From: a virus
IMG/VR virus record: IMGVR_UViG_3300037248_000024
Span: 1-64,000 of that record
DNA length: 64,000 nucleotides
Reading direction: 5' to 3' (one strand)
Numbering within the stretch: position 1 is the first letter of the stretch; each line of letters begins with the position of its first letter. The position numbers were made by a program, and so were the translations under genes. The notes beneath the pieces were generated by a model. The model had not been told where the DNA came from. It saw nothing but the letters and a program-made list of their open reading frames with translations, and made no database searches. Of this stretch, positions 1 to 64,000 are shown piece by piece.

Positions 1-1
1 C

Positions 2-916
2 GATGACGATGCCGCCGCCGCTCGTGCCGCCGCTGAGATCGCGGGGCTTCGCCGCCAGACCGGAGAGGCCGAACGCCGCGCCGCCGAGGCGGAAACCGCG
101 CGACACAATGCCGATGCCGCCAGACTGGACGCGGAACGCCGCGCCACAGCCGCCGTTCAGGGCGCCGAGGACACTGGCTACACCGCGATCAATACCGCGC
201 TGACCTCGTTGGCCCGCGAGAAAGAAGCCTTGATCGCGGAAGCAAAAACAGCGGGCGAGTCCGGCGACTATGGCCGGGGAGCGGAAATCAGCGCGCGGCT
301 TGGCGAACTCGGCGCCGAAATGCGGGACCTCTCGCGCGGGAAGGACGAACTGGAACGGGAACGCCAGACACGGTTGAACGCGCCGCCCGCGACGGCTCCG
401 GCGCCGCAACCGCCCGCGCCAACCTTCTCTAATCCGGCGGAGGGCGATATTCTTCGTGGTCTCCGGGCGCCGTCGCGGGAAGCCTTCCTCGCCAGCCGAT
501 CCCCGGCGACCCGCGATTTTCTCTACCAGCACCCCGAGTTTTTCACCGATGTCGCCGCGCATCAGCGGATGACGGGTGCGGAATCAATGGCGCGTGGGCG
601 TGGGCTTGCCTTAGACTCGCCAGCCTACTTCGATGCCATCAGGGAAGCAGCCAGCATGAACGCGCCAGCACCAGTAACGTCCCCGCCCACGCAACGGCAG
701 ACTACCGACCGTCCGGCTGACCGCACGGTTCCTCCGGCGGCGCCTCCATCGCGACAGGCGCAGGGGCCGAGCGGTCGGCAAACGAATAACGGCGAGGTTT
801 ATGTGAGCCGTGACGATCAAACGACGGCCGACTGGATGGGAGTCGATTCCGTCGAAATGGTGCAAGAAAGGGAAAGGCTCCGACAAATTGGAGCGTGGCC
901 GTATGCAAGAAGGTAA
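2..916 (+). CDS. Coiled-coil protein upstream of capsid genes, 5'-truncated; candidate scaffold
   Basis: The frame is open from the window edge and ends at a TAA, so the true start lies outside; 304 residues are visible. The first ~130 residues are rich in Ala, Glu and Arg with heptad-like spacing, as in a long coiled coil. A Pro-rich linker and a compact charged tail ending IGAWPYARR follow. A coiled-coil protein a few genes before the major capsid gene is typical of phage scaffolding or capsid-assembly proteins. That role is inferred from position and composition only; no catalytic motif is visible. Confidence 0.6.
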   Translation, partial: DDDAAAARAAAEIAGLRRQTGEAERRAAEAETARHNADAARLDAERRATAAVQGAEDTGYTAINTALTSLAREKEALIAEAKTAGESGDYGRGAEISARLGELGAEMRDLSRGKDELERERQTRLNAPPATAPAPQPPAPTFSNPAEGDILRGLRAPSREAFLASRSPATRDFLYQHPEFFTDVAAHQRMTGAESMARGRGLALDSPAYFDAIREAASMNAPAPVTSPPTQRQTTDRPADRTVPPAAPPSRQAQGPSGRQTNNGEVYVSRDDQTTADWMGVDSVEMVQERERLRQIGAWPYARR

Positions 917-976
917 TGATAAATGCCCCGCCCCGCCAAACCCTTCATCTCCCTGACGACCTTAAAGGAAGCCCAC

Positions 977-1516
977 ATGCCGTCACGCACCGAATCCTTG
1001 CACGATCCGATCCAGTCCGAACTTCGCAGCAACCTACCGGACTGGGACAACATGACCGACGAACAGATCATGGAGTACATGTCCAATGATCTGGAGGAAG
1101 ACAAATATGCCGTAGCGCACCTCGCGCCGGATGGCATGTACTACCAATGGGCGCGCTGCGAGGTGTTCGGCAAGCCGGATAATGGCCGCATTTCCGAGAT
1201 GGAGCAGAAGGGCTGGCGCCCGGTTCCACAGTCGCGTCATGATGGCCGGTTCATGCCGCCCGGCACGTCCGGTCCGATCACGATGGACGGTCAGATGTTG
1301 TTCGAAATCCCGCATCGCGTGGCTCGCATCAAGCGCGAACTCGCTTCCAAGGTTGCCCGCAACAAGGTCGAGGACATGAACGCGCAACTGGCGTATGCTG
1401 GGCCAGGACAGGGGCCGCGTATCGCCAGAACGCCCGGCACGCCTCTCGTGCAGCGTCAGTCCGGCGCGACCCAGGGCATCGGCAAGGATGGCCGCATGGA
1501 AATGGTGGTGGAGTGA
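977..1516 (+). CDS. Conserved phage protein of the head-gene cluster
   Basis: This 179-residue protein begins MPSRTES; the start is chosen for the strong AAAGGAAG six bases upstream. An in-frame ATG at 923 would add 18 residues. The centre (YYQWARCEVFGKPDNG, then MEQKGWRPVP) resembles small proteins that often precede the capsid gene in short-tailed phages, and the C-terminal third is basic with helical segments. Function is unknown; a minor head or assembly protein is the most natural guess. Its last codons overlap the GTG of the next gene by four bases (GTGA), implying coupled translation. Confidence 0.65.
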   Translation: MPSRTESLHDPIQSELRSNLPDWDNMTDEQIMEYMSNDLEEDKYAVAHLAPDGMYYQWARCEVFGKPDNGRISEMEQKGWRPVPQSRHDGRFMPPGTSGPITMDGQMLFEIPHRVARIKRELASKVARNKVEDMNAQLAYAGPGQGPRIARTPGTPLVQRQSGATQGIGKDGRMEMVVE

Positions 1517-1917
1517 ACGACCTGGAACCGACCGGGCGGGAGGATGATGCGGCGATCTCCGCGTACCTTATAATACACCCAGATGGACCCGCGTTCGCCA
1601 CTTTAGCCGAACAAGATCGCAACCGGTGGCGTCACGCCTTTGGCGTCGCCAGGAAGATTACGCCGATATTCATCGTAACCGACATCCAAATGGATTTTTC
1701 CGAAACGTCGTTTCTCTATGCGATTTCTCTTCTCGGACGGCCACCGACAGATCAGGTCACCATCTACCACACTAACTATTCATTCCGGGCGGCCTACGAT
1801 TTGTGTCAAAAGTACAACTGCGCCAGAATCGAAATGCCGCGTGAGATGCTTGTGACGCGTTTCGCCTGGGGTGTGGCGTCGCGAGATGGAATGGCGTGGT
1901 CGGCACCTTCTGATTGA
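1513..1917 (+). CDS. Hypothetical protein
   Basis: A 134-residue protein starting at GTG inside the GTGA overlap with the preceding gene. I do not recognise it. It looks globular, with alternating hydrophobic strands in the middle (ITPIFIVTDIQMDF and DQVTIYHTNY), no signal peptide and no membrane segment. It is the last gene before the intergenic region ahead of the capsid genes, so it could be an accessory cargo gene rather than a virion component. Confidence 0.5.
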   Translation: MNDLEPTGREDDAAISAYLIIHPDGPAFATLAEQDRNRWRHAFGVARKITPIFIVTDIQMDFSETSFLYAISLLGRPPTDQVTIYHTNYSFRAAYDLCQKYNCARIEMPREMLVTRFAWGVASRDGMAWSAPSD

Positions 1918-1927
1918 TATTAACCCC

Positions 1928-1956
1928 TTGACACCCACTCCGAACCTCCCGTAGTT
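1928..1956 (+). promoter_or_regulatory. Possible promoter ahead of the capsid genes
   Basis: A perfect -35 box TTGACA is followed after 17 bases by GTAGTT, a poor -10 match. It lies in the only sizeable gap before the decoration and capsid genes. The weak -10 makes this tentative. Confidence 0.3.
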
Positions 1957-1977
1957 TCCCCACGCTTAACCAGCATT

Positions 1978-1998
1978 CCGTCGCGGCGCTCGCGGCGG
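1978..1998 (+). other. GC-rich hairpin in the capsid leader
   Basis: CCGTCGCG and CGCGGCGG can form an eight-base stem (one G-T pair) around a five-base loop. No T-run follows, so it is not a classical terminator; it may be a leader structure, processing site or attenuator. Confidence 0.35.
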
Positions 1999-2032
1999 TC
2001 CCCCACCCAGGACGTTTCCGAACCGATGCCCG

Positions 2033-2683
2033 GTGACGAATCGCCCCGATGCGGAGACCGCCCCATTGGCGACCAACACACAGGTCGAGTTCGGCTTTCA
2101 GCCGTTCGGCAGTTCAGCCGGTGTCACCCCCAACTTCGGCCTTCGCCGCGCCACCATCGCGTATAATTACGGCACCGCGCTCTACAAGGGCGATCCGGTG
2201 TCATTCAATAGTTCCGGCGTCATCGTCATCGCGCCGAACGCGAATGGCCAGATCGATGGCATCTTCTGGGGGTGCGAATATCAACCCTCGGGATCGGCCA
2301 CCGCGCTTCCGATCAAATCACCGACCTGGCCCGGCGTCGCGCTGACCAATTCCTCCGCGATCGTGACCTGCTTCATCATCGACGATCCCAACGTCCTGTT
2401 CCGCGCCGCCACTTTCGGCACGCTGAGCGGCGGCCTTACCCAGGCGTCGGTTGGCGACAACATCGAGTTCCATACCGGCACCGGCAACGCCACCACCGGG
2501 CTGAGCGGGTACACCATCGATGACGGCAACATCGCGACCACATCGACCTATCCGTTCAAGATCGTGGACCTCTATTCTACCTACGCGCCGCCCGGCGTGA
2601 ACGGTTCGGCGGCGAACCAATACAATTGGGCGATCGTCAAGATGAACAACTCGGGCCGTGCCGCTGGCACGACCGGCGTATAA
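2033..2683 (+). CDS. Probable capsid decoration or head-associated protein
   Basis: A 216-residue protein rich in Gly, Ser, Thr and Asn with a beta-strand pattern, no cysteine cluster and no membrane segment. It sits directly before the major capsid gene, where phages usually carry a decoration or head-stabilising protein; that role is inferred from place and composition. The start is uncertain: GTG at 2033 is the first start codon in frame but has only a distant AGGACG, and a TTG at 2066 is possible. Confidence 0.55.
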   Translation: MTNRPDAETAPLATNTQVEFGFQPFGSSAGVTPNFGLRRATIAYNYGTALYKGDPVSFNSSGVIVIAPNANGQIDGIFWGCEYQPSGSATALPIKSPTWPGVALTNSSAIVTCFIIDDPNVLFRAATFGTLSGGLTQASVGDNIEFHTGTGNATTGLSGYTIDDGNIATTSTYPFKIVDLYSTYAPPGVNGSAANQYNWAIVKMNNSGRAAGTTGV

Positions 2684-2697
2684 GGGAGCCCTGACAC

Positions 2698-3609
2698 ATG
2701 GCAATCAATGTCGCGGCCCTCTACGATCTGACTCGCCCCGGCCTTCGCGGGATCGAGGGCAAATACAAGATGATTCCTCGGCAATGGCCGAAGTATCTGG
2801 AGCGCGGAACCTCCAAGATGGGGATCGAGCGCACCGCCGAAGTCCGCTTCGTCAGCCTGCCGCAGTTGAAGTTCGAGGGCGGCGCCACGGCGATGGACAA
2901 CAACGCCGGCGAACGCTTCATCTTCAACCACGAAGCGTTCGAGATCGGCTTGGGTTACGCGATGACCCGCAAGGCCATCGCGGACAACCTCTACGAGTCG
3001 CAGTTTCCGGCATCGAATCTCGGGCTTCAGAACAGCTTCGAACAGGCCGAGGAAATCTATTCGGCCAACGTGCTGAACAGTTCGACGACCTATAACCCGA
3101 ACATCGGCGGCGATGGCGTGGCGCTCCTATCCACCGCGCATCCCATCGACGGCGGAACCTACGCCAACACCTTCACCACGCAGTTGGACCTGTCCGAGGC
3201 ATCGCTGTTGCAGGCGCTGACCAACATGCGGACCAACTTCGTCGATCAGGCCGGGTTGAAAGTCTTTGCCCGCGGCAAGAAGCTTCTGGTGCCACCAGCA
3301 CTGGAATGGGTCGCGGCCCGGTTGTGGCATTCCACGCTGCGCGTTGGGACCGGCGATAACGACCCCAACGCGATGCGGGTCACCGGCTCGCTGAGCGACG
3401 GTTACGACGTGTTGGACTTCCTGACATCGTCCACATACTGGTTCGTGCTGTCGAACATTCCGGGGTTGATCTTCCTGGAACGGGAACCGTTTGAGATGTC
3501 GATGGAAGTGGACTTTATCACAGATAACCTCTTGGTAAAAGGATATCAACGTTATTATGTCGGATACTACAATCCGCGGGCCGTTTTTGGAAGTACGCCA
3601 AGTACGTAG
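2698..3609 (+). CDS. Major capsid protein, Mu gpT-like
   Basis: A 303-residue protein with a strong ribosome site (AAGGGAG) ahead of ATG. The segment around residues 141-151 (ALLSTAHPIDGG) is characteristic of the Mu gpT-like family of HK97-fold shell proteins, as are the N-terminal helical arm and the hydrophobic C-terminal strand region. The length fits a mature shell subunit without a long delta domain. It should build the icosahedral head, using the upstream coiled-coil protein as scaffold. A second, unrelated capsid-family gene lies at 56.7-57.6 kb on the other strand, but this copy has the canonical position. Confidence 0.82.
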   Translation: MAINVAALYDLTRPGLRGIEGKYKMIPRQWPKYLERGTSKMGIERTAEVRFVSLPQLKFEGGATAMDNNAGERFIFNHEAFEIGLGYAMTRKAIADNLYESQFPASNLGLQNSFEQAEEIYSANVLNSSTTYNPNIGGDGVALLSTAHPIDGGTYANTFTTQLDLSEASLLQALTNMRTNFVDQAGLKVFARGKKLLVPPALEWVAARLWHSTLRVGTGDNDPNAMRVTGSLSDGYDVLDFLTSSTYWFVLSNIPGLIFLEREPFEMSMEVDFITDNLLVKGYQRYYVGYYNPRAVFGSTPST

Positions 3610-3786
3610 TCTACAGCACGGTTTTTCGGTCACGATTGCGGACCGAGTAAAACCAGACTTAAATTCGGATTAACTGGAACCGCCTGAAAAGACACAATGA
3701 TAAAAGAGTTTCACAAGTCGGACTGTTCTGTCATTATCCTCGCAGATCGGCGCCCGTGTCGGGTGTCGCGCGAGGAGACCAGAGAC

Positions 3787-4761
3787 ATGCTGACTTTGGA
3801 GCAATATCAAGAAATCCTGGACTACAACCCTCAGACGGGGCGGTTTACCTGGAAAGTCGCCGCTGGCGGTAAACTGGCTGGGCGACGGGCGGGTAGTTTC
3901 CGCAACAATAACTACGGAATCGTGATTGAGGGTAAGATTACCTCAGGTGCGCGGTTGGCGTGGCTTTTCACTCATGGTGAGTGGCCGCCAACTCCGGTTC
4001 GGTTTGTCAGCGACGATCACCGCGACATCAGCATCGCAAATCTACGTCTGTCGGTCTCCAACGCCACGCGAGACGCACAAAAGCGCGAGGATATAGCGCG
4101 GCGGGCACGCGAGCGCGGGGCAACCTGGGGGCGAGAGCCAACCCAAGCCAGACTTCACGAGTTGTTTGTGTACGTTCCGGCTACAGGAAAGTTCTTCTGG
4201 AAGCACTCCAGCCAAGGTCGTACGCTGGGTGAACCCGCCGGCAGTGTTGACAACGGCCATATGGTTCTTCGCGTTGACGGTGTGAGCCATCAGCAACAAC
4301 GGCTGGCATGGATTTATGTTCATGGCGCCGTGCCTGATGGTCAGCGACTTCGTTTCGACAATGGGAATGGCCTGGACTGTCGAATCAGCAACCTCCGGCT
4401 GGCTCGCACGAAGGATGAGTCTAACGCGCTTTACCATGCGCGTCATCCTGGGGCGCGACGTGAAAACAGCCTTCACAAGTATGAAGGCATGACCACCGCC
4501 CGATACGAAGAGATGTTCACCGCACAGGGCGGCGTCTGCATCGTATGTTCTCAGCCCGAAACTCAGAAGCGGCTCGGCAAGCTGCGCCCATTGGTAGTTG
4601 ACCATCACCACGATAGCGGGATCGTGCGTGGTCTTTTATGCAGTCGCTGCAATACCATGATTGGATACGCACGCGAGAATGCGGAGCATCTGCGTAAAGC
4701 CGCTGATTTTGTCGATGACCACGCCGCGAAACGCCTTGATAAGAAAGACACCGCCGCATGA
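3787..4761 (+). CDS. Homing-type endonuclease: HNH-like repeats plus endonuclease VII domain
   Basis: The 324-residue protein begins MLTLEQYQEIL, chosen for GAGGAG about ten bases upstream; an earlier ATG at 3697 adds 30 unlikely residues. Two related N-terminal modules each contain a YxPxTGxFxWK-type opening and an RLAW / NLRL core, as in phage HNH_3-type nucleases. The C-terminus is a recombination endonuclease VII-like zinc fold: C251 and C254, the VDHHHD cluster at 271-276, and C285 and C288. It sits between capsid and structural genes and overlaps the next gene by ATGA. This is the usual setting of a free-standing homing endonuclease; Holliday-junction resolution is less likely because of the HNH repeats. 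Confidence 0.8.
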   Translation: MLTLEQYQEILDYNPQTGRFTWKVAAGGKLAGRRAGSFRNNNYGIVIEGKITSGARLAWLFTHGEWPPTPVRFVSDDHRDISIANLRLSVSNATRDAQKREDIARRARERGATWGREPTQARLHELFVYVPATGKFFWKHSSQGRTLGEPAGSVDNGHMVLRVDGVSHQQQRLAWIYVHGAVPDGQRLRFDNGNGLDCRISNLRLARTKDESNALYHARHPGARRENSLHKYEGMTTARYEEMFTAQGGVCIVCSQPETQKRLGKLRPLVVDHHHDSGIVRGLLCSRCNTMIGYARENAEHLRKAADFVDDHAAKRLDKKDTAA

Positions 4762-5675
4762 GCATCACCTCCCATCAAGGCCCCCTCTTCGTTCCCGGCG
4801 CCGGTCCCGCGATCGGCGGTGTCACGATCGACACCAACGACAGCGCGGGGCCGTCATGCTTCGCGCACGGCGTCGGCATCGTCGATACCCGTTTCGGTCC
4901 TTTCGGGGGCGCCGATATTACCGCTGTCCGCCCGGTCTGGTGGGGATCGGATTTCATCTGTGTCCTCGATCAGGTTCCCGCCGCGTTGAGCACGACCAAC
5001 ATCGTGGCCGCCGCCGTGCCGGTTGCCGGAACGCCGATGACCCTGGCCGGGGCGTCCACCGGCATCACGGTTCTCGCCACACCTCTGTCCATCATCGCGG
5101 GCCAGGTCTTTCCCGCGGGCGCGTTGATGATCGACGGCAACCCCGCTTTAATCACGTTGGCGGCGGTTGGCGGCGGGGTGTCGATGTACGATCCCCGCAC
5201 CATGTCGGCGCGGACGCTGCTGTTTACCTCAGCCGGTAACGACAGTTCCGCGACCGCGACCGTGGTTGGTCAGGACATGTACGGCTACACCATCCACGAC
5301 ACCGTGACGTTGACGAACGCATCAACGGTGGCGACGACGAAGGCATTCAAGTCGGTGCAGTCCGTCACTCCGGCTGGCACCTTGTCCGGGTCGAATCTGA
5401 GCGTGGGCGTCAATGATACCTATGAGTTCGGCCTGGCGGCATGGGAGTTCCAGTTCGTGCAAATCTACTGGAACAGCACGTTGATCTCGGCTTCGACGGG
5501 GTATACCGCGCCGGTTACCACGACGCCATCGGCTACGACCGGGGATGTGCGGGGCACTTACACCGTGCAATCGTCGTCCGATGGAACGAAGAAGCTTCAG
5601 ATGTTCGTCCGGCCACAACCATGGAATCTGGTCGCGACGGGTGCCAATAGCCTGTTCGGCCAGGTGCAGTTTTGA
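4758..5675 (+). CDS. Probable virion structural protein
   Basis: A 305-residue beta-rich protein, high in Thr, Ala, Gly and Val, with no membrane segment or enzyme motif. It follows the capsid block and overlaps the homing-endonuclease stop by ATGA, so the endonuclease is translationally tied into the virion operon. A head, vertex or collar component is plausible, but I cannot name a family. Confidence 0.55.
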   Translation: MSITSHQGPLFVPGAGPAIGGVTIDTNDSAGPSCFAHGVGIVDTRFGPFGGADITAVRPVWWGSDFICVLDQVPAALSTTNIVAAAVPVAGTPMTLAGASTGITVLATPLSIIAGQVFPAGALMIDGNPALITLAAVGGGVSMYDPRTMSARTLLFTSAGNDSSATATVVGQDMYGYTIHDTVTLTNASTVATTKAFKSVQSVTPAGTLSGSNLSVGVNDTYEFGLAAWEFQFVQIYWNSTLISASTGYTAPVTTTPSATTGDVRGTYTVQSSSDGTKKLQMFVRPQPWNLVATGANSLFGQVQF

Positions 5676-5697
5676 CCCTCCCGTGTGAAGGAACACG

Positions 5698-6174
5698 ATG
5701 ATGAGTGAGCATACCGAATCCCACGAGGAGATGATGAAGCGGCACCGCGAGGAGCGGTCGCGTCATCGCGAGAAGGCCGAGAAGCGCGCGGCCGGTGGTG
5801 CCGCCACTCTGGCGCGCGGTGGTGAAGCCGCTCACAAGCGCCACGAGCACGAGAAGCTCGCCCGAGGCGGTCCCGCCAAGGACGAAGGCGGTATCGGCGA
5901 AGACGGTTCGATGAAGGGCATGGAGTCCTACACCGCCGGCGATCCCGATGTTGAGAAAGAGGCGGAACGCCGCGCCAGGGGCGGTCCCGTGATGAAGAAG
6001 GGCAAGATGCCGACGATGGTTCACGGTTCCGCGCCGCGCCACCACAGCAACCGGCCCGGCCGGAAAAGCGGCGGTTCCGTGGGGGCCGACTCGCATCCGA
6101 TGACGGAAGCCTCGAAACTGAAGATGCCGGAAGGGCTGAGCCGTGACGGCGGGGTCGATCGCGAAGACGATTGA
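5698..6174 (+). CDS. Highly charged xGG-repeat protein
   Basis: A 158-residue, very hydrophilic and probably disordered protein. The first 70 residues are a run of His, Glu, Lys and Arg (MKRHREERSRHREKAEKR). Short ARGG, AAGG and KSGG units recur through it. ATGs occur at 5698 and 5701 behind AAGGAA. The same xGG units appear in the proteins at 6.66, 16.0 and 18.3 kb, all in this virion operon. This suggests a shared structural or interaction motif; enzymatic activity is unlikely. Confidence 0.6.
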   Translation: MMSEHTESHEEMMKRHREERSRHREKAEKRAAGGAATLARGGEAAHKRHEHEKLARGGPAKDEGGIGEDGSMKGMESYTAGDPDVEKEAERRARGGPVMKKGKMPTMVHGSAPRHHSNRPGRKSGGSVGADSHPMTEASKLKMPEGLSRDGGVDREDD

Positions 6175-6231
6175 TCCGGTTGGGGACGGGGGAATCCAGG
6201 CTGAAACTCTCGTAACCGAAAGGATATTCTC

Positions 6232-6660
6232 ATGACCGATGCACCAAAAACCTGGGCCGACAGCGCGAAAGACATCACGACCTCCATCGCGCATTGGGCG
6301 CTTGCGGAGTGCGCGAAATCCGGCACCCGCTGGACCGAACTGACCGATGGGCATGATCTGATCATGACCGCGACCCGGATCGGCCACACCATGGCGGAAC
6401 GGCTCGGCATCCCGACGGGGGCGGTAACCCTGACGCCGGGCGATACCCTGGCGGCAACCCAGGCGCTGGCCAGGGACGGTGCCGTGCCGAGCGCGCCGCT
6501 GCCGATGCAAGAAGAGCCGGTGGTGATCTCAACGACGGTACCAGCGAGCGGGGCGGTGACCTCTGGGACGTCATTCTCGGCCGGCACCGTCACATCATCC
6601 ATCGTTGAGCCGGTCAGTTCGTCCACGGTCACTTCTGGAGGTTCCGCGACCACATCGTGA
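6232..6660 (+). CDS. Hypothetical virion-operon protein
   Basis: A 142-residue protein preceded by AAAGGA. The N-terminal half looks helical (WADSAKDITTSIAHWALAEC). The C-terminal half is a low-complexity Ser/Thr/Val/Gly tail, likely extended. It overlaps the next gene by GTGA. No family is recognised. Confidence 0.5.
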   Translation: MTDAPKTWADSAKDITTSIAHWALAECAKSGTRWTELTDGHDLIMTATRIGHTMAERLGIPTGAVTLTPGDTLAATQALARDGAVPSAPLPMQEEPVVISTTVPASGAVTSGTSFSAGTVTSSIVEPVSSSTVTSGGSATTS

Positions 6661-7238
6661 CCCATCCCGCCCAACATCTCGTCGATGCGTCTCGTAAGCG
6701 GCAACGCGCGTGGGTGGAAGGGCGCGCGCGTGGTGGGCGTGCCGACAGGCCGGGGAAGTTGAAGGGCGGGGCGTCGGAGAATCGGGAGTCGCAGTCCACG
6801 TCGTTGCCGCCCGATCCGCATATTGAGAACGAGAAGGCACCGATCGGACGGGCGCGGGGCGGACGGGCGGATGGGGGTTCAGCCAGTAATCCAGCCGACT
6901 GGACGCCTGAAAAACGTGAAGCCTGGGAGCGTGAGAGCAGAGACTTTCGTGAACAGACCTTGCCTTCGTTGGAACAGGAGCGTGATGCTACCGCGCAGGG
7001 CGAAAAGGCCCGAGGCGGCGAAATCGCCCGCACCCCTTCCGGCGGCGTAAAGGCCAGCGCGAGACACAAGGCGGAACGCGAGGGCCACACGATGAAGGGT
7101 GGTTCGTTCCCTATCCGAAACGCTTCTGACCTCGCCAACGCCAAGCACGATGTCGGCCGCGCGAAAGACCCTGCCGCGGCACGTCGCTGGATCAACCGAC
7201 GCGCCCGCGAACTCGGCGAACCGCCGTTGGGTGCGTAG
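6657..7238 (+). CDS. xGG-repeat protein with C-terminal DUF6582-like segment
   Basis: A 193-residue protein starting at GTG in a GTGA overlap. The first 140 residues are basic and low in complexity with repeated RARGGRAD, KARGGE and MKGG units. The last ~45 residues (from FPIRNASDLANAKHDV) resemble the short helical module seen at the ends of many phage head proteins (DUF6582-like), in which a small domain ends in paired helices rich in Ala and Arg. A head-associated role is inferred from neighbours. Confidence 0.55.
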   Translation: MTHPAQHLVDASRKRQRAWVEGRARGGRADRPGKLKGGASENRESQSTSLPPDPHIENEKAPIGRARGGRADGGSASNPADWTPEKREAWERESRDFREQTLPSLEQERDATAQGEKARGGEIARTPSGGVKASARHKAEREGHTMKGGSFPIRNASDLANAKHDVGRAKDPAAARRWINRRARELGEPPLGA

Positions 7239-7240
7239 AC

Positions 7241-7585
7241 GTGGCCAATCCGACCTACATCCCGATCACGGCCACCGGCACATTCGATTACTGGGCTGAC
7301 TACACCCAGTCACCGTTCAATCTGTCCTATGCCATCGAGTTCGCATCCGGCACCACGGGCAGCTTCCTGCTGAACTACACGCTCGACGATCCCAACACGC
7401 AGCCGAATACGCCAAATTATGGTTGGACGCCGATCTGGATTCCCGATCCCATCAACGGCACGGCGCAGACGGCTTCGATCGGAGGCTACTATCAGTTTCC
7501 GATCCGTGGATTGCAGGCGATCTTCTCCGCGCTTGGTGGAACGGGCTCTGTCATGTTCGCCATCATTCAGGGCAACCCTTCATAG
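7241..7585 (+). CDS. Small beta-rich structural protein
   Basis: A 114-residue protein starting at GTG, rich in Thr, Asn, Pro and Tyr, with a pattern of short strands and no membrane segment. It lies between the xGG proteins and the adaptor-like gene, so a small collar or neck component is possible. No family is recognised. Confidence 0.5.
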   Translation: MANPTYIPITATGTFDYWADYTQSPFNLSYAIEFASGTTGSFLLNYTLDDPNTQPNTPNYGWTPIWIPDPINGTAQTASIGGYYQFPIRGLQAIFSALGGTGSVMFAIIQGNPS

Positions 7586-7594
7586 GAGGGTGCT

Positions 7595-8311
7595 TTGGCG
7601 GCTTCAGGAACATGGCAATTCAATCCGGCGTTAGGCTCCATTGGCACATTTGCCTTTGGGCGGTGCGGGATAAGGCGCCCACAGATCACTATTGAGCACC
7701 TGACCGACATGCAGATGGCGGCAAACCTGGTGCTTGTGGATTGGAGTGTGGACCAACCAAATTTGTGGGGCGTTGTTCTCAACAGCTTTTCGATGGTCCA
7801 GGGAATGACCGAGTATACACTCCCGTCTCAGGTGCTTCTTGTCCTGGATGTTTTCCGGCGCACGACGGTCAGTGGCGTGGCCAACGATACGATCCTCTAC
7901 GGCGTGTCGCGTTCGGAATACGCTTCTTACCCGAATAAACTGATGCAGGCCCCGCCGACTGTTTATTGGGCCGATCGTGTCCAACCGATTCAGATGTCGT
8001 TCTATCCGACGCCGGATGGAAACGGGCCATACACCTTGTTTTATTACGCGGTCCAACAAGACCAGGACGCGGCGATTGCAACGGCGTTCACGGGTGGAAC
8101 GCAACTCAGCACGCCATATCGGATGCTCTCTGCTTTCGCGGACGCCCTGGCGGCGAAGCTGGCGCTGAGCTATCCGCCGCCAGCGCCGATGACCATAGAT
8201 ATTCTGGACAAAGTGGCGGCGCGATCTTACGCGGCGGCGCGGGCGACCGAAAATGAAAATGTCCCGATGTTCATTACGCCGGGACTTAGCAGCTACTACA
8301 ATCAAAGGTGA
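7595..8311 (+). CDS. Head-tail adaptor or tail-accessory protein
   Basis: A 238-residue protein that starts at TTG, supported by a near-perfect AGGAGGG five bases upstream. The central part (YTLPSQVLLVLDVFRR, then SRSEYASYPNK, then PTVYWADR and FYPTPDGNGPYTLFYY) follows the pattern of phage adaptor-type proteins that join portal and tail hub in short-tailed phages. The C-terminal helices (RMLSAFADALAAKLAL) fit a ring-forming adaptor. A second adaptor-like gene is at 12.0 kb. Confidence 0.6.
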   Translation: MAASGTWQFNPALGSIGTFAFGRCGIRRPQITIEHLTDMQMAANLVLVDWSVDQPNLWGVVLNSFSMVQGMTEYTLPSQVLLVLDVFRRTTVSGVANDTILYGVSRSEYASYPNKLMQAPPTVYWADRVQPIQMSFYPTPDGNGPYTLFYYAVQQDQDAAIATAFTGGTQLSTPYRMLSAFADALAAKLALSYPPPAPMTIDILDKVAARSYAAARATENENVPMFITPGLSSYYNQR

Positions 8312-8319
8312 CTCTCTTA

Positions 8320-8940
8320 ATGGGCGCATATCCGTCCGGTGCGAATGGTTTCGCGAAGGTTAATCCGAGATTCCCGGATGCCTTCGCGATCTGCGATCGT
8401 TGCGGACAGAGGTACAATAAATCCGACCTCGTGTGGCAGCATGACTGGAGGGGGAACTCGTTACAGAACCTCCGTATTTTGGTCTGCAAGCGCAAATGTC
8501 TGGATATCCCGCAACCGCAACTCGCGGCCTACTCCCCGCCCCCCGACCCCATCCCGATCCGCGACCCTCGCCCCGACCTCTCCTACATGGGTCTGGCGCC
8601 AAATCCGGTCTACACGCAGGCACAAACGCAATCGTTCCCCGTGCTGGATGGCTACGGCAATCCAGTGCTGGATGGCTACGGCAACTGGGTCATCGGCACC
8701 GCCGGGACCTATGGCTATCTGTTGCAGGCCGGAACGGGGCGCACGCTGGTCAACTTCGACCTCCCGGCATCGTTCGGCCTCTGGATCAATCCGCTTGGTG
8801 GGTTGTGTTCACCGACCGCACCAAACTGCGTCTTCTATGCGCCAAACACCTATTTCGAGGAATTTGGCGAAGCGGCGAACAATGCCATAACCTACTGGAC
8901 GACCATCGCGGGGCTGTTGATCGTGGTCCAGAGTCAGTAG
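8320..8940 (+). CDS. Zinc-ribbon phage structural-operon protein
   Basis: The ATG at 8320 (MGAYPSG) lies nine bases after AAAGGTGA; a GTG at 8308 is an alternative. Near the N-terminus CDRCGQRY and the later CKRKC pair form a likely four-cysteine zinc ribbon, a pattern common in small phage proteins found beside neck genes. A Pro-rich linker follows, then a tandem VLDGYGN repeat, then a globular C-terminus. The function is unknown. Confidence 0.6.
   Translation: MGAYPSGANGFAKVNPRFPDAFAICDRCGQRYNKSDLVWQHDWRGNSLQNLRILVCKRKCLDIPQPQLAAYSPPPDPIPIRDPRPDLSYMGLAPNPVYTQAQTQSFPVLDGYGNPVLDGYGNWVIGTAGTYGYLLQAGTGRTLVNFDLPASFGLWINPLGGLCSPTAPNCVFYAPNTYFEEFGEAANNAITYWTTIAGLLIVVQSQ
8641..8688 (+). repeat. 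24-base tandem repeat, two copies
   Basis: GTGCTGGATGGCTACGGCAA plus four bases occurs twice back to back, encoding VLDGYGNP then VLDGYGNW inside the zinc-ribbon gene. It is in frame, so copy number could vary without breaking the gene. Confidence 0.75.
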
Positions 8941-8941
8941 C

Positions 8942-10849
8942 ATGAAAAAATGGCTTCTCACCGCGTTGCTGTGCATCGTTCCGTCCCTGGCATGGGCGGC
9001 ATGTGAACCGACAAACGCCACTCCGGGAATGATTGGGTGCTGGCCGCAGGTCACCACGATGTCGCTTACCGATTCCGTGGACATCTGGCAACCGCTGGCA
9101 TTCCCGGCGTCCGCCAACCGAATTCATCTCCAGGACTTTTTGCATGTCGCACCACCGATTGGCGATGTCACGCCGAACACGGGAAGGTTTTCGACGCTGA
9201 CCGCGACGGGCGCGGCATCGCTGAACAGCGGCGGCGCACTCTCCGGCACCTTCACGGGCAACCCCATCTTCAATGGCAACCCCATCTTCTCCGGCGCGGT
9301 GACTTTCACCGGATCGGCGCCATCAGGGGCCGGTATCACGGCGTTGTTTGGTTCGCCTCCCGCGATCGGTTCCGTTGCTCCGGGGTCAGTCAGTTCCGCG
9401 AGTGGCGCGCTGAACGGAACGCTTGGTGCCACGACGCCGAATACGGCGGCGGTGACCTCTCTGACCCAGAGTATGTCCTATATCCAAATCGATCCCAATC
9501 CCTTCGATCTCGCCAGCGCCAGCACGCAACTCTGCACATCCGCTCAATTCTGGTGCAGCCACGCCACCGTTACGTCCATCGGTACGCTGACCGGCGTGAC
9601 CGATGCTACCTCGTTCGTCCTGGCGGACTCCGTGCTGTCCTCGGGCCAGGTTCAAGGATGGGATTATGTGTTGACGGTGGCTCCAAACGGAACCTCGGCG
9701 TCCGGGACGCGCCTCGGCATGGTGGTTCTACTTCAGCAGATCGGCACCTTGAACGGGGGAACCATAACCAACTCCGGCATATCGACCGCGTTTGGGGCAT
9801 CGGTGGCGATGAAATCCAATCTGGGCGGGACGGCCACGCTTTACGCCGGAGAGGGAAACGCTTTTGTTACTTATTGCGAACTTTTCGCCACCGCGACATA
9901 CACCCATGGATGCGCCGCTTATGAGACGGACATCGGCGTTGCCGCGGGTGGGTCGTACGATCAGATCAGTCACTTTAATCTGGTAACCTCATCCCAGCAC
10001 GCCGTGGAAGGTCTTACCAATAGCAATTTCGGGATTCAGATCACGGCGCAGACCGGCGCGCGCGCCGATATAAAATATGGGATCAAGTTCGCCGATGCCA
10101 GTTCGCAATATGCCTTTGATCCATTCGCTCATCTGCTGTCGTCACCCGTGCCGGGGTCGGGTTCGCTTTCAGCGGCGTCAGGAATTGATTTCGCCAACAT
10201 GACCTATAAGGCGTTCTCGTCGCGCCAACCATTTTCAATGGATGTGCCGCTACAGGCGACCGGCATCACCACGGCAACACGCCTGACCAGCACTGGCGCG
10301 GCGGCGAACTCATTTGTTTATGAAGCCGTCGTGACAGGACGCGGGACCGGCTATACGAGTAATCCCACGGTCGCGGTCACGGGATGCACGTCTACCGTCA
10401 TCAACGCTGAACCTGGAAACGGCGGGGCGTTCGGGTTATCCGGTGTCTACACACCGGGAAGCGCGTGCGCCGCCGAGTCCACGGCATCAATCAGTGGCGG
10501 CGGTGGTTCTGGTGCCACGATGGCGCTACAGATCGCTGGTAACACCGTCAATCTTCCGATCAATTCAACGAACACGATACAATGTTCCGCCGCGGCGCAG
10601 GATGCCAGCGGTCACAGCTATGGCTTCACGATTTCCTTTGGCGTTACGATGGGCGCCACTGCGAGTACGACGGCGCTTGTCGGTTCTCCCACCTGGATGC
10701 AGGTATATCCAGCCAGCGGGACAGCAATCGCATTATCGGTCGCGGCCGACACCACGCTTGGCGCCGTCAACATTACCGCGACCCCAACATCCGGGACGTG
10801 GAATATTGGCGGCAAATGCACCGTCGTTTCGACGAGTCAGGTGATCTGA
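8942..10849 (+). CDS. Fibre-like protein with Sec signal peptide
   Basis: A 635-residue protein whose first 19 residues (MKKWLLTALLCIVPSLAWA) form a textbook signal peptide with an AxA cleavage site, unusual for a virion protein. The mature part is rich in Gly, Ser, Thr and Ala, with FTGNPIFNGNPIF-type repeats and many short strands, like tail-fibre or beta-helix proteins. A repeated cysteine pattern (CTSAQFWC, CELFATATYTHGC) would suit the oxidising periplasm. It lies between neck genes, and its last 13 bases overlap, tail to tail, the last gene of the reverse cassette. It may be an exported receptor-binding or decoy protein; a virion fibre assembled after export is the alternative. Confidence 0.6.
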   Translation: MKKWLLTALLCIVPSLAWAACEPTNATPGMIGCWPQVTTMSLTDSVDIWQPLAFPASANRIHLQDFLHVAPPIGDVTPNTGRFSTLTATGAASLNSGGALSGTFTGNPIFNGNPIFSGAVTFTGSAPSGAGITALFGSPPAIGSVAPGSVSSASGALNGTLGATTPNTAAVTSLTQSMSYIQIDPNPFDLASASTQLCTSAQFWCSHATVTSIGTLTGVTDATSFVLADSVLSSGQVQGWDYVLTVAPNGTSASGTRLGMVVLLQQIGTLNGGTITNSGISTAFGASVAMKSNLGGTATLYAGEGNAFVTYCELFATATYTHGCAAYETDIGVAAGGSYDQISHFNLVTSSQHAVEGLTNSNFGIQITAQTGARADIKYGIKFADASSQYAFDPFAHLLSSPVPGSGSLSAASGIDFANMTYKAFSSRQPFSMDVPLQATGITTATRLTSTGAAANSFVYEAVVTGRGTGYTSNPTVAVTGCTSTVINAEPGNGGAFGLSGVYTPGSACAAESTASISGGGGSGATMALQIAGNTVNLPINSTNTIQCSAAAQDASGHSYGFTISFGVTMGATASTTALVGSPTWMQVYPASGTAIALSVAADTTLGAVNITATPTSGTWNIGGKCTVVSTSQVI

Positions 10850-11016
10850 TGAGCATCCGCCGCGACGCAGGCCAGGATGTAGGATACGCGCAGGCCAGGA
10901 CATTTATCCGTCCGCGCGATGACCTTGCTCCAGGTCTCATCGCAACCAAAGCAACGGCTCGTGGCGTGGCGAGGGGCCGGGAAGTCATGGCCCTGGTACT
11001 CGGTTTCGATGGACAT
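10837..11016 (-). CDS. Small cysteine-motif protein, last gene of the reverse cassette
   Basis: A 59-residue protein with an ideal ribosome site (AGGAGG) before ATG. It contains CFGCDETW and two further cysteines (KCPGL, LACVA), which could bind a metal. It starts 13 bases after the stop of the preceding cassette gene, so it belongs to that operon. Its end overlaps the end of the opposing fibre-like gene. No family is recognised. Confidence 0.55.
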   Translation of the reverse strand: MSIETEYQGHDFPAPRHATSRCFGCDETWSKVIARTDKCPGLRVSYILACVAADAHQIT

Positions 11017-11028
11017 GCCGTCCTCCTG

Positions 11029-11385
11029 TCAGGGTTTCGGGGCCGCGGTGATGACGGCCGCCGCCGCCTTCGCTTCGTCCCGCTCCTTCGTCAGGGCGGC
11101 GACCTGTTCCCGCAACGCACTCGCCGCCGCCTCTCTGCCTTTGATTGCCGCCGACACGGCCGGGCATTGGCCTGTGTCGCGGGTCACGCCGTTCTGCGGC
11201 ACCTCAACCGACACGCAGGCCGCGATTGTGTTGATATAATCCGAGACCTCGCCGTACGGCCTCGCCGCGAGGTATTGCCGGATCGACACGACAAGAGCCG
11301 TGGGAAGCTCGAGGGTGGGCGGGGCTTCCTGTGCGAGGGCAGTAGCCGAAGCCAGAAGGCATGCAGCCAATGCTAAACGTTTCAT
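11029..11385 (-). CDS. Exported coiled-coil protein of the reverse cassette
   Basis: A 118-residue protein with a clear signal peptide (MKRLALAACLLASATALAQ). The mature protein has a short domain with two cysteines (AACVSV and GQCPA) and a C-terminal helix rich in Ala, Glu and Lys, probably coiled. It overlaps the preceding cassette gene by ATGA. A periplasmic location is inferred; the function is unknown. With its neighbour it forms a pair of exported proteins made from the cassette's own promoter. Confidence 0.6.
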   Translation of the reverse strand: MKRLALAACLLASATALAQEAPPTLELPTALVVSIRQYLAARPYGEVSDYINTIAACVSVEVPQNGVTRDTGQCPAVSAAIKGREAAASALREQVAALTKERDEAKAAAAVITAAPKP

Positions 11386-11765
11386 TTCGGCGCTCCGGTG
11401 ATGGTCACAGTGTCGTCGCAGAGATCGATGGTGATGGGACCCGGAAGAGTGGTGCCTTCGTTAAGATGGATGCTGTGGCGCCAGCCAGGATTTACATCCC
11501 TGGGACCCACGGCGCGCTCACCGGCCTGAACCGAAAATGTAATTTCCATGTCGCACTTTCCGATTATTGGAACTCCTTCTCTTTCATGTTGGACGGGTGT
11601 TGGATAAAAGGGCCTCCAGTTATCGGCCCGGGGAATGCTTGTGGAATCGCAGCGCGTGACGAGATCGTCTTGCAAAACAACACATGGCGCGGCGTCTGTC
11701 CCGTTCGGCGCCTGTGCGAACGCAGGCCCGGCAACCAACAAAAACACAGCGGCGAGACGTTTCAT
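11382..11765 (-). CDS. Exported cysteine-containing protein of the reverse cassette
   Basis: A 127-residue protein with a signal peptide ending GPAFAQ. The mature part has four cysteines (APCVVL, TRCDST, GKCDM, DLCDD) and a beta-strand pattern, consistent with a small disulfide-bonded periplasmic or surface domain. It overlaps the upstream regulator and the downstream exported gene by ATGA. I do not recognise the family; a host-surface modifier or superinfection-exclusion factor is a reasonable but untested idea. Confidence 0.6.
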   Translation of the reverse strand: MKRLAAVFLLVAGPAFAQAPNGTDAAPCVVLQDDLVTRCDSTSIPRADNWRPFYPTPVQHEREGVPIIGKCDMEITFSVQAGERAVGPRDVNPGWRHSIHLNEGTTLPGPITIDLCDDTVTITGAPK

Positions 11766-11950
11766 GGGGTAGGGTCCTTTGTTTTTTCGGTCATGATAGC
11801 CGCTTCTTTCTTCGCCATGTCCGCCATCTTTTCCAGGACGGCCAACCGCACGAATGCGGAGAGCGTTAGCCCCATGGACTCGGCATGGACTTTCGCGCAT
11901 CGCTTCTGGAACGCGGTCAATCGCACCTCCAGGCTGTCGTTCTTTTTCAT
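11762..11950 (-). CDS. Ribbon-helix-helix-like small regulator heading the reverse cassette
   Basis: A 62-residue protein (MKKNDSLEVRLTAFQK...). A short basic strand is followed by two helices (AKVHAESMGLTLSAFVRLAV), the layout of Arc/MobC-type ribbon-helix-helix proteins. It lacks a ribosome site; instead its ATG lies seven bases after a -10 box, predicting leaderless translation. It probably controls its own promoter and the two exported proteins behind it. Confidence 0.65.
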   Translation of the reverse strand: MKKNDSLEVRLTAFQKRCAKVHAESMGLTLSAFVRLAVLEKMADMAKKEAAIMTEKTKDPTP

Positions 11951-11957
11951 ACCGGAC

Positions 11958-11986
11958 AGACTAGGTGCATTACAAGGGCGCGTCAA
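11958..11986 (-). promoter_or_regulatory. Sigma70-like promoter of the reverse cassette
   Basis: On the minus strand TTGACG (11986-11981) and TAGTCT (11963-11958) are separated by exactly 17 bases. The -10 box ends seven bases before the ATG at 11950, so transcription should begin at the start codon. This gives the cassette expression independent of the surrounding plus-strand virion operon. Confidence 0.6.
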
Positions 11987-12007
11987 CCCCCTCAGGGAGA
12001 CCCCTTG

Positions 12008-12757
12008 ATGGCCGCGCAAAATTGGACCACGATCCAAAATGCCTGTCTGGTGGCGCTGTCGCAGTCCCCGGCCCCGTACAACGTCATCCCGGCCGATTTC
12101 ACGACGCAATTCCCACAAGCCACCAGCTATGCCGAGGATCGGATCAATACCGATCTCGCGTTGCTGAACACACGGCGGCGGGATACATCGACGGCGACCG
12201 GCGTGGGTAGCCGTGTTGTCTCCCTGTCCGCCGTGACGCCATTCATCACGGTGCCGGAGAGTTTCGCCCTTTTCTCTCCGGCCATCCTGAGCATACAGAA
12301 CGCGACCCGGTACCCTTTTATCGCGACGACCGTTGATTTCATCGATTCAATCTGGCCGATCGAGGGTAACATCATGGACCCAGCCCTGGCGTACAATGTT
12401 GGCCGTTACTGGGCATTGGCCGACGATCACACCATCATCTACGCGCCGACCGCGAATCAGGCCTACACCTGTGAAATCTGGGGTCAGTATCGTCCGGTAC
12501 CGATCTCGGCGGCCAATCCGACCACGTATCTTTCCACGTATTATTCGGGGTTGCTCATAGCGGGGTGCATGGTGTGGTTGATGGGGGCTTTGCTCCGTAA
12601 TTTTGGCGCGGCCAGCGAGGACCCCCGAGCCGCTTTATCGTGGGAGCAAGAGTACCAGACATTACTCTCTCTCGCGCGTTCGGAAGAGGCGCGTAGACGC
12701 CAGTTCGGCCCCGGCGGTTCCGCGAACGAAGCGCCGCCCGCCTCCGTGCGGGGGTAA
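12008..12757 (+). CDS. Phage adaptor-like neck protein
   Basis: A 249-residue protein; the ATG follows AGGGAGA. The C-terminal part (STYYSGLLIAGCMVWLMG, then NFGAASEDPRAALSWEQEY) matches the pattern of phage adaptor proteins that sit between portal and tail tube or hub, and the N-terminal half carries short strands. It is followed at once by the tail-hub gene. Together with the gene at 7.6 kb it suggests a two-layer neck. Confidence 0.6.
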   Translation: MAAQNWTTIQNACLVALSQSPAPYNVIPADFTTQFPQATSYAEDRINTDLALLNTRRRDTSTATGVGSRVVSLSAVTPFITVPESFALFSPAILSIQNATRYPFIATTVDFIDSIWPIEGNIMDPALAYNVGRYWALADDHTIIYAPTANQAYTCEIWGQYRPVPISAANPTTYLSTYYSGLLIAGCMVWLMGALLRNFGAASEDPRAALSWEQEYQTLLSLARSEEARRRQFGPGGSANEAPPASVRG

Positions 12758-12760
12758 GCC

Positions 12761-14788
12761 GTGGGAATCCCGCCGCGTCCTTTGATTCTCCAGCCTGGAA
12801 TAAGCACGCAGCAGACCGCCGTGCTGAATGAACAGGGTTGGTCGCAATCGCAACTCATCCGATTTTTTCAGGGCTTACTACAAAAATTAGGCGGGAGTGC
12901 CCGCGTCTCCAACTCAACTTTCTTCGGCATCTGCCGCGGCCTCCGGTCATGGTCGGACCTGACCGGGAATAATTACATCGGCATCGGCACGACGCAGCGC
13001 CTCTATGTCATGCTGAACTCGGTCCTGTCCGACATCACGCCGGTTCGTTCCGTCAGCAACCTGACGACGCCATTTACGACAACGGCGAGTTCTCCAATTG
13101 TCAGTGTGGCTGATGGCGCCGCCGCCGTCGCGCCAGGCGATTGGATCAATATTGAAAATCTGACCTATATCGACGGACTTCTGTTGCAAGGCTTCTATCC
13201 GGTCACGGCGGTCATCGGTGGCGGCTATCAGTTCGACGCCGGGGCGAATGCCATTGCTGGGGTTTCTGGTGGTGGCGCCGTATTACATTTTTCCACGTTG
13301 AACGCATCCCACACCGTCACGATCTCGCTCGGCGCTTATGTCTTCACCAACAACCAGGTCATCGAGGTCTTCTTTTCGACGACGGTCGGCGGCGTCACGC
13401 TGCAAGGTAATTACACGGTATCCGTCTCCGGTTCGACTTATACCATTCAGGCTTCGACCGCCGCCACGGGCAATAACACGATTTATGAAAACTCCAACCA
13501 GACGGCCATCGCGTATCTGATTGAAACAGCCATCGAAACCGGAAGCATCGGAAGCGGCGCGTTCGGTGTTGGGCTTTTCGGTTCCGGGCCGTATGGGACA
13601 TCCTCTTCGACACCACCGATCGGCGGTTGGCTCAGGCAGTGGTCGCTGGATGCCTGGGGCGAGGATTTGTTGGCCAATATCTGCTCAGGCCCGATCTATA
13701 CGTGGACGCCGCCCGTCGCCATCGGGAATACCGCGACCGTTCTGGCTAATTCGCCACCTCAAAATACCGGCATGTTCGTCAACGCGCCGAACCAACAGGT
13801 CATCGCGTTCGGCTGCACCGATCCGAACACGGGATTGCAGGACCCGATGCTGGTCCGGTGGTGCGATGTCGGTGACGATACCGACTGGACGGCCACGGCG
13901 ACCAATCAGGCCGGATCGTTCCGGTTGTCCTATGGCAATCAGATCGTGGGCGGCAGTCCCGTGGGCGGTCAGGCGATTCTTCAAACCGATCTCGACTTCT
14001 GGATGATGCAATATATCGGATTTCCGCTTGTCTATGGCTTCTTCCGAACCGCGCGGGACTGCGGACTTTACAGCCTGCGAAGCAGCGCGGTCTCCGGCAA
14101 TCTCATTGTCTGGCAAGGATATAACGATTTCCATCAGTACGACGGAAGCAGCGTGACAAACCTTCATTGCACGGTATGGGATTTTATCTTCAACAACATT
14201 GACAACAATTACCCTGGCGCGGCCTTCTCGGCGGTGGATGCGTACTTTACCGAGATGTTCTATTTTTTCCCAACGACGGGATCAAACGGCATCGCGAATG
14301 CTTATGTGAAGTTCAATTACAAGGATGGGTTGTGGGACTACGGCCCGATCGGGTCTCTTTCACGGTCGGCCTGGTATTCCGATGGTCCATCCGGGACGCC
14401 CCTCGGCACTGATTACAACGGCCTCGTGCAGGCTCAGGAGGCCGCGACCGACCTCGATGGCGTAGCGATGGACTCCTACGCGGTATCCGGCTGGATGGCA
14501 TTGAGTGAAGGCGACGAATATGCCTGCATGAAATGGTTCTTCCCCGATTTCATTATGACCGGCGGGAATGTCCTGGTGACCATTACGTTCAACGACTATT
14601 TCGATACGACCGACCCGTATAATCCGCCTCGGGTTTACGGGCCGTTCATCGTGACCCCGACGACACCTTATATCTGGGTGAATGGCCGGGGACGTTATTT
14701 CTCGGTCAAGGTCGAAAGCACTGGTCATGGTGTGTTCTGGCGGTTGGGCCGTTGCCGGATGATAATCCAACCCGATGGGAAACGCTAA
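12761..14788 (+). CDS. Tail hub, P22 gp10-like DNA-stabilisation protein
   Basis: A 675-residue protein starting at GTG. Blocks such as LRSWSDLTGNNYIGIGTT near residue 65, RWCDVGDDTDWTATATNQAG near 367, and the ending GRYFSVKVES ... FWRLGRCRMIIQPDGKR are typical of the P22 gp10 / packaged-DNA-stabilisation family, beta-propeller tail-hub proteins. In short-tailed phages this protein plugs the portal-adaptor complex and carries fibres. Its stop overlaps the next start (TAATG). Confidence 0.72.
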   Translation: MGIPPRPLILQPGISTQQTAVLNEQGWSQSQLIRFFQGLLQKLGGSARVSNSTFFGICRGLRSWSDLTGNNYIGIGTTQRLYVMLNSVLSDITPVRSVSNLTTPFTTTASSPIVSVADGAAAVAPGDWINIENLTYIDGLLLQGFYPVTAVIGGGYQFDAGANAIAGVSGGGAVLHFSTLNASHTVTISLGAYVFTNNQVIEVFFSTTVGGVTLQGNYTVSVSGSTYTIQASTAATGNNTIYENSNQTAIAYLIETAIETGSIGSGAFGVGLFGSGPYGTSSSTPPIGGWLRQWSLDAWGEDLLANICSGPIYTWTPPVAIGNTATVLANSPPQNTGMFVNAPNQQVIAFGCTDPNTGLQDPMLVRWCDVGDDTDWTATATNQAGSFRLSYGNQIVGGSPVGGQAILQTDLDFWMMQYIGFPLVYGFFRTARDCGLYSLRSSAVSGNLIVWQGYNDFHQYDGSSVTNLHCTVWDFIFNNIDNNYPGAAFSAVDAYFTEMFYFFPTTGSNGIANAYVKFNYKDGLWDYGPIGSLSRSAWYSDGPSGTPLGTDYNGLVQAQEAATDLDGVAMDSYAVSGWMALSEGDEYACMKWFFPDFIMTGGNVLVTITFNDYFDTTDPYNPPRVYGPFIVTPTTPYIWVNGRGRYFSVKVESTGHGVFWRLGRCRMIIQPDGKR

Positions 14789-15069
14789 TGGCCGGCGTCA
14801 ATGACATCTGGCAGACCTTCCAGCAACTGGTATTATCGGTTCAGTCGATCTCGAATCAGTTGAAGACGGGGCTTGTCGTTGATCCGGTGGCGACAAGTTA
14901 TACCGTGGCGATGCTTCCGGTTTCGGGCGCTCCGGGGCAGACTTTGTGGGCGAGTAACGGGCGTAAACCGGCCGAAGGTTCAGGGGCGGGAACTGGAGTT
15001 CCCGTGTTCTGGAACTCCGCTACGACACAGTGGTACTCTTATCTTTCTGGCACGCAGGTCACAAGCTAA
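14788..15069 (+). CDS. Small phage protein following the tail hub
   Basis: A 93-residue protein: an N-terminal helix, then a segment (LWASNGRKPAEGSGAGTGVPVFWNS) close to the short 'SNGRK..GEG.GAGTGVPV' module seen in fibre-associated proteins of many phages. It is joined to its neighbours by TAATG overlaps on both sides. It is probably a tail-fibre accessory or junction piece; the exact role is unknown. Confidence 0.55.
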   Translation: MAGVNDIWQTFQQLVLSVQSISNQLKTGLVVDPVATSYTVAMLPVSGAPGQTLWASNGRKPAEGSGAGTGVPVFWNSATTQWYSYLSGTQVTS

Positions 15070-15941
15070 TGCCGACATACACCTCCCAGAAGGGCCTTAT
15101 CCTTCCCACCGTTGGCGGTGACCTCAACGCATGGGGCGGCGAACTGAATGCCGGGTTGACGGCCATCCTGGATAATATCCTTGGTGGCGTCACCACGATC
15201 TCCGTTGCGGGGAATGCCAATGTCACGGTGACCTCTACGCAAGCGCAGTTTCTCTCGCAAAAACTGACCGGGATACTGACCGGAAATATCAATCTGATCT
15301 ACCCGACCGCCGGGGGTTTCTATTTCGTCAACAATGCCAGCACCGGATCGTTCTCGGTCACGGCCATCACCAGTGCGGGCAGCTCGACTGGTATTATCGT
15401 CCCTCAAGGGCAGATGACACTGGTCTGGTCCGATGGGACGAATGTTTATCCGGCCACATCCGCCTTCCAAACATTAACGGTTCTTGGCCTCCTGACGGCC
15501 AGCGGCGGGATTCTCGGCACGACGACGAACGACAACGCCGCCGCGGGGAATGTTGGGGAATATATTTCATCCACCGTTCTCAATCCAGCCGCCGTACCGC
15601 TGACCACGGGCATCCAAACAAATATCACATCAATTTCCCTTACGGCGGGGGATTGGGATGTCTGGGGTAATGTCGGACTGGTCCAGCCGTCGGACACCAT
15701 CATTGGCTTCGCCTATGTTGCCACGAACTCGGTGTCCGCGACGCTGCCAACCCCGCCAGGGAACGGCGGATCTACCACTTATACACCAGGTTCAACCCTC
15801 GCCGGAACCGCTCTTATACCCGCTGGGGTGGCTAGGTTTTCCCTGGCTGTCACTACGACGATCTATCTGGTAACGGAGGTCAACTTTACGGTTGATACCT
15901 GTTCGGCCTACGGCTTCATCGGCGCGCGGCGGGTTCGGTAG
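15069..15941 (+). CDS. Tail-fibre-like protein
   Basis: A 290-residue protein starting MPTYTSQKGLILPT. The N-terminus (GGDLNAWGGELNAGLTAILDNILGG) is the pattern often found at the virion-attached end of phage fibres and related beta proteins. The rest is Thr-, Ser- and Gly-rich with repeating short strands. No signal peptide is present, unlike the other fibre-like genes here, which makes it the best candidate for a conventional virion fibre. Confidence 0.55.
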   Translation: MPTYTSQKGLILPTVGGDLNAWGGELNAGLTAILDNILGGVTTISVAGNANVTVTSTQAQFLSQKLTGILTGNINLIYPTAGGFYFVNNASTGSFSVTAITSAGSSTGIIVPQGQMTLVWSDGTNVYPATSAFQTLTVLGLLTASGGILGTTTNDNAAAGNVGEYISSTVLNPAAVPLTTGIQTNITSISLTAGDWDVWGNVGLVQPSDTIIGFAYVATNSVSATLPTPPGNGGSTTYTPGSTLAGTALIPAGVARFSLAVTTTIYLVTEVNFTVDTCSAYGFIGARRVR

Positions 15942-15992
15942 TGACAAAGCGGTGCATGGTGTCATAAGGTCGCGCGGACAGGAGTTTTTGGG

Positions 15993-17030
15993 ATGCCGCT
16001 GGCGCAAGGAAACAGTCGGGAGATCGTGAGTTCCAACATCCGTGAAATGATCGCGTCGGGTCACCCCCGTGCTCAGGCCATCGCCGCCGCCCTCCGTACC
16101 GCCGATGAGTTCGGTAAACGCCGCGCCGCTGGTGGTTCAACGCCATCCGCTCCGACCGCTCCCACCTATCAAACAGCCTCTCCGCAAATCGCCAATGAGA
16201 GTAGTGGCTCCGGCATTCTCCCGAGCGGGCTGATGAGTGTGCCGCAGGTTGGTCCCTACACGCTCGACACAACCACCGGGGCACTGTCACCCTCGACGGT
16301 CGCCGCGTTGAACTCTTATGCGATGCGGGGGTTGCCGCCGCCTGGCATCACGGCTGGCGGGGTAGCGGCGGGGACTCCTCCTCTTACCGCCGCCGCTCAG
16401 ACGCCGTTCCAGACCATCGCCACGCTTTCCGCCCAGACCGATAAACGCGGTGGCCGGGTCGGGTTGGCCTCGGGCGGGTTCCCCTCGTCCTCTGAGGGTG
16501 CGCCATGGTTCATGCGTTCCGAGGCGCACGCAATGGATCATCCCTCGGGGCTGGTGCACGGGATCGGGGCGGGACGCACGGATACGGTGCCGATGAATCT
16601 GCCGAGCGGGAGTCATGTGATTCCGGCGGATATAATCTCGGGTCTGGGCCAAGGCAACACACTCTCCGGCGCGCACACCATGGGCATGGCCATGAAGGGT
16701 GGGCCTTATGGGATCAGCCTGCCGAGCGCGCCACACAAACCGATGTCACTTCCGAAACCGCCTGGGGGATTTCATCTCGCGGACGGCGGCGAGCCTCAGT
16801 TCGAGGGACACGCGATCAAGATCGCGAAGGGAAATGTGCCGGAGTCCGAGGGCGGCGTGAGGTGTATTTTGGCCAATGGCGAGTGGGTGTGCCACCCTGG
16901 GGAGGTACAGCGCATCCGATACAAGAAGTACAAAGGACACCAGGCCATTGATGAGTGGATTACCGACCGTCGCGCGGCTGACGTGAAGAAGATCAGAAAG
17001 CTGCCGGGGCCGGTGGGGATGGAGAAATGA
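15993..17030 (+). CDS. Virion-associated protein with xGG motifs
   Basis: A 345-residue protein with AGGAG upstream. The N-terminus (IASGHPRAQAIAAALRTAD) is a short helical motif found in many phage structural proteins. KRGGRV, MKGG and ADGG units recur. The segment SGSHVIPADIISGLGQGNT is a conserved element of internal or tail-tip proteins. A late domain (RCILANGEWVCHPGEV) may hold a Cys pair. Probably an internal virion or ejection protein; function is inferred from place and motif sharing with the 18.3 kb gene. Confidence 0.55.
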   Translation: MPLAQGNSREIVSSNIREMIASGHPRAQAIAAALRTADEFGKRRAAGGSTPSAPTAPTYQTASPQIANESSGSGILPSGLMSVPQVGPYTLDTTTGALSPSTVAALNSYAMRGLPPPGITAGGVAAGTPPLTAAAQTPFQTIATLSAQTDKRGGRVGLASGGFPSSSEGAPWFMRSEAHAMDHPSGLVHGIGAGRTDTVPMNLPSGSHVIPADIISGLGQGNTLSGAHTMGMAMKGGPYGISLPSAPHKPMSLPKPPGGFHLADGGEPQFEGHAIKIAKGNVPESEGGVRCILANGEWVCHPGEVQRIRYKKYKGHQAIDEWITDRRAADVKKIRKLPGPVGMEK

Positions 17031-17049
17031 TCATTTTCGCGAGGGCCGC

Positions 17050-17535
17050 ATGACCCCCAAGCCCCAATCCGTCCGCCTCGCCCACCCCGGCGATGAAGAA
17101 CTTCTCTTCGCCCTGATCTGCGCCTCTGATGAGGAATGGTCATTCGGCACCCGCGATCTCGACAAAATCCGCAATGTGATCTGGGCCTCGATCCACACCG
17201 ACACACCAGAACGCCCGCGCTTTGGCGTCATTGAAGGGAGCGCCGTTCTGGAAGGGGCTATCGGTTTATTTCCCACGGAGCCGTGGAATTCATCGGACCT
17301 CTATCTCCGGGCATTCTTTCATTTCGTGCATCCGTTGTATCGTAAAACACGTCACGCCGTTGATCTCCGCGAGTTTGGCAAGTGGCTGGGCGACACCGCC
17401 GGGATGCCGGTGTTGTTCGAGTTGCCGCATATCGAACAGGCCGAGGCGAAGGCCAGGATGCTGGAGCGAGGCACGCAGTGGATCGGCGGGATGTTCATGC
17501 ACTGTGGGGTTGACGAGATGGTGTTGGTGGCGTGA
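17050..17535 (+). CDS. GNAT-like acetyltransferase (copy 1)
   Basis: A 161-residue protein. The core GVIEGSAVLEGAIGLFPTEP followed by FFHFVHPLYRKTRHAVDLREFGKWL matches the strand-turn-helix acetyl-CoA site of phage GNAT proteins, in which R-x-x-R/G-H-A replaces the standard Q/RxxGxG/A. It is a paralogue of the gene at 17.8 kb, with a small helical gene between them. The substrate is unknown; protein or small-molecule acetylation during infection is possible. It overlaps the next gene by TGATG. Confidence 0.65.
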   Translation: MTPKPQSVRLAHPGDEELLFALICASDEEWSFGTRDLDKIRNVIWASIHTDTPERPRFGVIEGSAVLEGAIGLFPTEPWNSSDLYLRAFFHFVHPLYRKTRHAVDLREFGKWLGDTAGMPVLFELPHIEQAEAKARMLERGTQWIGGMFMHCGVDEMVLVA

Positions 17536-17783
17536 TGGAAATGCTCGCCGCCTTCCAGACCTGGAACGCGGGCCACCGCCATCCCGGCGCCACGTTCAAA
17601 AACCAGCACGAGGCACAGGCCGCCGTTCATGCCGAGATGAAGGCTGATCCTGAATTGGTCGCCGCACTAAGAGCAGAGCATGCCCGCGTCGCTGAAATCA
17701 CCGCGATCCGCAAAGAAGGTTGCATCATAACCGCCGACCGTCACCGCAGCCTGACCGCGATGCTGGCCGCGCACGATGGTTGA
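17535..17783 (+). CDS. Small helical protein between two GNAT genes
   Basis: An 82-residue protein (ATG 17535; a GTG one codon earlier is possible). Almost entirely helical and rich in Ala, His and Glu, with no recognised domain. It overlaps both neighbouring GNAT genes (4 and 8 bases), so the three are likely made together. Confidence 0.5.
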   Translation: MEMLAAFQTWNAGHRHPGATFKNQHEAQAAVHAEMKADPELVAALRAEHARVAEITAIRKEGCIITADRHRSLTAMLAAHDG

Positions 17784-18270
17784 ATTTCCATCCGGTATGA
17801 GACTGGCGGCGGCGGGGGATGAAGGTCGCCTCTACGATCTGTTTCTCATGGCGCACATGGAGAACGGCTGGGGCGATGTTGACGAATCAATCGTGAGAAC
17901 GGCCATAGCGCGTGGATGCAAGCCCGATGGCGTCGTAATCGCACTGGTTGACGGCCCGGAACGGATTGAGGCGGCAATTGGGTTGCATCCGGTCAGGCCG
18001 TGGTATTGTTCGGATGCGGTGGGGAACTGGTATAATTCCGATCTTTTGATTTACGTGCATCCCTTGCATCGCCGGTCGCGTCATGCGGTAAAGCTCTTTC
18101 ATTTCGCGCAATGGTGGGAAGCCAAGACAGGGATGCCCGCGCTTCTCGGATTACTGCCAAAGGACGATCTCGAAGATAAGGAGCGGTTGTTCTCTAAATT
18201 TGGTCGGCGTATCGGTGGGTTGTATGTGATCGACAGTGCCGGACGTTGGCCTGAGAAGGCGGCGGCGTGA
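17776..18270 (+). CDS. GNAT-like acetyltransferase (copy 2)
   Basis: A 164-residue paralogue of the gene at 17.05 kb: both share the VHPL-[YH]-R-[KR]-[TS]-RHAV helix and the [RT]xxGG end. The acetyl-CoA loop is RRSRHAVKLFHFAQWW. The divergence between copies suggests different targets. Its stop overlaps the GTG of the large transglycosylase gene. Confidence 0.65.
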   Translation: MVEFPSGMRLAAAGDEGRLYDLFLMAHMENGWGDVDESIVRTAIARGCKPDGVVIALVDGPERIEAAIGLHPVRPWYCSDAVGNWYNSDLLIYVHPLHRRSRHAVKLFHFAQWWEAKTGMPALLGLLPKDDLEDKERLFSKFGRRIGGLYVIDSAGRWPEKAAA

Positions 18271-21200
18271 TCGTCGAAACCAAATTCAGAAAAGGACACC
18301 AACGCGCGGGGTTTGCATTTGCGTCTCGTAATGAACGGCGATTCAAGGGAAGCACTGGGACCAACACGGTGCAAACCCAGTCGGGACCGCCGGCCCAGGT
18401 GCTTCAAAACTACGAAAATGTCTACAACCAGGCCCAAAACGTCGCCGCGCAACCCCTCCAAACCTATCAGGGCGCGACCGTCGCCGGTTTCACCCCGATG
18501 CAGGAAGCGGGGTTCAATAACGTCAACACGGCGGTCAACGCGGCGACGCCTTATCTGAACGACGCCTCGCAGTACATGACCAATGCGGGGACTTCCATAG
18601 ACCCGACGAATTTCGGAACAACCGAAGCTGCTTATCAGTCGCCCTACACGTCGCAAGTGGTCAACGCCACCGAGGCTGAACAGGCCAACCAAAACGCCCA
18701 ACAGCAACAGCAGGTTGAGGGAAACGCGGTTTCTTCCGGAGCGTGGGGGGGCGATCGATCCGGTGTCGCGGCGGGTATCACGGCGGGACAACAGGCGCTG
18801 GCGGAAGAGCCGGTCATCGCCAACCTGGAAAATACCGGGTTTCAGAACGCCACGAACGCGGCGGAGTCAAATGCCTATCTCAACAGCCAAACCGGATACG
18901 GGCTGAGTAGCCTTGGTTCTGAGGCTGAGGGACTTGGGTTGACCGGCGCGAACGCGCAGATCACGGCTGGCGGCGCACAGCAACAACAGGAACAGAACGA
19001 ACTCAATGTGCCGTACCAGGCGTTCCAGGCGGCGCAGGCGTACCCCTACCAGACCACGAACTGGCTTGAGGGTATGGCGACCGGAACCGGGACGCCATCT
19101 GGCACAACGGGATCGACGACATCGCCTGGACCGAGCACGCTGTCTCAGGTCGCGGGTCTGGGGCTGACGGGGCTGGCGGGATATAATCTGGCGAATAACG
19201 CTGGGCTTTTTTCGGGTTCGGGGGTAGGCCCGTCGGGCACCTCTATCGCGAATGCCTATTACAACTCCGCGGCGAATTCGGGCGAAGATTTGTCTGGATT
19301 CTACTCGGATGCGACCGGCGGTAAATTCGGTGGCCGCATCGAACGCGCCCCAGGAGGCGCGGTCCCAGGTTTCATGCCCATGGCGGATGGCGGCGCCACG
19401 ATTAACGTTGGCACCAGTAACGGCCTTCTCGGTGGTTCGAACAATCTTTTGGGAGGCGGCGGTAATCTGCTTGGGGTAAGCGGTAGTCTACTTGGCGGCG
19501 GCGGTAACCTGATGACCACCCCAACCGGCTCAACATCGACCACGACTGGCGCCCCGATGGTCATTGGGCCGGAAGGGCAGGCCATCAACGCGGCGGGTCA
19601 GGCGGTCGCATCCTATTACGGAACGCCGATCGCCGGATTGGCGGCGGGGGCATTTTCGCGGGAATTCCCCGAACTCTCTCCTGGGGCCATGTTTCAGAGT
19701 GATCCGGCCGGGATGGTGTTGGGCGGCTTTGCTCGCGGCGGTCACGTCACCTTGGAGGACTTCGCGCATCATGTCGCCGGATTACGGCCCGTCCCGGTTC
19801 GTCCACGCGGGTTTGATGCAGGTGGGGATGTGTCTCCCGCGCTCACGGCATCCGTTGGCGGCAATCCCACCCTGGCTCAGGCGGCGCAGACTTATCAAGG
19901 ATTGCCGACCGACCAGCTTCGCCAAATGGCGCAGCGGTTCGCGCCGAGCACTCCTCAAGGCCAGTTGGTGGCGCGAGCGCTTCAACAGAGACAGATGTAT
20001 CCGCAGACCAATCCGGCACAACCAGCAGTGCCAGGGTTGGCGCCCCTGGGTGCGACAACACCACAAACCGGAACCGCGCCACCGGGGCCATTCGCCAAAG
20101 GCGGTGATGTCGAGGACGATCTCTCTGATCTGCCGGTCGCGCAACCCGGCCCCTCTGTCCCTGGCGGCTTGATGGCGGGACTTTCGTCAATGCAGGCCGA
20201 TCCCGCCGCCATGCTGGCGCAGCACGCCATGGCGATGAACCGGAGCGGAGGTTATGTGCCGCCACCACCCGATCTCGCCCCGGTGGTCATGGATGCCGCG
20301 CAACGGTCCAGTGTCGATCCAAAGGCATTGGCCTGGATGCTATCGCAGGAATCGCACTGGAACCCCGCTGCCTACAATCCCTCTTCGGGGACCGCCGGGC
20401 TGGGACAGTTCAAGGCGGCGACCGCGAAAGAAGAGGGTATCGATCCCCGCGATCCCATCCAGTCTATCTATGGGGCCGCCGACTATCTCCGCAAGAAGCT
20501 GGACCAGACCGGCGGTGATTACGAAGCCGCGATCGGGCGTTATGGCACGTTCTCAACCGGGCGCGGTTCCCAGGCCGACAACGCGGTGCGCGGACAGTAC
20601 CGGGCCTTCATGCAGGGGTCGAAGTTTGGTGGTGCGGTGAGATTGGCGGATGGGGGTGATCCAGGGGATGATTCGAACTATGTTGACCCTTCCGGCCTTT
20701 TACAGCCAGGAGGTCACGCTTCCGATACGCCGTGGTTGACTGGCGGGATGGCCACTCCTGTTTCTCAACCTCAAAACGCTGGCCTGGCACCGCTGCCCAA
20801 TCCGCCCTTGCAAGCCGTCGCGCCACCGCCAACCGCTGGCCTTACCGCTCTGCCCGGCGATGCTCAGGAGGCCCGTTCCACGATCAAGGCCGATCCCTGG
20901 CAGTCCGTCCTCACCGCCGGGCTTTCCATGATGGCGGGAACGTCGCCGCATCCGCTCACCAACATCGGCGCGGGAGGCGCGGCTGGCGTCAAGGATTACG
21001 AGCAGCAACGCCAACTCGCGATTCAGGATCAGCAGCGCGCCGATCTGGCGAAGACGAACCAGGCTTATCGCGCGGCGCAAAGCGCGTTGCTGGGGGCGAG
21101 AACGACGGCGGTTCCAGTGACGACTGGGATTGCCCAACAAAACGCTGACACCAGAGCGGCGGCGGTCGAGGCGGCGAATAAGCGGGCAGATACCTACAAA

Positions 21201-21749
21201 CTGGTTGGTGACGCCCGATCCGCTTATATCAAGGGGCAGTTGGATATGCTGCCAGCGGTCACGGATGCGAAAACAACGGCCGCCAATGCCGCAGCCGACC
21301 GCGCCGCCGCGGCAGGAACGGTCGCCGCCGCCAGAGCGCCGCTCCTGAACGCCCAGACAGCGGCGGTTCCGGTGACGACGGATGCGCGTACCGCTGGCTC
21401 CGCCGCCGCGACCTCCCGTGCCGCGACAGCCGCCAGTTCCGCCGCCGCCAACCTCGAATTAAACCGTTCCAAGGCCGTGGGCGATCTCATCGCGCGGACC
21501 AGCGATCCGTTCACACACGTCCCCACGATGTCGCCGGATCAGGCGCGGCAGAAACTTGGGTTTCCGCCAGCGGCGGCGCAGGCGCCCGCGCCATCTCAGA
21601 CGCCAATGGTTCCCGCTGCTCCGGCGGCTCCGGCGGCTCCCCCTCTCCCTCCTGGCCTTCCCTCTGGCGCCCGCAAGGCTCCCGATGGTAATTACTATGT
21701 CCCCAACCCGAATGGCGGGTGGTTAAGAGCGGTTCCGTCAGGAGGGTAG
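18267..21749 (+). CDS. Internal virion/ejection protein with lytic transglycosylase domain
   Basis: A 1,160-residue protein starting at GTG in a GTGA overlap. Residues ~1-300 are a Gln/Asn/Ala-rich helical region. Residues ~300-660 are Gly-rich and low in complexity with FGGRIERAPGG, FARGGHV and FAKGGDV units. Residues ~670-790 are an SLT-type lytic transglycosylase: catalytic E695 in MLSQESHWNP, then SGTAGLGQF and a GAADYLRKKL helix. The last 300 residues are Ala-rich coiled coil ending in a Pro/Ala tail. It should cut peptidoglycan when the phage ejects DNA, acting with the giant protein next door. Confidence 0.75.
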   Translation: MIVETKFRKGHQRAGFAFASRNERRFKGSTGTNTVQTQSGPPAQVLQNYENVYNQAQNVAAQPLQTYQGATVAGFTPMQEAGFNNVNTAVNAATPYLNDASQYMTNAGTSIDPTNFGTTEAAYQSPYTSQVVNATEAEQANQNAQQQQQVEGNAVSSGAWGGDRSGVAAGITAGQQALAEEPVIANLENTGFQNATNAAESNAYLNSQTGYGLSSLGSEAEGLGLTGANAQITAGGAQQQQEQNELNVPYQAFQAAQAYPYQTTNWLEGMATGTGTPSGTTGSTTSPGPSTLSQVAGLGLTGLAGYNLANNAGLFSGSGVGPSGTSIANAYYNSAANSGEDLSGFYSDATGGKFGGRIERAPGGAVPGFMPMADGGATINVGTSNGLLGGSNNLLGGGGNLLGVSGSLLGGGGNLMTTPTGSTSTTTGAPMVIGPEGQAINAAGQAVASYYGTPIAGLAAGAFSREFPELSPGAMFQSDPAGMVLGGFARGGHVTLEDFAHHVAGLRPVPVRPRGFDAGGDVSPALTASVGGNPTLAQAAQTYQGLPTDQLRQMAQRFAPSTPQGQLVARALQQRQMYPQTNPAQPAVPGLAPLGATTPQTGTAPPGPFAKGGDVEDDLSDLPVAQPGPSVPGGLMAGLSSMQADPAAMLAQHAMAMNRSGGYVPPPPDLAPVVMDAAQRSSVDPKALAWMLSQESHWNPAAYNPSSGTAGLGQFKAATAKEEGIDPRDPIQSIYGAADYLRKKLDQTGGDYEAAIGRYGTFSTGRGSQADNAVRGQYRAFMQGSKFGGAVRLADGGDPGDDSNYVDPSGLLQPGGHASDTPWLTGGMATPVSQPQNAGLAPLPNPPLQAVAPPPTAGLTALPGDAQEARSTIKADPWQSVLTAGLSMMAGTSPHPLTNIGAGGAAGVKDYEQQRQLAIQDQQRADLAKTNQAYRAAQSALLGARTTAVPVTTGIAQQNADTRAAAVEAANKRADTYKLVGDARSAYIKGQLDMLPAVTDAKTTAANAAADRAAAAGTVAAARAPLLNAQTAAVPVTTDARTAGSAAATSRAATAASSAAANLELNRSKAVGDLIARTSDPFTHVPTMSPDQARQKLGFPPAAAQAPAPSQTPMVPAAPAAPAAPPLPPGLPSGARKAPDGNYYVPNPNGGWLRAVPSGG

Positions 21750-21752
21750 CGC

Positions 21753-24700
21753 GTGCCGGACGGCTGGTCACTGCAACCCGTTGAAGGCGATCCGTTCGCC
21801 GCACAATCAACGCCAGGGTGGAATTTACAGCCGGTCGAGGGCGATCCTTTTGCCGCGCCTCCCGCACAAGCGCCGCTTCATGGCTATGCTGGAACGGATC
21901 AAGCCGCGCATGTCCGTCAGTCTGTTACTCAGGCCGATGTTGACGCGATACCGGATCGGTCGGGGGATTTGAAGGACGCGGCACCCATTACGTCGATGGA
22001 TTCGACGATGACGGAGTATGGGCCGAGCGCGACGACGCCGGGTGTTGATCGTCTGGAACGAAACTATGACGTGACCGCGCGCAACATCGCGGAATCCGCC
22101 CGTCAGGCGTGGCAGGGACAACAACCCTTCATCACGCCTCAGGCGCAGCAATGGCTCCGCGACAAAGGCGTTCCCGACGCGGCGATCTCTACCCTCAACT
22201 CTCCGACGTACGCCCTGGCGGCGATGAACGCCATCATGCGCGGCGGCATCGAGGGGTTCCATTCGCTGTTGGAACCCGTGGTTGGAGAACAGGCGGCCCG
22301 TGACCTCTCCGCGATGCCGGAAGCGTTCCCCTTGGCCGGGCACGAACTCGGTGGGTTGGGTATCCCTGGCGCACCCCGATTGACCCAAGCCGAATCCGCC
22401 GCGATGTCTCAGGCTCAGGATTTCTCGCATCCATTCCTGGCCGGAAACGAAACAGATGCCACGATTGCCGGGCGTCAGATGCGGGAGGAACGCGAGGCGC
22501 TGAACGCACAGATGGAGGCGGCCGCACAGGCGAATCGTCCGAGGCTGACGGGGCCGGGCACTCCGGTGACGGAAGAAGCGCCAGCGGTTTCGCTCGCACC
22601 GGAAGCGCCGCTCCGCACTCCCATCACCCCCGAAGCCGCTGCCGCTACTGAAGCGGGAGAAACTGCTCCAACCTGGAACCTTGAACCCGTCGCGCATGAT
22701 CCGTTCGAGGCACCGCCCTCTCCCGTCGATGAGGCCGCTTCTCAGGCGGTTGAACCGACTCCAGCACAGGCGGAAGTCCCGGTTACCGCTGAATCGCCTT
22801 TATTGGAAGGCGAGGTCCTGCCGCCCGTCCTTCCCTACGCCATGTTCGACCCTCGCGATCTCACACTGGCTCCGGACACGTTCCAATACAAAGCCTCCGA
22901 TGAGCGCGGCGTGACCGGGGCGCTACGGGGCGCCACGCGGTGGGAGTCGGCGCTCGCCAACCCGATCACGGTCTGGCAGGCAAATGACGGAACCAATTAT
23001 GTCGTCAATGGCCATCAGCGCACCGATCTGGCATTGCGGGCGCAAGCCGCCGGTCAACCCGATGTCCAGATGCCAGCGCAGGTATTCCGTGAAGCCGATG
23101 GTTACACGCCGGAATACATGCGGGCGCTTGGCGCCTATCAGAACATTTCCGAGGGTAGCGGCACCGCGATTGATGCCGCCAAGGTGTTGCGGAGCGTTGG
23201 GCAAATCCCGGAGTCCAGGCGGTTGCCAGACTTACCACCGGGCGGCGAACTGGTGCGGCAAGGAACCGCACTGGCGAAACTGTCGCCCGAAGCGTTTGGG
23301 ATGGTCACGAACGAAATCGTGCCAGCCGCTTATGCCGCTCATGTCGGGGACCTGATTTCCGATCCTACCGAACAACTTGGCGCGCTACAGGTGTTGGCGC
23401 GTGCCGAACCGGCGAACTCGGCTCAGGCCAGGATCATGGTCCAGGATGCCGTCAATTCCGGTTTTGCGCGTGGTGTCCAAGGCGGACTGTTTGGCGAAGA
23501 AGCCTTCGCGCATTCGCTGATCCCAGAGCGGGCGCGTGTGCTGGACCAGGCGCTCCGGTCGCTACGCAAAGCCGGGGGCATCTATCGTGCCGCCGTCGAG
23601 GGCGAAGAACCTTTGACTTCCGCCGGGAATACCCTAAATCGTGAAGGGAATATTCAGGCGAGAACCGAAAATGGCCGACTTCTCGACATCCTCCAACGAG
23701 ACGCCACCACCCGAGGGCCAATCTCCGACGCCCTTTCACGGGCAGCAACCGATGTCGCCAGCGGCAAGCCAGTCGCCGGGGCATCCTCTCGCTTCCTCTC
23801 CAAAGCTCGGCAAATTGTCCGAAGCGGATCGGGAGCGGGCTTACGACCAGGCGATTTATCTCACGGCGTTGAACATCCGGCAGCGTCAGAGGTAGACCCC
23901 GCCGCCGCGTTCCGGGAGGAGCTGGGGCCTGGGTTGTTTGAGTCTCCCGTTCCTTTGTTTTCCCCCGTTGCCCGCGCCGTCGATGGGTTGAAGCAGGCCC
24001 GTGGGACCGGCGAGCAAATGCTGGCGCAGATCACGAAGACGCCAGGGGTTAAACCGGAAGAACTCGCGTGGATGGGATTGCCGGGATGGTTGCGGGATCA
24101 GAAGTCCGTGACGAAGGCGCAGATCGCGGATTTTGTTCGGGCGAATCAGTTGGATGTGAGGGAGGTGACACACCCAAGCGACGAACCGAATCAATTCACA
24201 GTGTCATCCGCCGCCGTGCCTGGAGGCCAGGGCGGAATGGCGAGGTTCAGGACTTACGATGAGGCATTGGCGGAATATTCCAGACGCCGGCAAGAGTATC
24301 CGAATGGATATCACAGCATTATGGAAATGCCGCCAGCAGGCACTCAACCGAAGTATAGCGGCTACACGCTTCCTGGCGGTTCCAATTATCGGGAGTTGCT
24401 GATTACGTTGCCGCCGAAGGCAACGACGCGTGAATCCGAACTGATGCGGGCTGCTGGCGCTCGTTTGCGGGCAGCGGAACAAGCAGAACTTGATGCGAGA
24501 GCGCGCGGCTTCGACGTGACGCGCATGGGCAACCTGACCGATGCGACTGACCGAGCGCGCGCCGCATTCGACCGCGCGCGAGAAGCCGTCAAACAAGCGC
24601 GTGGCCAGGTTTACCGCTCTCCCCACTGGGAAGAACCCAACGTCCTCGCGCATGTGAGATTTGATGAGCGGACCGCGCCGGATGGGGCGCGCGTGCTGAT

Positions 24701-27700
24701 GGTGCATGAGGTGCAATCCGACATGCACCAGGCTGGAAGAAAACGTGGATATTATAACAGCACGAAACCTTGGGAAGTATTCAATCCCGTCGACGGAGCG
24801 CCGGTCGCACGCTTCGCCACCGAAACAGAGGCGCGGGCCGATGCGAGGCGCAGAGGCGACGGATTTGATTTCGCGCGGGGAGACCAAGGCCGCGCCGCCA
24901 ATGCCATCCCCGACGCCCCCTTCAAAACCACATGGCCCGCGCTCGCGATGAAACGTATCATCAAACTCGCGGCGGATAACGGATTCGATCGTGTGGCGTG
25001 GGCGCCGGGAGAAGTGCAGGCGGATCGGTATGATCTGTCGAAACACATCAACCGTCTCGATTACGTTCCGAGCGAAAACACAATCTGGGCATACGATAAA
25101 AATGATCGCATCGCTCATACGATCCGCGATGTCACGCCCGAAAACATGGCGGACAAGATCGGCAAGGAAGCCGCTGAGAAGTTACTGGCGCAACCGGATC
25201 GCGCGCCCGTGACTGGCCCGATTCATGAAGGGCGGATGTGGAAGCGTCTTGAAGGCGCGGACTTGAAGGTGGGCGGCGAAGGCATGAAAACCTTCTATGA
25301 CAAAATGCTGCCAGCCGAAGTGAATAAGATCACGGGGCGGTTTGGCGCGAAGGTGGGGACGAGTGAAATAGCCACACACGACAAAGGGCCAGAAGGTGCG
25401 TGGATAGTTGAGCCGCCGGATCGTTCATGGCAACAGCGATTCAATACAGAGCAAGATGCAGAAGAATGGGCTAGACTTTCAGCGCGAGGATTTGGTCTCA
25501 CTCCGGAGGATATGACGGCAACGTTTGTTGGTAAGCCAGTTCTGCAACCCGTCCACTCCCTCGACATAACCCCCCGTCTTCGTTCCGCCGTCCAGTCCGA
25601 GGGGTTGGGGTTGTTCGCCGGTCGTCGCCTCCCCGCCCCACCACCCGCTGGCCAGGACCTCTTCGGCACCACCCGTGTCGCGTCAGCCCAGCGCACCCCA
25701 GAACCCACGATCCGCACCGATCAACGCCAGGCCGTCATGCCGGGTATGGAACCGTCAGCGATCCAGGCGCAGGCCGCACGGGATAACGCCCCGCCAAAAT
25801 CAAACCAACTCGCACCGAATGAGGGATTGTTCGCGCGCCAAGAACCCGTGCAGCCGCAACTCCCCACACGCACGTCCCGCTACCTCAACACCTCCCCCTT
25901 CACCGACGAACTCCACGAAGCCCCGCTCACTGGCCACGAAGCCGCCGCCGATTGGGTGTTCAACAGAGGCCGAGACACCGGACACGAACACGTCGCCGTG
26001 GTCGATAACCGCACCGGAGAGATTATCCATGCCGGAACCAGCGGCCTCGCGGATGAAGTCAAATGGAAGGGCGATAATGGCACTGATCTGCCGCCCGACA
26101 GCCTGACGATCCACCACAACCACCCCAACGGGTCCGCGCTGTCTGGACCTGACATCGGGATGCTGACAAATCCCGCGATCAGTCATGTCGTCGCGCATGG
26201 GGCAAATGGAACGACGACCGTTGCCTCTCTGGTCCCGAAGTGGAAACCGGAAACTACGGAGCAGATGGTTCCGTTGTTGCGATCAATTAACAGCGCACGT
26301 TTTCATGCCCACACCATCGCCCGATCTCTGTTGCAAGACCTCGTGAACAAGGACGCCATCTCCGGTCCCGTTGCCGATCTCGCCTATGAAGATGTCACCA
26401 ACCGCTTGCTTCATGCCGGTGGCGTCATCAACTACGCCTCCACGCTCGACCTAGCCGCGCCAATCAAGGCGGCGCTCGCCCCCGTATTGAGGAACCTTGG
26501 CCATGCCGATGCAACACATGATCGATATACCGTCGCCGTTCCGCCCGAGGAACGAACAGCAAGCCTTCCTGCGCCGGTTGCTGGCGATGCCGGAGAAGTC
26601 GCCCGAAATCCAGGACGCGATCAGAACGGTGCGGGCGAATCTGGCACCTCTGGGGAACGCCGCGGAGGCGGTGAGGGGGTTGAAGGGGGCGAGGCCACCC
26701 AAGGCAGCCTGAGCGCGGGTGAACCGCTAACCCCCGCCCAACGCGCCGTCCTCGCGCATAACTCCCGCAATGGTCCGTTGCCGCCACGCGAGATGCCGAA
26801 CCTGGTCGAGCAAGGGCCACCGAAACCGCCCAGAGAAGCGCGCGCCAGCCCCAGCCCAAGCGACGAACTCCCCCTCCGCGAACCGCCACAACCCGCCCAG
26901 GGGCACAACGGTGGTCCGCCGATGCCGCCCGATTCCCTATGGCCGCCGGATCAGCAGCCGCCGAAACGCCCACCGCCACCGCCGGAGATCGAGGCGGCAC
27001 GCATTACGGCGCCAGCCGCCACGAAAAACCTGAACCCCGTCGAGAAGTTGACGATCTTTCCGCAGACCCTCGCCAATCTCGACAATATGTCGGCGCGGCT
27101 TTGGAACTCGTGGCAGGCGCGCGAACGGACGGAGAGCACGAACGCCGCCGAACTGCGCGGCATTATACAGCCGAACTTTCTGAAACTATCGAAACCGGAT
27201 CGCCTCAAGGTGGCCGGAGCGCTGGAAATAGCGCGCATCGAAGGCGCGGAAAGTCTGGTCGAAAATCCGGACGGCACGATCACCGCGCACAACGGTTCCA
27301 TCCCGCACGCCAACTGGTCGAAGGTGGGCGACAGCATCCAACTCACCCCACAGCAAACCGCAGCCTATCACGAGGCCGTGCAACTTGGTCGCGATCAATG
27401 GACGATGCTGCAACGCGCGGCGGCGAAACGATATGGCTGGGATGGCGCCCTTGATCCAGCCGCCATACGCGCCGAAGCGCAGTCACGCGGCGAGCCGGGT
27501 GACTATCATCGGCTGAACCGTTTGGCTGACCTCTTGGACGTGATGCGGTCAAACCAGCAGGAAATCTACTTTCCCATGCAGCGGTTCGGATCGTATTTCA
27601 TCGCGATCCGTCCAAAGGCCGGAGAAGGCGTCATCGAAAATCTCGGTGGTCATCCGCCCCTGGCGTGGTTCGAGACCGTCGAAAAGCCAGCATTCCAGGA

Positions 27701-29759
27701 TTTGCTTGGGGCAACACGAGGCGCGGTTTCGGTTCAGGCGCGCGCGGCGAAACGAATCGCGGAACTGGAAAAAGATTTCCCGCCGGATAAATTCGACTAT
27801 CAGCACGGCGACTTCGCGCGGACCCCACAACTCCTGCGCCAACTCAATATTCCCGCCGTCGAAAAACTGTTCATGTTGATGGAGAACAAGGTCAAGGCCG
27901 GGATGACCGACGCCGTGATGCGCGGCGATAACCCGCCGACCACGAAGCAAGGTATTCGTGAGGAAGCGAAGAACCGTTATGATGCGTTACACGGGTCCAC
28001 ACTGGAAGCATTTTATGATGCGCTGTTCGAGGAACTGAAGTCGGGATATCGGCGTCGAGCAAAGGTTGTGCCTGGTTACTCCCAAAATTTTGATAGGGCC
28101 ATCAGCAGCCATCTCTATCAGATCGCTCGCAATGCCGCCGACACGGTTCACCGCGATAGTATCGAGTCAGACTATCAGAACATCCAGGATTATCATTCCC
28201 ACCAGAACGTCAAAAACTATTGGCGTGACTGGCGTGCTTATCAGGAAGACCCCGGATCGCCGTTGTCTCGCGCGGCGGCGACGATGAACCAGATCGGATT
28301 CGCCTACATGCTGGGGATGAATCCCTCGTCCACCATGATCATCGCGTCCCACATGCCGATGACGGCGGCGCCCGTGCTGTCGGTTGGGGTTGGACCTCGC
28401 GTGGCGGTTCCGGCGCTGGCACGCGGCCTGCGGTCGGCTTATGGCGCGCTGAAATTCGACACTGTTCATGGTGGCCAGATTGACCTTGAAAAGGCGATGG
28501 CGGGGATGCCGCCGGAGAAGCAGGCGTTTCTTCGTAAAATGGCGCAGGAGGGGCGCTTGGCTGCTGTCGGCACCCATGACATGGCGGCGCTAAACGATAA
28601 ACTCGCTCCTTTATTCCATGATCATGCCGATCTGGCGCGGCGTGCCATGGAGATCGCGACCTCGAATGTTCACGCCGTCGATCAGGCGAACCGGTTCGCC
28701 GTGGCCTCGGCGGCGTGGGACATCGCCTCCAATCCGGCGCACTTCAACGCCGCGGCAGCGCCGCTGATGCGGCACAATGCCGCCTTCCGCGAAATGGTCG
28801 CCCGCGAGATGGGCCTGTCGCCCGAGTCCTACGGTCGCTTCATGCTGTCCAGGGCCGCGTTCGATTGGGGGAAAGCGAATCAGGCGCCGATCATGCGCGG
28901 GCCTCTGGGCCAACTGATGTTCGCGCTGCATGGGTTCCAGACCCGGTATCTCTCGACCGCGTTCAACCTGATGAAGAACAGTGGACCGGAAGGAAGGCTT
29001 GGATTCTACCTCATGATGGCGGCGTTGTTCGCGGGCGCCGGGGCATTTGGACTGCCGTTCTCTCAGGATGCGTTGAAGGGGGCGGATGAGGTTTACAAGC
29101 ATTTTACCGGACGTGATCCCGCGCTGAAATTCAAAATCCACGACTTCATCCAGGATCATGGCTTTGGCGAGGCTGGCGCTGATATTCTCCTTGATGGCGC
29201 GGCCTCTTATGGGACCGGCATCAATCTTGGTTCTCGCATCGGATTTGGCGATGTCCTGCAACGGGAGTTCGAGAGCACCAATGTTCTCGGCACGATCCCG
29301 TCCATAGCATGGAATGCCTATTCAGGGGCATCCCTGCGATACGAAAGTGGTCAACCAGCGGCGGCGGTCGCGGCGGAAGCGGTCCCGGCGGCACTTCGTG
29401 GACCGCTGCGCGCGCTCGCCGCCTCGCAACAAGGGATCGTCAGTCGTCAAGGCATCGAACAGGTTCCCCCGGAAAATATCAGCAAAGCCGATATCGCCAA
29501 GATCGCGGCGGGATTTCAGCCTCTGGTCGCACAAAAACGCGCGGAAGAAACCCAGCGCTATATCGCCGCCCGGTCTCCCGACGCATGGCGCGACATGATC
29601 AGGAATGGCCAACAGGCCGAAGCCATCAAACAGATGAAAGCGGCCGGGTGGACGCCGGGTCGCGTCGAGGGCTTCATCTTCCAGGCCCATCGTCCTCCCG
29701 GTCCTGGCGTTCAGTTCAGGAATTTCGAACGCAACCGAACCGTTGCCCCGCCCCCCTGA
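21753..29759 (+). CDS. Giant polyvalent protein: ParB-like, JAMM-like and PLxRFG regions
   Basis: A 2,668-residue protein starting at GTG behind AGGAGGG. The N-terminus carries WxLQPVEGDPFAA repeats (residues 4-32, and once near 308). A DdrB/ParB-like domain lies around residues 395-470 (VVNGHQRTDLAL). A large middle region (~800-1280) has polyvalent-protein domain features such as NVLAHVRFDER, HEVQSDMHQ, WPALAMKRIIKLAA and DKMLPAEVNKI. A RadC/JAMM-like metalloprotease motif follows (H1455, H1457, S1464, D1467). The C-terminal third holds the PLxRFG-type motif FPMQRFGSYF (~1941) and a membrane segment near 2414-2434. Such proteins are known from phages and conjugative elements and are thought to enter the host with the DNA and act on host DNA or proteins. 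Confidence 0.75.
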   Translation: MPDGWSLQPVEGDPFAAQSTPGWNLQPVEGDPFAAPPAQAPLHGYAGTDQAAHVRQSVTQADVDAIPDRSGDLKDAAPITSMDSTMTEYGPSATTPGVDRLERNYDVTARNIAESARQAWQGQQPFITPQAQQWLRDKGVPDAAISTLNSPTYALAAMNAIMRGGIEGFHSLLEPVVGEQAARDLSAMPEAFPLAGHELGGLGIPGAPRLTQAESAAMSQAQDFSHPFLAGNETDATIAGRQMREEREALNAQMEAAAQANRPRLTGPGTPVTEEAPAVSLAPEAPLRTPITPEAAAATEAGETAPTWNLEPVAHDPFEAPPSPVDEAASQAVEPTPAQAEVPVTAESPLLEGEVLPPVLPYAMFDPRDLTLAPDTFQYKASDERGVTGALRGATRWESALANPITVWQANDGTNYVVNGHQRTDLALRAQAAGQPDVQMPAQVFREADGYTPEYMRALGAYQNISEGSGTAIDAAKVLRSVGQIPESRRLPDLPPGGELVRQGTALAKLSPEAFGMVTNEIVPAAYAAHVGDLISDPTEQLGALQVLARAEPANSAQARIMVQDAVNSGFARGVQGGLFGEEAFAHSLIPERARVLDQALRSLRKAGGIYRAAVEGEEPLTSAGNTLNREGNIQARTENGRLLDILQRDATTRGPISDALSRAATDVASGKPVAGASSRFLSKARQIVRSGSGAGLRPGDLSHGVEHPAASEVDPAAAFREELGPGLFESPVPLFSPVARAVDGLKQARGTGEQMLAQITKTPGVKPEELAWMGLPGWLRDQKSVTKAQIADFVRANQLDVREVTHPSDEPNQFTVSSAAVPGGQGGMARFRTYDEALAEYSRRRQEYPNGYHSIMEMPPAGTQPKYSGYTLPGGSNYRELLITLPPKATTRESELMRAAGARLRAAEQAELDARARGFDVTRMGNLTDATDRARAAFDRAREAVKQARGQVYRSPHWEEPNVLAHVRFDERTAPDGARVLMVHEVQSDMHQAGRKRGYYNSTKPWEVFNPVDGAPVARFATETEARADARRRGDGFDFARGDQGRAANAIPDAPFKTTWPALAMKRIIKLAADNGFDRVAWAPGEVQADRYDLSKHINRLDYVPSENTIWAYDKNDRIAHTIRDVTPENMADKIGKEAAEKLLAQPDRAPVTGPIHEGRMWKRLEGADLKVGGEGMKTFYDKMLPAEVNKITGRFGAKVGTSEIATHDKGPEGAWIVEPPDRSWQQRFNTEQDAEEWARLSARGFGLTPEDMTATFVGKPVLQPVHSLDITPRLRSAVQSEGLGLFAGRRLPAPPPAGQDLFGTTRVASAQRTPEPTIRTDQRQAVMPGMEPSAIQAQAARDNAPPKSNQLAPNEGLFARQEPVQPQLPTRTSRYLNTSPFTDELHEAPLTGHEAAADWVFNRGRDTGHEHVAVVDNRTGEIIHAGTSGLADEVKWKGDNGTDLPPDSLTIHHNHPNGSALSGPDIGMLTNPAISHVVAHGANGTTTVASLVPKWKPETTEQMVPLLRSINSARFHAHTIARSLLQDLVNKDAISGPVADLAYEDVTNRLLHAGGVINYASTLDLAAPIKAALAPVLRNLGHADATHDRYTVAVPPEERTASLPAPVAGDAGEVARNPGRDQNGAGESGTSGERRGGGEGVEGGEATQGSLSAGEPLTPAQRAVLAHNSRNGPLPPREMPNLVEQGPPKPPREARASPSPSDELPLREPPQPAQGHNGGPPMPPDSLWPPDQQPPKRPPPPPEIEAARITAPAATKNLNPVEKLTIFPQTLANLDNMSARLWNSWQARERTESTNAAELRGIIQPNFLKLSKPDRLKVAGALEIARIEGAESLVENPDGTITAHNGSIPHANWSKVGDSIQLTPQQTAAYHEAVQLGRDQWTMLQRAAAKRYGWDGALDPAAIRAEAQSRGEPGDYHRLNRLADLLDVMRSNQQEIYFPMQRFGSYFIAIRPKAGEGVIENLGGHPPLAWFETVEKPAFQDLLGATRGAVSVQARAAKRIAELEKDFPPDKFDYQHGDFARTPQLLRQLNIPAVEKLFMLMENKVKAGMTDAVMRGDNPPTTKQGIREEAKNRYDALHGSTLEAFYDALFEELKSGYRRRAKVVPGYSQNFDRAISSHLYQIARNAADTVHRDSIESDYQNIQDYHSHQNVKNYWRDWRAYQEDPGSPLSRAAATMNQIGFAYMLGMNPSSTMIIASHMPMTAAPVLSVGVGPRVAVPALARGLRSAYGALKFDTVHGGQIDLEKAMAGMPPEKQAFLRKMAQEGRLAAVGTHDMAALNDKLAPLFHDHADLARRAMEIATSNVHAVDQANRFAVASAAWDIASNPAHFNAAAAPLMRHNAAFREMVAREMGLSPESYGRFMLSRAAFDWGKANQAPIMRGPLGQLMFALHGFQTRYLSTAFNLMKNSGPEGRLGFYLMMAALFAGAGAFGLPFSQDALKGADEVYKHFTGRDPALKFKIHDFIQDHGFGEAGADILLDGAASYGTGINLGSRIGFGDVLQREFESTNVLGTIPSIAWNAYSGASLRYESGQPAAAVAAEAVPAALRGPLRALAASQQGIVSRQGIEQVPPENISKADIAKIAAGFQPLVAQKRAEETQRYIAARSPDAWRDMIRNGQQAEAIKQMKAAGWTPGRVEGFIFQAHRPPGPGVQFRNFERNRTVAPPP

Positions 29760-29775
29760 CCCGTGTAACGTCCTT

Positions 29776-29792
29776 CCGGGCACGCCGCCCGG
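29776..29792 (+). other. Short hairpin after the giant gene
   Basis: CCGGGC-ACGCC-GCCCGG forms a perfect six-base stem 17 bases after the giant gene's stop. No T-run follows, so termination is uncertain; partial termination or mRNA 3'-end protection is possible. The surrounding 100-base gap shows nothing else. Confidence 0.4.
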
Positions 29793-29859
29793 CCTGATCA
29801 CCCCGCGATCCGCACCAGAGCACGCCGCGACGGACAGGAACGCATGACGGAGAATCGTC

Positions 29860-30228
29860 GTGCTTCATTTTGTCCGGGCCCTGGCTGTTGTCTTGCTTTT
29901 GCGCGGATCGGCGTGGGGACAGAATGTTCCCGCTGTCGTGACGTGGCAGGCGCCCACGACGGGAACCGTTTCTTCCAGCGCCACCATTGTCGCGACCCCA
30001 GGGGGCAAGGCCACAACGGTATGCAATACCACGGCCTCTGGCGGCGGCAACATTTGGCTCAACCCGAATGGCGGCACGGCAGTCGTTGGCGCGGGACATG
30101 AGGCTGGCGTCGCACAATCGTCTACGGCCATGGGTGGCTGCGTGGTCTACGGCACGCCGCTCGCGCATCCCATAACGGGCGTCTGCGATAGCGGGACCTG
30201 TAGTTACACCGTCACGCGGGGGAACTGA
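29860..30228 (+). CDS. Small exported protein (Sec signal)
   Basis: A 122-residue protein starting at GTG, nine bases after GGAG. The leader MLHFVRALAVVLLLRGSAWGQ is a convincing signal peptide. The mature part is beta-rich with four cysteines (TTVCNTT, GGCVVY, GVCDSGTC) suited to disulfides. First of three consecutive export-signal genes at the end of the virion operon. Family unknown. Confidence 0.55.
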   Translation: MLHFVRALAVVLLLRGSAWGQNVPAVVTWQAPTTGTVSSSATIVATPGGKATTVCNTTASGGGNIWLNPNGGTAVVGAGHEAGVAQSSTAMGGCVVYGTPLAHPITGVCDSGTCSYTVTRGN

Positions 30229-30231
30229 CGG

Positions 30232-30786
30232 ATGCGGTGGATCGTTCTGATCGGATTACTGATGGCGATCCCGGCGTGGGCGCAGACCAGCCAGTCGCCA
30301 CCGTTGACCATCGTGGCTCCGCCTTCTGGTTCCAACTCCGGCGTCACCTCCCTCACCGCCGGCGCCTGCATCGCGCTGACGCCGAACCCGATCACGGGGA
30401 CGGGGAGTGTGGCGCTTAACCCGAACTGCGCCAATGTGTGGTCCGCGCAGCAATCGGCGACGATCACGACGCTTACGATCTCGACGGCGACGTTTACGCC
30501 AACGGGTGCCTCGAACGATTACGCGATCACGCTGACGAGTGCCTGTCCGTGCACGCTGGCCAATCCCTCGGCGACGCCGGTCGCGGGGACACATGGCATC
30601 ATCACGGTGACGCAAAGTTCGTCTGGAAGCAATACGATCGGGACGTGGGGGTCACAATACGAAGCGCCGGGAGGGACGGCATCGATCACGTTATCAACTG
30701 GGGCGAACGCGGTTGATGTTCTGTCTTATGTGGTGAAGGATTCGACGCATATTCTGATCGTTCCGTCCCTGAATTTCTCGCACTGA
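30232..30786 (+). CDS. Exported fibre-like protein (Sec signal)
   Basis: A 184-residue protein with signal peptide MRWIVLIGLLMAIPAWAQ. The mature part is rich in Thr, Ser, Gly and Ala and begins with the SNSGVTSLTAG pattern often seen in fibre segments. Cysteines occur in pairs (GACIAL / PNCANV; ACPCTL). It lies four bases after the preceding exported gene and just before the Tat-like gene. A secreted or surface-bound beta protein is likely. Confidence 0.55.
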   Translation: MRWIVLIGLLMAIPAWAQTSQSPPLTIVAPPSGSNSGVTSLTAGACIALTPNPITGTGSVALNPNCANVWSAQQSATITTLTISTATFTPTGASNDYAITLTSACPCTLANPSATPVAGTHGIITVTQSSSGSNTIGTWGSQYEAPGGTASITLSTGANAVDVLSYVVKDSTHILIVPSLNFSH

Positions 30787-30787
30787 C

Positions 30788-33682
30788 ATGAACCGGCGCA
30801 AACTTCTTCTCGGCGCATCGATCGGCGTCCTTGTGGCCGCACTGGAATGGCCGCGCGAGGCTCACGCCACCCCAACCACGATCAATTACACCGTCGCCTA
30901 TACCGGCGCGGACTTCACGTCCTACATCACCGCGACCAATTCGATGGGCACGAACTTCCCGGCGTCGTCCAGCGGAAACGTGACGCTGGCGGGAGCGACC
31001 TCAACAACTGTCCCACTCGCCCTGACGGAAACGGCGGACTTCACCGGACATCCCATAACGATCTCTGGTGTGACCGGCACGTATTTGATTACGTCATACA
31101 ACAACACAACCAAGGTCGCGACGATCTCGGCACTGGCCGGATATCCGGCGACGTTCGCGACGACGCCAGGAACGGGCGCGTCTTACACCATCGCGGACAT
31201 CGCGGTTGTCATCACGATTGGAGCGGCGGCGGCTTATACGGCCCCGCCGGTTCTGATGCCGGGGTCAAATGGGAACTGTTGGGAGCAAGGAACGTCAAAC
31301 TGGGAAATCAGCGGAGTAACTTTTGATTCCGCGCATACGCTGACGATCAATGGCAATACTCCATGGAACCCTCAGGCCGCGTTGCGCCCGAATTATACGG
31401 GTGATCTTACACAACCGGTTCTGATCACTTCAACCAATTACGGTGGCGCGGCCAATGACATCCTGCAACTCAATATAAGTGGAAGCGGCAATTTCATTTT
31501 CCTGAACAACATCCAGTTTCAAGTGCTAAACGCCAATCAACAAGGGCGCGGAGCAATTTTTGACTTTACCTTTCAGTACACCGTGAAAGTTACCGCTACG
31601 AACTGTTTGTTCCAGATCACCAACACGGCGTATGGACTTTTCGTATGTGGCGTCAACACCATGACAAACTGCATTCTCATGATGGATAATGCCACCGCTG
31701 GCCTGGTCGGAGGGACGGGCGAGACCTATAATAACTGCGCGATCTTCGGCTATTCACAGACAGGAATCGCGACGCCTACGACCGAAGCACTCGGCGGCGG
31801 TACGTTCAACGGGTGCTGGATTTTCGGAACCGCCGCACTGACCAACGGCACCGCCACCACATGCACCAAATGTTTCAGTGATTCATCGGGAACAGGCGTA
31901 ACCGTCGTCACGCCCGCGACGCAGATCGCATCGCTCAACGGCCAGTACTACAGCGACATGCGTCCCATCTCGACCACTTCGATGAGCGGCCAGAGTGGCG
32001 CACCACCAGCATCAACGGATATCTATGGTGTTACACGAACGTCCGGTAACTGGACCGCCGGGCCGGTGCAGACCACTTATGCGCTGCCGTCCACTCAAGC
32101 CATCGCCTATAACGTTGAAGCCTCTGGCGGCGACATCACCGCGCTCACCAATCCGTCTATACTCGATAACACGACCGGGCCGGACCTGACCTATTTTCAA
32201 AGCGGACAGGTGTGTTCCGGCACGGCGGCGGACAGTTCACATATCGTGCTCGCGACCACGGCGAGCGCATCGGTGGTCGGCCATCCGGTGCAGTGGAAAA
32301 CCGGCGTCATCGGTCTCATAACGGCGTTCAACGCCAGCACGCATGTCGCGACGATCTCGGCGATCGCCGGGTATCCGGCAAACTTTGGCGGCACTCCGCA
32401 AAGCGGAGATGCTTACACGATATTCCCGACTCAGGTTACCTTCATCATTGGCTATCCGGCGTCGGGCAATACGTGGCTTCTGGCGCAGATTTACAACCCG
32501 ACACCAGGAAGCACGGGCGCCCTGGTGGTCACGGGGCTTTCATCTCCAACCTCCCATGTCCGGGTGACCAGCAACTACACGTTCAATAAGTCGGCTGTTA
32601 TGGGCGACATCACTTCGCAGGCCGTTCCGTGTATCGCAAATCAGTTCGACCATGCTTCTATTTATGGCATAGGGACGCCATACTTTTATACGGACCACAT
32701 GCAGTATTGGATATATTATCAACCGCCAAATACCGCTCAGGAAGGAGAAGGGCTTTATAGGTTCGGCGCTGAGCCTGGAGCGTCTGGAACGCCTGGGGTA
32801 GCTCCCTTTGTTGTTGGCACTACGAAATGTCTGATGCGAAACGATAACCATTCCTCCGTTGGCGCGCACCAGTTCTTCATGCAGGACACCGCGTCATACG
32901 CGGATGGCTCGGTATTTTTCGATACCTGTATATTGGACAGTACGTGCTGGTATGAAACGGTTGGAAATCTGCAATTCACCGCTATCGATTGCACGATAAT
33001 GTGCAATTACAATCTGGTGCTGACCGCGACGGGCGCCACCACTTCCGGCGGCAATACAATCACGGTCGCAAGCACAGCCCAGATTGAGACGAGCCTGGGA
33101 GGATCGGCGGGGCCGCCGCTAGGATCGCTTTATTCCCTCTGGCCCTGCCACGGTTCGATCACGGTCGGCACGTCGGTTACAGTGACCAACGCGACGACTC
33201 TGACCTTGAGCGCGCCCACGACGGGAGCGATCAATATCGGCGACAAGATTTATTTCGGCGTTCAGGCCATGATTTCGTGGGGTGCAGGCGGTTCGTTGGA
33301 GAACACCGCCATTCTGGGATCGTCTTGTCCTGTTTATGCGGCTGGAGCAAGTTCCGTAATCCCGGCCTTTACGACCTGCGCGACGGACGTTCCGGTCACG
33401 GGCACGACTGGGCCGGGACAGACAACCAACCTCTCCGGCGCTGGATTTACCCAGGTGAATTTCGCGACATTGTTCAATGCCGGGTCGGGCGTTGGATCGA
33501 CGGGAATTGATTTGCGACTGGCCGCTGGCGGATCGCAACTCGCCGGGAGTGGCACGCATCGGTCCAGCAACCCGACCGACATCTTCGAACAGACCCGTGC
33601 CAATCCGCCGACCATTGGAGCGCAGGAGTTCGGCGTGGCGTCGACCGCCGGTAATCTAATGATGGGTATTCCAGTGCCGTGA
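30788..33682 (+). CDS. Large beta-helix protein with Tat-like signal
   Basis: A 964-residue protein. MNRRKLLLGASIGVLVAALE followed by AHA looks like a twin-arginine (Tat) signal. The body is a repetitive Thr/Ser/Gly/Asn protein with regularly spaced strands, as in parallel beta-helices. Its C-terminus (TDIFEQTRANPPTIGAQEF) matches the 'TDi.G..Rp..p.iGAyE' ending of secreted bacterial beta-helix proteins. Two ~65-residue segments (starting near residues 68 and 479) are clearly duplicated: both contain GHP, VATISA, AGYPA and YTI in order. It could be a depolymerase-like or adhesive surface protein; no catalytic residues can be assigned. Confidence 0.6.
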   Translation: MNRRKLLLGASIGVLVAALEWPREAHATPTTINYTVAYTGADFTSYITATNSMGTNFPASSSGNVTLAGATSTTVPLALTETADFTGHPITISGVTGTYLITSYNNTTKVATISALAGYPATFATTPGTGASYTIADIAVVITIGAAAAYTAPPVLMPGSNGNCWEQGTSNWEISGVTFDSAHTLTINGNTPWNPQAALRPNYTGDLTQPVLITSTNYGGAANDILQLNISGSGNFIFLNNIQFQVLNANQQGRGAIFDFTFQYTVKVTATNCLFQITNTAYGLFVCGVNTMTNCILMMDNATAGLVGGTGETYNNCAIFGYSQTGIATPTTEALGGGTFNGCWIFGTAALTNGTATTCTKCFSDSSGTGVTVVTPATQIASLNGQYYSDMRPISTTSMSGQSGAPPASTDIYGVTRTSGNWTAGPVQTTYALPSTQAIAYNVEASGGDITALTNPSILDNTTGPDLTYFQSGQVCSGTAADSSHIVLATTASASVVGHPVQWKTGVIGLITAFNASTHVATISAIAGYPANFGGTPQSGDAYTIFPTQVTFIIGYPASGNTWLLAQIYNPTPGSTGALVVTGLSSPTSHVRVTSNYTFNKSAVMGDITSQAVPCIANQFDHASIYGIGTPYFYTDHMQYWIYYQPPNTAQEGEGLYRFGAEPGASGTPGVAPFVVGTTKCLMRNDNHSSVGAHQFFMQDTASYADGSVFFDTCILDSTCWYETVGNLQFTAIDCTIMCNYNLVLTATGATTSGGNTITVASTAQIETSLGGSAGPPLGSLYSLWPCHGSITVGTSVTVTNATTLTLSAPTTGAINIGDKIYFGVQAMISWGAGGSLENTAILGSSCPVYAAGASSVIPAFTTCATDVPVTGTTGPGQTTNLSGAGFTQVNFATLFNAGSGVGSTGIDLRLAAGGSQLAGSGTHRSSNPTDIFEQTRANPPTIGAQEFGVASTAGNLMMGIPVP

Positions 33683-33832
33683 TCCCTCATCCCCCCCCAT
33701 GCGTATATCCCGCCCCTCCCCATGACGCACGAACTGTGACCATGCTCATAACTCCGCGACGCGATGACCCCCGATGATCCTCGCATCCCCAACATCCCGA
33801 TACCAAACCCACGCCCGATCCCTTATCGTGAC

Positions 33833-33855
33833 GGCAACGTTATTTTATCGTTACC
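33833..33855 (+). other. AT-loop hairpin upstream of the 33.87 kb gene
   Basis: GGCAACG and CGTTACC can pair (one mismatch) around a nine-base TTATTTTAT loop. It ends just before the GGAGGG ribosome site, so it could influence translation or be an operator. The rest of the 188-base gap (33683-33870) shows no gene. Confidence 0.35.
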
Positions 33856-33870
33856 GGAGGGACGAATACC

Positions 33871-34335
33871 ATGAATCTGGCGGAACTCGCGGCCTTCGTG
33901 CCGGTTTCTCCTGGAAGTGTGGGCATCGTCACATCCGCCGTGGCCGCGATGGGTTACGGTCTGCGCTGGATGGCGGTAGACGCGGCGGAAAGAGTGGTGG
34001 CGCCCTTGAAGGAGCAACTCGCCGTGGTTAGCCTCAAGTCCGATACCATGTGGTCCGCCGCCATGGGCCGCGCGAGTGCCGCCGCCGTGATCGGAGGTTT
34101 GGCCACCATGAACAGTCCCCTGGTGTTCACCGACGAAGTGAAATCCTGGATGGACCACCTCGCCGTCGAGTTGAAGGCCGCGTTCCGCGCGGAGTGGTCG
34201 GCGTTGAATGACGATGATCTCGCCTTGGCCATCCAGCGGCGGTTTGGCGACCGGATCACGAAAGAGGTCTGCATTCCGCACGGGATCAAGGACCTGGAGT
34301 GCCTGCTGCTGGCGTGCGCGGTGGCGCGGGAGTGA
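33871..34335 (+). CDS. Hypothetical protein of the lysis/late segment
   Basis: A 154-residue protein with GGAGGG ten bases upstream. The N-terminal 35 residues are weakly hydrophobic (GSVGIVTSAVAAMGYGL) and might be a membrane segment; the rest is mixed helix. It overlaps the following coiled-coil membrane protein by GTGA, so the two may act as a pair. No family is recognised. Confidence 0.5.
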   Translation: MNLAELAAFVPVSPGSVGIVTSAVAAMGYGLRWMAVDAAERVVAPLKEQLAVVSLKSDTMWSAAMGRASAAAVIGGLATMNSPLVFTDEVKSWMDHLAVELKAAFRAEWSALNDDDLALAIQRRFGDRITKEVCIPHGIKDLECLLLACAVARE

Positions 34336-34703
34336 GCGCCAAATGGACCATCGCCACCCTCAAGCAGCATTTCGAGGCGCTACGAAAGGCGGATCAGCGT
34401 GCGCTGGAACTACAGGCCAGGGAACTCAAGCGGCGGCTCAAGATACTCAACGGAGAACACGCCACACTCGCACAGATGAAGGATACCTACGTCCCCCGTG
34501 AGGTCTACGATCGCGACATGGAGCGGGCCAGGGAAAACGAACAGACCTCCGCGACGGCGCAGGCCGCGGCATTACGCGAGGCCGGAATAGCGGCGACGGC
34601 CAACCGAAGGACCATGGTGTACGCTCTCGTGGGAGTCGCAATCGCGCTGGTCGGCTGGGCGATAACGATCCTGTTCCATTTCATACCCGAGGCGCATCCG
34701 TGA
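34332..34703 (+). CDS. Coiled-coil protein with C-terminal membrane anchor
   Basis: A 123-residue protein starting at GTG in a GTGA overlap (MSAKWTIATLKQHF). Residues ~5-85 form a charged coiled coil with the YVPREVYDR element often seen in small phage proteins near lysis genes. Residues ~95-117 (VYALVGVAIALVGWAITILF) are one membrane helix. It resembles small phage membrane proteins of unknown role and could be an inner-membrane lysis accessory. Confidence 0.6.
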   Translation: MSAKWTIATLKQHFEALRKADQRALELQARELKRRLKILNGEHATLAQMKDTYVPREVYDRDMERARENEQTSATAQAAALREAGIAATANRRTMVYALVGVAIALVGWAITILFHFIPEAHP

Positions 34704-34861
34704 TGCCTGACGCCTTCACCATCCCCGTTCCCCGCGCCCTGGCCGAGCACATCGTCGCGGAATGCGAGCGGCGCGGGATCAGCCACCGGTTGTGGTGGAC
34801 CGAGGCCGGGGAGTTGAAGGCGCGGCTGGATCGGGTGCTGGCGGGGAAGAAGCCGGAATAA
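34703..34861 (+). CDS. Small hypothetical protein
   Basis: A 52-residue helical protein (MPDAFTIPVPRALAEHIV...) whose ATG overlaps the preceding TGA. Its amphipathic helices and conserved-looking spacing suggest a real gene. The function is unknown. Confidence 0.45.
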   Translation: MPDAFTIPVPRALAEHIVAECERRGISHRLWWTEAGELKARLDRVLAGKKPE

Positions 34862-34927
34862 TTACCGTCCCTTCGGATCAATCGAACGCGCCGCCGCTGA
34901 TCGGGGAGTGTCCGGCGCGCGGCGCTG

Positions 34928-35014
34928 ATGCGGGAAGCGGTGGCGTTGCGGAGAAGGTTCAACACGTTCGATACGCTGGACATCATTGATCGGATGCCGG
35001 TGGTGGAGGAGTGA
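34928..35014 (+). CDS. Possible 28-residue peptide
   Basis: A short frame (MREAVALRRRFNTFDTLDII...) lies in the 234-base gap between two better-supported genes. No clear ribosome site is present. The amphipathic character is suggestive only; it may be noise. Confidence 0.25.
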   Translation: MREAVALRRRFNTFDTLDIIDRMPVVEE

Positions 35015-35095
35015 GGGTTGCGCGGGACCGAGAGAAACGATAAAGTCCAGTCGCCGCAACATCGCGGCTGTGTCCAGCATAAGGGGACATTTGAA

Positions 35096-35473
35096 ATGAA
35101 TCTCTCCGAGTTCAAAGCGTGGTTCGAAGGCTTCACGGAGTCCATGGAAGGGGCGCCGAGCGAAAAGGCATGGGAGCGGATCAAGGGCCGCGTCAAGGAA
35201 ATCAAGGACGCACCACCTGTTGAACGCCACCATTTCCATGACTATTATGTGAGGCCATGGAAGCGATATTGGGATTACGATTATCCCAGAGCCCATCTTT
35301 CCACCGAACGGACCGCGACGCAGATTTTTTCGCATAGCCGATCCAGCGGTTCCATTGCCCCTGTTAGCCGTGGGCGTGCGTCAATGCTAGTCGCCTCATC
35401 TGAGGCGCCATTCGACTCCCGCGCTGAGTTCAATCGTCTCGGTCGCGCGGAGGCTCTGTCTCTGGCGAAGTGA
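35096..35473 (+). CDS. Conserved small phage protein (MNLSEFKAWFEGF family)
   Basis: A 125-residue protein. The start MNLSEFKAWFEGF is preferred over an upstream ATG because phage proteins beginning this way, with ...P[ST].KAWERIK.R, recur near virion or lysis genes of alphaproteobacterial phages. The C-terminal half is Ser/Arg-rich and probably disordered. A strong terminator follows, so it ends the plus-strand virion transcript. Confidence 0.6.
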   Translation: MNLSEFKAWFEGFTESMEGAPSEKAWERIKGRVKEIKDAPPVERHHFHDYYVRPWKRYWDYDYPRAHLSTERTATQIFSHSRSSGSIAPVSRGRASMLVASSEAPFDSRAEFNRLGRAEALSLAK

Positions 35474-35490
35474 CCGCCATCGCAAGAAAG

Positions 35491-35527
35491 CAGGGCCGCT
35501 CGGGGCAACTCGGGCGGTTTTGCTTTG
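35491..35527 (+). terminator. Rho-independent terminator closing the virion operon
   Basis: CCGCTCGG and CTCGGGCGG can form an eight-base stem with two G-T pairs around a GGCAA-type loop, directly followed by TTTTGCTTT. It lies 18 bases after the last plus-strand gene and faces the end of the opposing operon, as expected between convergent units. Confidence 0.65.
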
Positions 35528-35561
35528 TCCGGCGGGCGGTTCTCGGATGCGGACGTGGCGC

Positions 35562-35756
35562 TTATTCTGGGGCGGCCATCTTCGCCAATGCCACCCGAAC
35601 TGGACCAGGGATAGGCGCCTCCCCACGCCGGTACCGCCGCGCCGTTCGCTCATCGATCTCCAAACGCGAAGCGGCCCACCGATCGATATCCGTGATCGGT
35701 AGGCCGTCCGGCATTCCGGCGGCGTACAACGCCACCATGTAGGCGAGGCGGCTCAC
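35562..35756 (-). CDS. Small HTH-like protein, last gene of the tRNA/YfaP operon
   Basis: A 64-residue protein (MSRLAYMVALYAAGMP...). The C-terminal part (ERTARRYRRGEAPIPGPVRVAL) resembles a short helix-turn-helix with a recognition helix rich in Arg. It overlaps the preceding gene by ATGA. Possibly an operon autoregulator; not otherwise recognised. Confidence 0.5.
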   Translation of the reverse strand: MSRLAYMVALYAAGMPDGLPITDIDRWAASRLEIDERTARRYRRGEAPIPGPVRVALAKMAAPE

Positions 35757-36148
35757 AGCGTTGCGAGCAACGCCTGCAAGTCTTCGAGAGATTGGCCTTC
35801 CAGAGCGGCATCTTGCTTGCGCGCCATGATGCCGAGAATCTTCTGCTTCTGTTCGGCTCTGGCGCGCGCTTCAAGGAGCGCCTTGTTTTCGGCCTTCTTG
35901 ACCTCAATGACGTGCTTCACGATGTCGAAACGGAGTTTCTGCTTCGGGTCGGGCGTTTCGATGTCATCCAGGAAGTCTGGCGTATCGTGCTTCAAATCAT
36001 TGTGAAGCGCGGTAGCGAGATCGTATAGGCACGGCCCGCGCGCGGCCTTGAACGGAAGCGCCCAAAGATCGTCGGCCTTCCACACGCCGCCGATGTTCGG
36101 CAGTTCAAAGTTAAGTCCCAGGCGTGAGGCTTGCTCGAAGATGTCCAT
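35753..36148 (-). CDS. Conserved phage partner of the YfaP-like protein
   Basis: A 131-residue protein with AAAGGAG upstream. It begins MDIFEQASRLGLNFE and has a WALPF element, a layout often found in small phage proteins next to the large YfaP-like gene. The C-terminal half is a charged helix (HVIEVKKAENKALLEARARAE). The pair is probably functionally linked; the activity is unknown. Confidence 0.55.
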   Translation of the reverse strand: MDIFEQASRLGLNFELPNIGGVWKADDLWALPFKAARGPCLYDLATALHNDLKHDTPDFLDDIETPDPKQKLRFDIVKHVIEVKKAENKALLEARARAEQKQKILGIMARKQDAALEGQSLEDLQALLATL

Positions 36149-36162
36149 GATGTGTACTCCTT

Positions 36163-38262
36163 TCAGAAAGTGACTTTGAGTGTGCGAGAGAACGCCCCCT
36201 TGACGCGGGCGATGACGTGGTTTCGTTGCGTTGACGAAAAGCCGAGGCCCGAGAGTTGGTTCACGGTCTCGTCCGTCCGCATCTTCGCGCCGACCATTTC
36301 CAGAACCTTGCGGTGTTGGTCGAGATCGGCGCGGAGAAACTCATTGTAGAAACCGCGCGCCGTGCCGTCGTTCTGGCAACCATCCAGCATGAAGAAATAG
36401 TGCTTGTTTCCGACGCCATGACCGTCCCAATGGTTCGGAGAAAGCATGGCGACGGTCACGCGGTGGAAGGCTTCGGTGTCGATGGACCAGACCTTGCGCG
36501 ATACCGTGGTCATCGGGAGTGGACTGATTACGGTCAGGTTTCCGTTCTTGTAGTGAAGTTCCGCCACCACGACGCGTTCGCCTTGCCGCAACGCCTTGGG
36601 ATAGGCGAAGCGATGAACTGACCCCTTCCAGTCAATCTCCGCCTCGAAACCAACATCGGCGGTTTCTATCTTGGCGTATTGGTGGACGAACAGATTGTAA
36701 GTTCCTTCCGCCATACGATGCGCGGAGCCATAGAAGATATTCTCGACTGGTTCGCGCGTGCCGCGCCCAGGCGAACCACCACCAGCATTCATGTCCACGT
36801 CAAGTTGGCCACCGAGGCGAGATGGGCCTTTGTTCGCAAAGTGGATTTCGTTTCGGTCCGGCTCGACCATGTGAAAATCCAGGTCATCGAAATTCGACCA
36901 CGCCAACCGGCAACACAGATCGCCCGACACATTGCCTCCGGCCTTCTTCACGCGCTCCCGAATGGAATCCGCGAAGTCGCCGTTATAGGACCACGAAAAG
37001 CGGTTGTCCCATTTGAACAACGCTGCGGCCGACGCGTCGGCTGGCGCGATCAGAGACACCAGATTGCCGACGTGACGATTCTCCACCATGACTTCAATCG
37101 ATTCCGCCTTCGGAACGACATCCCCCAAAAACTTCTCAATGCCGATCTCTTCGACTTTATCGAAGGTCTTGGGCTTAACCGATGCCGTCGCGGCGAGGTC
37201 ATCGAACACGCCGCCGCCTGACATCGCCTTTCTGGCGTTGCGATCCGCGAACAGGATGTTGTTCACCGTGATATCGGTCAGGCGCGCGTAGCGGCGTTCC
37301 AACGCGGAAGTCAGGCCGAGTTCCGCGACAGTCGCTTTGGCGCGCTCGATCATCGCCTTGGTGACAAGCGCGGTGGGACGCTTGTAATTCGCGGGCGCGA
37401 CCATCGCCTCGAACTTCCGAACGGCACCTTCCATATCTTCGCCAGCGGAAAAGTCGATCAGCAACTGGCCGATGGATGTGTTTCGGATTTTGGAGACCGA
37501 GGCCGGGAGTTCCCCGATTTTCAGCCACACGAAATTGTCGCGATCTTCCGCCGCCAGCCTGTCGAAGGCGATCTTTTCCTGGCGGAACGTCGTCACGGCA
37601 TGGCGATGTTCCTCGCCGCGATAGAGTGAGTTCTGGCCGATCAGTTCGAGAACGGTATCGGCGGCGTCCATCGTCAGTTCGGTGAGTGAACGCAACAGGA
37701 CATCATGGGCCGCTTTCGAGTCAGACAGGCGTGGACCAATATCCTTTCCCGCGCATACTCGGCTGTTCGGAAGCGTGACGAAGAAATGCTCCCACGCCTT
37801 CACGACACCATCGGTGTCCTCGAAATTCTTGTCGGTCCCGACCTTGGCTTCGGTGTGCAGGAAACGGTTCTCGATGGCGCGTGCCTTGACCAGATCGCAC
37901 ATCGCCGTTGCTACGGCGTCATAGGTCGGATTGCCCGTGTAGATGTCCCAGATTGAGGTTAGTTTGCCGTCAATGATGGCGACCATATCCCCAATGGCGC
38001 GCACGAACTGACGGCAGCACGAACAGTCGTGCTCGGCGCGCTGGCGCATGATCGGGTTGGTGCCGGGCGGGAAACTGGTGAGGTAGGTTGTCCAGAGCGC
38101 GTCTTTCTCAACTCCGGTGCGGAACAATTCGTACGTGGACATGAACCCAAACTGAGCGGCGACGGCGGTTTTGATTTGGTGGAAGCCGGGATGATCCGGA
38201 ATGGTATTCGCCAGCGTTTCAGCTTTCGCGGCGACGGCGCGACGGCCAACGTGAGAGATCAT
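36163..38262 (-). CDS. Large phage protein with C-terminal YfaP/DUF2135-like domain
   Basis: Start at 38262 gives 699 residues; an earlier ATG at 38319 would run into the tRNA-Thr gene and is rejected. The N-terminal half is helical with a cysteine-rich patch (EHDCSCCRQFVRAIGDMVAIID). From about residue 455 to 580 lies a segment (AWSNFDDLDFHMVEPDRNEI, later RLGGQLDVDMNAGGG) close to the YfaP/DUF2135 beta domain, whose D-x-D-x-H motif resembles a metal-binding loop. The protein is transcribed behind two tRNA genes. Its role is unknown; it is too large and conserved to be filler. Confidence 0.65.
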   Translation of the reverse strand: MISHVGRRAVAAKAETLANTIPDHPGFHQIKTAVAAQFGFMSTYELFRTGVEKDALWTTYLTSFPPGTNPIMRQRAEHDCSCCRQFVRAIGDMVAIIDGKLTSIWDIYTGNPTYDAVATAMCDLVKARAIENRFLHTEAKVGTDKNFEDTDGVVKAWEHFFVTLPNSRVCAGKDIGPRLSDSKAAHDVLLRSLTELTMDAADTVLELIGQNSLYRGEEHRHAVTTFRQEKIAFDRLAAEDRDNFVWLKIGELPASVSKIRNTSIGQLLIDFSAGEDMEGAVRKFEAMVAPANYKRPTALVTKAMIERAKATVAELGLTSALERRYARLTDITVNNILFADRNARKAMSGGGVFDDLAATASVKPKTFDKVEEIGIEKFLGDVVPKAESIEVMVENRHVGNLVSLIAPADASAAALFKWDNRFSWSYNGDFADSIRERVKKAGGNVSGDLCCRLAWSNFDDLDFHMVEPDRNEIHFANKGPSRLGGQLDVDMNAGGGSPGRGTREPVENIFYGSAHRMAEGTYNLFVHQYAKIETADVGFEAEIDWKGSVHRFAYPKALRQGERVVVAELHYKNGNLTVISPLPMTTVSRKVWSIDTEAFHRVTVAMLSPNHWDGHGVGNKHYFFMLDGCQNDGTARGFYNEFLRADLDQHRKVLEMVGAKMRTDETVNQLSGLGFSSTQRNHVIARVKGAFSRTLKVTF

Positions 38263-38309
38263 GTTCGTATCCAGCCCCTGAGAACCGCCGAGGACGCGCG
38301 GAGGCAAAA

Positions 38310-38384
38310 TGGTGCCCAACCAAGGATTTGAACCTCGGACCCACGGTTTACAAAACCGTTGCTCTACCCCTGAGCTAGTCGGGC
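38310..38384 (-). tRNA. tRNA-Thr (anticodon TGT)
   Basis: The minus strand folds as a complete cloverleaf: GCCCGAC pairs with GTTGGGC, D-stem GCTC/GAGC, anticodon stem ACGGT/ACCGT with loop TTTGTAA, T-stem CGAGG/CCTTG, and an encoded CCA. It reads ACA, a codon normally rare in GC-rich hosts. Confidence 0.9.
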
Positions 38385-38387
38385 GTA

Positions 38388-38464
38388 TGGCGCGCCATCC
38401 ACGGCTCGAACGTGGGACCTCCGCTTCCGAAGAGCGGCGCTCTATCCAACTGAGCTAACGGCGC
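38388..38464 (-). tRNA. tRNA-Arg (anticodon TCG)
   Basis: Complete cloverleaf: GCGCCGT pairs with ATGGCGC, D-stem GCTC/GAGC, anticodon stem CCGCT/AGCGG with loop CTTCGGA, T-stem CCACG/CGTGG, encoded CCA. Only three bases separate it from tRNA-Thr. It reads CGA. Confidence 0.9.
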
Positions 38465-38470
38465 GGGGCC

Positions 38471-38500
38471 ATCCTTGAACGGTGTCTGGATGGTTGTCAA
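38471..38500 (-). promoter_or_regulatory. Promoter of the tRNA/YfaP operon
   Basis: A perfect TTGACA (38500-38495, minus strand) with AAGGAT (38476-38471) 18 bases downstream. The -10 box ends six bases before the tRNA-Arg 5' end, so transcription would start at or next to the tRNA. The -10 is imperfect. Confidence 0.5.
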
Positions 38501-38509
38501 CTCCAAATC

Positions 38510-38522
38510 GGACATCCTGTCC
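38510..38522. repeat. Inverted repeat GGACA-TCC-TGTCC
   Basis: A perfect five-base inverted repeat ten bases upstream of the tRNA-operon -35 box, in the gap shared with the divergent membrane-protein gene. It is placed like an operator or activator site. Confidence 0.45.
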
Positions 38523-38606
38523 AATTATTTTCGGGAACCATGAGTATTTCCCGACCCTACCCCCGCCCCGCCGCCGGGCGCATGGTGCATCAGGAGGGTT
38601 GTGCCA

Positions 38607-38777
38607 ATGTTGCTGATCATCGTGCTGATTCTGTTGTTCGGAGGTCTCGGCGGCGGCTGGTACGGCTATCGTGGCGGATATTACGGCGGCGGCGGATTTG
38701 GCGGCATTGGGTTGCTGGTCCTGTTGCTCGTGCTGTTTCTTCTGTTCGGTGGCGGGATTCATGGGTTGAGGCATTGA
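38607..38777 (+). CDS. Tiny Gly-rich membrane protein
   Basis: A 56-residue protein behind a strong AGGAGGG. Two hydrophobic stretches (LLIIVLILLF and LLVLLLVLFLLF) flank a Gly/Tyr loop (GGWYGYRGGYYGGGGFGG). It closely fits small proteobacterial and phage membrane proteins of unknown function and could modify lysis timing. It precedes another two-helix membrane gene. Confidence 0.6.
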   Translation: MLLIIVLILLFGGLGGGWYGYRGGYYGGGGFGGIGLLVLLLVLFLLFGGGIHGLRH

Positions 38778-38780
38778 GCG

Positions 38781-38966
38781 ATGGGTGAACCCGCTACCCG
38801 CGCGATCTATTTCGGCGTCATCGCATGGTTGGCGACCTGGGACGTATCCCTTGTGATCGGACTGGCGAACGGACCCCTGACGCTCGGGATCGCGCTGGAT
38901 TTCATCATCGTGACGCTGTGTCTGTTCGCCATTCTGTGGCGGGCACCGAGGCCGTGGGCGGTTTGA
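38781..38966 (+). CDS. Small two-helix membrane protein
   Basis: A 61-residue protein with two likely membrane helices (YFGVIAWLATWDVSLVIGLA and LGIALDFIIVTLCLFAIL) and a basic end. It starts four bases after the preceding gene. Topology and size resemble holin or antiholin proteins, but the lysozyme gene is 3 kb away, so this is only a suggestion. Confidence 0.5.
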   Translation: MGEPATRAIYFGVIAWLATWDVSLVIGLANGPLTLGIALDFIIVTLCLFAILWRAPRPWAV

Positions 38967-39023
38967 TCTGCGTCGGGTGACGATCGGTTTGGGTTGGGGC
39001 GGCGGCGCAGGGGGTTGGTGGGG

Positions 39024-40052
39024 CTACGGACGATAACCAAGAATGTCAGCCAAATCCGCGCGGGCGCGTGACACGCGGCTTTTCATTGTTCCCACGGGAA
39101 CACCAACCTTTTCCGCCATGTCCTCATAGGACATTGACGATACACCGATCATCAGAAGCGCCTGACGATGTTCAGGACTTAATTTAGCCATGGCGGCTTT
39201 CAGGTCCAGAAATTCCATCCGGCTTTCTTGCGCGGGAGCGACTTTAACCGCCATCGCGTGAACGTCGTCAACGTCCTCGACCTCGCGCCCGCTTTTTCGA
39301 AAGTCGCCGTAATATAGGTTACGAAGAATAGTCATCAGCCATGCGATCATGTTCGATCCGGCCTGAAATGACTCGGCATTCGCCCAGGCTCTCGCTATCG
39401 TATCTTGCACCAGATCGTCAGCACGAGATGAATTCCGGCAGAGCGACATAGCGAAATTCCGTAGACGCGGCATAAGGGACAACATTTCATTTTGGAATTC
39501 CGCCGGAACAGTTGGCGCGATAACAATCTCTTTGGTGGGGTTAGCCAACGCGAGACGTGCAACGGTGGCCTTATTTAGCGTCCCCCTTTTACGGCCAGCG
39601 ATTCCAGTCCGGCGCAACACCCCCCGGAAATCGGACGGCCTATATAAATGAAGGAAAGCGGCGCGCGACTGAACTTTTGATGCTGTTATGTCCGAGCGAC
39701 TAAACGTCAGATTGATCTTATCCGCGATTAAAGCCGGTAAAATTCCAGCGACCCACCCCTCATGTAGGGTCGCATCCATCTCGGCTGTCCATACCTTGCG
39801 CCATGTCGAGAGGAATTCCGCCACCCTCGGCATCGTTGCCTTGCGATGCTGGCAACTTCCTTTGTGTCCCGCCGGTCGTCCACAAGGGCACGGCGGTCGC
39901 GCGACTGCCATCATGTATTTGCGGCATGTCGTCCAGTTGATGCCCGTCCTGACTGATGCCCGATGGTAGGTGACGCCATCCGAGGCTAGGCCACGGAGAA
40001 TGGCGCGCGCGTCTTCTGCCAGCGGTATTCGTCTGCCTCCTAGCGTGCTCAT
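39024..40052 (-). CDS. EcfG-like ECF sigma factor fused to HTH, zinc knuckle and GcrA-like domains
   Basis: 342 residues. Residues ~10-50 look like a helix-turn-helix. C55, C57, H63, C67 and H69 form a compact zinc motif (CPCGRPAGHKGSC). Residues ~85-135 (WTAEMDATLHEGWVAGILPALIADKI) resemble a GcrA/Myb-type DNA-binding fold. Residues ~188-255 are sigma region 2 (MPRLRNFAMSLCRN, DDLVQDTIARAWAN, MIAWLMTILRN). Residues ~285-338 are region 4 (MSYEDMAEKVGVPVGTMKSRVSRARADL). The sigma half is close to EcfG, the alphaproteobacterial stress sigma. It should bind host RNA polymerase and redirect it; the added domains may supply promoter choice. The message is predicted to be leaderless. Confidence 0.75.
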   Translation of the reverse strand: MSTLGGRRIPLAEDARAILRGLASDGVTYHRASVRTGINWTTCRKYMMAVARPPCPCGRPAGHKGSCQHRKATMPRVAEFLSTWRKVWTAEMDATLHEGWVAGILPALIADKINLTFSRSDITASKVQSRAAFLHLYRPSDFRGVLRRTGIAGRKRGTLNKATVARLALANPTKEIVIAPTVPAEFQNEMLSLMPRLRNFAMSLCRNSSRADDLVQDTIARAWANAESFQAGSNMIAWLMTILRNLYYGDFRKSGREVEDVDDVHAMAVKVAPAQESRMEFLDLKAAMAKLSPEHRQALLMIGVSSMSYEDMAEKVGVPVGTMKSRVSRARADLADILGYRP

Positions 40053-40057
40053 GGCTC

Positions 40058-40086
40058 ATTATCCCGTCGGACCCGTTGACAGTCAA
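40058..40086 (-). promoter_or_regulatory. Promoter of the sigma-fusion gene
   Basis: Minus strand: TTGACT (40086-40081), 17 bases, then GATAAT (40063-40058), a near-consensus sigma70 promoter. Only five bases separate the -10 box from the ATG at 40052, so the mRNA should begin at or within a base or two of the start codon. The -35 shares the palindrome TTGACAGTCAA with the opposing promoter. Confidence 0.75.
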
Positions 40087-40105
40087 TCCCGTCCTACCGT
40101 ATAAC
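40076..40105 (+). promoter_or_regulatory. Divergent promoter of the 40.1 kb repressor-like operon
   Basis: Plus strand: TTGACA (40076-40081), 18 bases, then TATAAC (40100-40105), six bases before the ATG at 40112. Its -35 box overlaps that of the opposite promoter by one base, within one 11-base palindrome (40076-40086). Two polymerases cannot bind at once. Confidence 0.75.
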
Positions 40106-40111
40106 CCCGCC

Positions 40112-40273
40112 ATGGCCAAGCCGAAGGTCCTGGGAGACCGTATCACCGTGCGACTGCCGACCGGAACGCTCGCGGCGATCAAGGCTTCGTTGAAGCCGGA
40201 GGAAACCATGCAGGGCAAGTTGCAGGCCGTGATCGTTCGCCTCGCTACCCGCGGCCAGGCCACCGCCGCGTGA
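40112..40273 (+). CDS. Small ribbon-helix-helix-like regulator
   Basis: A 53-residue protein (MAKPKVLGDRITVRLPTG...). A basic beta strand (DRITVRLP) followed by two helices fits the Arc/CopG fold. There is no ribosome site; the -10 box ends six bases before ATG, predicting leaderless translation. As the first gene opposite the sigma fusion, it is the natural candidate to bind the shared promoter region. It overlaps the next gene by GTGA. Confidence 0.6.
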   Translation: MAKPKVLGDRITVRLPTGTLAAIKASLKPEETMQGKLQAVIVRLATRGQATAA

Positions 40274-40578
40274 GCCCGATTCCCGTCGAGGTTCTGGCGT
40301 CCGTTCGTGCCCGTTCTTGCCGCCGTGCTGGCGCCTGCATCGCGCACGCCATGGCCGAGACCGATACCGGCTTTAATGAGATGGCCGCCCGTCTCGGCGT
40401 TTCGGAACCCGCGCTCCAGAGACGGCTTACCGCGATGCTAAATGGAACGAACACCGACCTGGATATCATTTCGGATATGTTGTTCGCCTGCGGATGCGAA
40501 TTGAAAACCGGCGTCCAGAAATCGAATGAGGCAGTTGGTGCCGTTGTCGCCGGTGAAGGCGAGAGGGGCGCTGCGTGA
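40270..40578 (+). CDS. HTH protein, Cro/XRE-like
   Basis: A 102-residue protein starting at GTG in a GTGA overlap. ETDTGFNEMAARLGVSEPALQRRLTAML is a good helix-turn-helix, with DLDIISDMLFACGCEL behind it as in small XRE proteins. It has two Cys pairs (SCRRAGAC, CGC). Probably works with the preceding small regulator in controlling the 40 kb switch. Confidence 0.6.
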   Translation: MSPIPVEVLASVRARSCRRAGACIAHAMAETDTGFNEMAARLGVSEPALQRRLTAMLNGTNTDLDIISDMLFACGCELKTGVQKSNEAVGAVVAGEGERGAA

Positions 40579-40730
40579 GCCTCTGGACCATCATCTACGT
40601 CGGCCTCGCCTGTTTCTTCGTTGGCGTATTTGCTGGCCAGGGCATTCGCGTGAACATCAACTATCTGGAACTCGCCGCGTATCGGCTGGTCGCGAGGCGG
40701 CGGTACGACAGGGAAGGGGATGTATCGTGA
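40575..40730 (+). CDS. Tiny membrane protein
   Basis: A 51-residue protein with one N-terminal membrane helix (IIYVGLACFFVGVFAGQGI) and a basic tail, coupled by GTGA overlaps to genes on both sides. Function unknown. Confidence 0.5.
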   Translation: MSLWTIIYVGLACFFVGVFAGQGIRVNINYLELAAYRLVARRRYDREGDVS

Positions 40731-40975
40731 GGGAACTCCCGAAGTGGTTATCGCCACGGACTCGTTGGGCGATCACGCAACCCGAGATGACGGCGGAACA
40801 ATTCTTTGAGGCCCGGGTTTTTCTCAAGATGACACAGCACTATCTCGCGCGATTGCTCGCCGTTTCCGAACAATCCGTGCGCCGATGGGAACATGGAAAG
40901 TCTCGTATTCCGCGACCCGCGCAAACGCTGGTCCGCGCCATGGTCTGGGATGAATTGCCGGAGAAGCCCGCGTGA
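40727..40975 (+). CDS. XRE-like transcriptional regulator
   Basis: An 82-residue protein starting at GTG. The segment ARVFLKMTQHYLARLLAVSEQSVRRWEHGKSRIP is a typical XRE/MqsA-type helix-turn-helix, with SEQSVRRWE as recognition helix. Third regulator-like gene in the 40 kb operon. Confidence 0.65.
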   Translation: MRELPKWLSPRTRWAITQPEMTAEQFFEARVFLKMTQHYLARLLAVSEQSVRRWEHGKSRIPRPAQTLVRAMVWDELPEKPA

Positions 40976-41025
40976 GCCCCTGGGACGAACTCATGGCCGT
41001 CTGGCTTGGCGCGCGGGGTGGGTGA
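40972..41025 (+). CDS. Possible 17-residue peptide
   Basis: A short frame (MSPWDELMAVWLGARGG) exactly bridges two genes, overlapping both by GTGA and TGATG. It may be a real micropeptide or a translational bridge that keeps ribosomes on the mRNA. Confidence 0.3.
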   Translation: MSPWDELMAVWLGARGG

Positions 41026-41231
41026 TGGCATTCGATGCAACCATATTCCCCGGCAATAAATTTCTGCCGCCCGGTGTTGATGCTATGCAATGGTCCGCTG
41101 AGACCGGCACGCTCGCGCTGATGAAAGGCCATTGGGTTCGGTGGCCGTTGCCGCCCAGGCACGAACCAGAAGTTTTGGATGCCGCCCTCGCCGCCGAACT
41201 GGCCGAGCGGGCGCGGATGTGGGGGATGTGA
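41025..41231 (+). CDS. Small hypothetical protein
   Basis: A 68-residue protein (MAFDATIFPGNKFLPPGVD...) with a helical C-terminal half ending in Arg/Met-rich residues. It overlaps its neighbours by TGATG. No family is recognised. Confidence 0.45.
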   Translation: MAFDATIFPGNKFLPPGVDAMQWSAETGTLALMKGHWVRWPLPPRHEPEVLDAALAAELAERARMWGM

Positions 41232-41533
41232 TGGCGATTACGCCGGACAACCTTCGGGATCAGGGTTACCGAGAATATCCGGTGCCAGCCATAGACAAGT
41301 ATGACCGACTTTTCCAAAAGCGCATCGACGATCAGGCTGGCGCTATGTATTTTGTCAATTTTCGCGAATGGCACCATTCTGATGGCACCAATACTTACGA
41401 TGCCGATATGTCATGCGAAACGGCGACCCATGGCCATGTCTGGGTCACGATCAAAGAGGACACGATTGAAGCTACCGAAAACCGTGCCGGATTGATGTGG
41501 GCCGCCGCTGGTAGTGTTTATTATGATCTTTGA
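41231..41533 (+). CDS. Hypothetical protein
   Basis: A 100-residue protein starting inside the TGATG overlap. The middle is beta-rich with AMYFVNFREWHHSDGTNTYDADMS. No membrane segment or enzyme motif can be assigned. Confidence 0.45.
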   Translation: MAITPDNLRDQGYREYPVPAIDKYDRLFQKRIDDQAGAMYFVNFREWHHSDGTNTYDADMSCETATHGHVWVTIKEDTIEATENRAGLMWAAAGSVYYDL

Positions 41534-41575
41534 TCTGGCAGCTCGCACAACCGCCGCACCAGATGGAGGGACGCC

Positions 41576-41863
41576 GTGACTGACTACCCGTTCGAGCCGC
41601 CGCGCACAGCCGAAGACCTGGATTCGTTGAACGACGATGAAATCTGGGAAGGATCACGGGACTATCAACATGGTGATCCCGAGCCGGGGCTCAACCGAGG
41701 CCGCGCCTACTGGTACGGCTGGCATGTCGCGGCGATGAACCACGGCGACCGCGAAACGGATGATGCGATGCGCGATCTGGTGCGAGCGATAACCGTTAGA
41801 GAGAATGGTGTGTTGCGGATCGTCACGGCGCAGGAACGCATGAAAGAAAGGCATCTGCCATGA
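41576..41863 (+). CDS. Conserved small phage protein
   Basis: A 95-residue acidic protein starting at GTG behind GGAGGG. The central segment (DPEPGLNRGRAYWYGWHVAAMN) matches a recurring phage/plasmid motif of the form PG.NRSRAYWHGW. Function unknown; overlaps the next gene by ATGA. Confidence 0.55.
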   Translation: MTDYPFEPPRTAEDLDSLNDDEIWEGSRDYQHGDPEPGLNRGRAYWYGWHVAAMNHGDRETDDAMRDLVRAITVRENGVLRIVTAQERMKERHLP

Positions 41864-42060
41864 TCGGTGAGAAAGAAGCCGCTGGCATGACGTATCTGAC
41901 CTATAAGCGGGTCTTTTGGGCGCGAATGTTGGCGGCATGGGAGCGCTACAGGTCTGACCATCCGGAGCGCGCCGCATTCGTTCGCGAACGGACCGCCATC
42001 GCCAAGGAACAGATTGCGATCTGGGCCAATCCTGAACTCGACCGGAGGTACAGGACATGA
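41860..42060 (+). CDS. Small helical protein before lysozyme
   Basis: A 66-residue, highly helical and charged protein (MTYLTYKRVFWARMLAAWERYR...). It overlaps the lysozyme gene by ATGA. No family is recognised; a lysis-linked role rests on position only. Confidence 0.45.
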   Translation: MIGEKEAAGMTYLTYKRVFWARMLAAWERYRSDHPERAAFVRERTAIAKEQIAIWANPELDRRYRT

Positions 42061-42530
42061 CCCTCCAAATCACCCCCGACCGATCCGGCTTCGAAACCCT
42101 GATGCGCGCCCGCGAAGGCGAAGTCCTGAACGTCTACGCCGACACCAAGGGTATCCCGACCTGCGGCATCGGCCACAAGGTTCTCCCCGCCGATAATCTG
42201 GAACTGGGTGACATCATCACGCAGGCCCAGTGCGACGCCTTCTTCGCGGTTGATGGCGACGCGGCATGGGAAGCGGCGGTTGCTCAGGCCGATCAGGCGG
42301 GGATCACTTCGGCGGCGTTTCTGCCGTGGCTGGCGAGTGTGAATTTCCAGCTTGGGACGAACTGGATCGCTAAGTTCGCATCGACCTGGGAAATGATTTG
42401 TGCCGGGGATTATGATGCCGCGGCGGATCATATCGGAACGTTGCCATGGGCGAGCGAGACGCCGGTTCGTGTGGCGGATTTCGCTGGGGCGTTGCGGGCG
42501 TTGCCATCCAAGGAGACCATCTTATGCTGA
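42057..42530 (+). CDS. Phage lysozyme (GH24, T4-type endolysin)
   Basis: A 157-residue enzyme. The catalytic triad spacing E20-x8-D29-x5-T35 (REGEVLNVYADTKGIPTCGIGH region) is that of T4-type muramidases, which cut the glycan strands of peptidoglycan. The helical lobe (SVNFQLGTNWIAKF) also fits. No signal peptide, so it needs a holin; candidates are the membrane proteins at 42.5 and 43.7 kb. Confidence 0.88.
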   Translation: MTLQITPDRSGFETLMRAREGEVLNVYADTKGIPTCGIGHKVLPADNLELGDIITQAQCDAFFAVDGDAAWEAAVAQADQAGITSAAFLPWLASVNFQLGTNWIAKFASTWEMICAGDYDAAADHIGTLPWASETPVRVADFAGALRALPSKETILC

Positions 42531-42703
42531 TCGCCCGTGCCATCCCCATTTTGGGCCTTGTTCTTGCTTTCTGTCAGGCGCTTGGCTTCGTCGAGACCGG
42601 GAATGGCTTTGCCTTCTTTGGTGCGCTGATTTGGCCGTGGCTGTCGCTGGCGACCTGGAATATCTATCGCGCCACACCCGCCACGCGACCGGAGGAAGGA
42701 TGA
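42524..42703 (+). CDS. Small two-helix membrane protein after lysozyme
   Basis: A 59-residue protein with AGGAGA upstream and a seven-base overlap with the lysozyme gene. Two membrane helices (AIPILGLVLAFCQALGF and GFAFFGALIWPWLSLATW) suggest a holin or antiholin. Its end carries one copy of a repeated translation-start segment also found at 43.16 kb. Confidence 0.55.
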   Translation: MLIARAIPILGLVLAFCQALGFVETGNGFAFFGALIWPWLSLATWNIYRATPATRPEEG

Positions 42704-42706
42704 GCG
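42672..42706 (+). repeat. Repeated start-site segment, copy 1
   Basis: About 35 bases including CCACGCGACCGGAGGAAGGA and the following ATGAGCG recur almost unchanged at 43162-43196 (two or three differences). It encodes a TP[AT]TRPEE tail and provides the next gene's ribosome site. Confidence 0.7.
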
Positions 42707-42897
42707 CGCTTCCAGAAGTCAATGTTTTCGCGACGCCAGTGAAAATTGTAACGCATCCAACCGAATGGCATGTCGAACAAGTCGATTCGGATGGCGATGG
42801 CGGTATTGATGTTGCGATCTTTGTTGGGCCAAACGCAGAAGTTCGCGCGTCGGAATACGCCGACCGCCTCAGACTTGGATTAGGAGCAACCCCATGA
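42700..42897 (+). CDS. Small hypothetical protein
   Basis: A 65-residue acidic protein with a strong GGAGGAAGG site. The acidic loop QVDSDGDGGIDVAIF resembles a calcium-binding DxDxDG turn but is too short to be certain. It overlaps the next gene by ATGA. Confidence 0.45.
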   Translation: MSALPEVNVFATPVKIVTHPTEWHVEQVDSDGDGGIDVAIFVGPNAEVRASEYADRLRLGLGATP

Positions 42898-43193
42898 GCA
42901 CCACCCGGATACCGACTGAGTGCTTTCATCCCTCGGTTCATATTCAGGAGGAACTTGACGCGCGCGGCTGGACGCGTGAAGAACTGGCGATTCGAATGGG
43001 CGGCGATCCCGTCGTCAATTTGTTAAGCATTGACTTATATTTTGAAGTCGGGCCGGTTGAGAGTGACCTACGGATCGGCGATTGTAACGATTTCGCTCGC
43101 GCTTTTAATTGCGAGGCGGCGTTCTTTCGCAATCTGGAAGCCGCGTGGCTGAACGGTCGCACCACACCCACCACGCGACCGGAGGAAAGATGA
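42894..43193 (+). CDS. HigA-like small protein
   Basis: A 99-residue protein. The N-terminal segment CFHPSVHIQEELDARGWTREELAIRMGG fits the opening and first helices of HigA-type XRE antitoxins; no toxin partner is next to it. Its end repeats the TTRPEE tail and ribosome-site segment seen at 42.67 kb. Confidence 0.5.
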   Translation: MSTTRIPTECFHPSVHIQEELDARGWTREELAIRMGGDPVVNLLSIDLYFEVGPVESDLRIGDCNDFARAFNCEAAFFRNLEAAWLNGRTTPTTRPEER

Positions 43194-43196
43194 GCG
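43162..43196 (+). repeat. Repeated start-site segment, copy 2
   Basis: Second copy of the segment at 42672-42706. It again forms the end of one gene and the ribosome site (GGAGGAAAG) and ATGAGCG start of the next, pointing to a duplication event. Confidence 0.7.
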
Positions 43197-43408
43197 ACGA
43201 ATCAACCGGATGCGCGGATGACGGTAGCGATCTATCGGCGGCGCTCGCCACGATTGTAGTGAACGAAACGAAATTGGACCGCATCTTGTTGTCCGCCAGG
43301 ATTGAGAGACGCGTCAATGAGCGAATGTTGGATGTGCTCCACAAATCGTGGATGAGGACAATGCGGGACGATATCCTGCGAATCGTAAACGAAGAACTGG
43401 ACAGGTAA
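43190..43408 (+). CDS. Small helical hypothetical protein
   Basis: A 72-residue protein (MSDESTGCADDGSDL...) that is largely helical and charged (RIERRVNERMLDVLHKSW). It uses the duplicated ribosome site. No family is recognised. Confidence 0.45.
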   Translation: MSDESTGCADDGSDLSAALATIVVNETKLDRILLSARIERRVNERMLDVLHKSWMRTMRDDILRIVNEELDR

Positions 43409-43420
43409 GGAGAAACGAAC

Positions 43421-43723
43421 TTGACCACGACAACGACACAACCCATCGGCGCGGCGAATGGCGCGGGACCCATCATCACAATCACCCATAAGTTCAGGGA
43501 TATGTCCGAAGACAGGCGCCCGCAGGACCCCGGCATGAATGGCGAGGGCTGGACATTCGAAACCATGGAGCATGGCGGCGAATATCCTGACATGATGCCG
43601 CAAGCCATCAAAGCAACTGATGCAGAGGGACGTTCCTGCATCTACACCCCGGTATCGGTTGATGGCCGTGTCGTAGACAGCATTCTGTTTAATTATCACA
43701 CCGATTTCGGAACCACCCCATGA
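43421..43723 (+). CDS. Hypothetical protein starting at TTG
   Basis: A 100-residue protein whose TTG start is supported by AAGGAGA eight bases upstream. Thr-rich N-terminus, then a mixed globular segment. It overlaps the holin-like gene by ATGA. Confidence 0.45.
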   Translation: MTTTTTQPIGAANGAGPIITITHKFRDMSEDRRPQDPGMNGEGWTFETMEHGGEYPDMMPQAIKATDAEGRSCIYTPVSVDGRVVDSILFNYHTDFGTTP

Positions 43724-44292
43724 AAACCCTCCTCCTCTCGACCGCCGTCTTCATTCTACCCGTCGCGTCATGGGCACAGGCCGCCACATCACCCGGTGTT
43801 GACCTCTCGCCCATCGTGCAGCCCATCCTGGCCATCATTGGCGCTGTCATCACGGGGTTGCTCGCCATCTATGTTCCGAAAGGGTTGGCGGCCTTCCAGG
43901 CGCGTACCGGCATCCAACTCACCGACCAGCAACGCGCCGTCATTCTTGGTGCCGTGCAGACGGCGGCGGGCAACCTGGAAACGCAACTCGACCAGGGCGC
44001 GCTCAGGGTTGCTCATATCAACATCGCCAACGCCACGGTGCGCTCGGAAGCCGTTGCCGCGATCAATGCCGTGCCGGACGCGATGGCGGCGCTGAACATG
44101 ACGACGGATGGCGTGGCGCGGATGATCGTGGGCAAGGTGGATACGGCGGCGCATGGGCAGGCGGTGGCGTCGCCGCAGGCCGCGCTCGGCGTGAATGCCG
44201 TCCAGGGTCCCGCCACGGCTGCCGCGTTGCCAACGGCGGTCGCGGCGCCCGTTGGTGGCCTGCCGCCCAATCCGCCCGTTGCGGGGGTGTGA
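43720..44292 (+). CDS. Probable holin (LLH-like) with signal-type N-terminus
   Basis: A 190-residue protein. Signal-like MKTLLLSTAVFILPVASWAQ is followed by a membrane helix (VQPILAIIGAVITGLLAIYV) and a segment (ALQARTGIQLTDQQRAVILGAV-type) that matches LLH-family phage holins. The tail is Ala-rich. With lysozyme 1.2 kb upstream in the same operon it is the best holin candidate; the cleavable-looking leader is a less usual feature. Confidence 0.6.
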   Translation: MKTLLLSTAVFILPVASWAQAATSPGVDLSPIVQPILAIIGAVITGLLAIYVPKGLAAFQARTGIQLTDQQRAVILGAVQTAAGNLETQLDQGALRVAHINIANATVRSEAVAAINAVPDAMAALNMTTDGVARMIVGKVDTAAHGQAVASPQAALGVNAVQGPATAAALPTAVAAPVGGLPPNPPVAGV

Positions 44293-44456
44293 TGGACAAG
44301 GAACCCGCCAACGATGATGATGTCGTATCCCCGCCAATGATGACATTCTCCGATCTGGCTATCGGCCTCGGTCTGGACGAAGACACACTGTTACGGCGTT
44401 TCGCTGACATCCTCAATCGCCGTGAGCCACCCACCGCCCCGGACCCCTCGCCGTGA
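44292..44456 (+). CDS. Small acidic protein
   Basis: A 54-residue protein (MDKEPANDDDVVSPPM...). A short helix pair (LAIGLGLDEDTLLRRFADIL) could be a partial helix-turn-helix. It overlaps both neighbours (TGATG and GTGA). Confidence 0.4.
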   Translation: MDKEPANDDDVVSPPMMTFSDLAIGLGLDEDTLLRRFADILNRREPPTAPDPSP

Positions 44457-44695
44457 CCCCGACCGCCGAATACGCCATCGCGAAACGCTCCATCGGGCCA
44501 CTTACCGCCATGGGTCTCGGTGCTGCTCTGGCCATGGCCATGACGGCGGACATCGCGCCTCTCGGTTCCCGTGCCGCATCCCGCTACGGTCCCTCTGAAA
44601 AGACAGCCCGTGCGATGACGAAATCGGACGCTAAAGCAAAACGCATCCGCCGCCTGCAACGCACCGCGCGCCGGGCGCGGAGGAGGGCGGGGTGA
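44453..44695 (+). CDS. Small basic protein with hydrophobic centre
   Basis: An 80-residue protein starting at GTG. Residues ~15-35 are weakly hydrophobic (GPLTAMGLGAALAMAMTADI). The C-terminal 25 residues are strongly basic (RIRRLQRTARRARRRAG), so it may bind nucleic acid or a membrane face. Coupled by GTGA on both sides. Confidence 0.45.
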   Translation: MTPTAEYAIAKRSIGPLTAMGLGAALAMAMTADIAPLGSRAASRYGPSEKTARAMTKSDAKAKRIRRLQRTARRARRRAG

Positions 44696-44955
44696 GCGAG
44701 GCGCACGATATTTATCGGATCGCGCCAGTGCACGGAGGCTACGAAGCCCAGATGCTCTACCATTGTGGCGCTCGCGAAGCGGAGGAATGGTTTCCGTTGA
44801 ACCCAGATGGATTCTGGTCCGACCCTGACGCATTTTCATTTGGCTTGATCTCGAAACGTCACGTCTTTGCTACTCAGACCGAGGCTGCGGCAGCCATTCG
44901 TAACGCTCAGGCCATTAACGTGTCTGATGAGTCTGAGCGACAGACGGCGAGATGA
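44692..44955 (+). CDS. Hypothetical protein
   Basis: An 87-residue protein starting at GTG. Its pattern (MLYHCGAREAEEWFPLNPDGFW) looks globular. No family is recognised; coupled to the HAD gene by ATGA. Confidence 0.45.
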   Translation: MSEAHDIYRIAPVHGGYEAQMLYHCGAREAEEWFPLNPDGFWSDPDAFSFGLISKRHVFATQTEAAAAIRNAQAINVSDESERQTAR

Positions 44956-45410
44956 GCCAACTGTTCGTTGATATGGACGGTGTTTTGGCGGACTTCGATA
45001 CCGGCCACGAACAAATGCTTGGCATCACGACAAGCAAGTTGACGGATAACGTGGACTGGAAGGCGGTTCGCGCGGTTCCTGGCTTTTACGTCAATCTACC
45101 TCCGATGCCGGACATGCACTTGCTTTGGGCTTACATTGAGCGGCACCGCCCGATCGTTCTGACTGGCGTTCCGCATTCGGTTGAAGAAGCGCCCGAGAAC
45201 AAACGCGCCTGGGTTCGTAAGCATCTGGGCTCGCACGTTGAGGTTCGGTGTTGCCAGTCCAGCGGGAAGTGCGAGCATGCCGCTCCGGGAGACATTCTGA
45301 TCGACGATTGGGAGAAATATCGCCATCTATGGGTTGCCAAAGGTGGCCTCTGGATCACCCACACGAACGCCGCCGACACGATCTTGCAACTTGAAGCCCT
45401 GGGCTTCTGA
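44952..45410 (+). CDS. HAD-family 5'(3')-deoxyribonucleotidase-like protein
   Basis: A 152-residue protein starting MSQLFVDMDGVLADFD: D7 and D9 form the HAD nucleophile pair. A later LTGVPH segment gives the motif II Thr, and GDILIDDWEKY the motif III/IV Asp pair. Length and the DGVLADF opening match phage 5'-deoxynucleotidases that remove phosphate from dNMPs, in keeping with nucleotide-pool control during replication. Confidence 0.75.
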   Translation: MSQLFVDMDGVLADFDTGHEQMLGITTSKLTDNVDWKAVRAVPGFYVNLPPMPDMHLLWAYIERHRPIVLTGVPHSVEEAPENKRAWVRKHLGSHVEVRCCQSSGKCEHAAPGDILIDDWEKYRHLWVAKGGLWITHTNAADTILQLEALGF

Positions 45411-45430
45411 ACCCAACAAAGGAACCACCC

Positions 45431-45904
45431 ATGAACCCCCTCCGCACCCTCCCCATCGCCGCCGCCCTTCTGCTGGCGAGTTGCGCGACCCCGGTCAACC
45501 CAACCCTCCTCGCGGACGGCCAACTCGCCGTCGCGACGCTGAGCACGATCGACACCATCGCGGGCAACATCCCAGGCGTCCCGGCGTCCGTGACGGGGCT
45601 GATCGGTGTCGCCCTCACCGGCATCCAGGCCGGGCTGACGGACCTCCAGAGCGGTGCCCAGACGCCCGCGAGCGTGGCTACGTTGATCCAGACCGAAATC
45701 AAGACCGTGGCACAACCCGTGGCGACCGACCTCAAGGCCAACGCGACGATCCAGAACGGGTTGACGCTACTGTCCAATCTGGCGCCGGTCATCGCGGCGG
45801 ATGTGGCTCCGGTGCCTACGGCCTCTGTGACGGCTGCCGTGGCGCCCCATGCCGATCCGCGCGCGGCGCTGGCGGCGTGGAACGCGAAGCCGGGGCCGAG
45901 GTGA
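45431..45904 (+). CDS. Phage lipoprotein
   Basis: A 157-residue protein with AAAGGAA upstream. The leader ends in LLASC, a lipobox, so Cys should be lipid-modified. The rest is Ala/Thr-rich helices. It may be an outer-membrane lysis protein (o-spanin-like) or an exclusion factor, though spanins usually overlap an inner-membrane partner, which is not seen here. Confidence 0.6.
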   Translation: MNPLRTLPIAAALLLASCATPVNPTLLADGQLAVATLSTIDTIAGNIPGVPASVTGLIGVALTGIQAGLTDLQSGAQTPASVATLIQTEIKTVAQPVATDLKANATIQNGLTLLSNLAPVIAADVAPVPTASVTAAVAPHADPRAALAAWNAKPGPR

Positions 45905-46215
45905 TGGCCGACCGCGCCTTCCTTGAGCGCCTGACGAAACAGCTTGCCGATGAAGGTAGGCTGATCGAGGCTGGTTGGGTCGCCCTCCGGTTGGAATGCG
46001 TGCCTCTCAATGCGCCAGCGGTCCAACTGGAGGAAATGCGGAACGCGTACATGGCTGGCGCGCAACATCTGTTCGCAAGTATGCTGGGAATGCTCGATCC
46101 GGGCACCGAAGAAACGCCGGATGACATGAGGCGTATGGATTTGATCGCCCGTGAGATGGAAGTTTTCGGTAAAGAACTTGAACTGCGTGTGGCGCGAGCG
46201 AAGGGGAGCGCGTGA
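45904..46215 (+). CDS. Conserved small phage protein
   Basis: A 103-residue helical protein (MADRAFLERLTKQLADEGRL...). The segment EEMRNAYMAGAQHLFASML is a recurrent phage pattern. It overlaps the lipoprotein gene by TGATG. No activity is known. Confidence 0.6.
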   Translation: MADRAFLERLTKQLADEGRLIEAGWVALRLECVPLNAPAVQLEEMRNAYMAGAQHLFASMLGMLDPGTEETPDDMRRMDLIAREMEVFGKELELRVARAKGSA

Positions 46216-46526
46216 TGAGTGAAACCACAAACGGCGGTTGCTTCTATGCCGAATACAAGCCGACACTTTCGGAACGGTTCTGGCGCGCGATGGGCTTCAA
46301 ACGCGCGTATGTACACGCGCCGAATTTTATGGAGGAAGTCGAGGGGTTCGTTTCCGGCAGCATTACAACCAACGTGATTTGTCACATGGGATGGCTGGAT
46401 CGACTTCGGCTTCTGGTGAGCGGCAAGATGATTGTCGCCTTGGCCACCATGACCAATGTTACCGTTGATCGTGCCGTGACAGTCAGCGAGTGCGGCGTAT
46501 TGCCGCCTGGGGAGCATAAACCGTGA
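46215..46526 (+). CDS. Hypothetical protein
   Basis: A 103-residue protein (ATG chosen; a GTG one codon earlier exists). The start of the C-terminal half is weakly hydrophobic with ICHMGWLDRLRLLVSGKMIV. No family is recognised. Confidence 0.45.
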   Translation: MSETTNGGCFYAEYKPTLSERFWRAMGFKRAYVHAPNFMEEVEGFVSGSITTNVICHMGWLDRLRLLVSGKMIVALATMTNVTVDRAVTVSECGVLPPGEHKP

Positions 46527-47053
46527 CCCGCGCGGCGCGGGCGATGGGGAGCGGGAAGGTGAACGATCTTCTCGTCCAATCTAACGCGGACATTTCCGTC
46601 GATGGTAAATATCGCTATCGGCTTGAACGCCGCTGGTCAGATGTGCCTTCGTTGCCATTCGTCATGCTGAACCCCTCGACTGCCGACGCCGAGGTTGACG
46701 ATCCCACGATCCGCCGCTGCGTGGGATTCGCGCGTCGCGAAGGTGCTGGCGGGATCATCGTGGTTAATTTGTTTGGTCTTCGTGCGACTGATCCAAATGA
46801 ATTAAGTTTTGCCGATGATCCATTTGGCCCACAGAACGAGGCCGCGATTCGACGTGTAGCACAGGAAACTGCTCACACTTCCATGCCGATCATCTGCGCA
46901 TGGGGAGCCCACGTATCAAGATGCGCCGACACTCTGGCATTGCGGGACCTGCGTGCATGGGGCACCCTTAAATGTCTCGGTAAAACAAAATATGGCTATC
47001 CACGCCACCCGCTTGACGTAAAGGGCGATCAGCCATTGGAAACTTTCCCATGA
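46523..47053 (+). CDS. DUF1643 family protein
   Basis: A 176-residue protein starting at GTG. It carries the family signature: LPFVMLNPSTADAEVDDPTIRRC, then IIVVNLFGLRATDPNEL, and IICAWGAH. DUF1643 proteins are common in phages and bacteria; their biochemical role is not established. It overlaps the neighbours by GTGA and ATGA. Confidence 0.8.
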   Translation: MTRAARAMGSGKVNDLLVQSNADISVDGKYRYRLERRWSDVPSLPFVMLNPSTADAEVDDPTIRRCVGFARREGAGGIIVVNLFGLRATDPNELSFADDPFGPQNEAAIRRVAQETAHTSMPIICAWGAHVSRCADTLALRDLRAWGTLKCLGKTKYGYPRHPLDVKGDQPLETFP

Positions 47054-47148
47054 CAACCCAGATCGCCGTGATCCGCGCCACCAACGCCCTGGCCGACGCC
47101 GACGTGATTTCCATGCTCGGTGCTATAGCCGAAGGTATTTGCGAATGA
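47050..47148 (+). CDS. Small 32-residue protein
   Basis: A short frame (MTTQIAVIRATNALADADVI...) joined to both neighbours by ATGA overlaps. Its exact fit in the coupled chain supports translation; the role is unknown. Confidence 0.4.
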   Translation: MTTQIAVIRATNALADADVISMLGAIAEGICE

Positions 47149-47702
47149 TCATCCCCTACACCAAAATACCCGCCTGGTGCCACCAAGGAAATGAAGCGGA
47201 TTCGTTCGGCCTGTGCGCGTTCGCCGGAATGGGCAATCTCGCCCTGGTCCAGGGACTTCAAAAATTCCCCGATGTCGAGATCGAGTCCGCCGCCCGCGAG
47301 ATCGAGGGGTTCGATCCCTACATCCATGCCACGGACACCGGCATCGCGTTGGAGGTCTTGTTCGGTCGCGTTGCCGCGTTTGGTTGGCCTGGCGATCCTT
47401 CTCGGCTGATCCAATGGGCAAAGACGGACACCGACGGCATCCCCAATGTCATCGCCACGCGCGGCGGTTGCCTGGTGGCGCTACGGCTGCCGATGAACGA
47501 AGCGGGAGACGACTACGACTGGACGGATAATGCCATGGAGCGTGAGGCCAGTGGCGTCTATGGCCATGCGGTTCTCATCGTCGATTGCACCGGAACCGAA
47601 CTGACGGCGATTACCTGGGGCCGGACGCAGACGTTTCCGCGGCGGTGGTTCGAGGCTTATGGGTTTGGGCAGTATGATGTGTTGTGGACGGTTGAGACGT
47701 GA
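47145..47702 (+). CDS. Phage protein with papain/C39-like features
   Basis: A 185-residue protein. The layout resembles phage cysteine-peptidase-like proteins: an early Cys in FGLCAFAGMGNLAL, a GHAVLIVDCTG strand with the His, and ELTAITWGRTQTFPRRWFEAYGFGQYDVL near the end. This is inferred from motif order; the catalytic role is not certain. Confidence 0.5.
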   Translation: MIIPYTKIPAWCHQGNEADSFGLCAFAGMGNLALVQGLQKFPDVEIESAAREIEGFDPYIHATDTGIALEVLFGRVAAFGWPGDPSRLIQWAKTDTDGIPNVIATRGGCLVALRLPMNEAGDDYDWTDNAMEREASGVYGHAVLIVDCTGTELTAITWGRTQTFPRRWFEAYGFGQYDVLWTVET

Positions 47703-47812
47703 AATACTGGATCGCCGCCGTCGTCACCATCATCCTCCTGGTCGTCTTCCGCAACGCCATCCCGACGTTTCTGATCGGTGTCGTTGATTTGTTGGAGTAT
47801 GGGCGGTGGTGA
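47699..47812 (+). CDS. Single-helix membrane peptide
   Basis: A 37-residue protein (MKYWIAAVVTIILLVVF...) with one membrane helix, starting at GTG in a GTGA overlap and overlapping the methyltransferase start. Function unknown. Confidence 0.45.
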   Translation: MKYWIAAVVTIILLVVFRNAIPTFLIGVVDLLEYGRW

Positions 47813-48471
47813 GGCCGCTGGCGATTGATTTGTTCTGCGGCGCTGGCGGCGCAGGCATGGGCTTACACCGTGCTGGATTCGACGTGATCGGGGTCGATAT
47901 AAAGCCGCAGCCGAGATATCCGTTTCCGTTCGTGCGGGCGGATGCCTGTGATCCGCCATTGGACCTTTCGCGAGCCGCGTTTGTCTGGGCCAGTCCGCCA
48001 TGTCAGCTTTACAGCGCCGGATCATTACCACAACGCCGAGGCGGGACACTATACCCAGACCTAATTCCGCCGGTCCGAACGATGCTCGCCCGTTTTCACG
48101 GAGGCACCGTCATAGAAAACGTGATGGGGGCTCCCTTGCGGGCCGATGTTGTTCTCGACGGCACGATGTTTCCGGACCTACGGGTTGTGCGGAAGCGGCA
48201 GTTTGAAACGAACTTTCGAGTTCCATTTCGGCTTGGCTTTCGGTCAATCGGGCTCGTCTCTAACCACGGCTGGTCGAGTGTGCATGGCGATGACGCCTCT
48301 TCGCATGTCAGGAAACGTCGTAAGACGCGTGGCCTGCGTCCATCTGATACCAGTGAGCAGCGCCGAATTGACATGGGCATCAGCTGGATGAACCGTAAGG
48401 AACTAAGCGAGTCAATCCCGCCAGCCTACAGCGAGTTCATCGGTCGCGCGTTTCTGGAGCAGCGAGGATAA
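47806..48471 (+). CDS. C5 cytosine DNA methyltransferase, compact and without restriction partner
   Basis: A 221-residue protein. Motif I is IDLFCGAGGAGMGLHRAGF with acidic motif II (GVDI). Motif IV is SPPCQ with catalytic C66. Motif VI is VIENV (102-106). A late IPPAYSEFIG resembles motif X. It is short for the family, with a small target-recognition region. No restriction enzyme is nearby, so it probably protects phage DNA from host restriction, alongside the Lar-like gene. Confidence 0.75.
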   Translation: MVRPLAIDLFCGAGGAGMGLHRAGFDVIGVDIKPQPRYPFPFVRADACDPPLDLSRAAFVWASPPCQLYSAGSLPQRRGGTLYPDLIPPVRTMLARFHGGTVIENVMGAPLRADVVLDGTMFPDLRVVRKRQFETNFRVPFRLGFRSIGLVSNHGWSSVHGDDASSHVRKRRKTRGLRPSDTSEQRRIDMGISWMNRKELSESIPPAYSEFIGRAFLEQRG

Positions 48472-48522
48472 CCCAAGCCGCCGCCGCGGATCGGGAGCGC
48501 CCCGGCCATGGTGTGGGGATTA

Positions 48523-48726
48523 TCAACCCGCCAATGCTGTCACGAACGGCGTCACAACCTTTGGCATAGCGGCGGGATCGGCCAGATAAATCGCCTGCCA
48601 GCGCGGATCGTCGCCGTTCCGTTTCTGCCATTGGCCGCCCCAATAGTTAAGGGCGGAGTCACTTTTGAACGGCCCCACGATTTCGTAGCAATCGTCATAC
48701 ACACAGATAATGCAGTTCGCTTTCAT
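48523..48726 (-). CDS. Small hypothetical protein, last gene of the minus operon
   Basis: A 67-residue protein with AGGAGA upstream (MKANCIICVYDDCYEIVGPF...). CIIC and a further Cys may bind metal. It lies beyond a 225-base gap from the rest of the operon. No family is recognised. Confidence 0.5.
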   Translation of the reverse strand: MKANCIICVYDDCYEIVGPFKSDSALNYWGGQWQKRNGDDPRWQAIYLADPAAMPKVVTPFVTALAG

Positions 48727-48951
48727 CGGTCGTCTCCTGTTGACGACGGGATCGTGAGATGATCGCTCACCTAAATCAAGAACGACTTCGCAACGTACAT
48801 TTCATGGCTGGCGCCAATGTACCGGGCAGCTCTTGCATGGGGCGGAATACTGAGATAGGTTCAATTCAACGGAACGGTGCCAACAAGTCCGCCAGGCGCC
48901 GGAAACTGATCCGCTCAAGAGCCGCTTCGGGAAACCGGGGCGGTCTTTGAT
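48727..48951. other. Intergenic region with coding-like remnant and terminator
   Basis: No start-to-stop gene is convincing. A plus-strand frame at 48775-48858 reads like protein (NDFATYISWLAPMYRAALAW) but lacks a start codon at the proper place, suggesting a remnant or a non-standard start. A hairpin with a T-rich tail lies near the right end. Confidence 0.4.
48921..48948 (+). terminator. Terminator-like hairpin
   Basis: CCGCTTCGG-GAAA-CCGGGGCGG forms a nine-base stem (two G-T pairs) with a GAAA tetraloop, followed by TCTTT. It would end plus-strand transcripts running past the methyltransferase gene. The sequence is similar to the terminator at 35.49 kb. Confidence 0.6.
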
Positions 48952-49197
48952 TCAGGACTCATTCTCCGCGAAGATTGCGACCCATTCCATATCAACTGAC
49001 CGGTTGGCCTTCATCTTGGAAATCCATTGCCGGAACGTCTCGCCGCGACACTCACTCATGTCTCCATTCGCGCCGCCAAACCAATATTCAACATATTCGC
49101 CGTCCGGGCCGTGTCGAATGCTCAGTATAGTGCGCGCCAGATGCGAGTCGGATTCGCGACTCGGCGTCCAGACATCACATTGCGTGAGGATGTGCAT
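48952..49197 (-). CDS. Hypothetical phage protein
   Basis: An 81-residue protein with GAGGA five bases upstream. The middle (RHGPDGEYVEYWFGGANG) and the end (FRQWISKMKANRSVDMEWVA) look globular. No family is recognised. Confidence 0.5.
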   Translation of the reverse strand: MHILTQCDVWTPSRESDSHLARTILSIRHGPDGEYVEYWFGGANGDMSECRGETFRQWISKMKANRSVDMEWVAIFAENES

Positions 49198-49206
49198 TGT
49201 TCCTCA

Positions 49207-49680
49207 TCACGTCCCCTCCCGCGTGGCGACGGCGGCTCGTAGCGCGATTAAAATAGCGCGAGCCTGCAAAAGTGCCTTGTGATGTTCGATTCGAGCCGGA
49301 CCGTTATCCGGATCGTCCCATCTGGCCAGGGGATGAGAAAAGTTCCAGCCCGCCTGTGCCACACAATTCATTTGCTCCGCGTTGTCCGGGTTGAGAAGTA
49401 TGCTGGCGGCTTCTAATGTCGTGATACGAGTTTCCGACGCGGCGAGCGCGGCGCAGAGGCGATCCCTCTCCGCCTCAATCTCTCGATAATCATCCTCCAC
49501 GCGTTGGCATTGCAGGATGCGTTCTTTGTGGAAACTTTTCAGTTCGGCGTATTGGGCGCGGAGTCGGTCGAGTTCATCGCGAAGCATCGCCTCGGTCGGA
49601 ACGCCTGTCACGCCAGCGACAAAACGGTCCGAACTCTCTTCCGCGAGCCTGATTACGGCGGCTTTCTGTTCTTCGTTCAT
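49207..49680 (-). CDS. Coiled-coil protein
   Basis: A 157-residue protein; the start overlaps the upstream stop by ATGA. Residues ~25-95 are a strong coiled coil (LRDELDRLRAQYAELKSFHK). The C-terminal part resembles small phage early proteins. Function unknown. Confidence 0.5.
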   Translation of the reverse strand: MNEEQKAAVIRLAEESSDRFVAGVTGVPTEAMLRDELDRLRAQYAELKSFHKERILQCQRVEDDYREIEAERDRLCAALAASETRITTLEAASILLNPDNAEQMNCVAQAGWNFSHPLARWDDPDNGPARIEHHKALLQARAILIALRAAVATREGT

Positions 49681-50120
49681 GTCCGTTCCTTCAACGCGGC
49701 GATGGCCGAACGCGCCTCGTCTATCTTCGCCAGACAATCCATCGCCTCACCAATGATGCCGCCTTCGCTATCGTCCACGGATTTAATATCGCCGCCAAGC
49801 GTATGACTATCAACACGCACCTTCAATTCTTCGGTGACGAACTCGTGCGTAAATTTAAGCGCCCGCGCCACGACATCCACACTCGCCTCGTCGAGGGTGA
49901 CGGCGGCACGGCGGTTCCAGAACTCCGCAGCACTTTCAGCGGTTGGGCGATTCGCACCGTCGGCATGGCATGACTGGCACTCAACGCGCCAATATCCGGA
50001 CTGCGAAAGTCTCGGTTTGCCAGCACAAAACGGACAGTCTTTTATACCAAGCGCCTCACAGCGTTCACGATTAAGGCGAGCGAAGGGATGTTCGGGCGGC
50101 ACGAGCACGGGGTCAGTCAT
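49677..50120 (-). CDS. Lar-like restriction-alleviation protein
   Basis: A 147-residue protein. Residues ~29-70 form the Lar zinc module: CPFCAGKPRL, VECQSCHADGANRP, then ESAAEFWNRR. Lar-type proteins reduce host restriction, in the Rac prophage by affecting the type I system. A helical C-terminal extension follows. It fits with the solitary methyltransferase as a DNA-protection set. Confidence 0.65.
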   Translation of the reverse strand: MTDPVLVPPEHPFARLNRERCEALGIKDCPFCAGKPRLSQSGYWRVECQSCHADGANRPTAESAAEFWNRRAAVTLDEASVDVVARALKFTHEFVTEELKVRVDSHTLGGDIKSVDDSEGGIIGEAMDCLAKIDEARSAIAALKERT

Positions 50121-50376
50121 GGGTGGGACCTTTCATGTGGTGCGTCGCGATGCATATATCCGGCGGACTGAGTACCCATCCATAGACGACGGCGATCTTT
50201 GTTTCCCTGTGGTGGCGATCCTCAATTTGTTCGTCGGTCCAGCCAAGTGTCTTGAGTGCTTTACAAGCCGCAGCGTAATGGTTTTCATCGGCGGAGATGC
50301 TGTCGATTATCGCTTTTTGCATCTTGTAAAACTCGTCCGGCGTCACCCTGATTTCATCGTCAATGAGATAGGCCAT
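50113..50376 (-). CDS. Hypothetical protein
   Basis: An 87-residue protein with helices at the start (TPDEFYKMQKAIIDSISADEN) and a C-terminal strand region. It overlaps the Lar-like gene by eight bases. No family is recognised. Confidence 0.45.
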   Translation of the reverse strand: MAYLIDDEIRVTPDEFYKMQKAIIDSISADENHYAAACKALKTLGWTDEQIEDRHHRETKIAVVYGWVLSPPDICIATHHMKGPTHD

Positions 50377-50424
50377 TGCCCGATCCCTCCGTCTCCGCGT
50401 GATTGTTGTCTGTCATGGGTGGGG

Positions 50425-50739
50425 TCATCTCTCCGTCCCTTTTCCACTATACGCGTGATCGATATGCGTGAACTCCAATCCGAGAGGGCCGTATTCGCTC
50501 GCGACCGTGACACCGACAATCATACTAATCGGCCCAAATATCGCCATAAAGAACGCTTCTCCCTGATCTGGCCCCTTCCACACAGCACACCAATCATGAT
50601 CTATTCCTCCCGTGACGGTGTTGCGTGACCACATCAGGCACGAATCGTTGTTTCGTTTCGTGAACAAGCCGTAGTCGATGACCCCGCAGACAATCCAGAA
50701 CAGCGCGACCATGACAGCAACCGGGAGCCATGTTCTCAT
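50425..50739 (-). CDS. Small two-helix membrane protein
   Basis: A 104-residue protein. Membrane helices at ~5-22 (LPVAVMVALFWIVCGVIDY) and ~62-82 (FMAIFGPISMIVGVTVA) flank a loop with two Cys (DSCLMW, HDWCAVW). It overlaps the 494-residue gene by ATGA. Function unknown. Confidence 0.5.
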   Translation of the reverse strand: MRTWLPVAVMVALFWIVCGVIDYGLFTKRNNDSCLMWSRNTVTGGIDHDWCAVWKGPDQGEAFFMAIFGPISMIVGVTVASEYGPLGLEFTHIDHAYSGKGTER

Positions 50740-52220
50740 CCCTCCGTCTCCGGCCGTCCGGCGTGGGGGCAGTCGATGCGTGTGCAGTGACCATAGTGTT
50801 TGCACGCTAATTGATATTTGCAATCCCCCGGCGGCCACGCGGGTTCCGGTGCCGGGGCGAAGGCGGCAGCCTTACGCTTCAGTGCCTCCCAAGCAAAACG
50901 GTCGTCAATCTCTTCGACCTTTATGCAATTCCCGTCTTTTGTCATAGCAACAAAAAGGAAGCGTACTTTGTTGATATGATAATGGTTCATTCCGACGATA
51001 GACCAGTCTTTAAGTTCCGGATAGTTCCACGGAGCCGTCCACTCCGGCGCCTTCGCCCCCGCGTCCACCACGTTGCCCAACATAACATCCAGCGCGGAAT
51101 GCGCGGAGATGTGTCCCGCGTCGACGGCATCAAGATCGCGCAAATGATTCGTCGTCCACAAATCCCTCTCCTCCCGCGTGAGATCGTGTGGCGCCAAAGC
51201 GTGCATGATATCGAACCGTTCGGGTGATTTATATTTCGCGGCGGCGACTCTGAGCGCGTCGTTTGGTTCTGGTGGATTTTCCAGTGCGGCGATGAAAGCC
51301 GCGCTGTCGCGTGGGCTGAGTGTCCAGTTGGTTCCGGTGACACGGGCGGTGTCGGCGGTCGAACCGAGGTCAGCATGTGGTTGAGCAAACATAGGATCGG
51401 GGTTGCGCGGTTCATTCCCCGTCAAGGAGGTCTTGGTGTAATGACACTCTCCATCCCGCAGGCAATTCGCACGCTGATCACAACCGTCCTGAACACCGCA
51501 GCGAGACCAATCTACCGGCAGTTGTTGCTGTACGTGCGCTTTGGTCGAACCGAGGTCGCCGGCGAGGGGGTCGTCACCGGGCGTATATCTGGAAGAAATA
51601 CAACCATCGTAGCCATAGGTCCAACCTTCGCCAGGAATCGCATCTGGACCGCTCATTCTGAGCCATTGGTCGGGAGTGATTGGTTTCATGCCAGGAATTA
51701 CCAACGCGTCGAATAAAGCCTGTGTAAATCGAGGGGGCTTCGTGCACTCAAGATAAGCCGCCGCCGCCTTGTGCGTACTTTGCTGTAAATCGTCATTGAT
51801 CGCACTCGGCCAAAAGTCCACGCATTCTTGCAGCAGCTTTCTCAGTCGTGCAATTTCGATCAGGTATAGAGGTGGTTCATAGTTTCGTCCGCGCGCACGG
51901 TCGGCGGCGGCGAGGGCTGTTTCTACGGCCGCATGGGGAATGTCAAAATTAGAGACATGGAAACGGTTTCTTCGCAACCAGATGTAAAGTTCTGACCGCG
52001 CCGCCTCAACCGCGTCGCCCGGCACGGCGGACGTGGCGGGTTCGCGGCCGCGCATGGCGGCTTCACACCGGAGCCAACCGCAAATAAAATTACGCGCGGC
52101 GATAGAATTATCGTCCGCCCCTGGATTGAACAGTCGCCAAGCGGCCAACGCTTTCATTTCTCGCGCGTCACTTGAGCTCGGCGTCATTCGTCCGGTCATG
52201 TCCTGGGGTCCTTGTGTCAT
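50736..52220 (-). CDS. Mosaic early protein with DUF1778-like segment
   Basis: A 494-residue protein. Several parts look like joined short modules: an N-terminal helical region, a repeated DLGST element (near the centre), and around residues 300-330 LSPRDSAAFIAALENPPEPN, which matches the C-terminal half of DUF1778 (TacA-type) antitoxins. Two Cys-rich segments occur (CGVQDGCDQRANC and CKYQLACKHYGHC). No enzyme motif is clear. Confidence 0.5.
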   Translation of the reverse strand: MTQGPQDMTGRMTPSSSDAREMKALAAWRLFNPGADDNSIAARNFICGWLRCEAAMRGREPATSAVPGDAVEAARSELYIWLRRNRFHVSNFDIPHAAVETALAAADRARGRNYEPPLYLIEIARLRKLLQECVDFWPSAINDDLQQSTHKAAAAYLECTKPPRFTQALFDALVIPGMKPITPDQWLRMSGPDAIPGEGWTYGYDGCISSRYTPGDDPLAGDLGSTKAHVQQQLPVDWSRCGVQDGCDQRANCLRDGECHYTKTSLTGNEPRNPDPMFAQPHADLGSTADTARVTGTNWTLSPRDSAAFIAALENPPEPNDALRVAAAKYKSPERFDIMHALAPHDLTREERDLWTTNHLRDLDAVDAGHISAHSALDVMLGNVVDAGAKAPEWTAPWNYPELKDWSIVGMNHYHINKVRFLFVAMTKDGNCIKVEEIDDRFAWEALKRKAAAFAPAPEPAWPPGDCKYQLACKHYGHCTRIDCPHAGRPETEG

Positions 52221-53179
52221 GCGGGCATCGCTTTGTGTTCGCGGCCGTCAAGTAGGGAGCCGGCGAGTTTCTTGCCGAAGTTCTGCATTGGGCTATCGAG
52301 ACACTTCGGAACCGCCAGTATCGCGGAATCATTGCGGCCACGATCATAGGGTGCCCAACTTCCCCACTGCTTAAAAAAGTACGGCACACCGTTCGCCGCG
52401 CACCAGTCCCGAGTTGCCCGGTGCCAATCAGGATGTGATGGCCGCGCGCCCGGGCCGCTCTCCCCGCCCGATACCATCCATTTGATGAACTCCCAGCCGG
52501 GCCAGTTGATAGAGCCAAGCGCTGGTTCATAGCTGACCCAGGTGTTCCAGCCCATGCGTGCGAGGGCTTCCAGGTGCGGACGGCGTTCGTCGGCTTCTTG
52601 CTGGCGCTCGGCGCTGGCGCCGATCCAGACGTTCGGCATCCCACCATGAAAGCGATCGATGGTCTCTTCGCGAAAAGGAATTGCTTTGAGAGGGTAAGTC
52701 GTTTTCACGCCGCCGCTCGTGCGGCTCTGAAACTCCAACATAATCGCCTGGGCCATCCCGCCGATGTTGCCCATCATCGTCTTTCGGCTCCGCAGGTAGG
52801 CAAGTAGCCGCTCGGGGCGCTTGGTTAAAATCTGATAGCGATGCCAATGGGCTAGCGTAATGGCGGCGAATATGCGATCCAGCATCTCGTCCGTCACGCC
52901 TTCGTGCCCGATGTCCCCGTGCGCGGCCACGAAAATGTCTCGTGGCTCTTTCCATCGCAGTGGCTGATCGAGCCATTGTTCATTGAACCGAACTTCGCCG
53001 GTCCAGATATGGTTGCCGTTGACCTCTCGGGTCAGCCCGGCGCGGGACGAATGGTTGCGTAACCGTGTTCCAGCAAGACGCATCGCATAGCAGTTCGTGC
53101 AGCCGGGTGATTTGATCGAGCAACCGGTCACGATCTGCCAAGTCGCATCCGTCCATTCGATATGCGTGCCGTCACCCAT
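52217..53179 (-). CDS. DUF5131 (phage Gp37/Gp68-like) protein
   Basis: A 320-residue protein with the family signature: MGDGTHIEWTDATWQIVTGC, then CTNCYAMRLAG, QILTKRPERL, VWIGASAERQQEAD, and WMVSGGESGPGARP followed by VPYFFKQWGSW. The cysteine cluster recalls radical-SAM-like metal sites. DUF5131 proteins are widespread in phages; the reaction is not established. It overlaps the next gene by ATGA. Confidence 0.8.
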   Translation of the reverse strand: MGDGTHIEWTDATWQIVTGCSIKSPGCTNCYAMRLAGTRLRNHSSRAGLTREVNGNHIWTGEVRFNEQWLDQPLRWKEPRDIFVAAHGDIGHEGVTDEMLDRIFAAITLAHWHRYQILTKRPERLLAYLRSRKTMMGNIGGMAQAIMLEFQSRTSGGVKTTYPLKAIPFREETIDRFHGGMPNVWIGASAERQQEADERRPHLEALARMGWNTWVSYEPALGSINWPGWEFIKWMVSGGESGPGARPSHPDWHRATRDWCAANGVPYFFKQWGSWAPYDRGRNDSAILAVPKCLDSPMQNFGKKLAGSLLDGREHKAMPA

Positions 53180-53199
53180 CGTTCTGTCCTTGTGTTGGC

Positions 53200-53433
53200 T
53201 TACTCATCGCGGGGGTCTGGGGTGACGCTCGGACGCTGCGTCACATGCACGACGTGCCGGTATCCCCAGGCGTCGTAATAGGCTGACTCCCCGCGACAGA
53301 TCACGACCTGTCTGCGGGCGACCGGGGCGTGCCATTCGGGGTGGTCAAGGAAATCGAGTGCGATATGCAGCGCTTCGGCTTCGGTGCCGGGTGGACATTC
53401 GAGAACGATCTTGCGGTGTTCTTTGTCCATCAT
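53200..53433 (-). CDS. Small hypothetical protein
   Basis: A 77-residue protein (MMDKEHRKIVLECPPGTEAE...). Mixed helix and strand with WHAPVARRQVVIC in the centre. It overlaps the next gene by ATGA-type coupling. No family is recognised. Confidence 0.45.
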   Translation of the reverse strand: MMDKEHRKIVLECPPGTEAEALHIALDFLDHPEWHAPVARRQVVICRGESAYYDAWGYRHVVHVTQRPSVTPDPRDE

Positions 53434-53672
53434 CCGCCCTCCAACGCACGACGCGCGGCTTGTTCGAGGGCGGCGCGGGCTTCTGTGTCCGTTTCATATC
53501 TTCCGACAAGTTCACGTTCACCAAAAGTCAGAAAAACCGCCCATGGTTCAGTTGGATTCAGGATTGGCGCGCGACACAAATAACCAAGGCCAACCCGACC
53601 AACAAAAAGATTGTCGATAGTGCCATCTTTGTTGGCCGCGCCCCACGCCAGCCGCGTGTTGATCGTGGTCAT
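53430..53672 (-). CDS. Small hypothetical protein
   Basis: An 80-residue protein starting MTTINTRLAWG, with a helix at the end (DTEARAALEQAARRAL). It overlaps genes on both sides. Its opening resembles the next gene (MTTIPNVTLTW), so the two may be distant paralogues. Confidence 0.45.
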   Translation of the reverse strand: MTTINTRLAWGAANKDGTIDNLFVGRVGLGYLCRAPILNPTEPWAVFLTFGERELVGRYETDTEARAALEQAARRALEGG

Positions 53673-53908
53673 ATCCTGTCTCCATTCAACGCGATCCGCG
53701 CCTCGGCTTCCGTGATTTGCTTCGCGTCCCGCAACGTCGCGCATAATGGTAGGTCTCGCGTATCGCCATTGCCGCTAAGTACGAGATGACCGCCCCATTT
53801 TGTGCGATGATTGACCCAGCCGATATAGATGCGGCCGGCATAGAGATCGTGGGTTAACGTTCTCCGGTCCAGTTTCCAGGTGAGGGTCACGTTCGGGATC
53901 GTGGTCAT
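53669..53908 (-). CDS. Small hypothetical protein
   Basis: A 79-residue protein (MTTIPNVTLTWKLDRRTL...). A strand-rich body ends in a helix (TEAEARIALNGD). It is similar in layout to the neighbouring 53.43-53.67 kb gene and overlaps it by ATGA. Confidence 0.45.
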   Translation of the reverse strand: MTTIPNVTLTWKLDRRTLTHDLYAGRIYIGWVNHRTKWGGHLVLSGNGDTRDLPLCATLRDAKQITEAEARIALNGDRI

Positions 53909-54057
53909 TGAGCGTGCCCCGACAAGAATTGTCCAGCCACCGCGCATGCCGCCGACAGGAAGATCAACGCCGTTGGAAATATCCCCAGACCATAGCGATT
54001 CAGCGCCGCAGCCGCGTTGATTCCGGCAACCAGGCTAAGGATGTATAAGCCGTTCAT
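53905..54057 (-). CDS. Tiny membrane protein
   Basis: A 50-residue protein (MNGLYILSLVAGINAAAALN...) with two weak membrane helices. ATGA overlaps on both sides support its reality. Function unknown. Confidence 0.45.
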   Translation of the reverse strand: MNGLYILSLVAGINAAAALNRYGLGIFPTALIFLSAACAVAGQFLSGHAQ

Positions 54058-54488
54058 ACCGTCACCTTTCGGATCGCGGCGAGGGCGGTGCGGGCCGCGA
54101 TAATTTCTGGAAATGCGTCTTTGGCTATTAAACCATCGACAAGACGTAACAACTTACCCAAAGCCTCCCCGGCCAGCTTCAACGCGGCGTCACGGGGGTC
54201 GGTGGCGGGCGGTTGAGCGAGAAGCGCGCGAATATCAGCGGCATACTGTTCGTGCCACTGCGCGGCCTGCTCGCGTCCGCCGAACATCGTTATGCTGGGA
54301 CGTTCCCGGTTTACGTCCGGTCCGGTTCGTAGTCTCGCGGCCTGGTCTTCGTGGTATTTTATCGCCATCCCGATCGTCTCCGCGTCGTGGGCCTCGATCG
54401 CCGCGACCCATAATCTTAAATCATCAGCGGTGTCCGCGATGTAAAGAGTTTCGGCGAGGGCGCGGGCATGGGAGGGTGGGGTTGTCAT
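54054..54488 (-). CDS. Hypothetical helical protein
   Basis: A 144-residue, mostly helical protein rich in Ala (ALAETLYIADTADDLRLWVAA...). It shares ATGA overlaps with the neighbours. No family is recognised. Confidence 0.45.
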   Translation of the reverse strand: MTTPPSHARALAETLYIADTADDLRLWVAAIEAHDAETIGMAIKYHEDQAARLRTGPDVNRERPSITMFGGREQAAQWHEQYAADIRALLAQPPATDPRDAALKLAGEALGKLLRLVDGLIAKDAFPEIIAARTALAAIRKVTV

Positions 54489-54928
54489 TCCGCTTCGATC
54501 CTCAACATGTCGGTTGCCTCAATCCGTTGCAGAACCGTCTCGCCCGTCGATAGCAATATCTGGCCTAAGAATGCACCTTCGAACGACATCATACCGACCT
54601 CAATGGCAGTCACCTGTCCCTTGATCCAGTCTCGCAAAATTGAATAGACGGAGAGTTGCGCCTGCTGTAGCGCGCGGCGTTCGTAGTCAACGCGGGTGCC
54701 GCGAGTCCGCGAAGTCATGGGATGATGTTTCAGCCATGCAGCGGCGTAACCCTTGAAGCTGGCGCGGATCGTCACGTTGCGGGTTCGATATGTGAACTGG
54801 ACGATGACCTCTCCTTTGTCGAACTCTTCCATGACGCCGAAGGATGCCGCGCCGAAGCCTCTCAAAAGTTTCTGCATGTCGGCCACGGCGTTCTTACCAC
54901 TGGTCGCATTTTCGTATGGAAGCGCCAT
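54485..54928 (-). CDS. Hypothetical early phage protein
   Basis: A 147-residue protein. The N-terminal part (NATSGKNAVADMQKLLRGFGAASFGVMEEFDKGE) and the strand segment VIVQFTYRTRNVTIRASFKGYAAAWLK resemble conserved early proteins of alphaproteobacterial phages. Function unknown. Confidence 0.5.
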   Translation of the reverse strand: MALPYENATSGKNAVADMQKLLRGFGAASFGVMEEFDKGEVIVQFTYRTRNVTIRASFKGYAAAWLKHHPMTSRTRGTRVDYERRALQQAQLSVYSILRDWIKGQVTAIEVGMMSFEGAFLGQILLSTGETVLQRIEATDMLRIEAE

Positions 54929-55095
54929 CACCCTCCTCCCAACCCAACCACGAACGCCCGGACGGCCGCACACAGCAATGCCGCGCACACCGCCAGTCCG
55001 ATCGCCTTCTGGATCAGTCCACGGCGTCTGGCGGCGCGGCAGGTCTGGCAATGGCAGCGCGCCGGGATTTGGAAGGGGAAGGCGCGCGGGGTCAT
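54928..55095 (-). CDS. Small membrane protein with Cys pair
   Basis: A 55-residue protein. A basic N-terminus with CHCQTC is followed by one membrane helix (KAIGLAVCAALLCAAVRAFVV). Overlaps the neighbours by TGATG and ATGA. Function unknown. Confidence 0.45.
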   Translation of the reverse strand: MTPRAFPFQIPARCHCQTCRAARRRGLIQKAIGLAVCAALLCAAVRAFVVGLGGG

Positions 55096-55406
55096 GGCCG
55101 TTGCCTGGGACGAAGATGGATGCCGCGGCGTTCGAGGGCGTCGCAGATAGCTTCTCCAGCGGCGTGAGTCACACCCAAGAAGATGCCCCCGGCTGCTACC
55201 AGGATGGCCATCCCAAGCGTTCCAAATAGCATGCATCCGAATACGCCTCTCGCATTATCCGGCGCGTCCGTGGCAACCACGAACCAATGCCCAAGATAAT
55301 AGGCGCCATAGAAAAAGGGGACCAAGAGAACCGCAACAACGCCAGCCCCCATCACGCTTTCCGTGATCTCGCGGCGCGGTTCGCGGAGGATGTTCGACAG
55401 TGACAT
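55092..55406 (-). CDS. Two-helix membrane protein
   Basis: A 104-residue protein with AAGGAA upstream. Membrane helices near 20-43 (GAGVVAVLLVPFFYGAYYLG) and 57-80 (MLFGTLGMAILVAAGGIFLG). The end is basic. Function unknown. Confidence 0.5.
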   Translation of the reverse strand: MSLSNILREPRREITESVMGAGVVAVLLVPFFYGAYYLGHWFVVATDAPDNARGVFGCMLFGTLGMAILVAAGGIFLGVTHAAGEAICDALERRGIHLRPRQRP

Positions 55407-55446
55407 TGGCTGTTCCTTTGCGGTTATCAGGTGTCGGCGCGAAGGG

Positions 55447-55830
55447 TCATGTCTCATCCTTCCATTCACCGAGTTCGCGGAGGGCGGCTTCGGCGCGGTC
55501 GCAGGCGGCGCGGTGGGTCGTTACCGTTTCCTGATTGAGATGACTCGCAGGCACATTCATGGTTGCCGCCACCTGCGTCTTTAGTTGCTGGAAACCAATC
55601 TCCCTTATGCGGTCAGATGCCTCTTTGCCGACCCTGATATAGGACCGGGTGCCGGGCACCTTACTACTTCCATATCGCCGATCATATTTTGTCTTGTCGC
55701 TCAAAATGATTAGATGCGTTGTCACTTGACGAACCGTCTCCTGGTGCGGCGAAAAGCCAAACAAGAACAGCGTCACAGTATCCCCCTTGGCCACCTCTGC
55801 CAACGTCTGCGGCTCTACCCGATCTGTCAT
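55447..55830 (-). CDS. Hypothetical protein
   Basis: A 127-residue protein with AAAGGGA upstream. The first half is strand-rich (GDTVTLFLFGFSPHQETV); the second half is helical (THRAACDRAEAALRELGEW). No family is recognised. Confidence 0.45.
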   Translation of the reverse strand: MTDRVEPQTLAEVAKGDTVTLFLFGFSPHQETVRQVTTHLIILSDKTKYDRRYGSSKVPGTRSYIRVGKEASDRIREIGFQQLKTQVAATMNVPASHLNQETVTTHRAACDRAEAALRELGEWKDET

Positions 55831-55847
55831 CTGACTATCCCTTTCAT

Positions 55848-55943
55848 TCAGCCAATCACCGCCCAACACACCACCATCCCGGCGCAGGCGATGGCGAGCG
55901 AAACGGTAACGGCGTGCATCAGGCGGGGGAGGAAGTCGGTCAC
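55848..55943 (-). CDS. Single-helix membrane peptide
   Basis: A 31-residue protein starting at GTG in a GTGA overlap, almost all one membrane helix (VTVSLAIACAGMVVCWAVIG). Function unknown. Confidence 0.4.
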   Translation of the reverse strand: MTDFLPRLMHAVTVSLAIACAGMVVCWAVIG

Positions 55944-56239
55944 GCGGCGCCGCCGAGATGTTTAGCGCGGTAATGATCGAAGAACGCTTCACACTTCATC
56001 GTCGCCTGGAATTTCTTTTTGCAGCCAAGGACGACGCAGGGAAAGAATGTCTCTGACCGCGAGCGTCTAGTTCTACGCGGAACTTCTGTTTGCGGCTCAT
56101 CGTCAGGTTGGCAAGCCGAACAGTACATCGGATATCCCGGCCCATCCGCGCCAGGAAATCCATCTGCTGTGTCGTGTAGAAATTCACCGCAGCCTTGGCA
56201 CATCGTTCCATCCAGCATCATGTCCGCGATTTCGCCCAT
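55940..56239 (-). CDS. Zinc-finger phage protein
   Basis: A 99-residue protein. CQGCGEFL with YCSAC makes a CxxC-CxxC site, and CVVLGCKKKFQATMKCEAFFDHYRAKH is a C2H2-like finger. Probably a nucleic-acid or protein-binding early protein. Confidence 0.6.
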   Translation of the reverse strand: MGEIADMMLDGTMCQGCGEFLHDTADGFPGADGPGYPMYCSACQPDDEPQTEVPRRTRRSRSETFFPCVVLGCKKKFQATMKCEAFFDHYRAKHLGGAA

Positions 56240-56240
56240 C

Positions 56241-56354
56241 TCATCCTCCCCAAATCAAAGTCAGCACCACCATCAACAAATCGAACGCCAGCACCGCGAT
56301 AATCAATGGCCACGCGCGACCGAAGGCGGCGCGGAGGGCGATGGGGTGGATCAC
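56241..56354 (-). CDS. Single-helix membrane peptide
   Basis: A 37-residue protein (MIHPIALRAAFGRAWPLIIA...) starting at GTG, with one membrane helix (WPLIIAVLAFDLLMVVLTLI). Coupled by GTGA to the preceding gene. Confidence 0.45.
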   Translation of the reverse strand: MIHPIALRAAFGRAWPLIIAVLAFDLLMVVLTLIWGG

Positions 56355-56680
56355 GACGCCCTCGGATCATTACATTCGCCTGACGGATTACAAGAACGGC
56401 AATGCGGGCAGATATAGCCGTGGGCTACGAGCCGATCCCCCTTGCATCGCGTGGTTTTGGGACCAAAAGCTCTGCATAACCGGAGCATGTCCTGCTCATC
56501 AGGATCGAGTGCGTCAACCGGAGGCGATACTGGCTTGTCCCGTGGCACCGGAGCGGCCCAAGGTTTCCAGAACATGGCGCCTCCCTGAGTTTCCAGAAGC
56601 GCTATCCAGGTCGTTCCATCATCGGCAAGGGCCAGCGTGTCATCGCCAGCCGCCACCAGTTGGATTATCTTGCGTGTCAT
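56351..56680 (-). CDS. Cys-tailed hypothetical protein
   Basis: A 109-residue protein (MTRKIIQLVAAGDDTLALAD...). The end is a metal-binding-like cluster (RCKGDRL, YICPHCRSCNPSGEC). The N-terminal half holds a small strand domain. Function unknown. Confidence 0.45.
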   Translation of the reverse strand: MTRKIIQLVAAGDDTLALADDGTTWIALLETQGGAMFWKPWAAPVPRDKPVSPPVDALDPDEQDMLRLCRAFGPKTTRCKGDRLVAHGYICPHCRSCNPSGECNDPRAS

Positions 56681-56693
56681 TGCGTCCTCCCCA

Positions 56694-57623
56694 TCACGCC
56701 ATGTGCTCCACACAAACCGCGCGCTGAAACTTCCCATCCAGCCGCATTCGAGGTGCGAAGCCGCCGCACCAATACCAGGACTGCGCGATGATCTGTTGCA
56801 ACCGATCGACCGGCGCGCGGGTGACCATGGCGACGCCATCCACCAGTTCCGTTATTGCGTTCGCCGGTCTGAAGTCATCAGCGAGCATCCCGGCGCGATC
56901 TGCTTCAACTAGCGCGCCCGCGCCGCAAATATATATTCGCCGCACGAGGCGCTGACTCAGGGCCGGGTGTTGCTCAACAAACCATTCCGTGGTCGGCAGA
57001 AAACGAACGCCCAGGAAATCGTTGACCATTCCCTTGCGGAAGACCTGGTTGGCCGATGCCGCACCTTGAAACAATGCCCTAAAGTCAGGATCGGAGAACA
57101 ACTGACGGGCCGAAACCGGGTCCAGGTGGCAGTTAAACGCTCCATCGATTTGCGGAACACCAGCATTCAAAAGTTCCGCGACGCCATCAAGCAGCGCTTG
57201 CATGGTCAGAAGATCGCCAGCCAACAATTCAGCCGTTTCGCTCCGGCGATTGACACGGAACACTGAATCCGGGTCGGCTTCGAAGCCGCGGCGCAAGGCG
57301 TTCCGAGCGAGTTCGTCGAGGCTTCGCGCGGCCTGTTCGCCGTTGGTGTATGCGTTTTGTAAGAACTGGCTGGCGATGCCAACGCGCGCGACCATCATAT
57401 TGAGGTCGCTGATGGCGGCATAGTGATTGACCTGAAATTCCGCGATTTCGTTGCCGGCTGTAAAATCACCCTCCTGACCGATACCCACATCCGTATCAAT
57501 ACGATCAGCACAGAGCCGGTAGGATTTACGTGAGTTCAGCGCCTGCTCGAACTCGCGCGCCAGGAACCCTTGCTGGATGAGAGGTTGAAGCATGGCGGGG
57601 AAGTTTCGGATATTGTCTTTCAT
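56694..57623 (-). CDS. Second capsid-like protein in the early operon
   Basis: A 309-residue protein. AMLQPLIQQGFLAREFEQAL at the start, NHYAAISDLNMMVARVGIAS with SLDELARNALRRGF in the middle, then LDPVSARQLFSDPDFRALFQG, NDFLGVRFLPTTEWFV and TRAPVDRLQQIIAQSWYWCG at the end follow, in order, a known phage capsid-type family (N4-gp56-like shell proteins). It appears shorter than usual. Unlike the gene at 2.7 kb it lies among early genes on the other strand. Its role is open: alternative shell protein, decoy, or recruited fold. Confidence 0.5.
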   Translation of the reverse strand: MKDNIRNFPAMLQPLIQQGFLAREFEQALNSRKSYRLCADRIDTDVGIGQEGDFTAGNEIAEFQVNHYAAISDLNMMVARVGIASQFLQNAYTNGEQAARSLDELARNALRRGFEADPDSVFRVNRRSETAELLAGDLLTMQALLDGVAELLNAGVPQIDGAFNCHLDPVSARQLFSDPDFRALFQGAASANQVFRKGMVNDFLGVRFLPTTEWFVEQHPALSQRLVRRIYICGAGALVEADRAGMLADDFRPANAITELVDGVAMVTRAPVDRLQQIIAQSWYWCGGFAPRMRLDGKFQRAVCVEHMA

Positions 57624-57946
57624 CGTGACATTCCTTCCATTCTCAGAAACGCCTCTTTCGCCTCATCGGGTGCCTTTGGCAGCAGCCGGACCATCACCGG
57701 GCCATTCCTCATATTGCCTGTCATCAATCCATGCAAAGCGGACATTTCGGTCGTATTCAGGTTGCGCCACTTCTGAATGTCGTAATTTCCGAACAGGATG
57801 CCGCGAGGGTCTCCGCGTTGCTTTCGGCCAACACTAAACCCACGAGCGGCGAGCCACGCCTCCGCTTCTCTGCAAGCGGCAAAATCGCCCGGCTTATCAA
57901 ATCGGATGCCGTGGCGGAGAAGTTCTGTTTTAACTGAATCGTCCAT
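57620..57946 (-). CDS. Hypothetical partner of the capsid-like gene
   Basis: A 108-residue protein overlapping the capsid-like gene by ATGA. Mixed helix and strand, with a basic centre (SVGRKQRGDPRGILFGNYDIQKW). No family is recognised; tight coupling suggests a shared function. Confidence 0.45.
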   Translation of the reverse strand: MDDSVKTELLRHGIRFDKPGDFAACREAEAWLAARGFSVGRKQRGDPRGILFGNYDIQKWRNLNTTEMSALHGLMTGNMRNGPVMVRLLPKAPDEAKEAFLRMEGMSR

Positions 57947-57948
57947 GG

Positions 57949-58347
57949 TTACTTTCCCTCCGCCTCCGCCAGTTCCCGCCCCGCCGCGCGCACCCCGAAC
58001 GTCAACGCATACTCACACCCGGCATGCCTCCGCTCACGAACGACTGATGTCCCATCCGCGAAAACATACCGGATGCGCGGACCAATGGCCTCGGCTGATG
58101 CGACGGAATGCCAGTCCGGTGCGCCGTCCCCCTTCCACGAAACCGGGATGCCGCGCGCGATGGCGGCGTTGATCTCGTGCGCCTCATGGGCGGCGAGTTG
58201 TGCGCTGGTGCGCTGGACGCCTCTGACGTAGGGGTGAGGGCCGTCATCGTGCCAGACCGGGCGTGGGGCGGTCGGGCGTGGCAACGCCGCCAGCCGCTCA
58301 CGGGAGGCGTCGGAGAGGGCGGCGATGCGGGGGGAGAGGGGGATCAC
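57949..58347 (-). CDS. Hypothetical protein
   Basis: A 132-residue Ala-rich protein (MIPLSPRIAALSDASRERLA...). The centre (HEINAAIARGIPVSWKGDG) looks globular. Overlaps the next gene by ATGA. Confidence 0.45.
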   Translation of the reverse strand: MIPLSPRIAALSDASRERLAALPRPTAPRPVWHDDGPHPYVRGVQRTSAQLAAHEAHEINAAIARGIPVSWKGDGAPDWHSVASAEAIGPRIRYVFADGTSVVRERRHAGCEYALTFGVRAAGRELAEAEGK

Positions 58348-58580
58348 GTCGCGTCCACCACTTCAGAGATCGGCTCAATGGCGACATCGGAAAGTGAGGC
58401 AGCGTGTAATCTGTCCCGCACTGATCGTGCGGCGATCGTGGCCATACGGACGCAATGCGCATTATGACCAGGACACCGATTAAGCGCCGGGTCTTCTGCC
58501 ATTATTTCGCTGAGTTGTCTGTCTATATCCAAAAGGTGGTTCAGCATTGATTCCACGTCGCTTCGGGTGAGAGTGTTCAT
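58344..58580 (-). CDS. Small helical protein
   Basis: A 78-residue protein starting MNTLTRSDVESMLNHLL. Helical, with NRCPGHNAHCVRMATIAAR carrying a Cys/His pair. Function unknown. Confidence 0.45.
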   Translation of the reverse strand: MNTLTRSDVESMLNHLLDIDRQLSEIMAEDPALNRCPGHNAHCVRMATIAARSVRDRLHAASLSDVAIEPISEVVDAT

Positions 58581-58608
58581 AATTACCTCGCTATTGACTG
58601 GCCCGGAA

Positions 58609-58923
58609 CTATGGGGCGATTCCTGAGTTGTAATCTTCCTCATGGTTTGGTCCCATTTCGCTCTCAAGCCACGCCTTGTATTCATCGCTCGCATCACCAA
58701 GGCATGCCCGGAATTCCATTTCGCCGTTATCCCACCGGGCAATATAAACTTTGACGGGCGTGCCTTTCAGAATACGGACAACCTGATCCAGAACCCATGC
58801 CTTGTGGTGGTCTCCGTCGATTTGTCCGTATTGCTCGATCCAATGGAGCGCCCATTGCTCTTTGGTGCAGCCCGCGAATGGGCCGTCATCATCGATCAAT
58901 GTTTCACCAAGATAGCCTTCCAT
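58609..58923 (-). CDS. Conserved small phage protein (GxxxDGDHHKAWVLDQV family)
   Basis: A 104-residue acidic protein. The stretch YGQIDGDHHKAWVLDQVVRI with KGTPVKVYIARW is a very common pattern in phages. ATG at 58923 overlaps the upstream TAA. The function is unknown. Confidence 0.65.
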   Translation of the reverse strand: MEGYLGETLIDDDGPFAGCTKEQWALHWIEQYGQIDGDHHKAWVLDQVVRILKGTPVKVYIARWDNGEMEFRACLGDASDEYKAWLESEMGPNHEEDYNSGIAP

Positions 58924-59111
58924 TACGGCCACTCCCCTTCCCTCTCCATCGCCCGATCCATCTCCTCATCAGGAACACACTCGGTATCCACCACGTCGCC
59001 GGGCGCCATCACCTCCGCGAGGTGCCAGCACACACCGACAGCGGGACACGCCAGCGGGCCGGTGCCGCGGACGATGGCGCGCGGGGTCTGGGCGAGGGCG
59101 CAGATTGACAT
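58923..59111 (-). CDS. Small Cys-containing protein behind the TnpB right end
   Basis: A 62-residue protein with AAAGGAG upstream. Its ribosome site directly follows the sequence taken as the right end of the TnpB element, so that insertion may have replaced the original promoter region. No family is recognised. Confidence 0.5.
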   Translation of the reverse strand: MSICALAQTPRAIVRGTGPLACPAVGVCWHLAEVMAPGDVVDTECVPDEEMDRAMEREGEWP

Positions 59112-59240
59112 GCTCTGCTCCTTTCGGATTCAGATTTCCGAAGCTCGACATCAAGCCGTCCTCCGGATGCTTCCTGCTTCGTCCGGTCCTTTAGGAGGAT
59201 GTCCGTCCACAGGCTTCAACGCGCTGTCCGCGCGCCGTAG
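59112..59240 (-). ncRNA. Candidate omegaRNA (reRNA) of TnpB
   Basis: TnpB guide RNAs normally arise from the end of the gene plus its downstream edge. Here that stretch has several potential hairpins, including TTCGGA-N8-TCCGAA right after the stop codon (59118-59137). The next ~20 bases, which overlap the following gene's start, would serve as guide. Boundaries are a guess. Confidence 0.35.
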
Positions 59241-60356
59241 TATGATGATCGCCGCGTTGGTGTCGGCATTGGCTTCGTATCCGCATCCTGTGCAGACAAA
59301 CCGTACCTGATCCTGTCGGCTTCGTGCATCCACCACGCCACATTCAGCGCACGTCTGGCTTGTGTATGCGGCTGGAACTTCGATGAGCCTGCCACCACGA
59401 TCCGCCAGCTTGTAGGCCAGCATGGTCCGGAAACCGCCCCATCCCTGATCCAGAATGGCACGGTTCAGCGCTGCCTTTTGCCGGACCATCCTGCCCGGTT
59501 CGGCTGCGGTGCCTTTCGCAGATGCGGTCATGTTCCGCACCTTCAATGCCTCCAAAACGACAGCGCCGTGGTTCTTGGCGATGTCAGTTGAAACCTTATG
59601 GAGGAAGTTCTTACGGGCGTTCGCCACCCGCATCTGTATCTTCGCCACGCGGCGGATGGCCTTGCGGCGATTGGACGAACCGCGCTTCTTGCGGCTCAGG
59701 TCGCGTTGCGCCTTCCGGAGCGCCCGGAGCGCCTTTTTGCCGCAGTTCACCGGGGCGATGTTGACGCCGTTGGACAACGCGGCGAATACAGCGACGCCGC
59801 GATCAATTCCGACCGCTGGCAGAGTGGATGGCGCTGGATCAACTATCTTGTGCTGCCATTGAACGGAGACGCGCCATTGTCCCGCGTGGCGTGAGACAGT
59901 CGCGTTGCGAATGTCTCCAACAACGCGGCGCCAACCTCGAAATGAAATCCACCCTAGTTTTGGCAGTTTAATACGTCCAGAAGAGTTGCCGGTGCGTTCA
60001 ATCCTAAAGGCCTCCGGGTGCGGAAACCGAAAGCTATCATTCAACCCCTTCTTACGCGGCGTTGGGTACCCGGAACGACTCTTCCACCAGTTCTGATAGG
60101 CTTTGTTGAGGTCCATCATCACCTGATGCAACGCATCCGCCGGTACATCCCTAATCCAATCAACTTGCCTTCGAAGCATGGTGACTTCACGGCACTGACT
60201 GGCAAAATTGATCCCCCGTCCGGCGCGGCCAAAAGTCCGCCGCTGTTCCAAGGCGAGGTTGTAGACGAACCGGCACGCACCCGCGAATCGCGCCATTTTC
60301 TGCGATTGCTCGGATGTCGGGTAGAGCCGATAGGTGTTGGCCTTGCGAATAATCAT
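59151..60356 (-). CDS. tnpB: TnpB, IS200/IS605-family RNA-guided nuclease
   Basis: A 401-residue protein (start MIIRKANTYRLYPT). The RuvC catalytic residues are intact: D185 (GIDRGVAVF), E269 (VVLEALKVRNM) and D365 (ANADTNAA). The zinc ribbon is CxxC at 336/339 and 355/358. TnpB proteins use an RNA from the element's right end to cut matching DNA beside a short TAM. No TnpA is near, so the element cannot move alone. It sits at the head of the minus early operon, facing the 60.46 kb repressor. Confidence 0.85.
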   Translation of the reverse strand: MIIRKANTYRLYPTSEQSQKMARFAGACRFVYNLALEQRRTFGRAGRGINFASQCREVTMLRRQVDWIRDVPADALHQVMMDLNKAYQNWWKSRSGYPTPRKKGLNDSFRFPHPEAFRIERTGNSSGRIKLPKLGWISFRGWRRVVGDIRNATVSRHAGQWRVSVQWQHKIVDPAPSTLPAVGIDRGVAVFAALSNGVNIAPVNCGKKALRALRKAQRDLSRKKRGSSNRRKAIRRVAKIQMRVANARKNFLHKVSTDIAKNHGAVVLEALKVRNMTASAKGTAAEPGRMVRQKAALNRAILDQGWGGFRTMLAYKLADRGGRLIEVPAAYTSQTCAECGVVDARSRQDQVRFVCTGCGYEANADTNAAIIILRRADSALKPVDGHPPKGPDEAGSIRRTA

Positions 60357-60376
60357 AGGCGCACCATGCCAGACTC

Positions 60377-60414
60377 CAATCCGCGATGCAATAGCAAAAT
60401 CGCACAATCCGCGA
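60377..60414 (+). promoter_or_regulatory. Possible operator: two CAATCCGCGA direct repeats
   Basis: CAATCCGCGA occurs at 60377-60386 and 60405-60414, 28 bases apart, in the gap between tnpB and the divergent XRE gene, next to the latter's -35 box. Placement suggests a repressor site. Confidence 0.4.
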
Positions 60415-60424
60415 AATTATTGCC

Positions 60425-60453
60425 TTGACCCTCCCAGGAACCTCGTATAGGAT
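60425..60453 (+). promoter_or_regulatory. Promoter of the XRE gene
   Basis: TTGACC, 17 bases, TAGGAT, then seven bases to ATG 60461. This again predicts a nearly leaderless message. However AGGA in the -10 could instead be a ribosome site, so the assignment is less certain than at 40 kb. Confidence 0.45.
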
Positions 60454-60460
60454 GCGATCC

Positions 60461-60682
60461 ATGAGCCTCAAACAGATCATCAAGGCCCAGGGCCGCACAC
60501 AACGGTGGATCGCCGGGGAACTCGGCATCTCCGAGGATACATTCTCTCGTATGATACTCGAAAAGCAGCCGTTCCCCGTCGATAAGGTCGAACCACTAGC
60601 TGACCTGCTCGGTGTTCCGGTGGTGGACGTGCTGCACGCGGTCGCACCGCCCGGTGCCACCCCACCCGCGAGCGTGTCGTGA
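60461..60682 (+). CDS. XRE-family repressor-like protein
   Basis: A 73-residue protein. MSLKQIIKAQGRTQRWIAGELGISEDTFSRMI is a clear helix-turn-helix of the Cro/CI type, with VEPLADLLGVPVVDVL completing the fold. It heads the right-hand plus operon, opposite the early minus operon. It overlaps the next gene by GTGA. Confidence 0.7.
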   Translation: MSLKQIIKAQGRTQRWIAGELGISEDTFSRMILEKQPFPVDKVEPLADLLGVPVVDVLHAVAPPGATPPASVS

Positions 60683-61056
60683 CCGCCATCCTCAACGTCG
60701 CCACGCCGGAAGGCCGTGCTCTCGGTCGAGAGATTGCCCGGCTCTGCGACGGCGAATTGAAAAACAAACCCGATAACCGTTGCGGGACCTGCGCGGGTCG
60801 TGGTGGCGATCATCTCGCGAACGGTTCGCCAGCAACACTGATGTCGTTCGTCAAAAGCATCGCGGAACGAACGCCGTTCTGGTGCCATGAGCATGATCGT
60901 CCCTGCGCTGCATGGCTGGCGCTGCGGTTTTCGAAACCCGTGGAAGTGCCATGGGATCACTGTCAGGTCGCTGACGATGCGCCTTGGCTGGTGACCGGCG
61001 ATGGCGTCGTGGTGACGCCGGATGCGCGTTCGTATTCATCTTTATTGGAGTCATGA
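60679..61056 (+). CDS. Zinc-binding-like phage protein
   Basis: A 125-residue protein starting at GTG. CGTCAGRGGD and later WCHEHDRPCAAWLALRF form a Cys/His pattern seen in small phage proteins. Overlaps the next gene by ATGA. Function unknown. Confidence 0.5.
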   Translation: MTAILNVATPEGRALGREIARLCDGELKNKPDNRCGTCAGRGGDHLANGSPATLMSFVKSIAERTPFWCHEHDRPCAAWLALRFSKPVEVPWDHCQVADDAPWLVTGDGVVVTPDARSYSSLLES

Positions 61057-61418
61057 CCATGCCGTTCGATCCTGAAATCCCTCTCCGCGACACGCCAACG
61101 GTTCATCCGAGGTGGCGGGAGATTGCCACGCTTCACAATATGAAGGCTCGCCTTTCCAACCCCGACCAATGGTGTCGAGGAAGGCTGTTCGATGGCGCGG
61201 CGTCTTGTCTCGTCGGTTCGCTGTGGCTTTCAAATGGTATTGCCGATCCGACGGAATGGTCACAAATGCCGATCAGCGGCCAGCAAATATATGACCGGCT
61301 GAGAAAACTCACGGCGCGGAGAGATGTCGCGAGTTTCAATGATGATCCCGCCGTCTCTCATGACGATGTCATGGGTCTTTTGGAGATGGCGTTGCAATCG
61401 TTTGAGATGGAGTCCTGA
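61053..61418 (+). CDS. Hypothetical phage protein
   Basis: A 121-residue protein; ATG at 61053 overlaps the upstream stop, though the second Met at 61059 is also possible. The helical C-terminus (DDVMGLLEMALQSFEME) is typical of small phage early proteins. No family is recognised. Confidence 0.45.
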   Translation: MTMPFDPEIPLRDTPTVHPRWREIATLHNMKARLSNPDQWCRGRLFDGAASCLVGSLWLSNGIADPTEWSQMPISGQQIYDRLRKLTARRDVASFNDDPAVSHDDVMGLLEMALQSFEMES

Positions 61419-61420
61419 TC

Positions 61421-61750
61421 ATGCCCCGCGATGTCCCGTTGAACTTCCCCGAAACCGAAGCCGCGCCGGACCTGAGCGTGCCGACGCTGCGGGGGTTGGC
61501 GTGGTTGTTACGGCACAAAGAGATGTGGCCAAAAAACCATAGATGGGACTTTAAGGAGTGCGATACGTGCGCGATCGGACTCTCTCAAAGAATGTGGCCC
61601 GGAACCAATGCGATAAAACTCACGGGCGATTACGATATGGCACGGTATTTTTTCAATCGGAGATCGTATCTTCCGGTGGTGGTCGCGCACGTTACCCCAG
61701 AAATGGTAGCGGATCGGATCGACCAATGCCTTACCCGGAGCGCCACCTGA
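61421..61750 (+). CDS. Hypothetical phage protein
   Basis: A 109-residue protein. LRGLAWLLRHKEMWPKNHRWDF with CDTCAIGLSQRMW suggests a small conserved module with a Cys pair. Overlaps the cold-shock gene by TGATG. Confidence 0.5.
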   Translation: MPRDVPLNFPETEAAPDLSVPTLRGLAWLLRHKEMWPKNHRWDFKECDTCAIGLSQRMWPGTNAIKLTGDYDMARYFFNRRSYLPVVVAHVTPEMVADRIDQCLTRSAT

Positions 61751-61965
61751 TGCCCACCGGCACCGTCAAATGGTACAGTTCCGAGAAGGGTTACGGCTTC
61801 ATTTCCCCGGACAACAACACCGGCGGACGGGACCATTTTGTTCATCGCACCGCCCTGGCCCGCGCCAACATCGCCACGCTCCATGAAGGCCAGCGCGTCG
61901 AATACGAACTGGAACGCGACGACAGGACGGGGAAGGTGGCGGCGGTGGGGTTGAGGGTGGTGTGA
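61750..61965 (+). CDS. Cold-shock domain protein (CspA family)
   Basis: A 71-residue protein. KGYGFI and HFVH match RNP1 and RNP2 of the cold-shock fold, in GTVKWYSSEKGYGFISPDN. The protein should bind single-stranded RNA or DNA. A nucleic-acid chaperone could help early phage mRNAs, including the predicted leaderless ones. Overlaps neighbours by TGATG and GTGATG. Confidence 0.85.
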   Translation: MPTGTVKWYSSEKGYGFISPDNNTGGRDHFVHRTALARANIATLHEGQRVEYELERDDRTGKVAAVGLRVV

Positions 61966-62183
61966 TGGGCGCTTCCGAATATCTTCGCGGCAATACCAAT
62001 CGTTACCGGCCGAATCATAAGCCGGAGACTATTGGTTATGCCCGGCATCTTTGGGATCATGATTGGTCGGCGTCGGAAATAGCGGCGCAGATCGAACTCA
62101 GCCGGAACGCGATTTGCGCCATCGCGAGACGGAATGATTTCGCGGAGCGCGGGTCTCCGATAAAGAGACGAACCAATGGGTAA
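61965..62183 (+). CDS. GcrA-like small HTH protein
   Basis: A 72-residue protein. YARHLWDHDWSASEIAAQIE and LSRNAICAIARRNDFAERGSP fit the N-terminal DNA-binding domain of GcrA, the alphaproteobacterial cell-cycle regulator. The long C-terminal half of GcrA is missing. It may interfere with GcrA- or methylation-dependent host promoters. Confidence 0.6.
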   Translation: MGASEYLRGNTNRYRPNHKPETIGYARHLWDHDWSASEIAAQIELSRNAICAIARRNDFAERGSPIKRRTNG

Positions 62184-63003
62184 GGCCATGGGCTCAAACG
62201 CACGGGCCTATCCAATGGGCGGCATGGCACGCTACCGCAACGTCCCGATGACGGAGCCGGTGCCGCGTCATCGTGTGGGGTTGGTCGCCGATAGCGTGGC
62301 CCTCCTGGAAAATCGTTCCATCCACCAGAGTTATGTTTTTGACGCGGAAGACCGCGAACGAGTGCTGATTGATGGCATCAACAACGCCAAGATCGGAAAT
62401 CGCGTCACCAAAGGCCCGTGGAGGGGGATGCGAATTTTTACCCTGGCACTTGAAGAACGCGCAACCTGTCCGGCGTCATGTTCTCTGCTTCGGGAATGCT
62501 ACGGAAACGGAATGCCTGTCGCGGTTCGGTTCCGGCATACACCTTCTCTCATGGCGCGGCTGGACGAAGAATTAGCTGTGCTTGACGATAAGTATCAGAA
62601 CGGCTTTGTCGTTCGTCTCCATGTGTTGGGTGATTTCCCCACCGCGCTTTATGTTCGGCATTGGGAAGTCTGGTCTGATGAATTTCCGGCGCTTCATGTC
62701 TGGGGCTATACGGCACATCCGCGCGATAGCGAAATAGGCCGCTTGATCGCTGGCATGAATGACCACAGGCCAGACCGCTGGTCGATTCGTTTCAGTGTGC
62801 CTACAGATGTCAGGTGGTCGCCCATGCAAGCCGCCACGATCTGGACGCCGGAAGAAATGCACACGCCGCTTGACGCATTGGTGTGCCCACAAGAGTTAGG
62901 AAAGACGCAGACCTGCGGGACATGCGCGCTTTGCTGGTCTCCGGCAATGAAAGATACACGGATTCTGTTTCTTGGACACGGCGGCAGGGGGCACAAGAAA
63001 TGA
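62176..63003 (+). CDS. GP88-like phage protein
   Basis: A 275-residue protein. IGNRVTKGPWRGMRIFTLAL, EERATCPASCSLLRECYGNGM, later LHVLGDFPTALYVRHWEVW and the Cys cluster CPQELGKTQTCGTCALCW follow the family known from mycobacteriophage gene 88 and relatives. The cysteines suggest a metal or Fe-S site. The function is unknown. Confidence 0.7.
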   Translation: MGKAMGSNARAYPMGGMARYRNVPMTEPVPRHRVGLVADSVALLENRSIHQSYVFDAEDRERVLIDGINNAKIGNRVTKGPWRGMRIFTLALEERATCPASCSLLRECYGNGMPVAVRFRHTPSLMARLDEELAVLDDKYQNGFVVRLHVLGDFPTALYVRHWEVWSDEFPALHVWGYTAHPRDSEIGRLIAGMNDHRPDRWSIRFSVPTDVRWSPMQAATIWTPEEMHTPLDALVCPQELGKTQTCGTCALCWSPAMKDTRILFLGHGGRGHKK

Positions 63004-63299
63004 TAACCATCCCAGACATTCAGTTCGCCGTGGCGAGTGAGTTCAGCGTCTCCATGGCAGACATGGTGGAACGCCAACGTTCGGCGCGTATCGCGAGGCC
63101 GCGTCAGGTCGCGATGTATTTGTCTCGTCTTCTGACGGGACAAAAGTTCGTGGCGATAGCCTCGCATTTCGGTGACCGGCATCACACAACGATCATCCAC
63201 GCGATCAACCGTGTTGGCTGGTTTATTGAAGAAGACATGACATTCGCGAGCATCGTCGCCGGTCTTGAATACCGGCTTCGCGGTATGCGTGACGCCTGA
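63000..63299 (+). CDS. DnaA domain IV protein
   Basis: A 99-residue protein. IQFAVASEFSVSMADMVERQRS, then IARPRQVAMYLSRLLTG, then FGDRHHTTIIHAINRV match the DNA-binding domain IV of DnaA, including its signature GDRHHTT. Domains I-III, and hence ATPase activity, are absent. It could mark a phage origin, or occupy DnaA boxes and hinder host replication. Confidence 0.78.
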   Translation: MITIPDIQFAVASEFSVSMADMVERQRSARIARPRQVAMYLSRLLTGQKFVAIASHFGDRHHTTIIHAINRVGWFIEEDMTFASIVAGLEYRLRGMRDA

Positions 63300-63345
63300 C
63301 CAAAACCGAAGCCGCCCGGTCGCGCGGCACATGAGAAGGAATGAG

Positions 63346-63624
63346 ATGATGACCAAACCATTGACCGTGACTTTCAATATCGACCAGCCAGACAACATTC
63401 TGGAACGTGGCGCCGTGCTGACCGATACCGCTAAGGCCGTCGAAGCCTTCAAGACCTCGATGGAAGGGGCCAAGCATAAGCTGACGGTGACGACGACCGA
63501 GGGCGAGCCGGAGGTGAAAACGCGCAAGCCGCGCACCGTTCATCCGGTGGCCGACGCTCCGGCGCAACCGCCCGTCGTGAAGCCGCGTTCGTTGCATGGC
63601 GATGCTGATACGAAAGTCGCCTGA
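63346..63624 (+). CDS. Hypothetical protein
   Basis: A 92-residue protein (MMTKPLTVTFNIDQPDN...; start behind AAGGAATGAG). A short alpha/beta N-terminus and a basic Pro-rich tail. It lies between the DnaA-IV and ParB-like genes. No family is recognised. Confidence 0.45.
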   Translation: MMTKPLTVTFNIDQPDNILERGAVLTDTAKAVEAFKTSMEGAKHKLTVTTTEGEPEVKTRKPRTVHPVADAPAQPPVVKPRSLHGDADTKVA

Positions 63625-63632
63625 ACACACCG

Positions 63633-63651
63633 CCCGCGCCTCTCGCGCGGG
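63633..63651 (+). other. Strong hairpin before the ParB-like gene
   Basis: CCCGCGC-CTCTC-GCGCGGG is a perfect seven-base stem. No T-run follows; the next gene's ribosome site GGAGGGAAAG starts five bases later. It may tune expression of the ParB-like gene or end part of the transcripts. Confidence 0.45.
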
Positions 63652-63668
63652 TCATGGAGGGAAAGAGA

Positions 63669-64000
63669 ATGGCCAGCCCCGGTTCACTCACCGCGCGGAT
63701 CGTCGCGGAAGGCGGCACGGTAACGCAAGGTTTCCTTGTGCCGATCGATCATATCCACGTCGAACCGGGGTTCAACCTTCGAATCCCCGGTCCTGACCTG
63801 GATGCCCATATCCGCTGGCTCGCGGATCAGATCAAGCGCGTTGGGTTCGACAGCACGCAACCCCTGGCCGTGATCCGGCATCCCGAACTGGATGGTCATG
63901 TCATCATCCGCAAGGGGCATTGCCGATACCAGGGCGCCGTTCTGGCCAGGAAAGAGGGGCGCGAAATCGTCGCGCTACCCTGTCTGCCGGAACCGCGCGG
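63669..64000 (+). CDS. ParB-like nuclease-domain protein, 3'-truncated by the window
   Basis: ATG behind GGAGGGAAAGAG; 110 codons are visible. FLVPIDHIHVEPGFNLR, WLADQIKRVGFD, QPLAVIRHPELDGHVIIRKG and HCRYQGAVLA follow the ParB/Srx fold, with GHCRY as the GxxR-type box. Together with the DnaA-IV and GcrA-like genes this suggests the start of a DNA-maintenance or replication block. Confidence 0.7.
   Translation, partial: MASPGSLTARIVAEGGTVTQGFLVPIDHIHVEPGFNLRIPGPDLDAHIRWLADQIKRVGFDSTQPLAVIRHPELDGHVIIRKGHCRYQGAVLARKEGREIVALPCLPEPR

Follow-up and report, generated by a model that had tools for sequence, protein, structure and literature searches.

Divergent Phage Promoters Predicted to Share a Palindromic −35 Region between a Sigma-like Gene and an Operon of Small Proteins

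RESULTS

Genes of the Locus

The stretch of DNA analyzed here (the window, 64,000 nt) is the first 64 kb of a 98,050-nt viral record that encodes replication, packaging, and structural genes as well as a ParB-like gene. The locus under study is the gap between two divergent start codons, ATG 40052 on the minus strand and ATG 40112 on the plus strand, which have 59 bp between them; the flanking genes and the elements read in the gap are collected in Table 1.

Table 1. Features of the divergent locus, in window coordinates
Feature	Position	Strand	Basis
342-aa ORF, ECF sigma fusion, gene of the leftward promoter	39024..40052	−	Pfam, PHROG, NCBIfam
Leftward −10 box GATAAT, 5/6, spacer 17	40058..40063	−	Read from sequence
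Direct repeat copy 1, 13 nt, ATCCCGTCGGACC, between leftward −10 and −35	40061..40073	+	Candidate operator
Palindrome TTGACAGTCAA, shared −35 region	40076..40086	no strand	Read from sequence
Rightward −35 box TTGACA, 6/6	40076..40081	+	Read from sequence
Leftward −35 box TTGACT, 5/6	40081..40086	−	Read from sequence
Direct repeat copy 2, ATCCCGTCCTACC, 11/13, in rightward promoter spacer	40086..40098	+	Candidate operator
Rightward −10 box TATAAC, 5/6, spacer 18	40100..40105	+	Read from sequence
53-aa protein, first gene of rightward operon	40112..40273	+	Predicted β-α-α
102-aa protein, weak helix-turn-helix similarity	40270..40578	+	Weak HTH call
51-aa small protein, hydrophobic N-terminal half	40575..40730	+	Sequence
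82-aa HTH_3 (Cro/CI-type) protein	40727..40975	+	Curated HTH cut-off passed

The sequence-only reading of this DNA had described the left gene as a sigma-factor fusion. Its C-terminal part bears this out: ECF sigma regions 2 and 4 occupy residues ∼184–339, with Pfam matches to Sigma70_r2 (193–256) and Sigma70_r4_2 (283–334) and no region 3, as in ECF sigma factors. The ORF also scores above the cut-off of NCBIfam TIGR02937, has PRK12546/PRK12547 as its best NCBIfam models, and matches PHROG 1740; similar phage proteins, at ∼25–36% identity, include sigma factors encoded by Rhizobium and Sinorhizobium phages. Its length departs from that of typical ECF sigma factors, which have ∼160–200 residues without a large N-terminal extension. 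For the N-terminal ∼180 residues, which carry a CxC…C motif, relatives were sought in phages, plasmids, and Pfam and none were found, and the structure model of the fusion was unusable (pLDDT 44). The first 180 codons have a weak codon-position bias, a Shine-Dalgarno-like run precedes codons 145–146, and the sigma domain, taken by itself, is similar to stand-alone proteins of ∼185 residues, so that translation of the sigma domain from an internal start is conceivable. EcfG-type promoters (GGAAC-N-CGTT) were considered as targets of the phage sigma factor and rejected, as 7 were found against 4.5 ± 2.5 expected.

On the other side of the gap, the four genes listed in Table 1 are followed by further genes, including one for a phage lysozyme. 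They had been read as a chain of small DNA-binding proteins, a description that suits the 82-residue protein, the only one to pass a curated HTH cut-off, and the 53- and 102-residue proteins by weak calls, whereas the 51-residue protein is not recognizable as DNA-binding. The β-α-α order predicted for the 53-residue protein is, at low confidence, compatible with a ribbon-helix-helix fold; despite this agreement in secondary structure the assignment was dropped, as the model is weak and gave no fold match.

The arrangement appears to be confined to this record among those searched. No carrier of the fusion was found in viral contigs, two distant matches in genome contigs (29–31% identity) covered the sigma domain only, and the fusion was absent from all 50 records linked to this one by other genes. 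Neither of the first two right-hand proteins was found in viral contigs, and the 102-residue protein had no relative in phages. The region is also absent from phages related through portal and terminase, whose identities there are 29–47%; for the portal-bearing phages the range is 37–47%, leaving aside an identical 4.9-kb fragment.

Farther left, between the sigma gene and a 718-codon ORF (36163–38319, −), are adjacent tRNA genes for Thr (TGT) and Arg (TCG) (38310–38464, −). The last 673 residues of the 718-codon ORF match PHROG 1735 (unknown function), and proteins related to it occur at 122 places in viral contigs; the homology mostly starts near residue 46, and the true start is therefore probably downstream.

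Two Promoters on One −35 Palindrome

The gap was originally interpreted as holding TTGACA-18-TATAAC toward the right and TTGACT-17-GATAAT toward the left on one palindrome, which is correct to the base. The matches to consensus are 11/12 for the rightward and 10/12 for the leftward promoter. The 11-mer is a perfect dyad except for its central base, an A at 40081 on the plus strand, through which the rightward promoter holds a perfect TTGACA. Base-by-base reading, recomputed, confirms the claimed overlap of the two −35 hexamers but reduces it to its minimum, since base pair 40081 is the only one that they share.

A feature missing from that first account is that each −10 box adjoins the start codon of the divergent gene on its side. 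The discriminator from TATAAC to ATG 40112 has 6 nt (CCCGCC) and that from GATAAT to ATG 40052 has 5 nt (GAGCC). From the usual 7-nt distance the rightward start is predicted at 40112, the A of the ATG, and from the position of the −10 box the leftward start at 40052 or 40051, so that the starts of the two directions would be ∼60 bp apart. Because the −10 boxes end 5–6 nt before the ATGs and normal start distances are assumed, both first genes are predicted to be leaderless, with messages beginning at or within the start codon. Shine-Dalgarno pairing is absent from the gene of the 53-residue protein (+0.6 kcal/mol); the sigma gene has a weak match (−4.1), which falls within promoter DNA on the 5′ side of the predicted start.

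Both spacers also contain a copy of a 13-nt direct repeat of the form ATCCCGTC(GG/CT)ACC, with 25 nt from start to start. This repeat was noticed after the fact as a candidate operator, and together with the HTH-type genes on the right it is a candidate repressor/operator set.

First-order Markov genomes matched to the record in length and dinucleotide content served to gauge the rarity of the pair. The 98,050-nt record has seven sites with at least 10/12 consensus matches and a spacing of 16–18; two of these form the present pair, which is the only back-to-back pair in the record with overlapping or abutting −35 boxes. With a mean of 6.1 such promoters per genome, 300 simulated genomes gave one such pair in total, and the true chance probability is lower, because the null did not require both −10 boxes to adjoin divergent start codons. 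By contrast, the bare palindrome with two mismatches allowed was not enriched (12 found versus 10 expected). What is rare is the promoter pair and not the palindrome with two mismatches.

Recurrence in Other Viruses

A scan of all viral contigs (2.9 million) for ATTAT-N12–14-TTGACNGTCAA-N11–13-TATAA matched 43 stretches. They form four families (A–D), between which no nucleotide similarity could be detected, and every one of the 43 is in a short noncoding gap. The site lies between divergent ORFs in families B, C, and probably D; in family A it is upstream of one gene, the other side being ORF-poor, and in one member (L131) it falls in an antisense open frame of 208 codons, which is not recognizable as a gene. 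A control scan with a scrambled palindrome of the same composition (TCAGTNACTGA) and with the same flanks matched 14 stretches in six families, all of them within open frames of 213 codons or more. The true pattern thus did not occur in more families than the control (four versus six), and the contrast rests on location, with 4/4 families noncoding for the true pattern versus 0/6 for the control. In an annotated phage collection, no DNA match was found for the three recurring families tried.

A second, unbiased scan, for a palindromic −35 region with a forward −10 box and an adjacent ATG but with no reverse −10 box demanded, yielded 39 stretches, and outside family B none had a reverse −10 better than 4/6. 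The presence of the palindrome is thus not enough to infer a second promoter, and its use as a mark of bidirectional promoters was rejected, since a good −10 on the second side is missing from most palindromes that have one good promoter. One of the 39, from another phage (L278), has divergent ORFs of 121 and 186 residues, both leaderless, on TTGACNGTCAA, with a weak leftward −10 (TAATAT), and by its sequence closely resembles the gap in the window in architecture. Its palindrome is at 5605 of the reverse strand.

For conservation, 80 homologues of family A were fetched through the adjoining 195-residue gene, a choice independent of the promoter, and 26 distinct upstream sequences from homologues at least 85% identical were analyzed; these are mutually related and do not represent independent events. 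In every one of the 26, TTGACNGTCAA starts precisely 35 nt upstream of the ATG, and the forward gene is again leaderless. The 10 half-site positions are invariant throughout (10/10 in 26/26), and a pairwise identity of 0.96 for the palindrome compares with 0.64 and 0.61 for the spacers. The central base alone varies, being T in 17 sequences, in which the reverse promoter has the perfect TTGACA, and A in the other 9, in which the forward promoter has it. In these 9 the palindrome is kept while the reverse −10 has decayed, a pattern that would fit an operator no less than a promoter. Among homologues at ∼66–72% identity the palindrome is, depending on the subgroup, kept, half lost (CTTGACTGTCGAG), or lost; most of them retain the forward −35 and −10.

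In the family A contig L117 (reverse strand, site at 6953–6999) the reverse promoter faces an ORF-poor stretch of >1 kb, as it does in L131. In both, this stretch, ∼0–1.2 kb to the right of the site, opens with a ACTCCTTAAGGAGT inverted repeat. The reverse promoter of family A possibly gives rise to a noncoding transcript.

DISCUSSION

The claim that divergent promoters are built here on one palindromic −35 region is backed by the sequence, by the simulated null, and by recurrence in unrelated phages. We consider it probable (roughly two chances in three) that the gap holds back-to-back sigma-70 promoters that share the center of their −35 regions, each firing a leaderless gene, and that together they are a mutually exclusive, ratio-setting start. 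Housekeeping (sigma-70-type) host polymerase would read both promoters, leftward into the sigma-like gene and rightward into the operon of small, partly DNA-binding proteins. The canonical footprint of RNA polymerase extends from about −55 to +20, and on this basis the two polymerase complexes are expected to overlap by ∼50 bp, from which we infer, on sound grounds, that they would exclude one another. A polymerase bound in one orientation would block the other and thereby split the early output between the two sides, with base 40081 favoring the rightward side. One of the right-operon products may subsequently alter this division, perhaps by way of the 13-nt repeats present in each spacer. 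The gap would most likely serve as a compact start of two early transcription units, setting their ratio and allowing one at a time.

Other readings of the same DNA give more weight to the palindrome or to one of the promoters. The palindrome could be mainly an operator, at which a small dimeric regulator of the host or the phage (e.g. the 53- or 82-residue protein) represses both directions, the −35 match being a by-product. The nearly perfect dyad, the small DNA-binding-like genes that adjoin it, the 13-nt repeat flanking its center, and the invariance of the family A half-sites, which extends to sequences with a decayed reverse −10, all agree with this. However, an operator has no need for both halves to be near-perfect −35 boxes at a legal distance from −10 boxes that lead into genes; a search for the 11-mer TTGACAGTCAA as a repeated operator of this genome found no other exact copy in the window; and in the more distant relatives of family A the palindrome is half lost or lost but the forward promoter stays. 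An operator as its main function is therefore unlikely, if worth bearing in mind. It is also rather improbable that only one promoter, presumably the rightward one, is used and that the other is fortuitous, the left ORF being expressed otherwise or from an internal start. The lower score of the leftward promoter would fit this, as would the weak codon bias, the Shine-Dalgarno-like run, and the resemblance of the sigma domain to free proteins noted above, but exactly 5 nt separate GATAAT from the first ATG of this 342-codon frame, and equally good pairs are rare in the simulated genomes.

The sequence-only reading went further and saw a bistable switch in the gap. This would entail that the sigma factor and the regulators of the right operon repress or activate each other's promoter, polymerase exclusion sharpening the choice. 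Regulators do lie on both sides of the overlapping promoters, and such promoters can act as a switch if a regulator affects them very differently, as described for the Bacillus plasmid pLS20 (PMC4207663) and for the EcoRV restriction-modification system (PMC5333194). Competition for one site, however, produces anticorrelation and not two stable states, so that geometry alone does not make a switch. In a study by Warman et al. published in 2026, basal activity at all five bidirectional promoters tested was too low for polymerase competition, and interference appeared only once one direction was activated (PMC12825309), which argues against calling the present site bistable on its geometry. No feedback or operator has been demonstrated, EcfG-type promoters are not enriched, and domains of tyrosine integrases (Phage_integrase, PF00589) and serine recombinases (Resolvase, PF00239) had no match in the 98-kb record, which may be incomplete, whereas controls matched both. 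A true switch is thus very improbable and bistability is unsupported. The promoter pair is nevertheless real and unusually neat, and mutual exclusion is likely.

Compact divergent promoters between regulators are a feature of phage lysis-lysogeny regions, such as PR/PRM of phage λ. The present gap differs from these in that an integrase was not found, a CI/Cro pair is not demonstrated, and there is no operator triplet. A comparison with lysis-lysogeny switch regions has also been drawn for the Pc/Pr promoters of pLS20, which resemble those described here in that overlapping divergent core promoters leave room for only one polymerase and a regulator gene lies on one side (PMC4207663). In pLS20, however, the boxes interleave, with a proposed placement of one promoter's −10 over the other's −35, and a regulator with mapped sites loops the DNA (PMC4207663); in the window the −35 boxes are arranged head to head, and the regulator sites are candidates only. 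The core promoters of the EcoRV system likewise overlap on opposite strands with mutually exclusive polymerase binding but are under the control of a C protein with mapped sites, and a palindromic −35 is not mentioned in the passages of that report available to us (PMC5333194).

The bidirectional promoters of Warman, Forrest, Grainger, and colleagues share a pseudo-symmetrical −10 element, with starts that flank it or lie inside it, 7–25 bp, mostly 18 bp, apart (PMC12825309, PMC10268837). As in that class, one DNA symmetry would accommodate polymerase in two orientations, one at a time, and yield divergent mRNAs. The gap falls outside the class, because here the two promoters have the −35 in common but a −10 box each, and the predicted starts are ∼60 bp apart. 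Judged by sequence, it has the geometry of overlapping divergent sigma-70 promoters (shared base pair 40081) and is best called a −35-shared variant of these. A full-text search for the palindrome in the open-licence literature found no prior promoter work.

The recurrence in unrelated phages is a more interesting result than the site in the window itself. We suggest tentatively, and at somewhat less than even odds, that palindromic −35-sharing pairs (TTGACNGTCAA) form a recurrent class of phage control elements, distinct from the −10-sharing bidirectional promoters, in which the one base pair in common serves as a swing base whose A/T transversion flips the bias, and that the window provides a G+C-rich, doubly leaderless example. 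If this is true, an A at the swing base gives one direction TTGACA and the other TTGACT, and an A/T flip leaves the half-sites untouched, so that one base pair of the 40081 type should tune the layout predictably. The recurrence in unrelated phages, together with the invariant palindrome and flipping center of family A, makes this prediction directly testable. With its shared −35, separate −10 boxes, and leaderless genes, the layout would offer a clean natural system in which to measure competition between polymerases, free of the constraints of a shared −10. For the phage of the window, it would point to a first decision, driven by the host polymerase, on whether the sigma-like gene or the regulator operon is read.

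Some further observations concern the phage record as a whole. A transposase gene (PHROG 506) is present within it at 59151–60407 (−). Two unrelated ORFs, at 2698–3609 (+) and 56694–57623 (−), on opposite strands and 53 kb apart, both match PHROG families of major head proteins (371 and 1357). This phage and a 4.9-kb contig from another IMG/VR record (IMGVR_UViG_3300043161_000075) have identical portal proteins, and the same virus may thus be present in a second data set.
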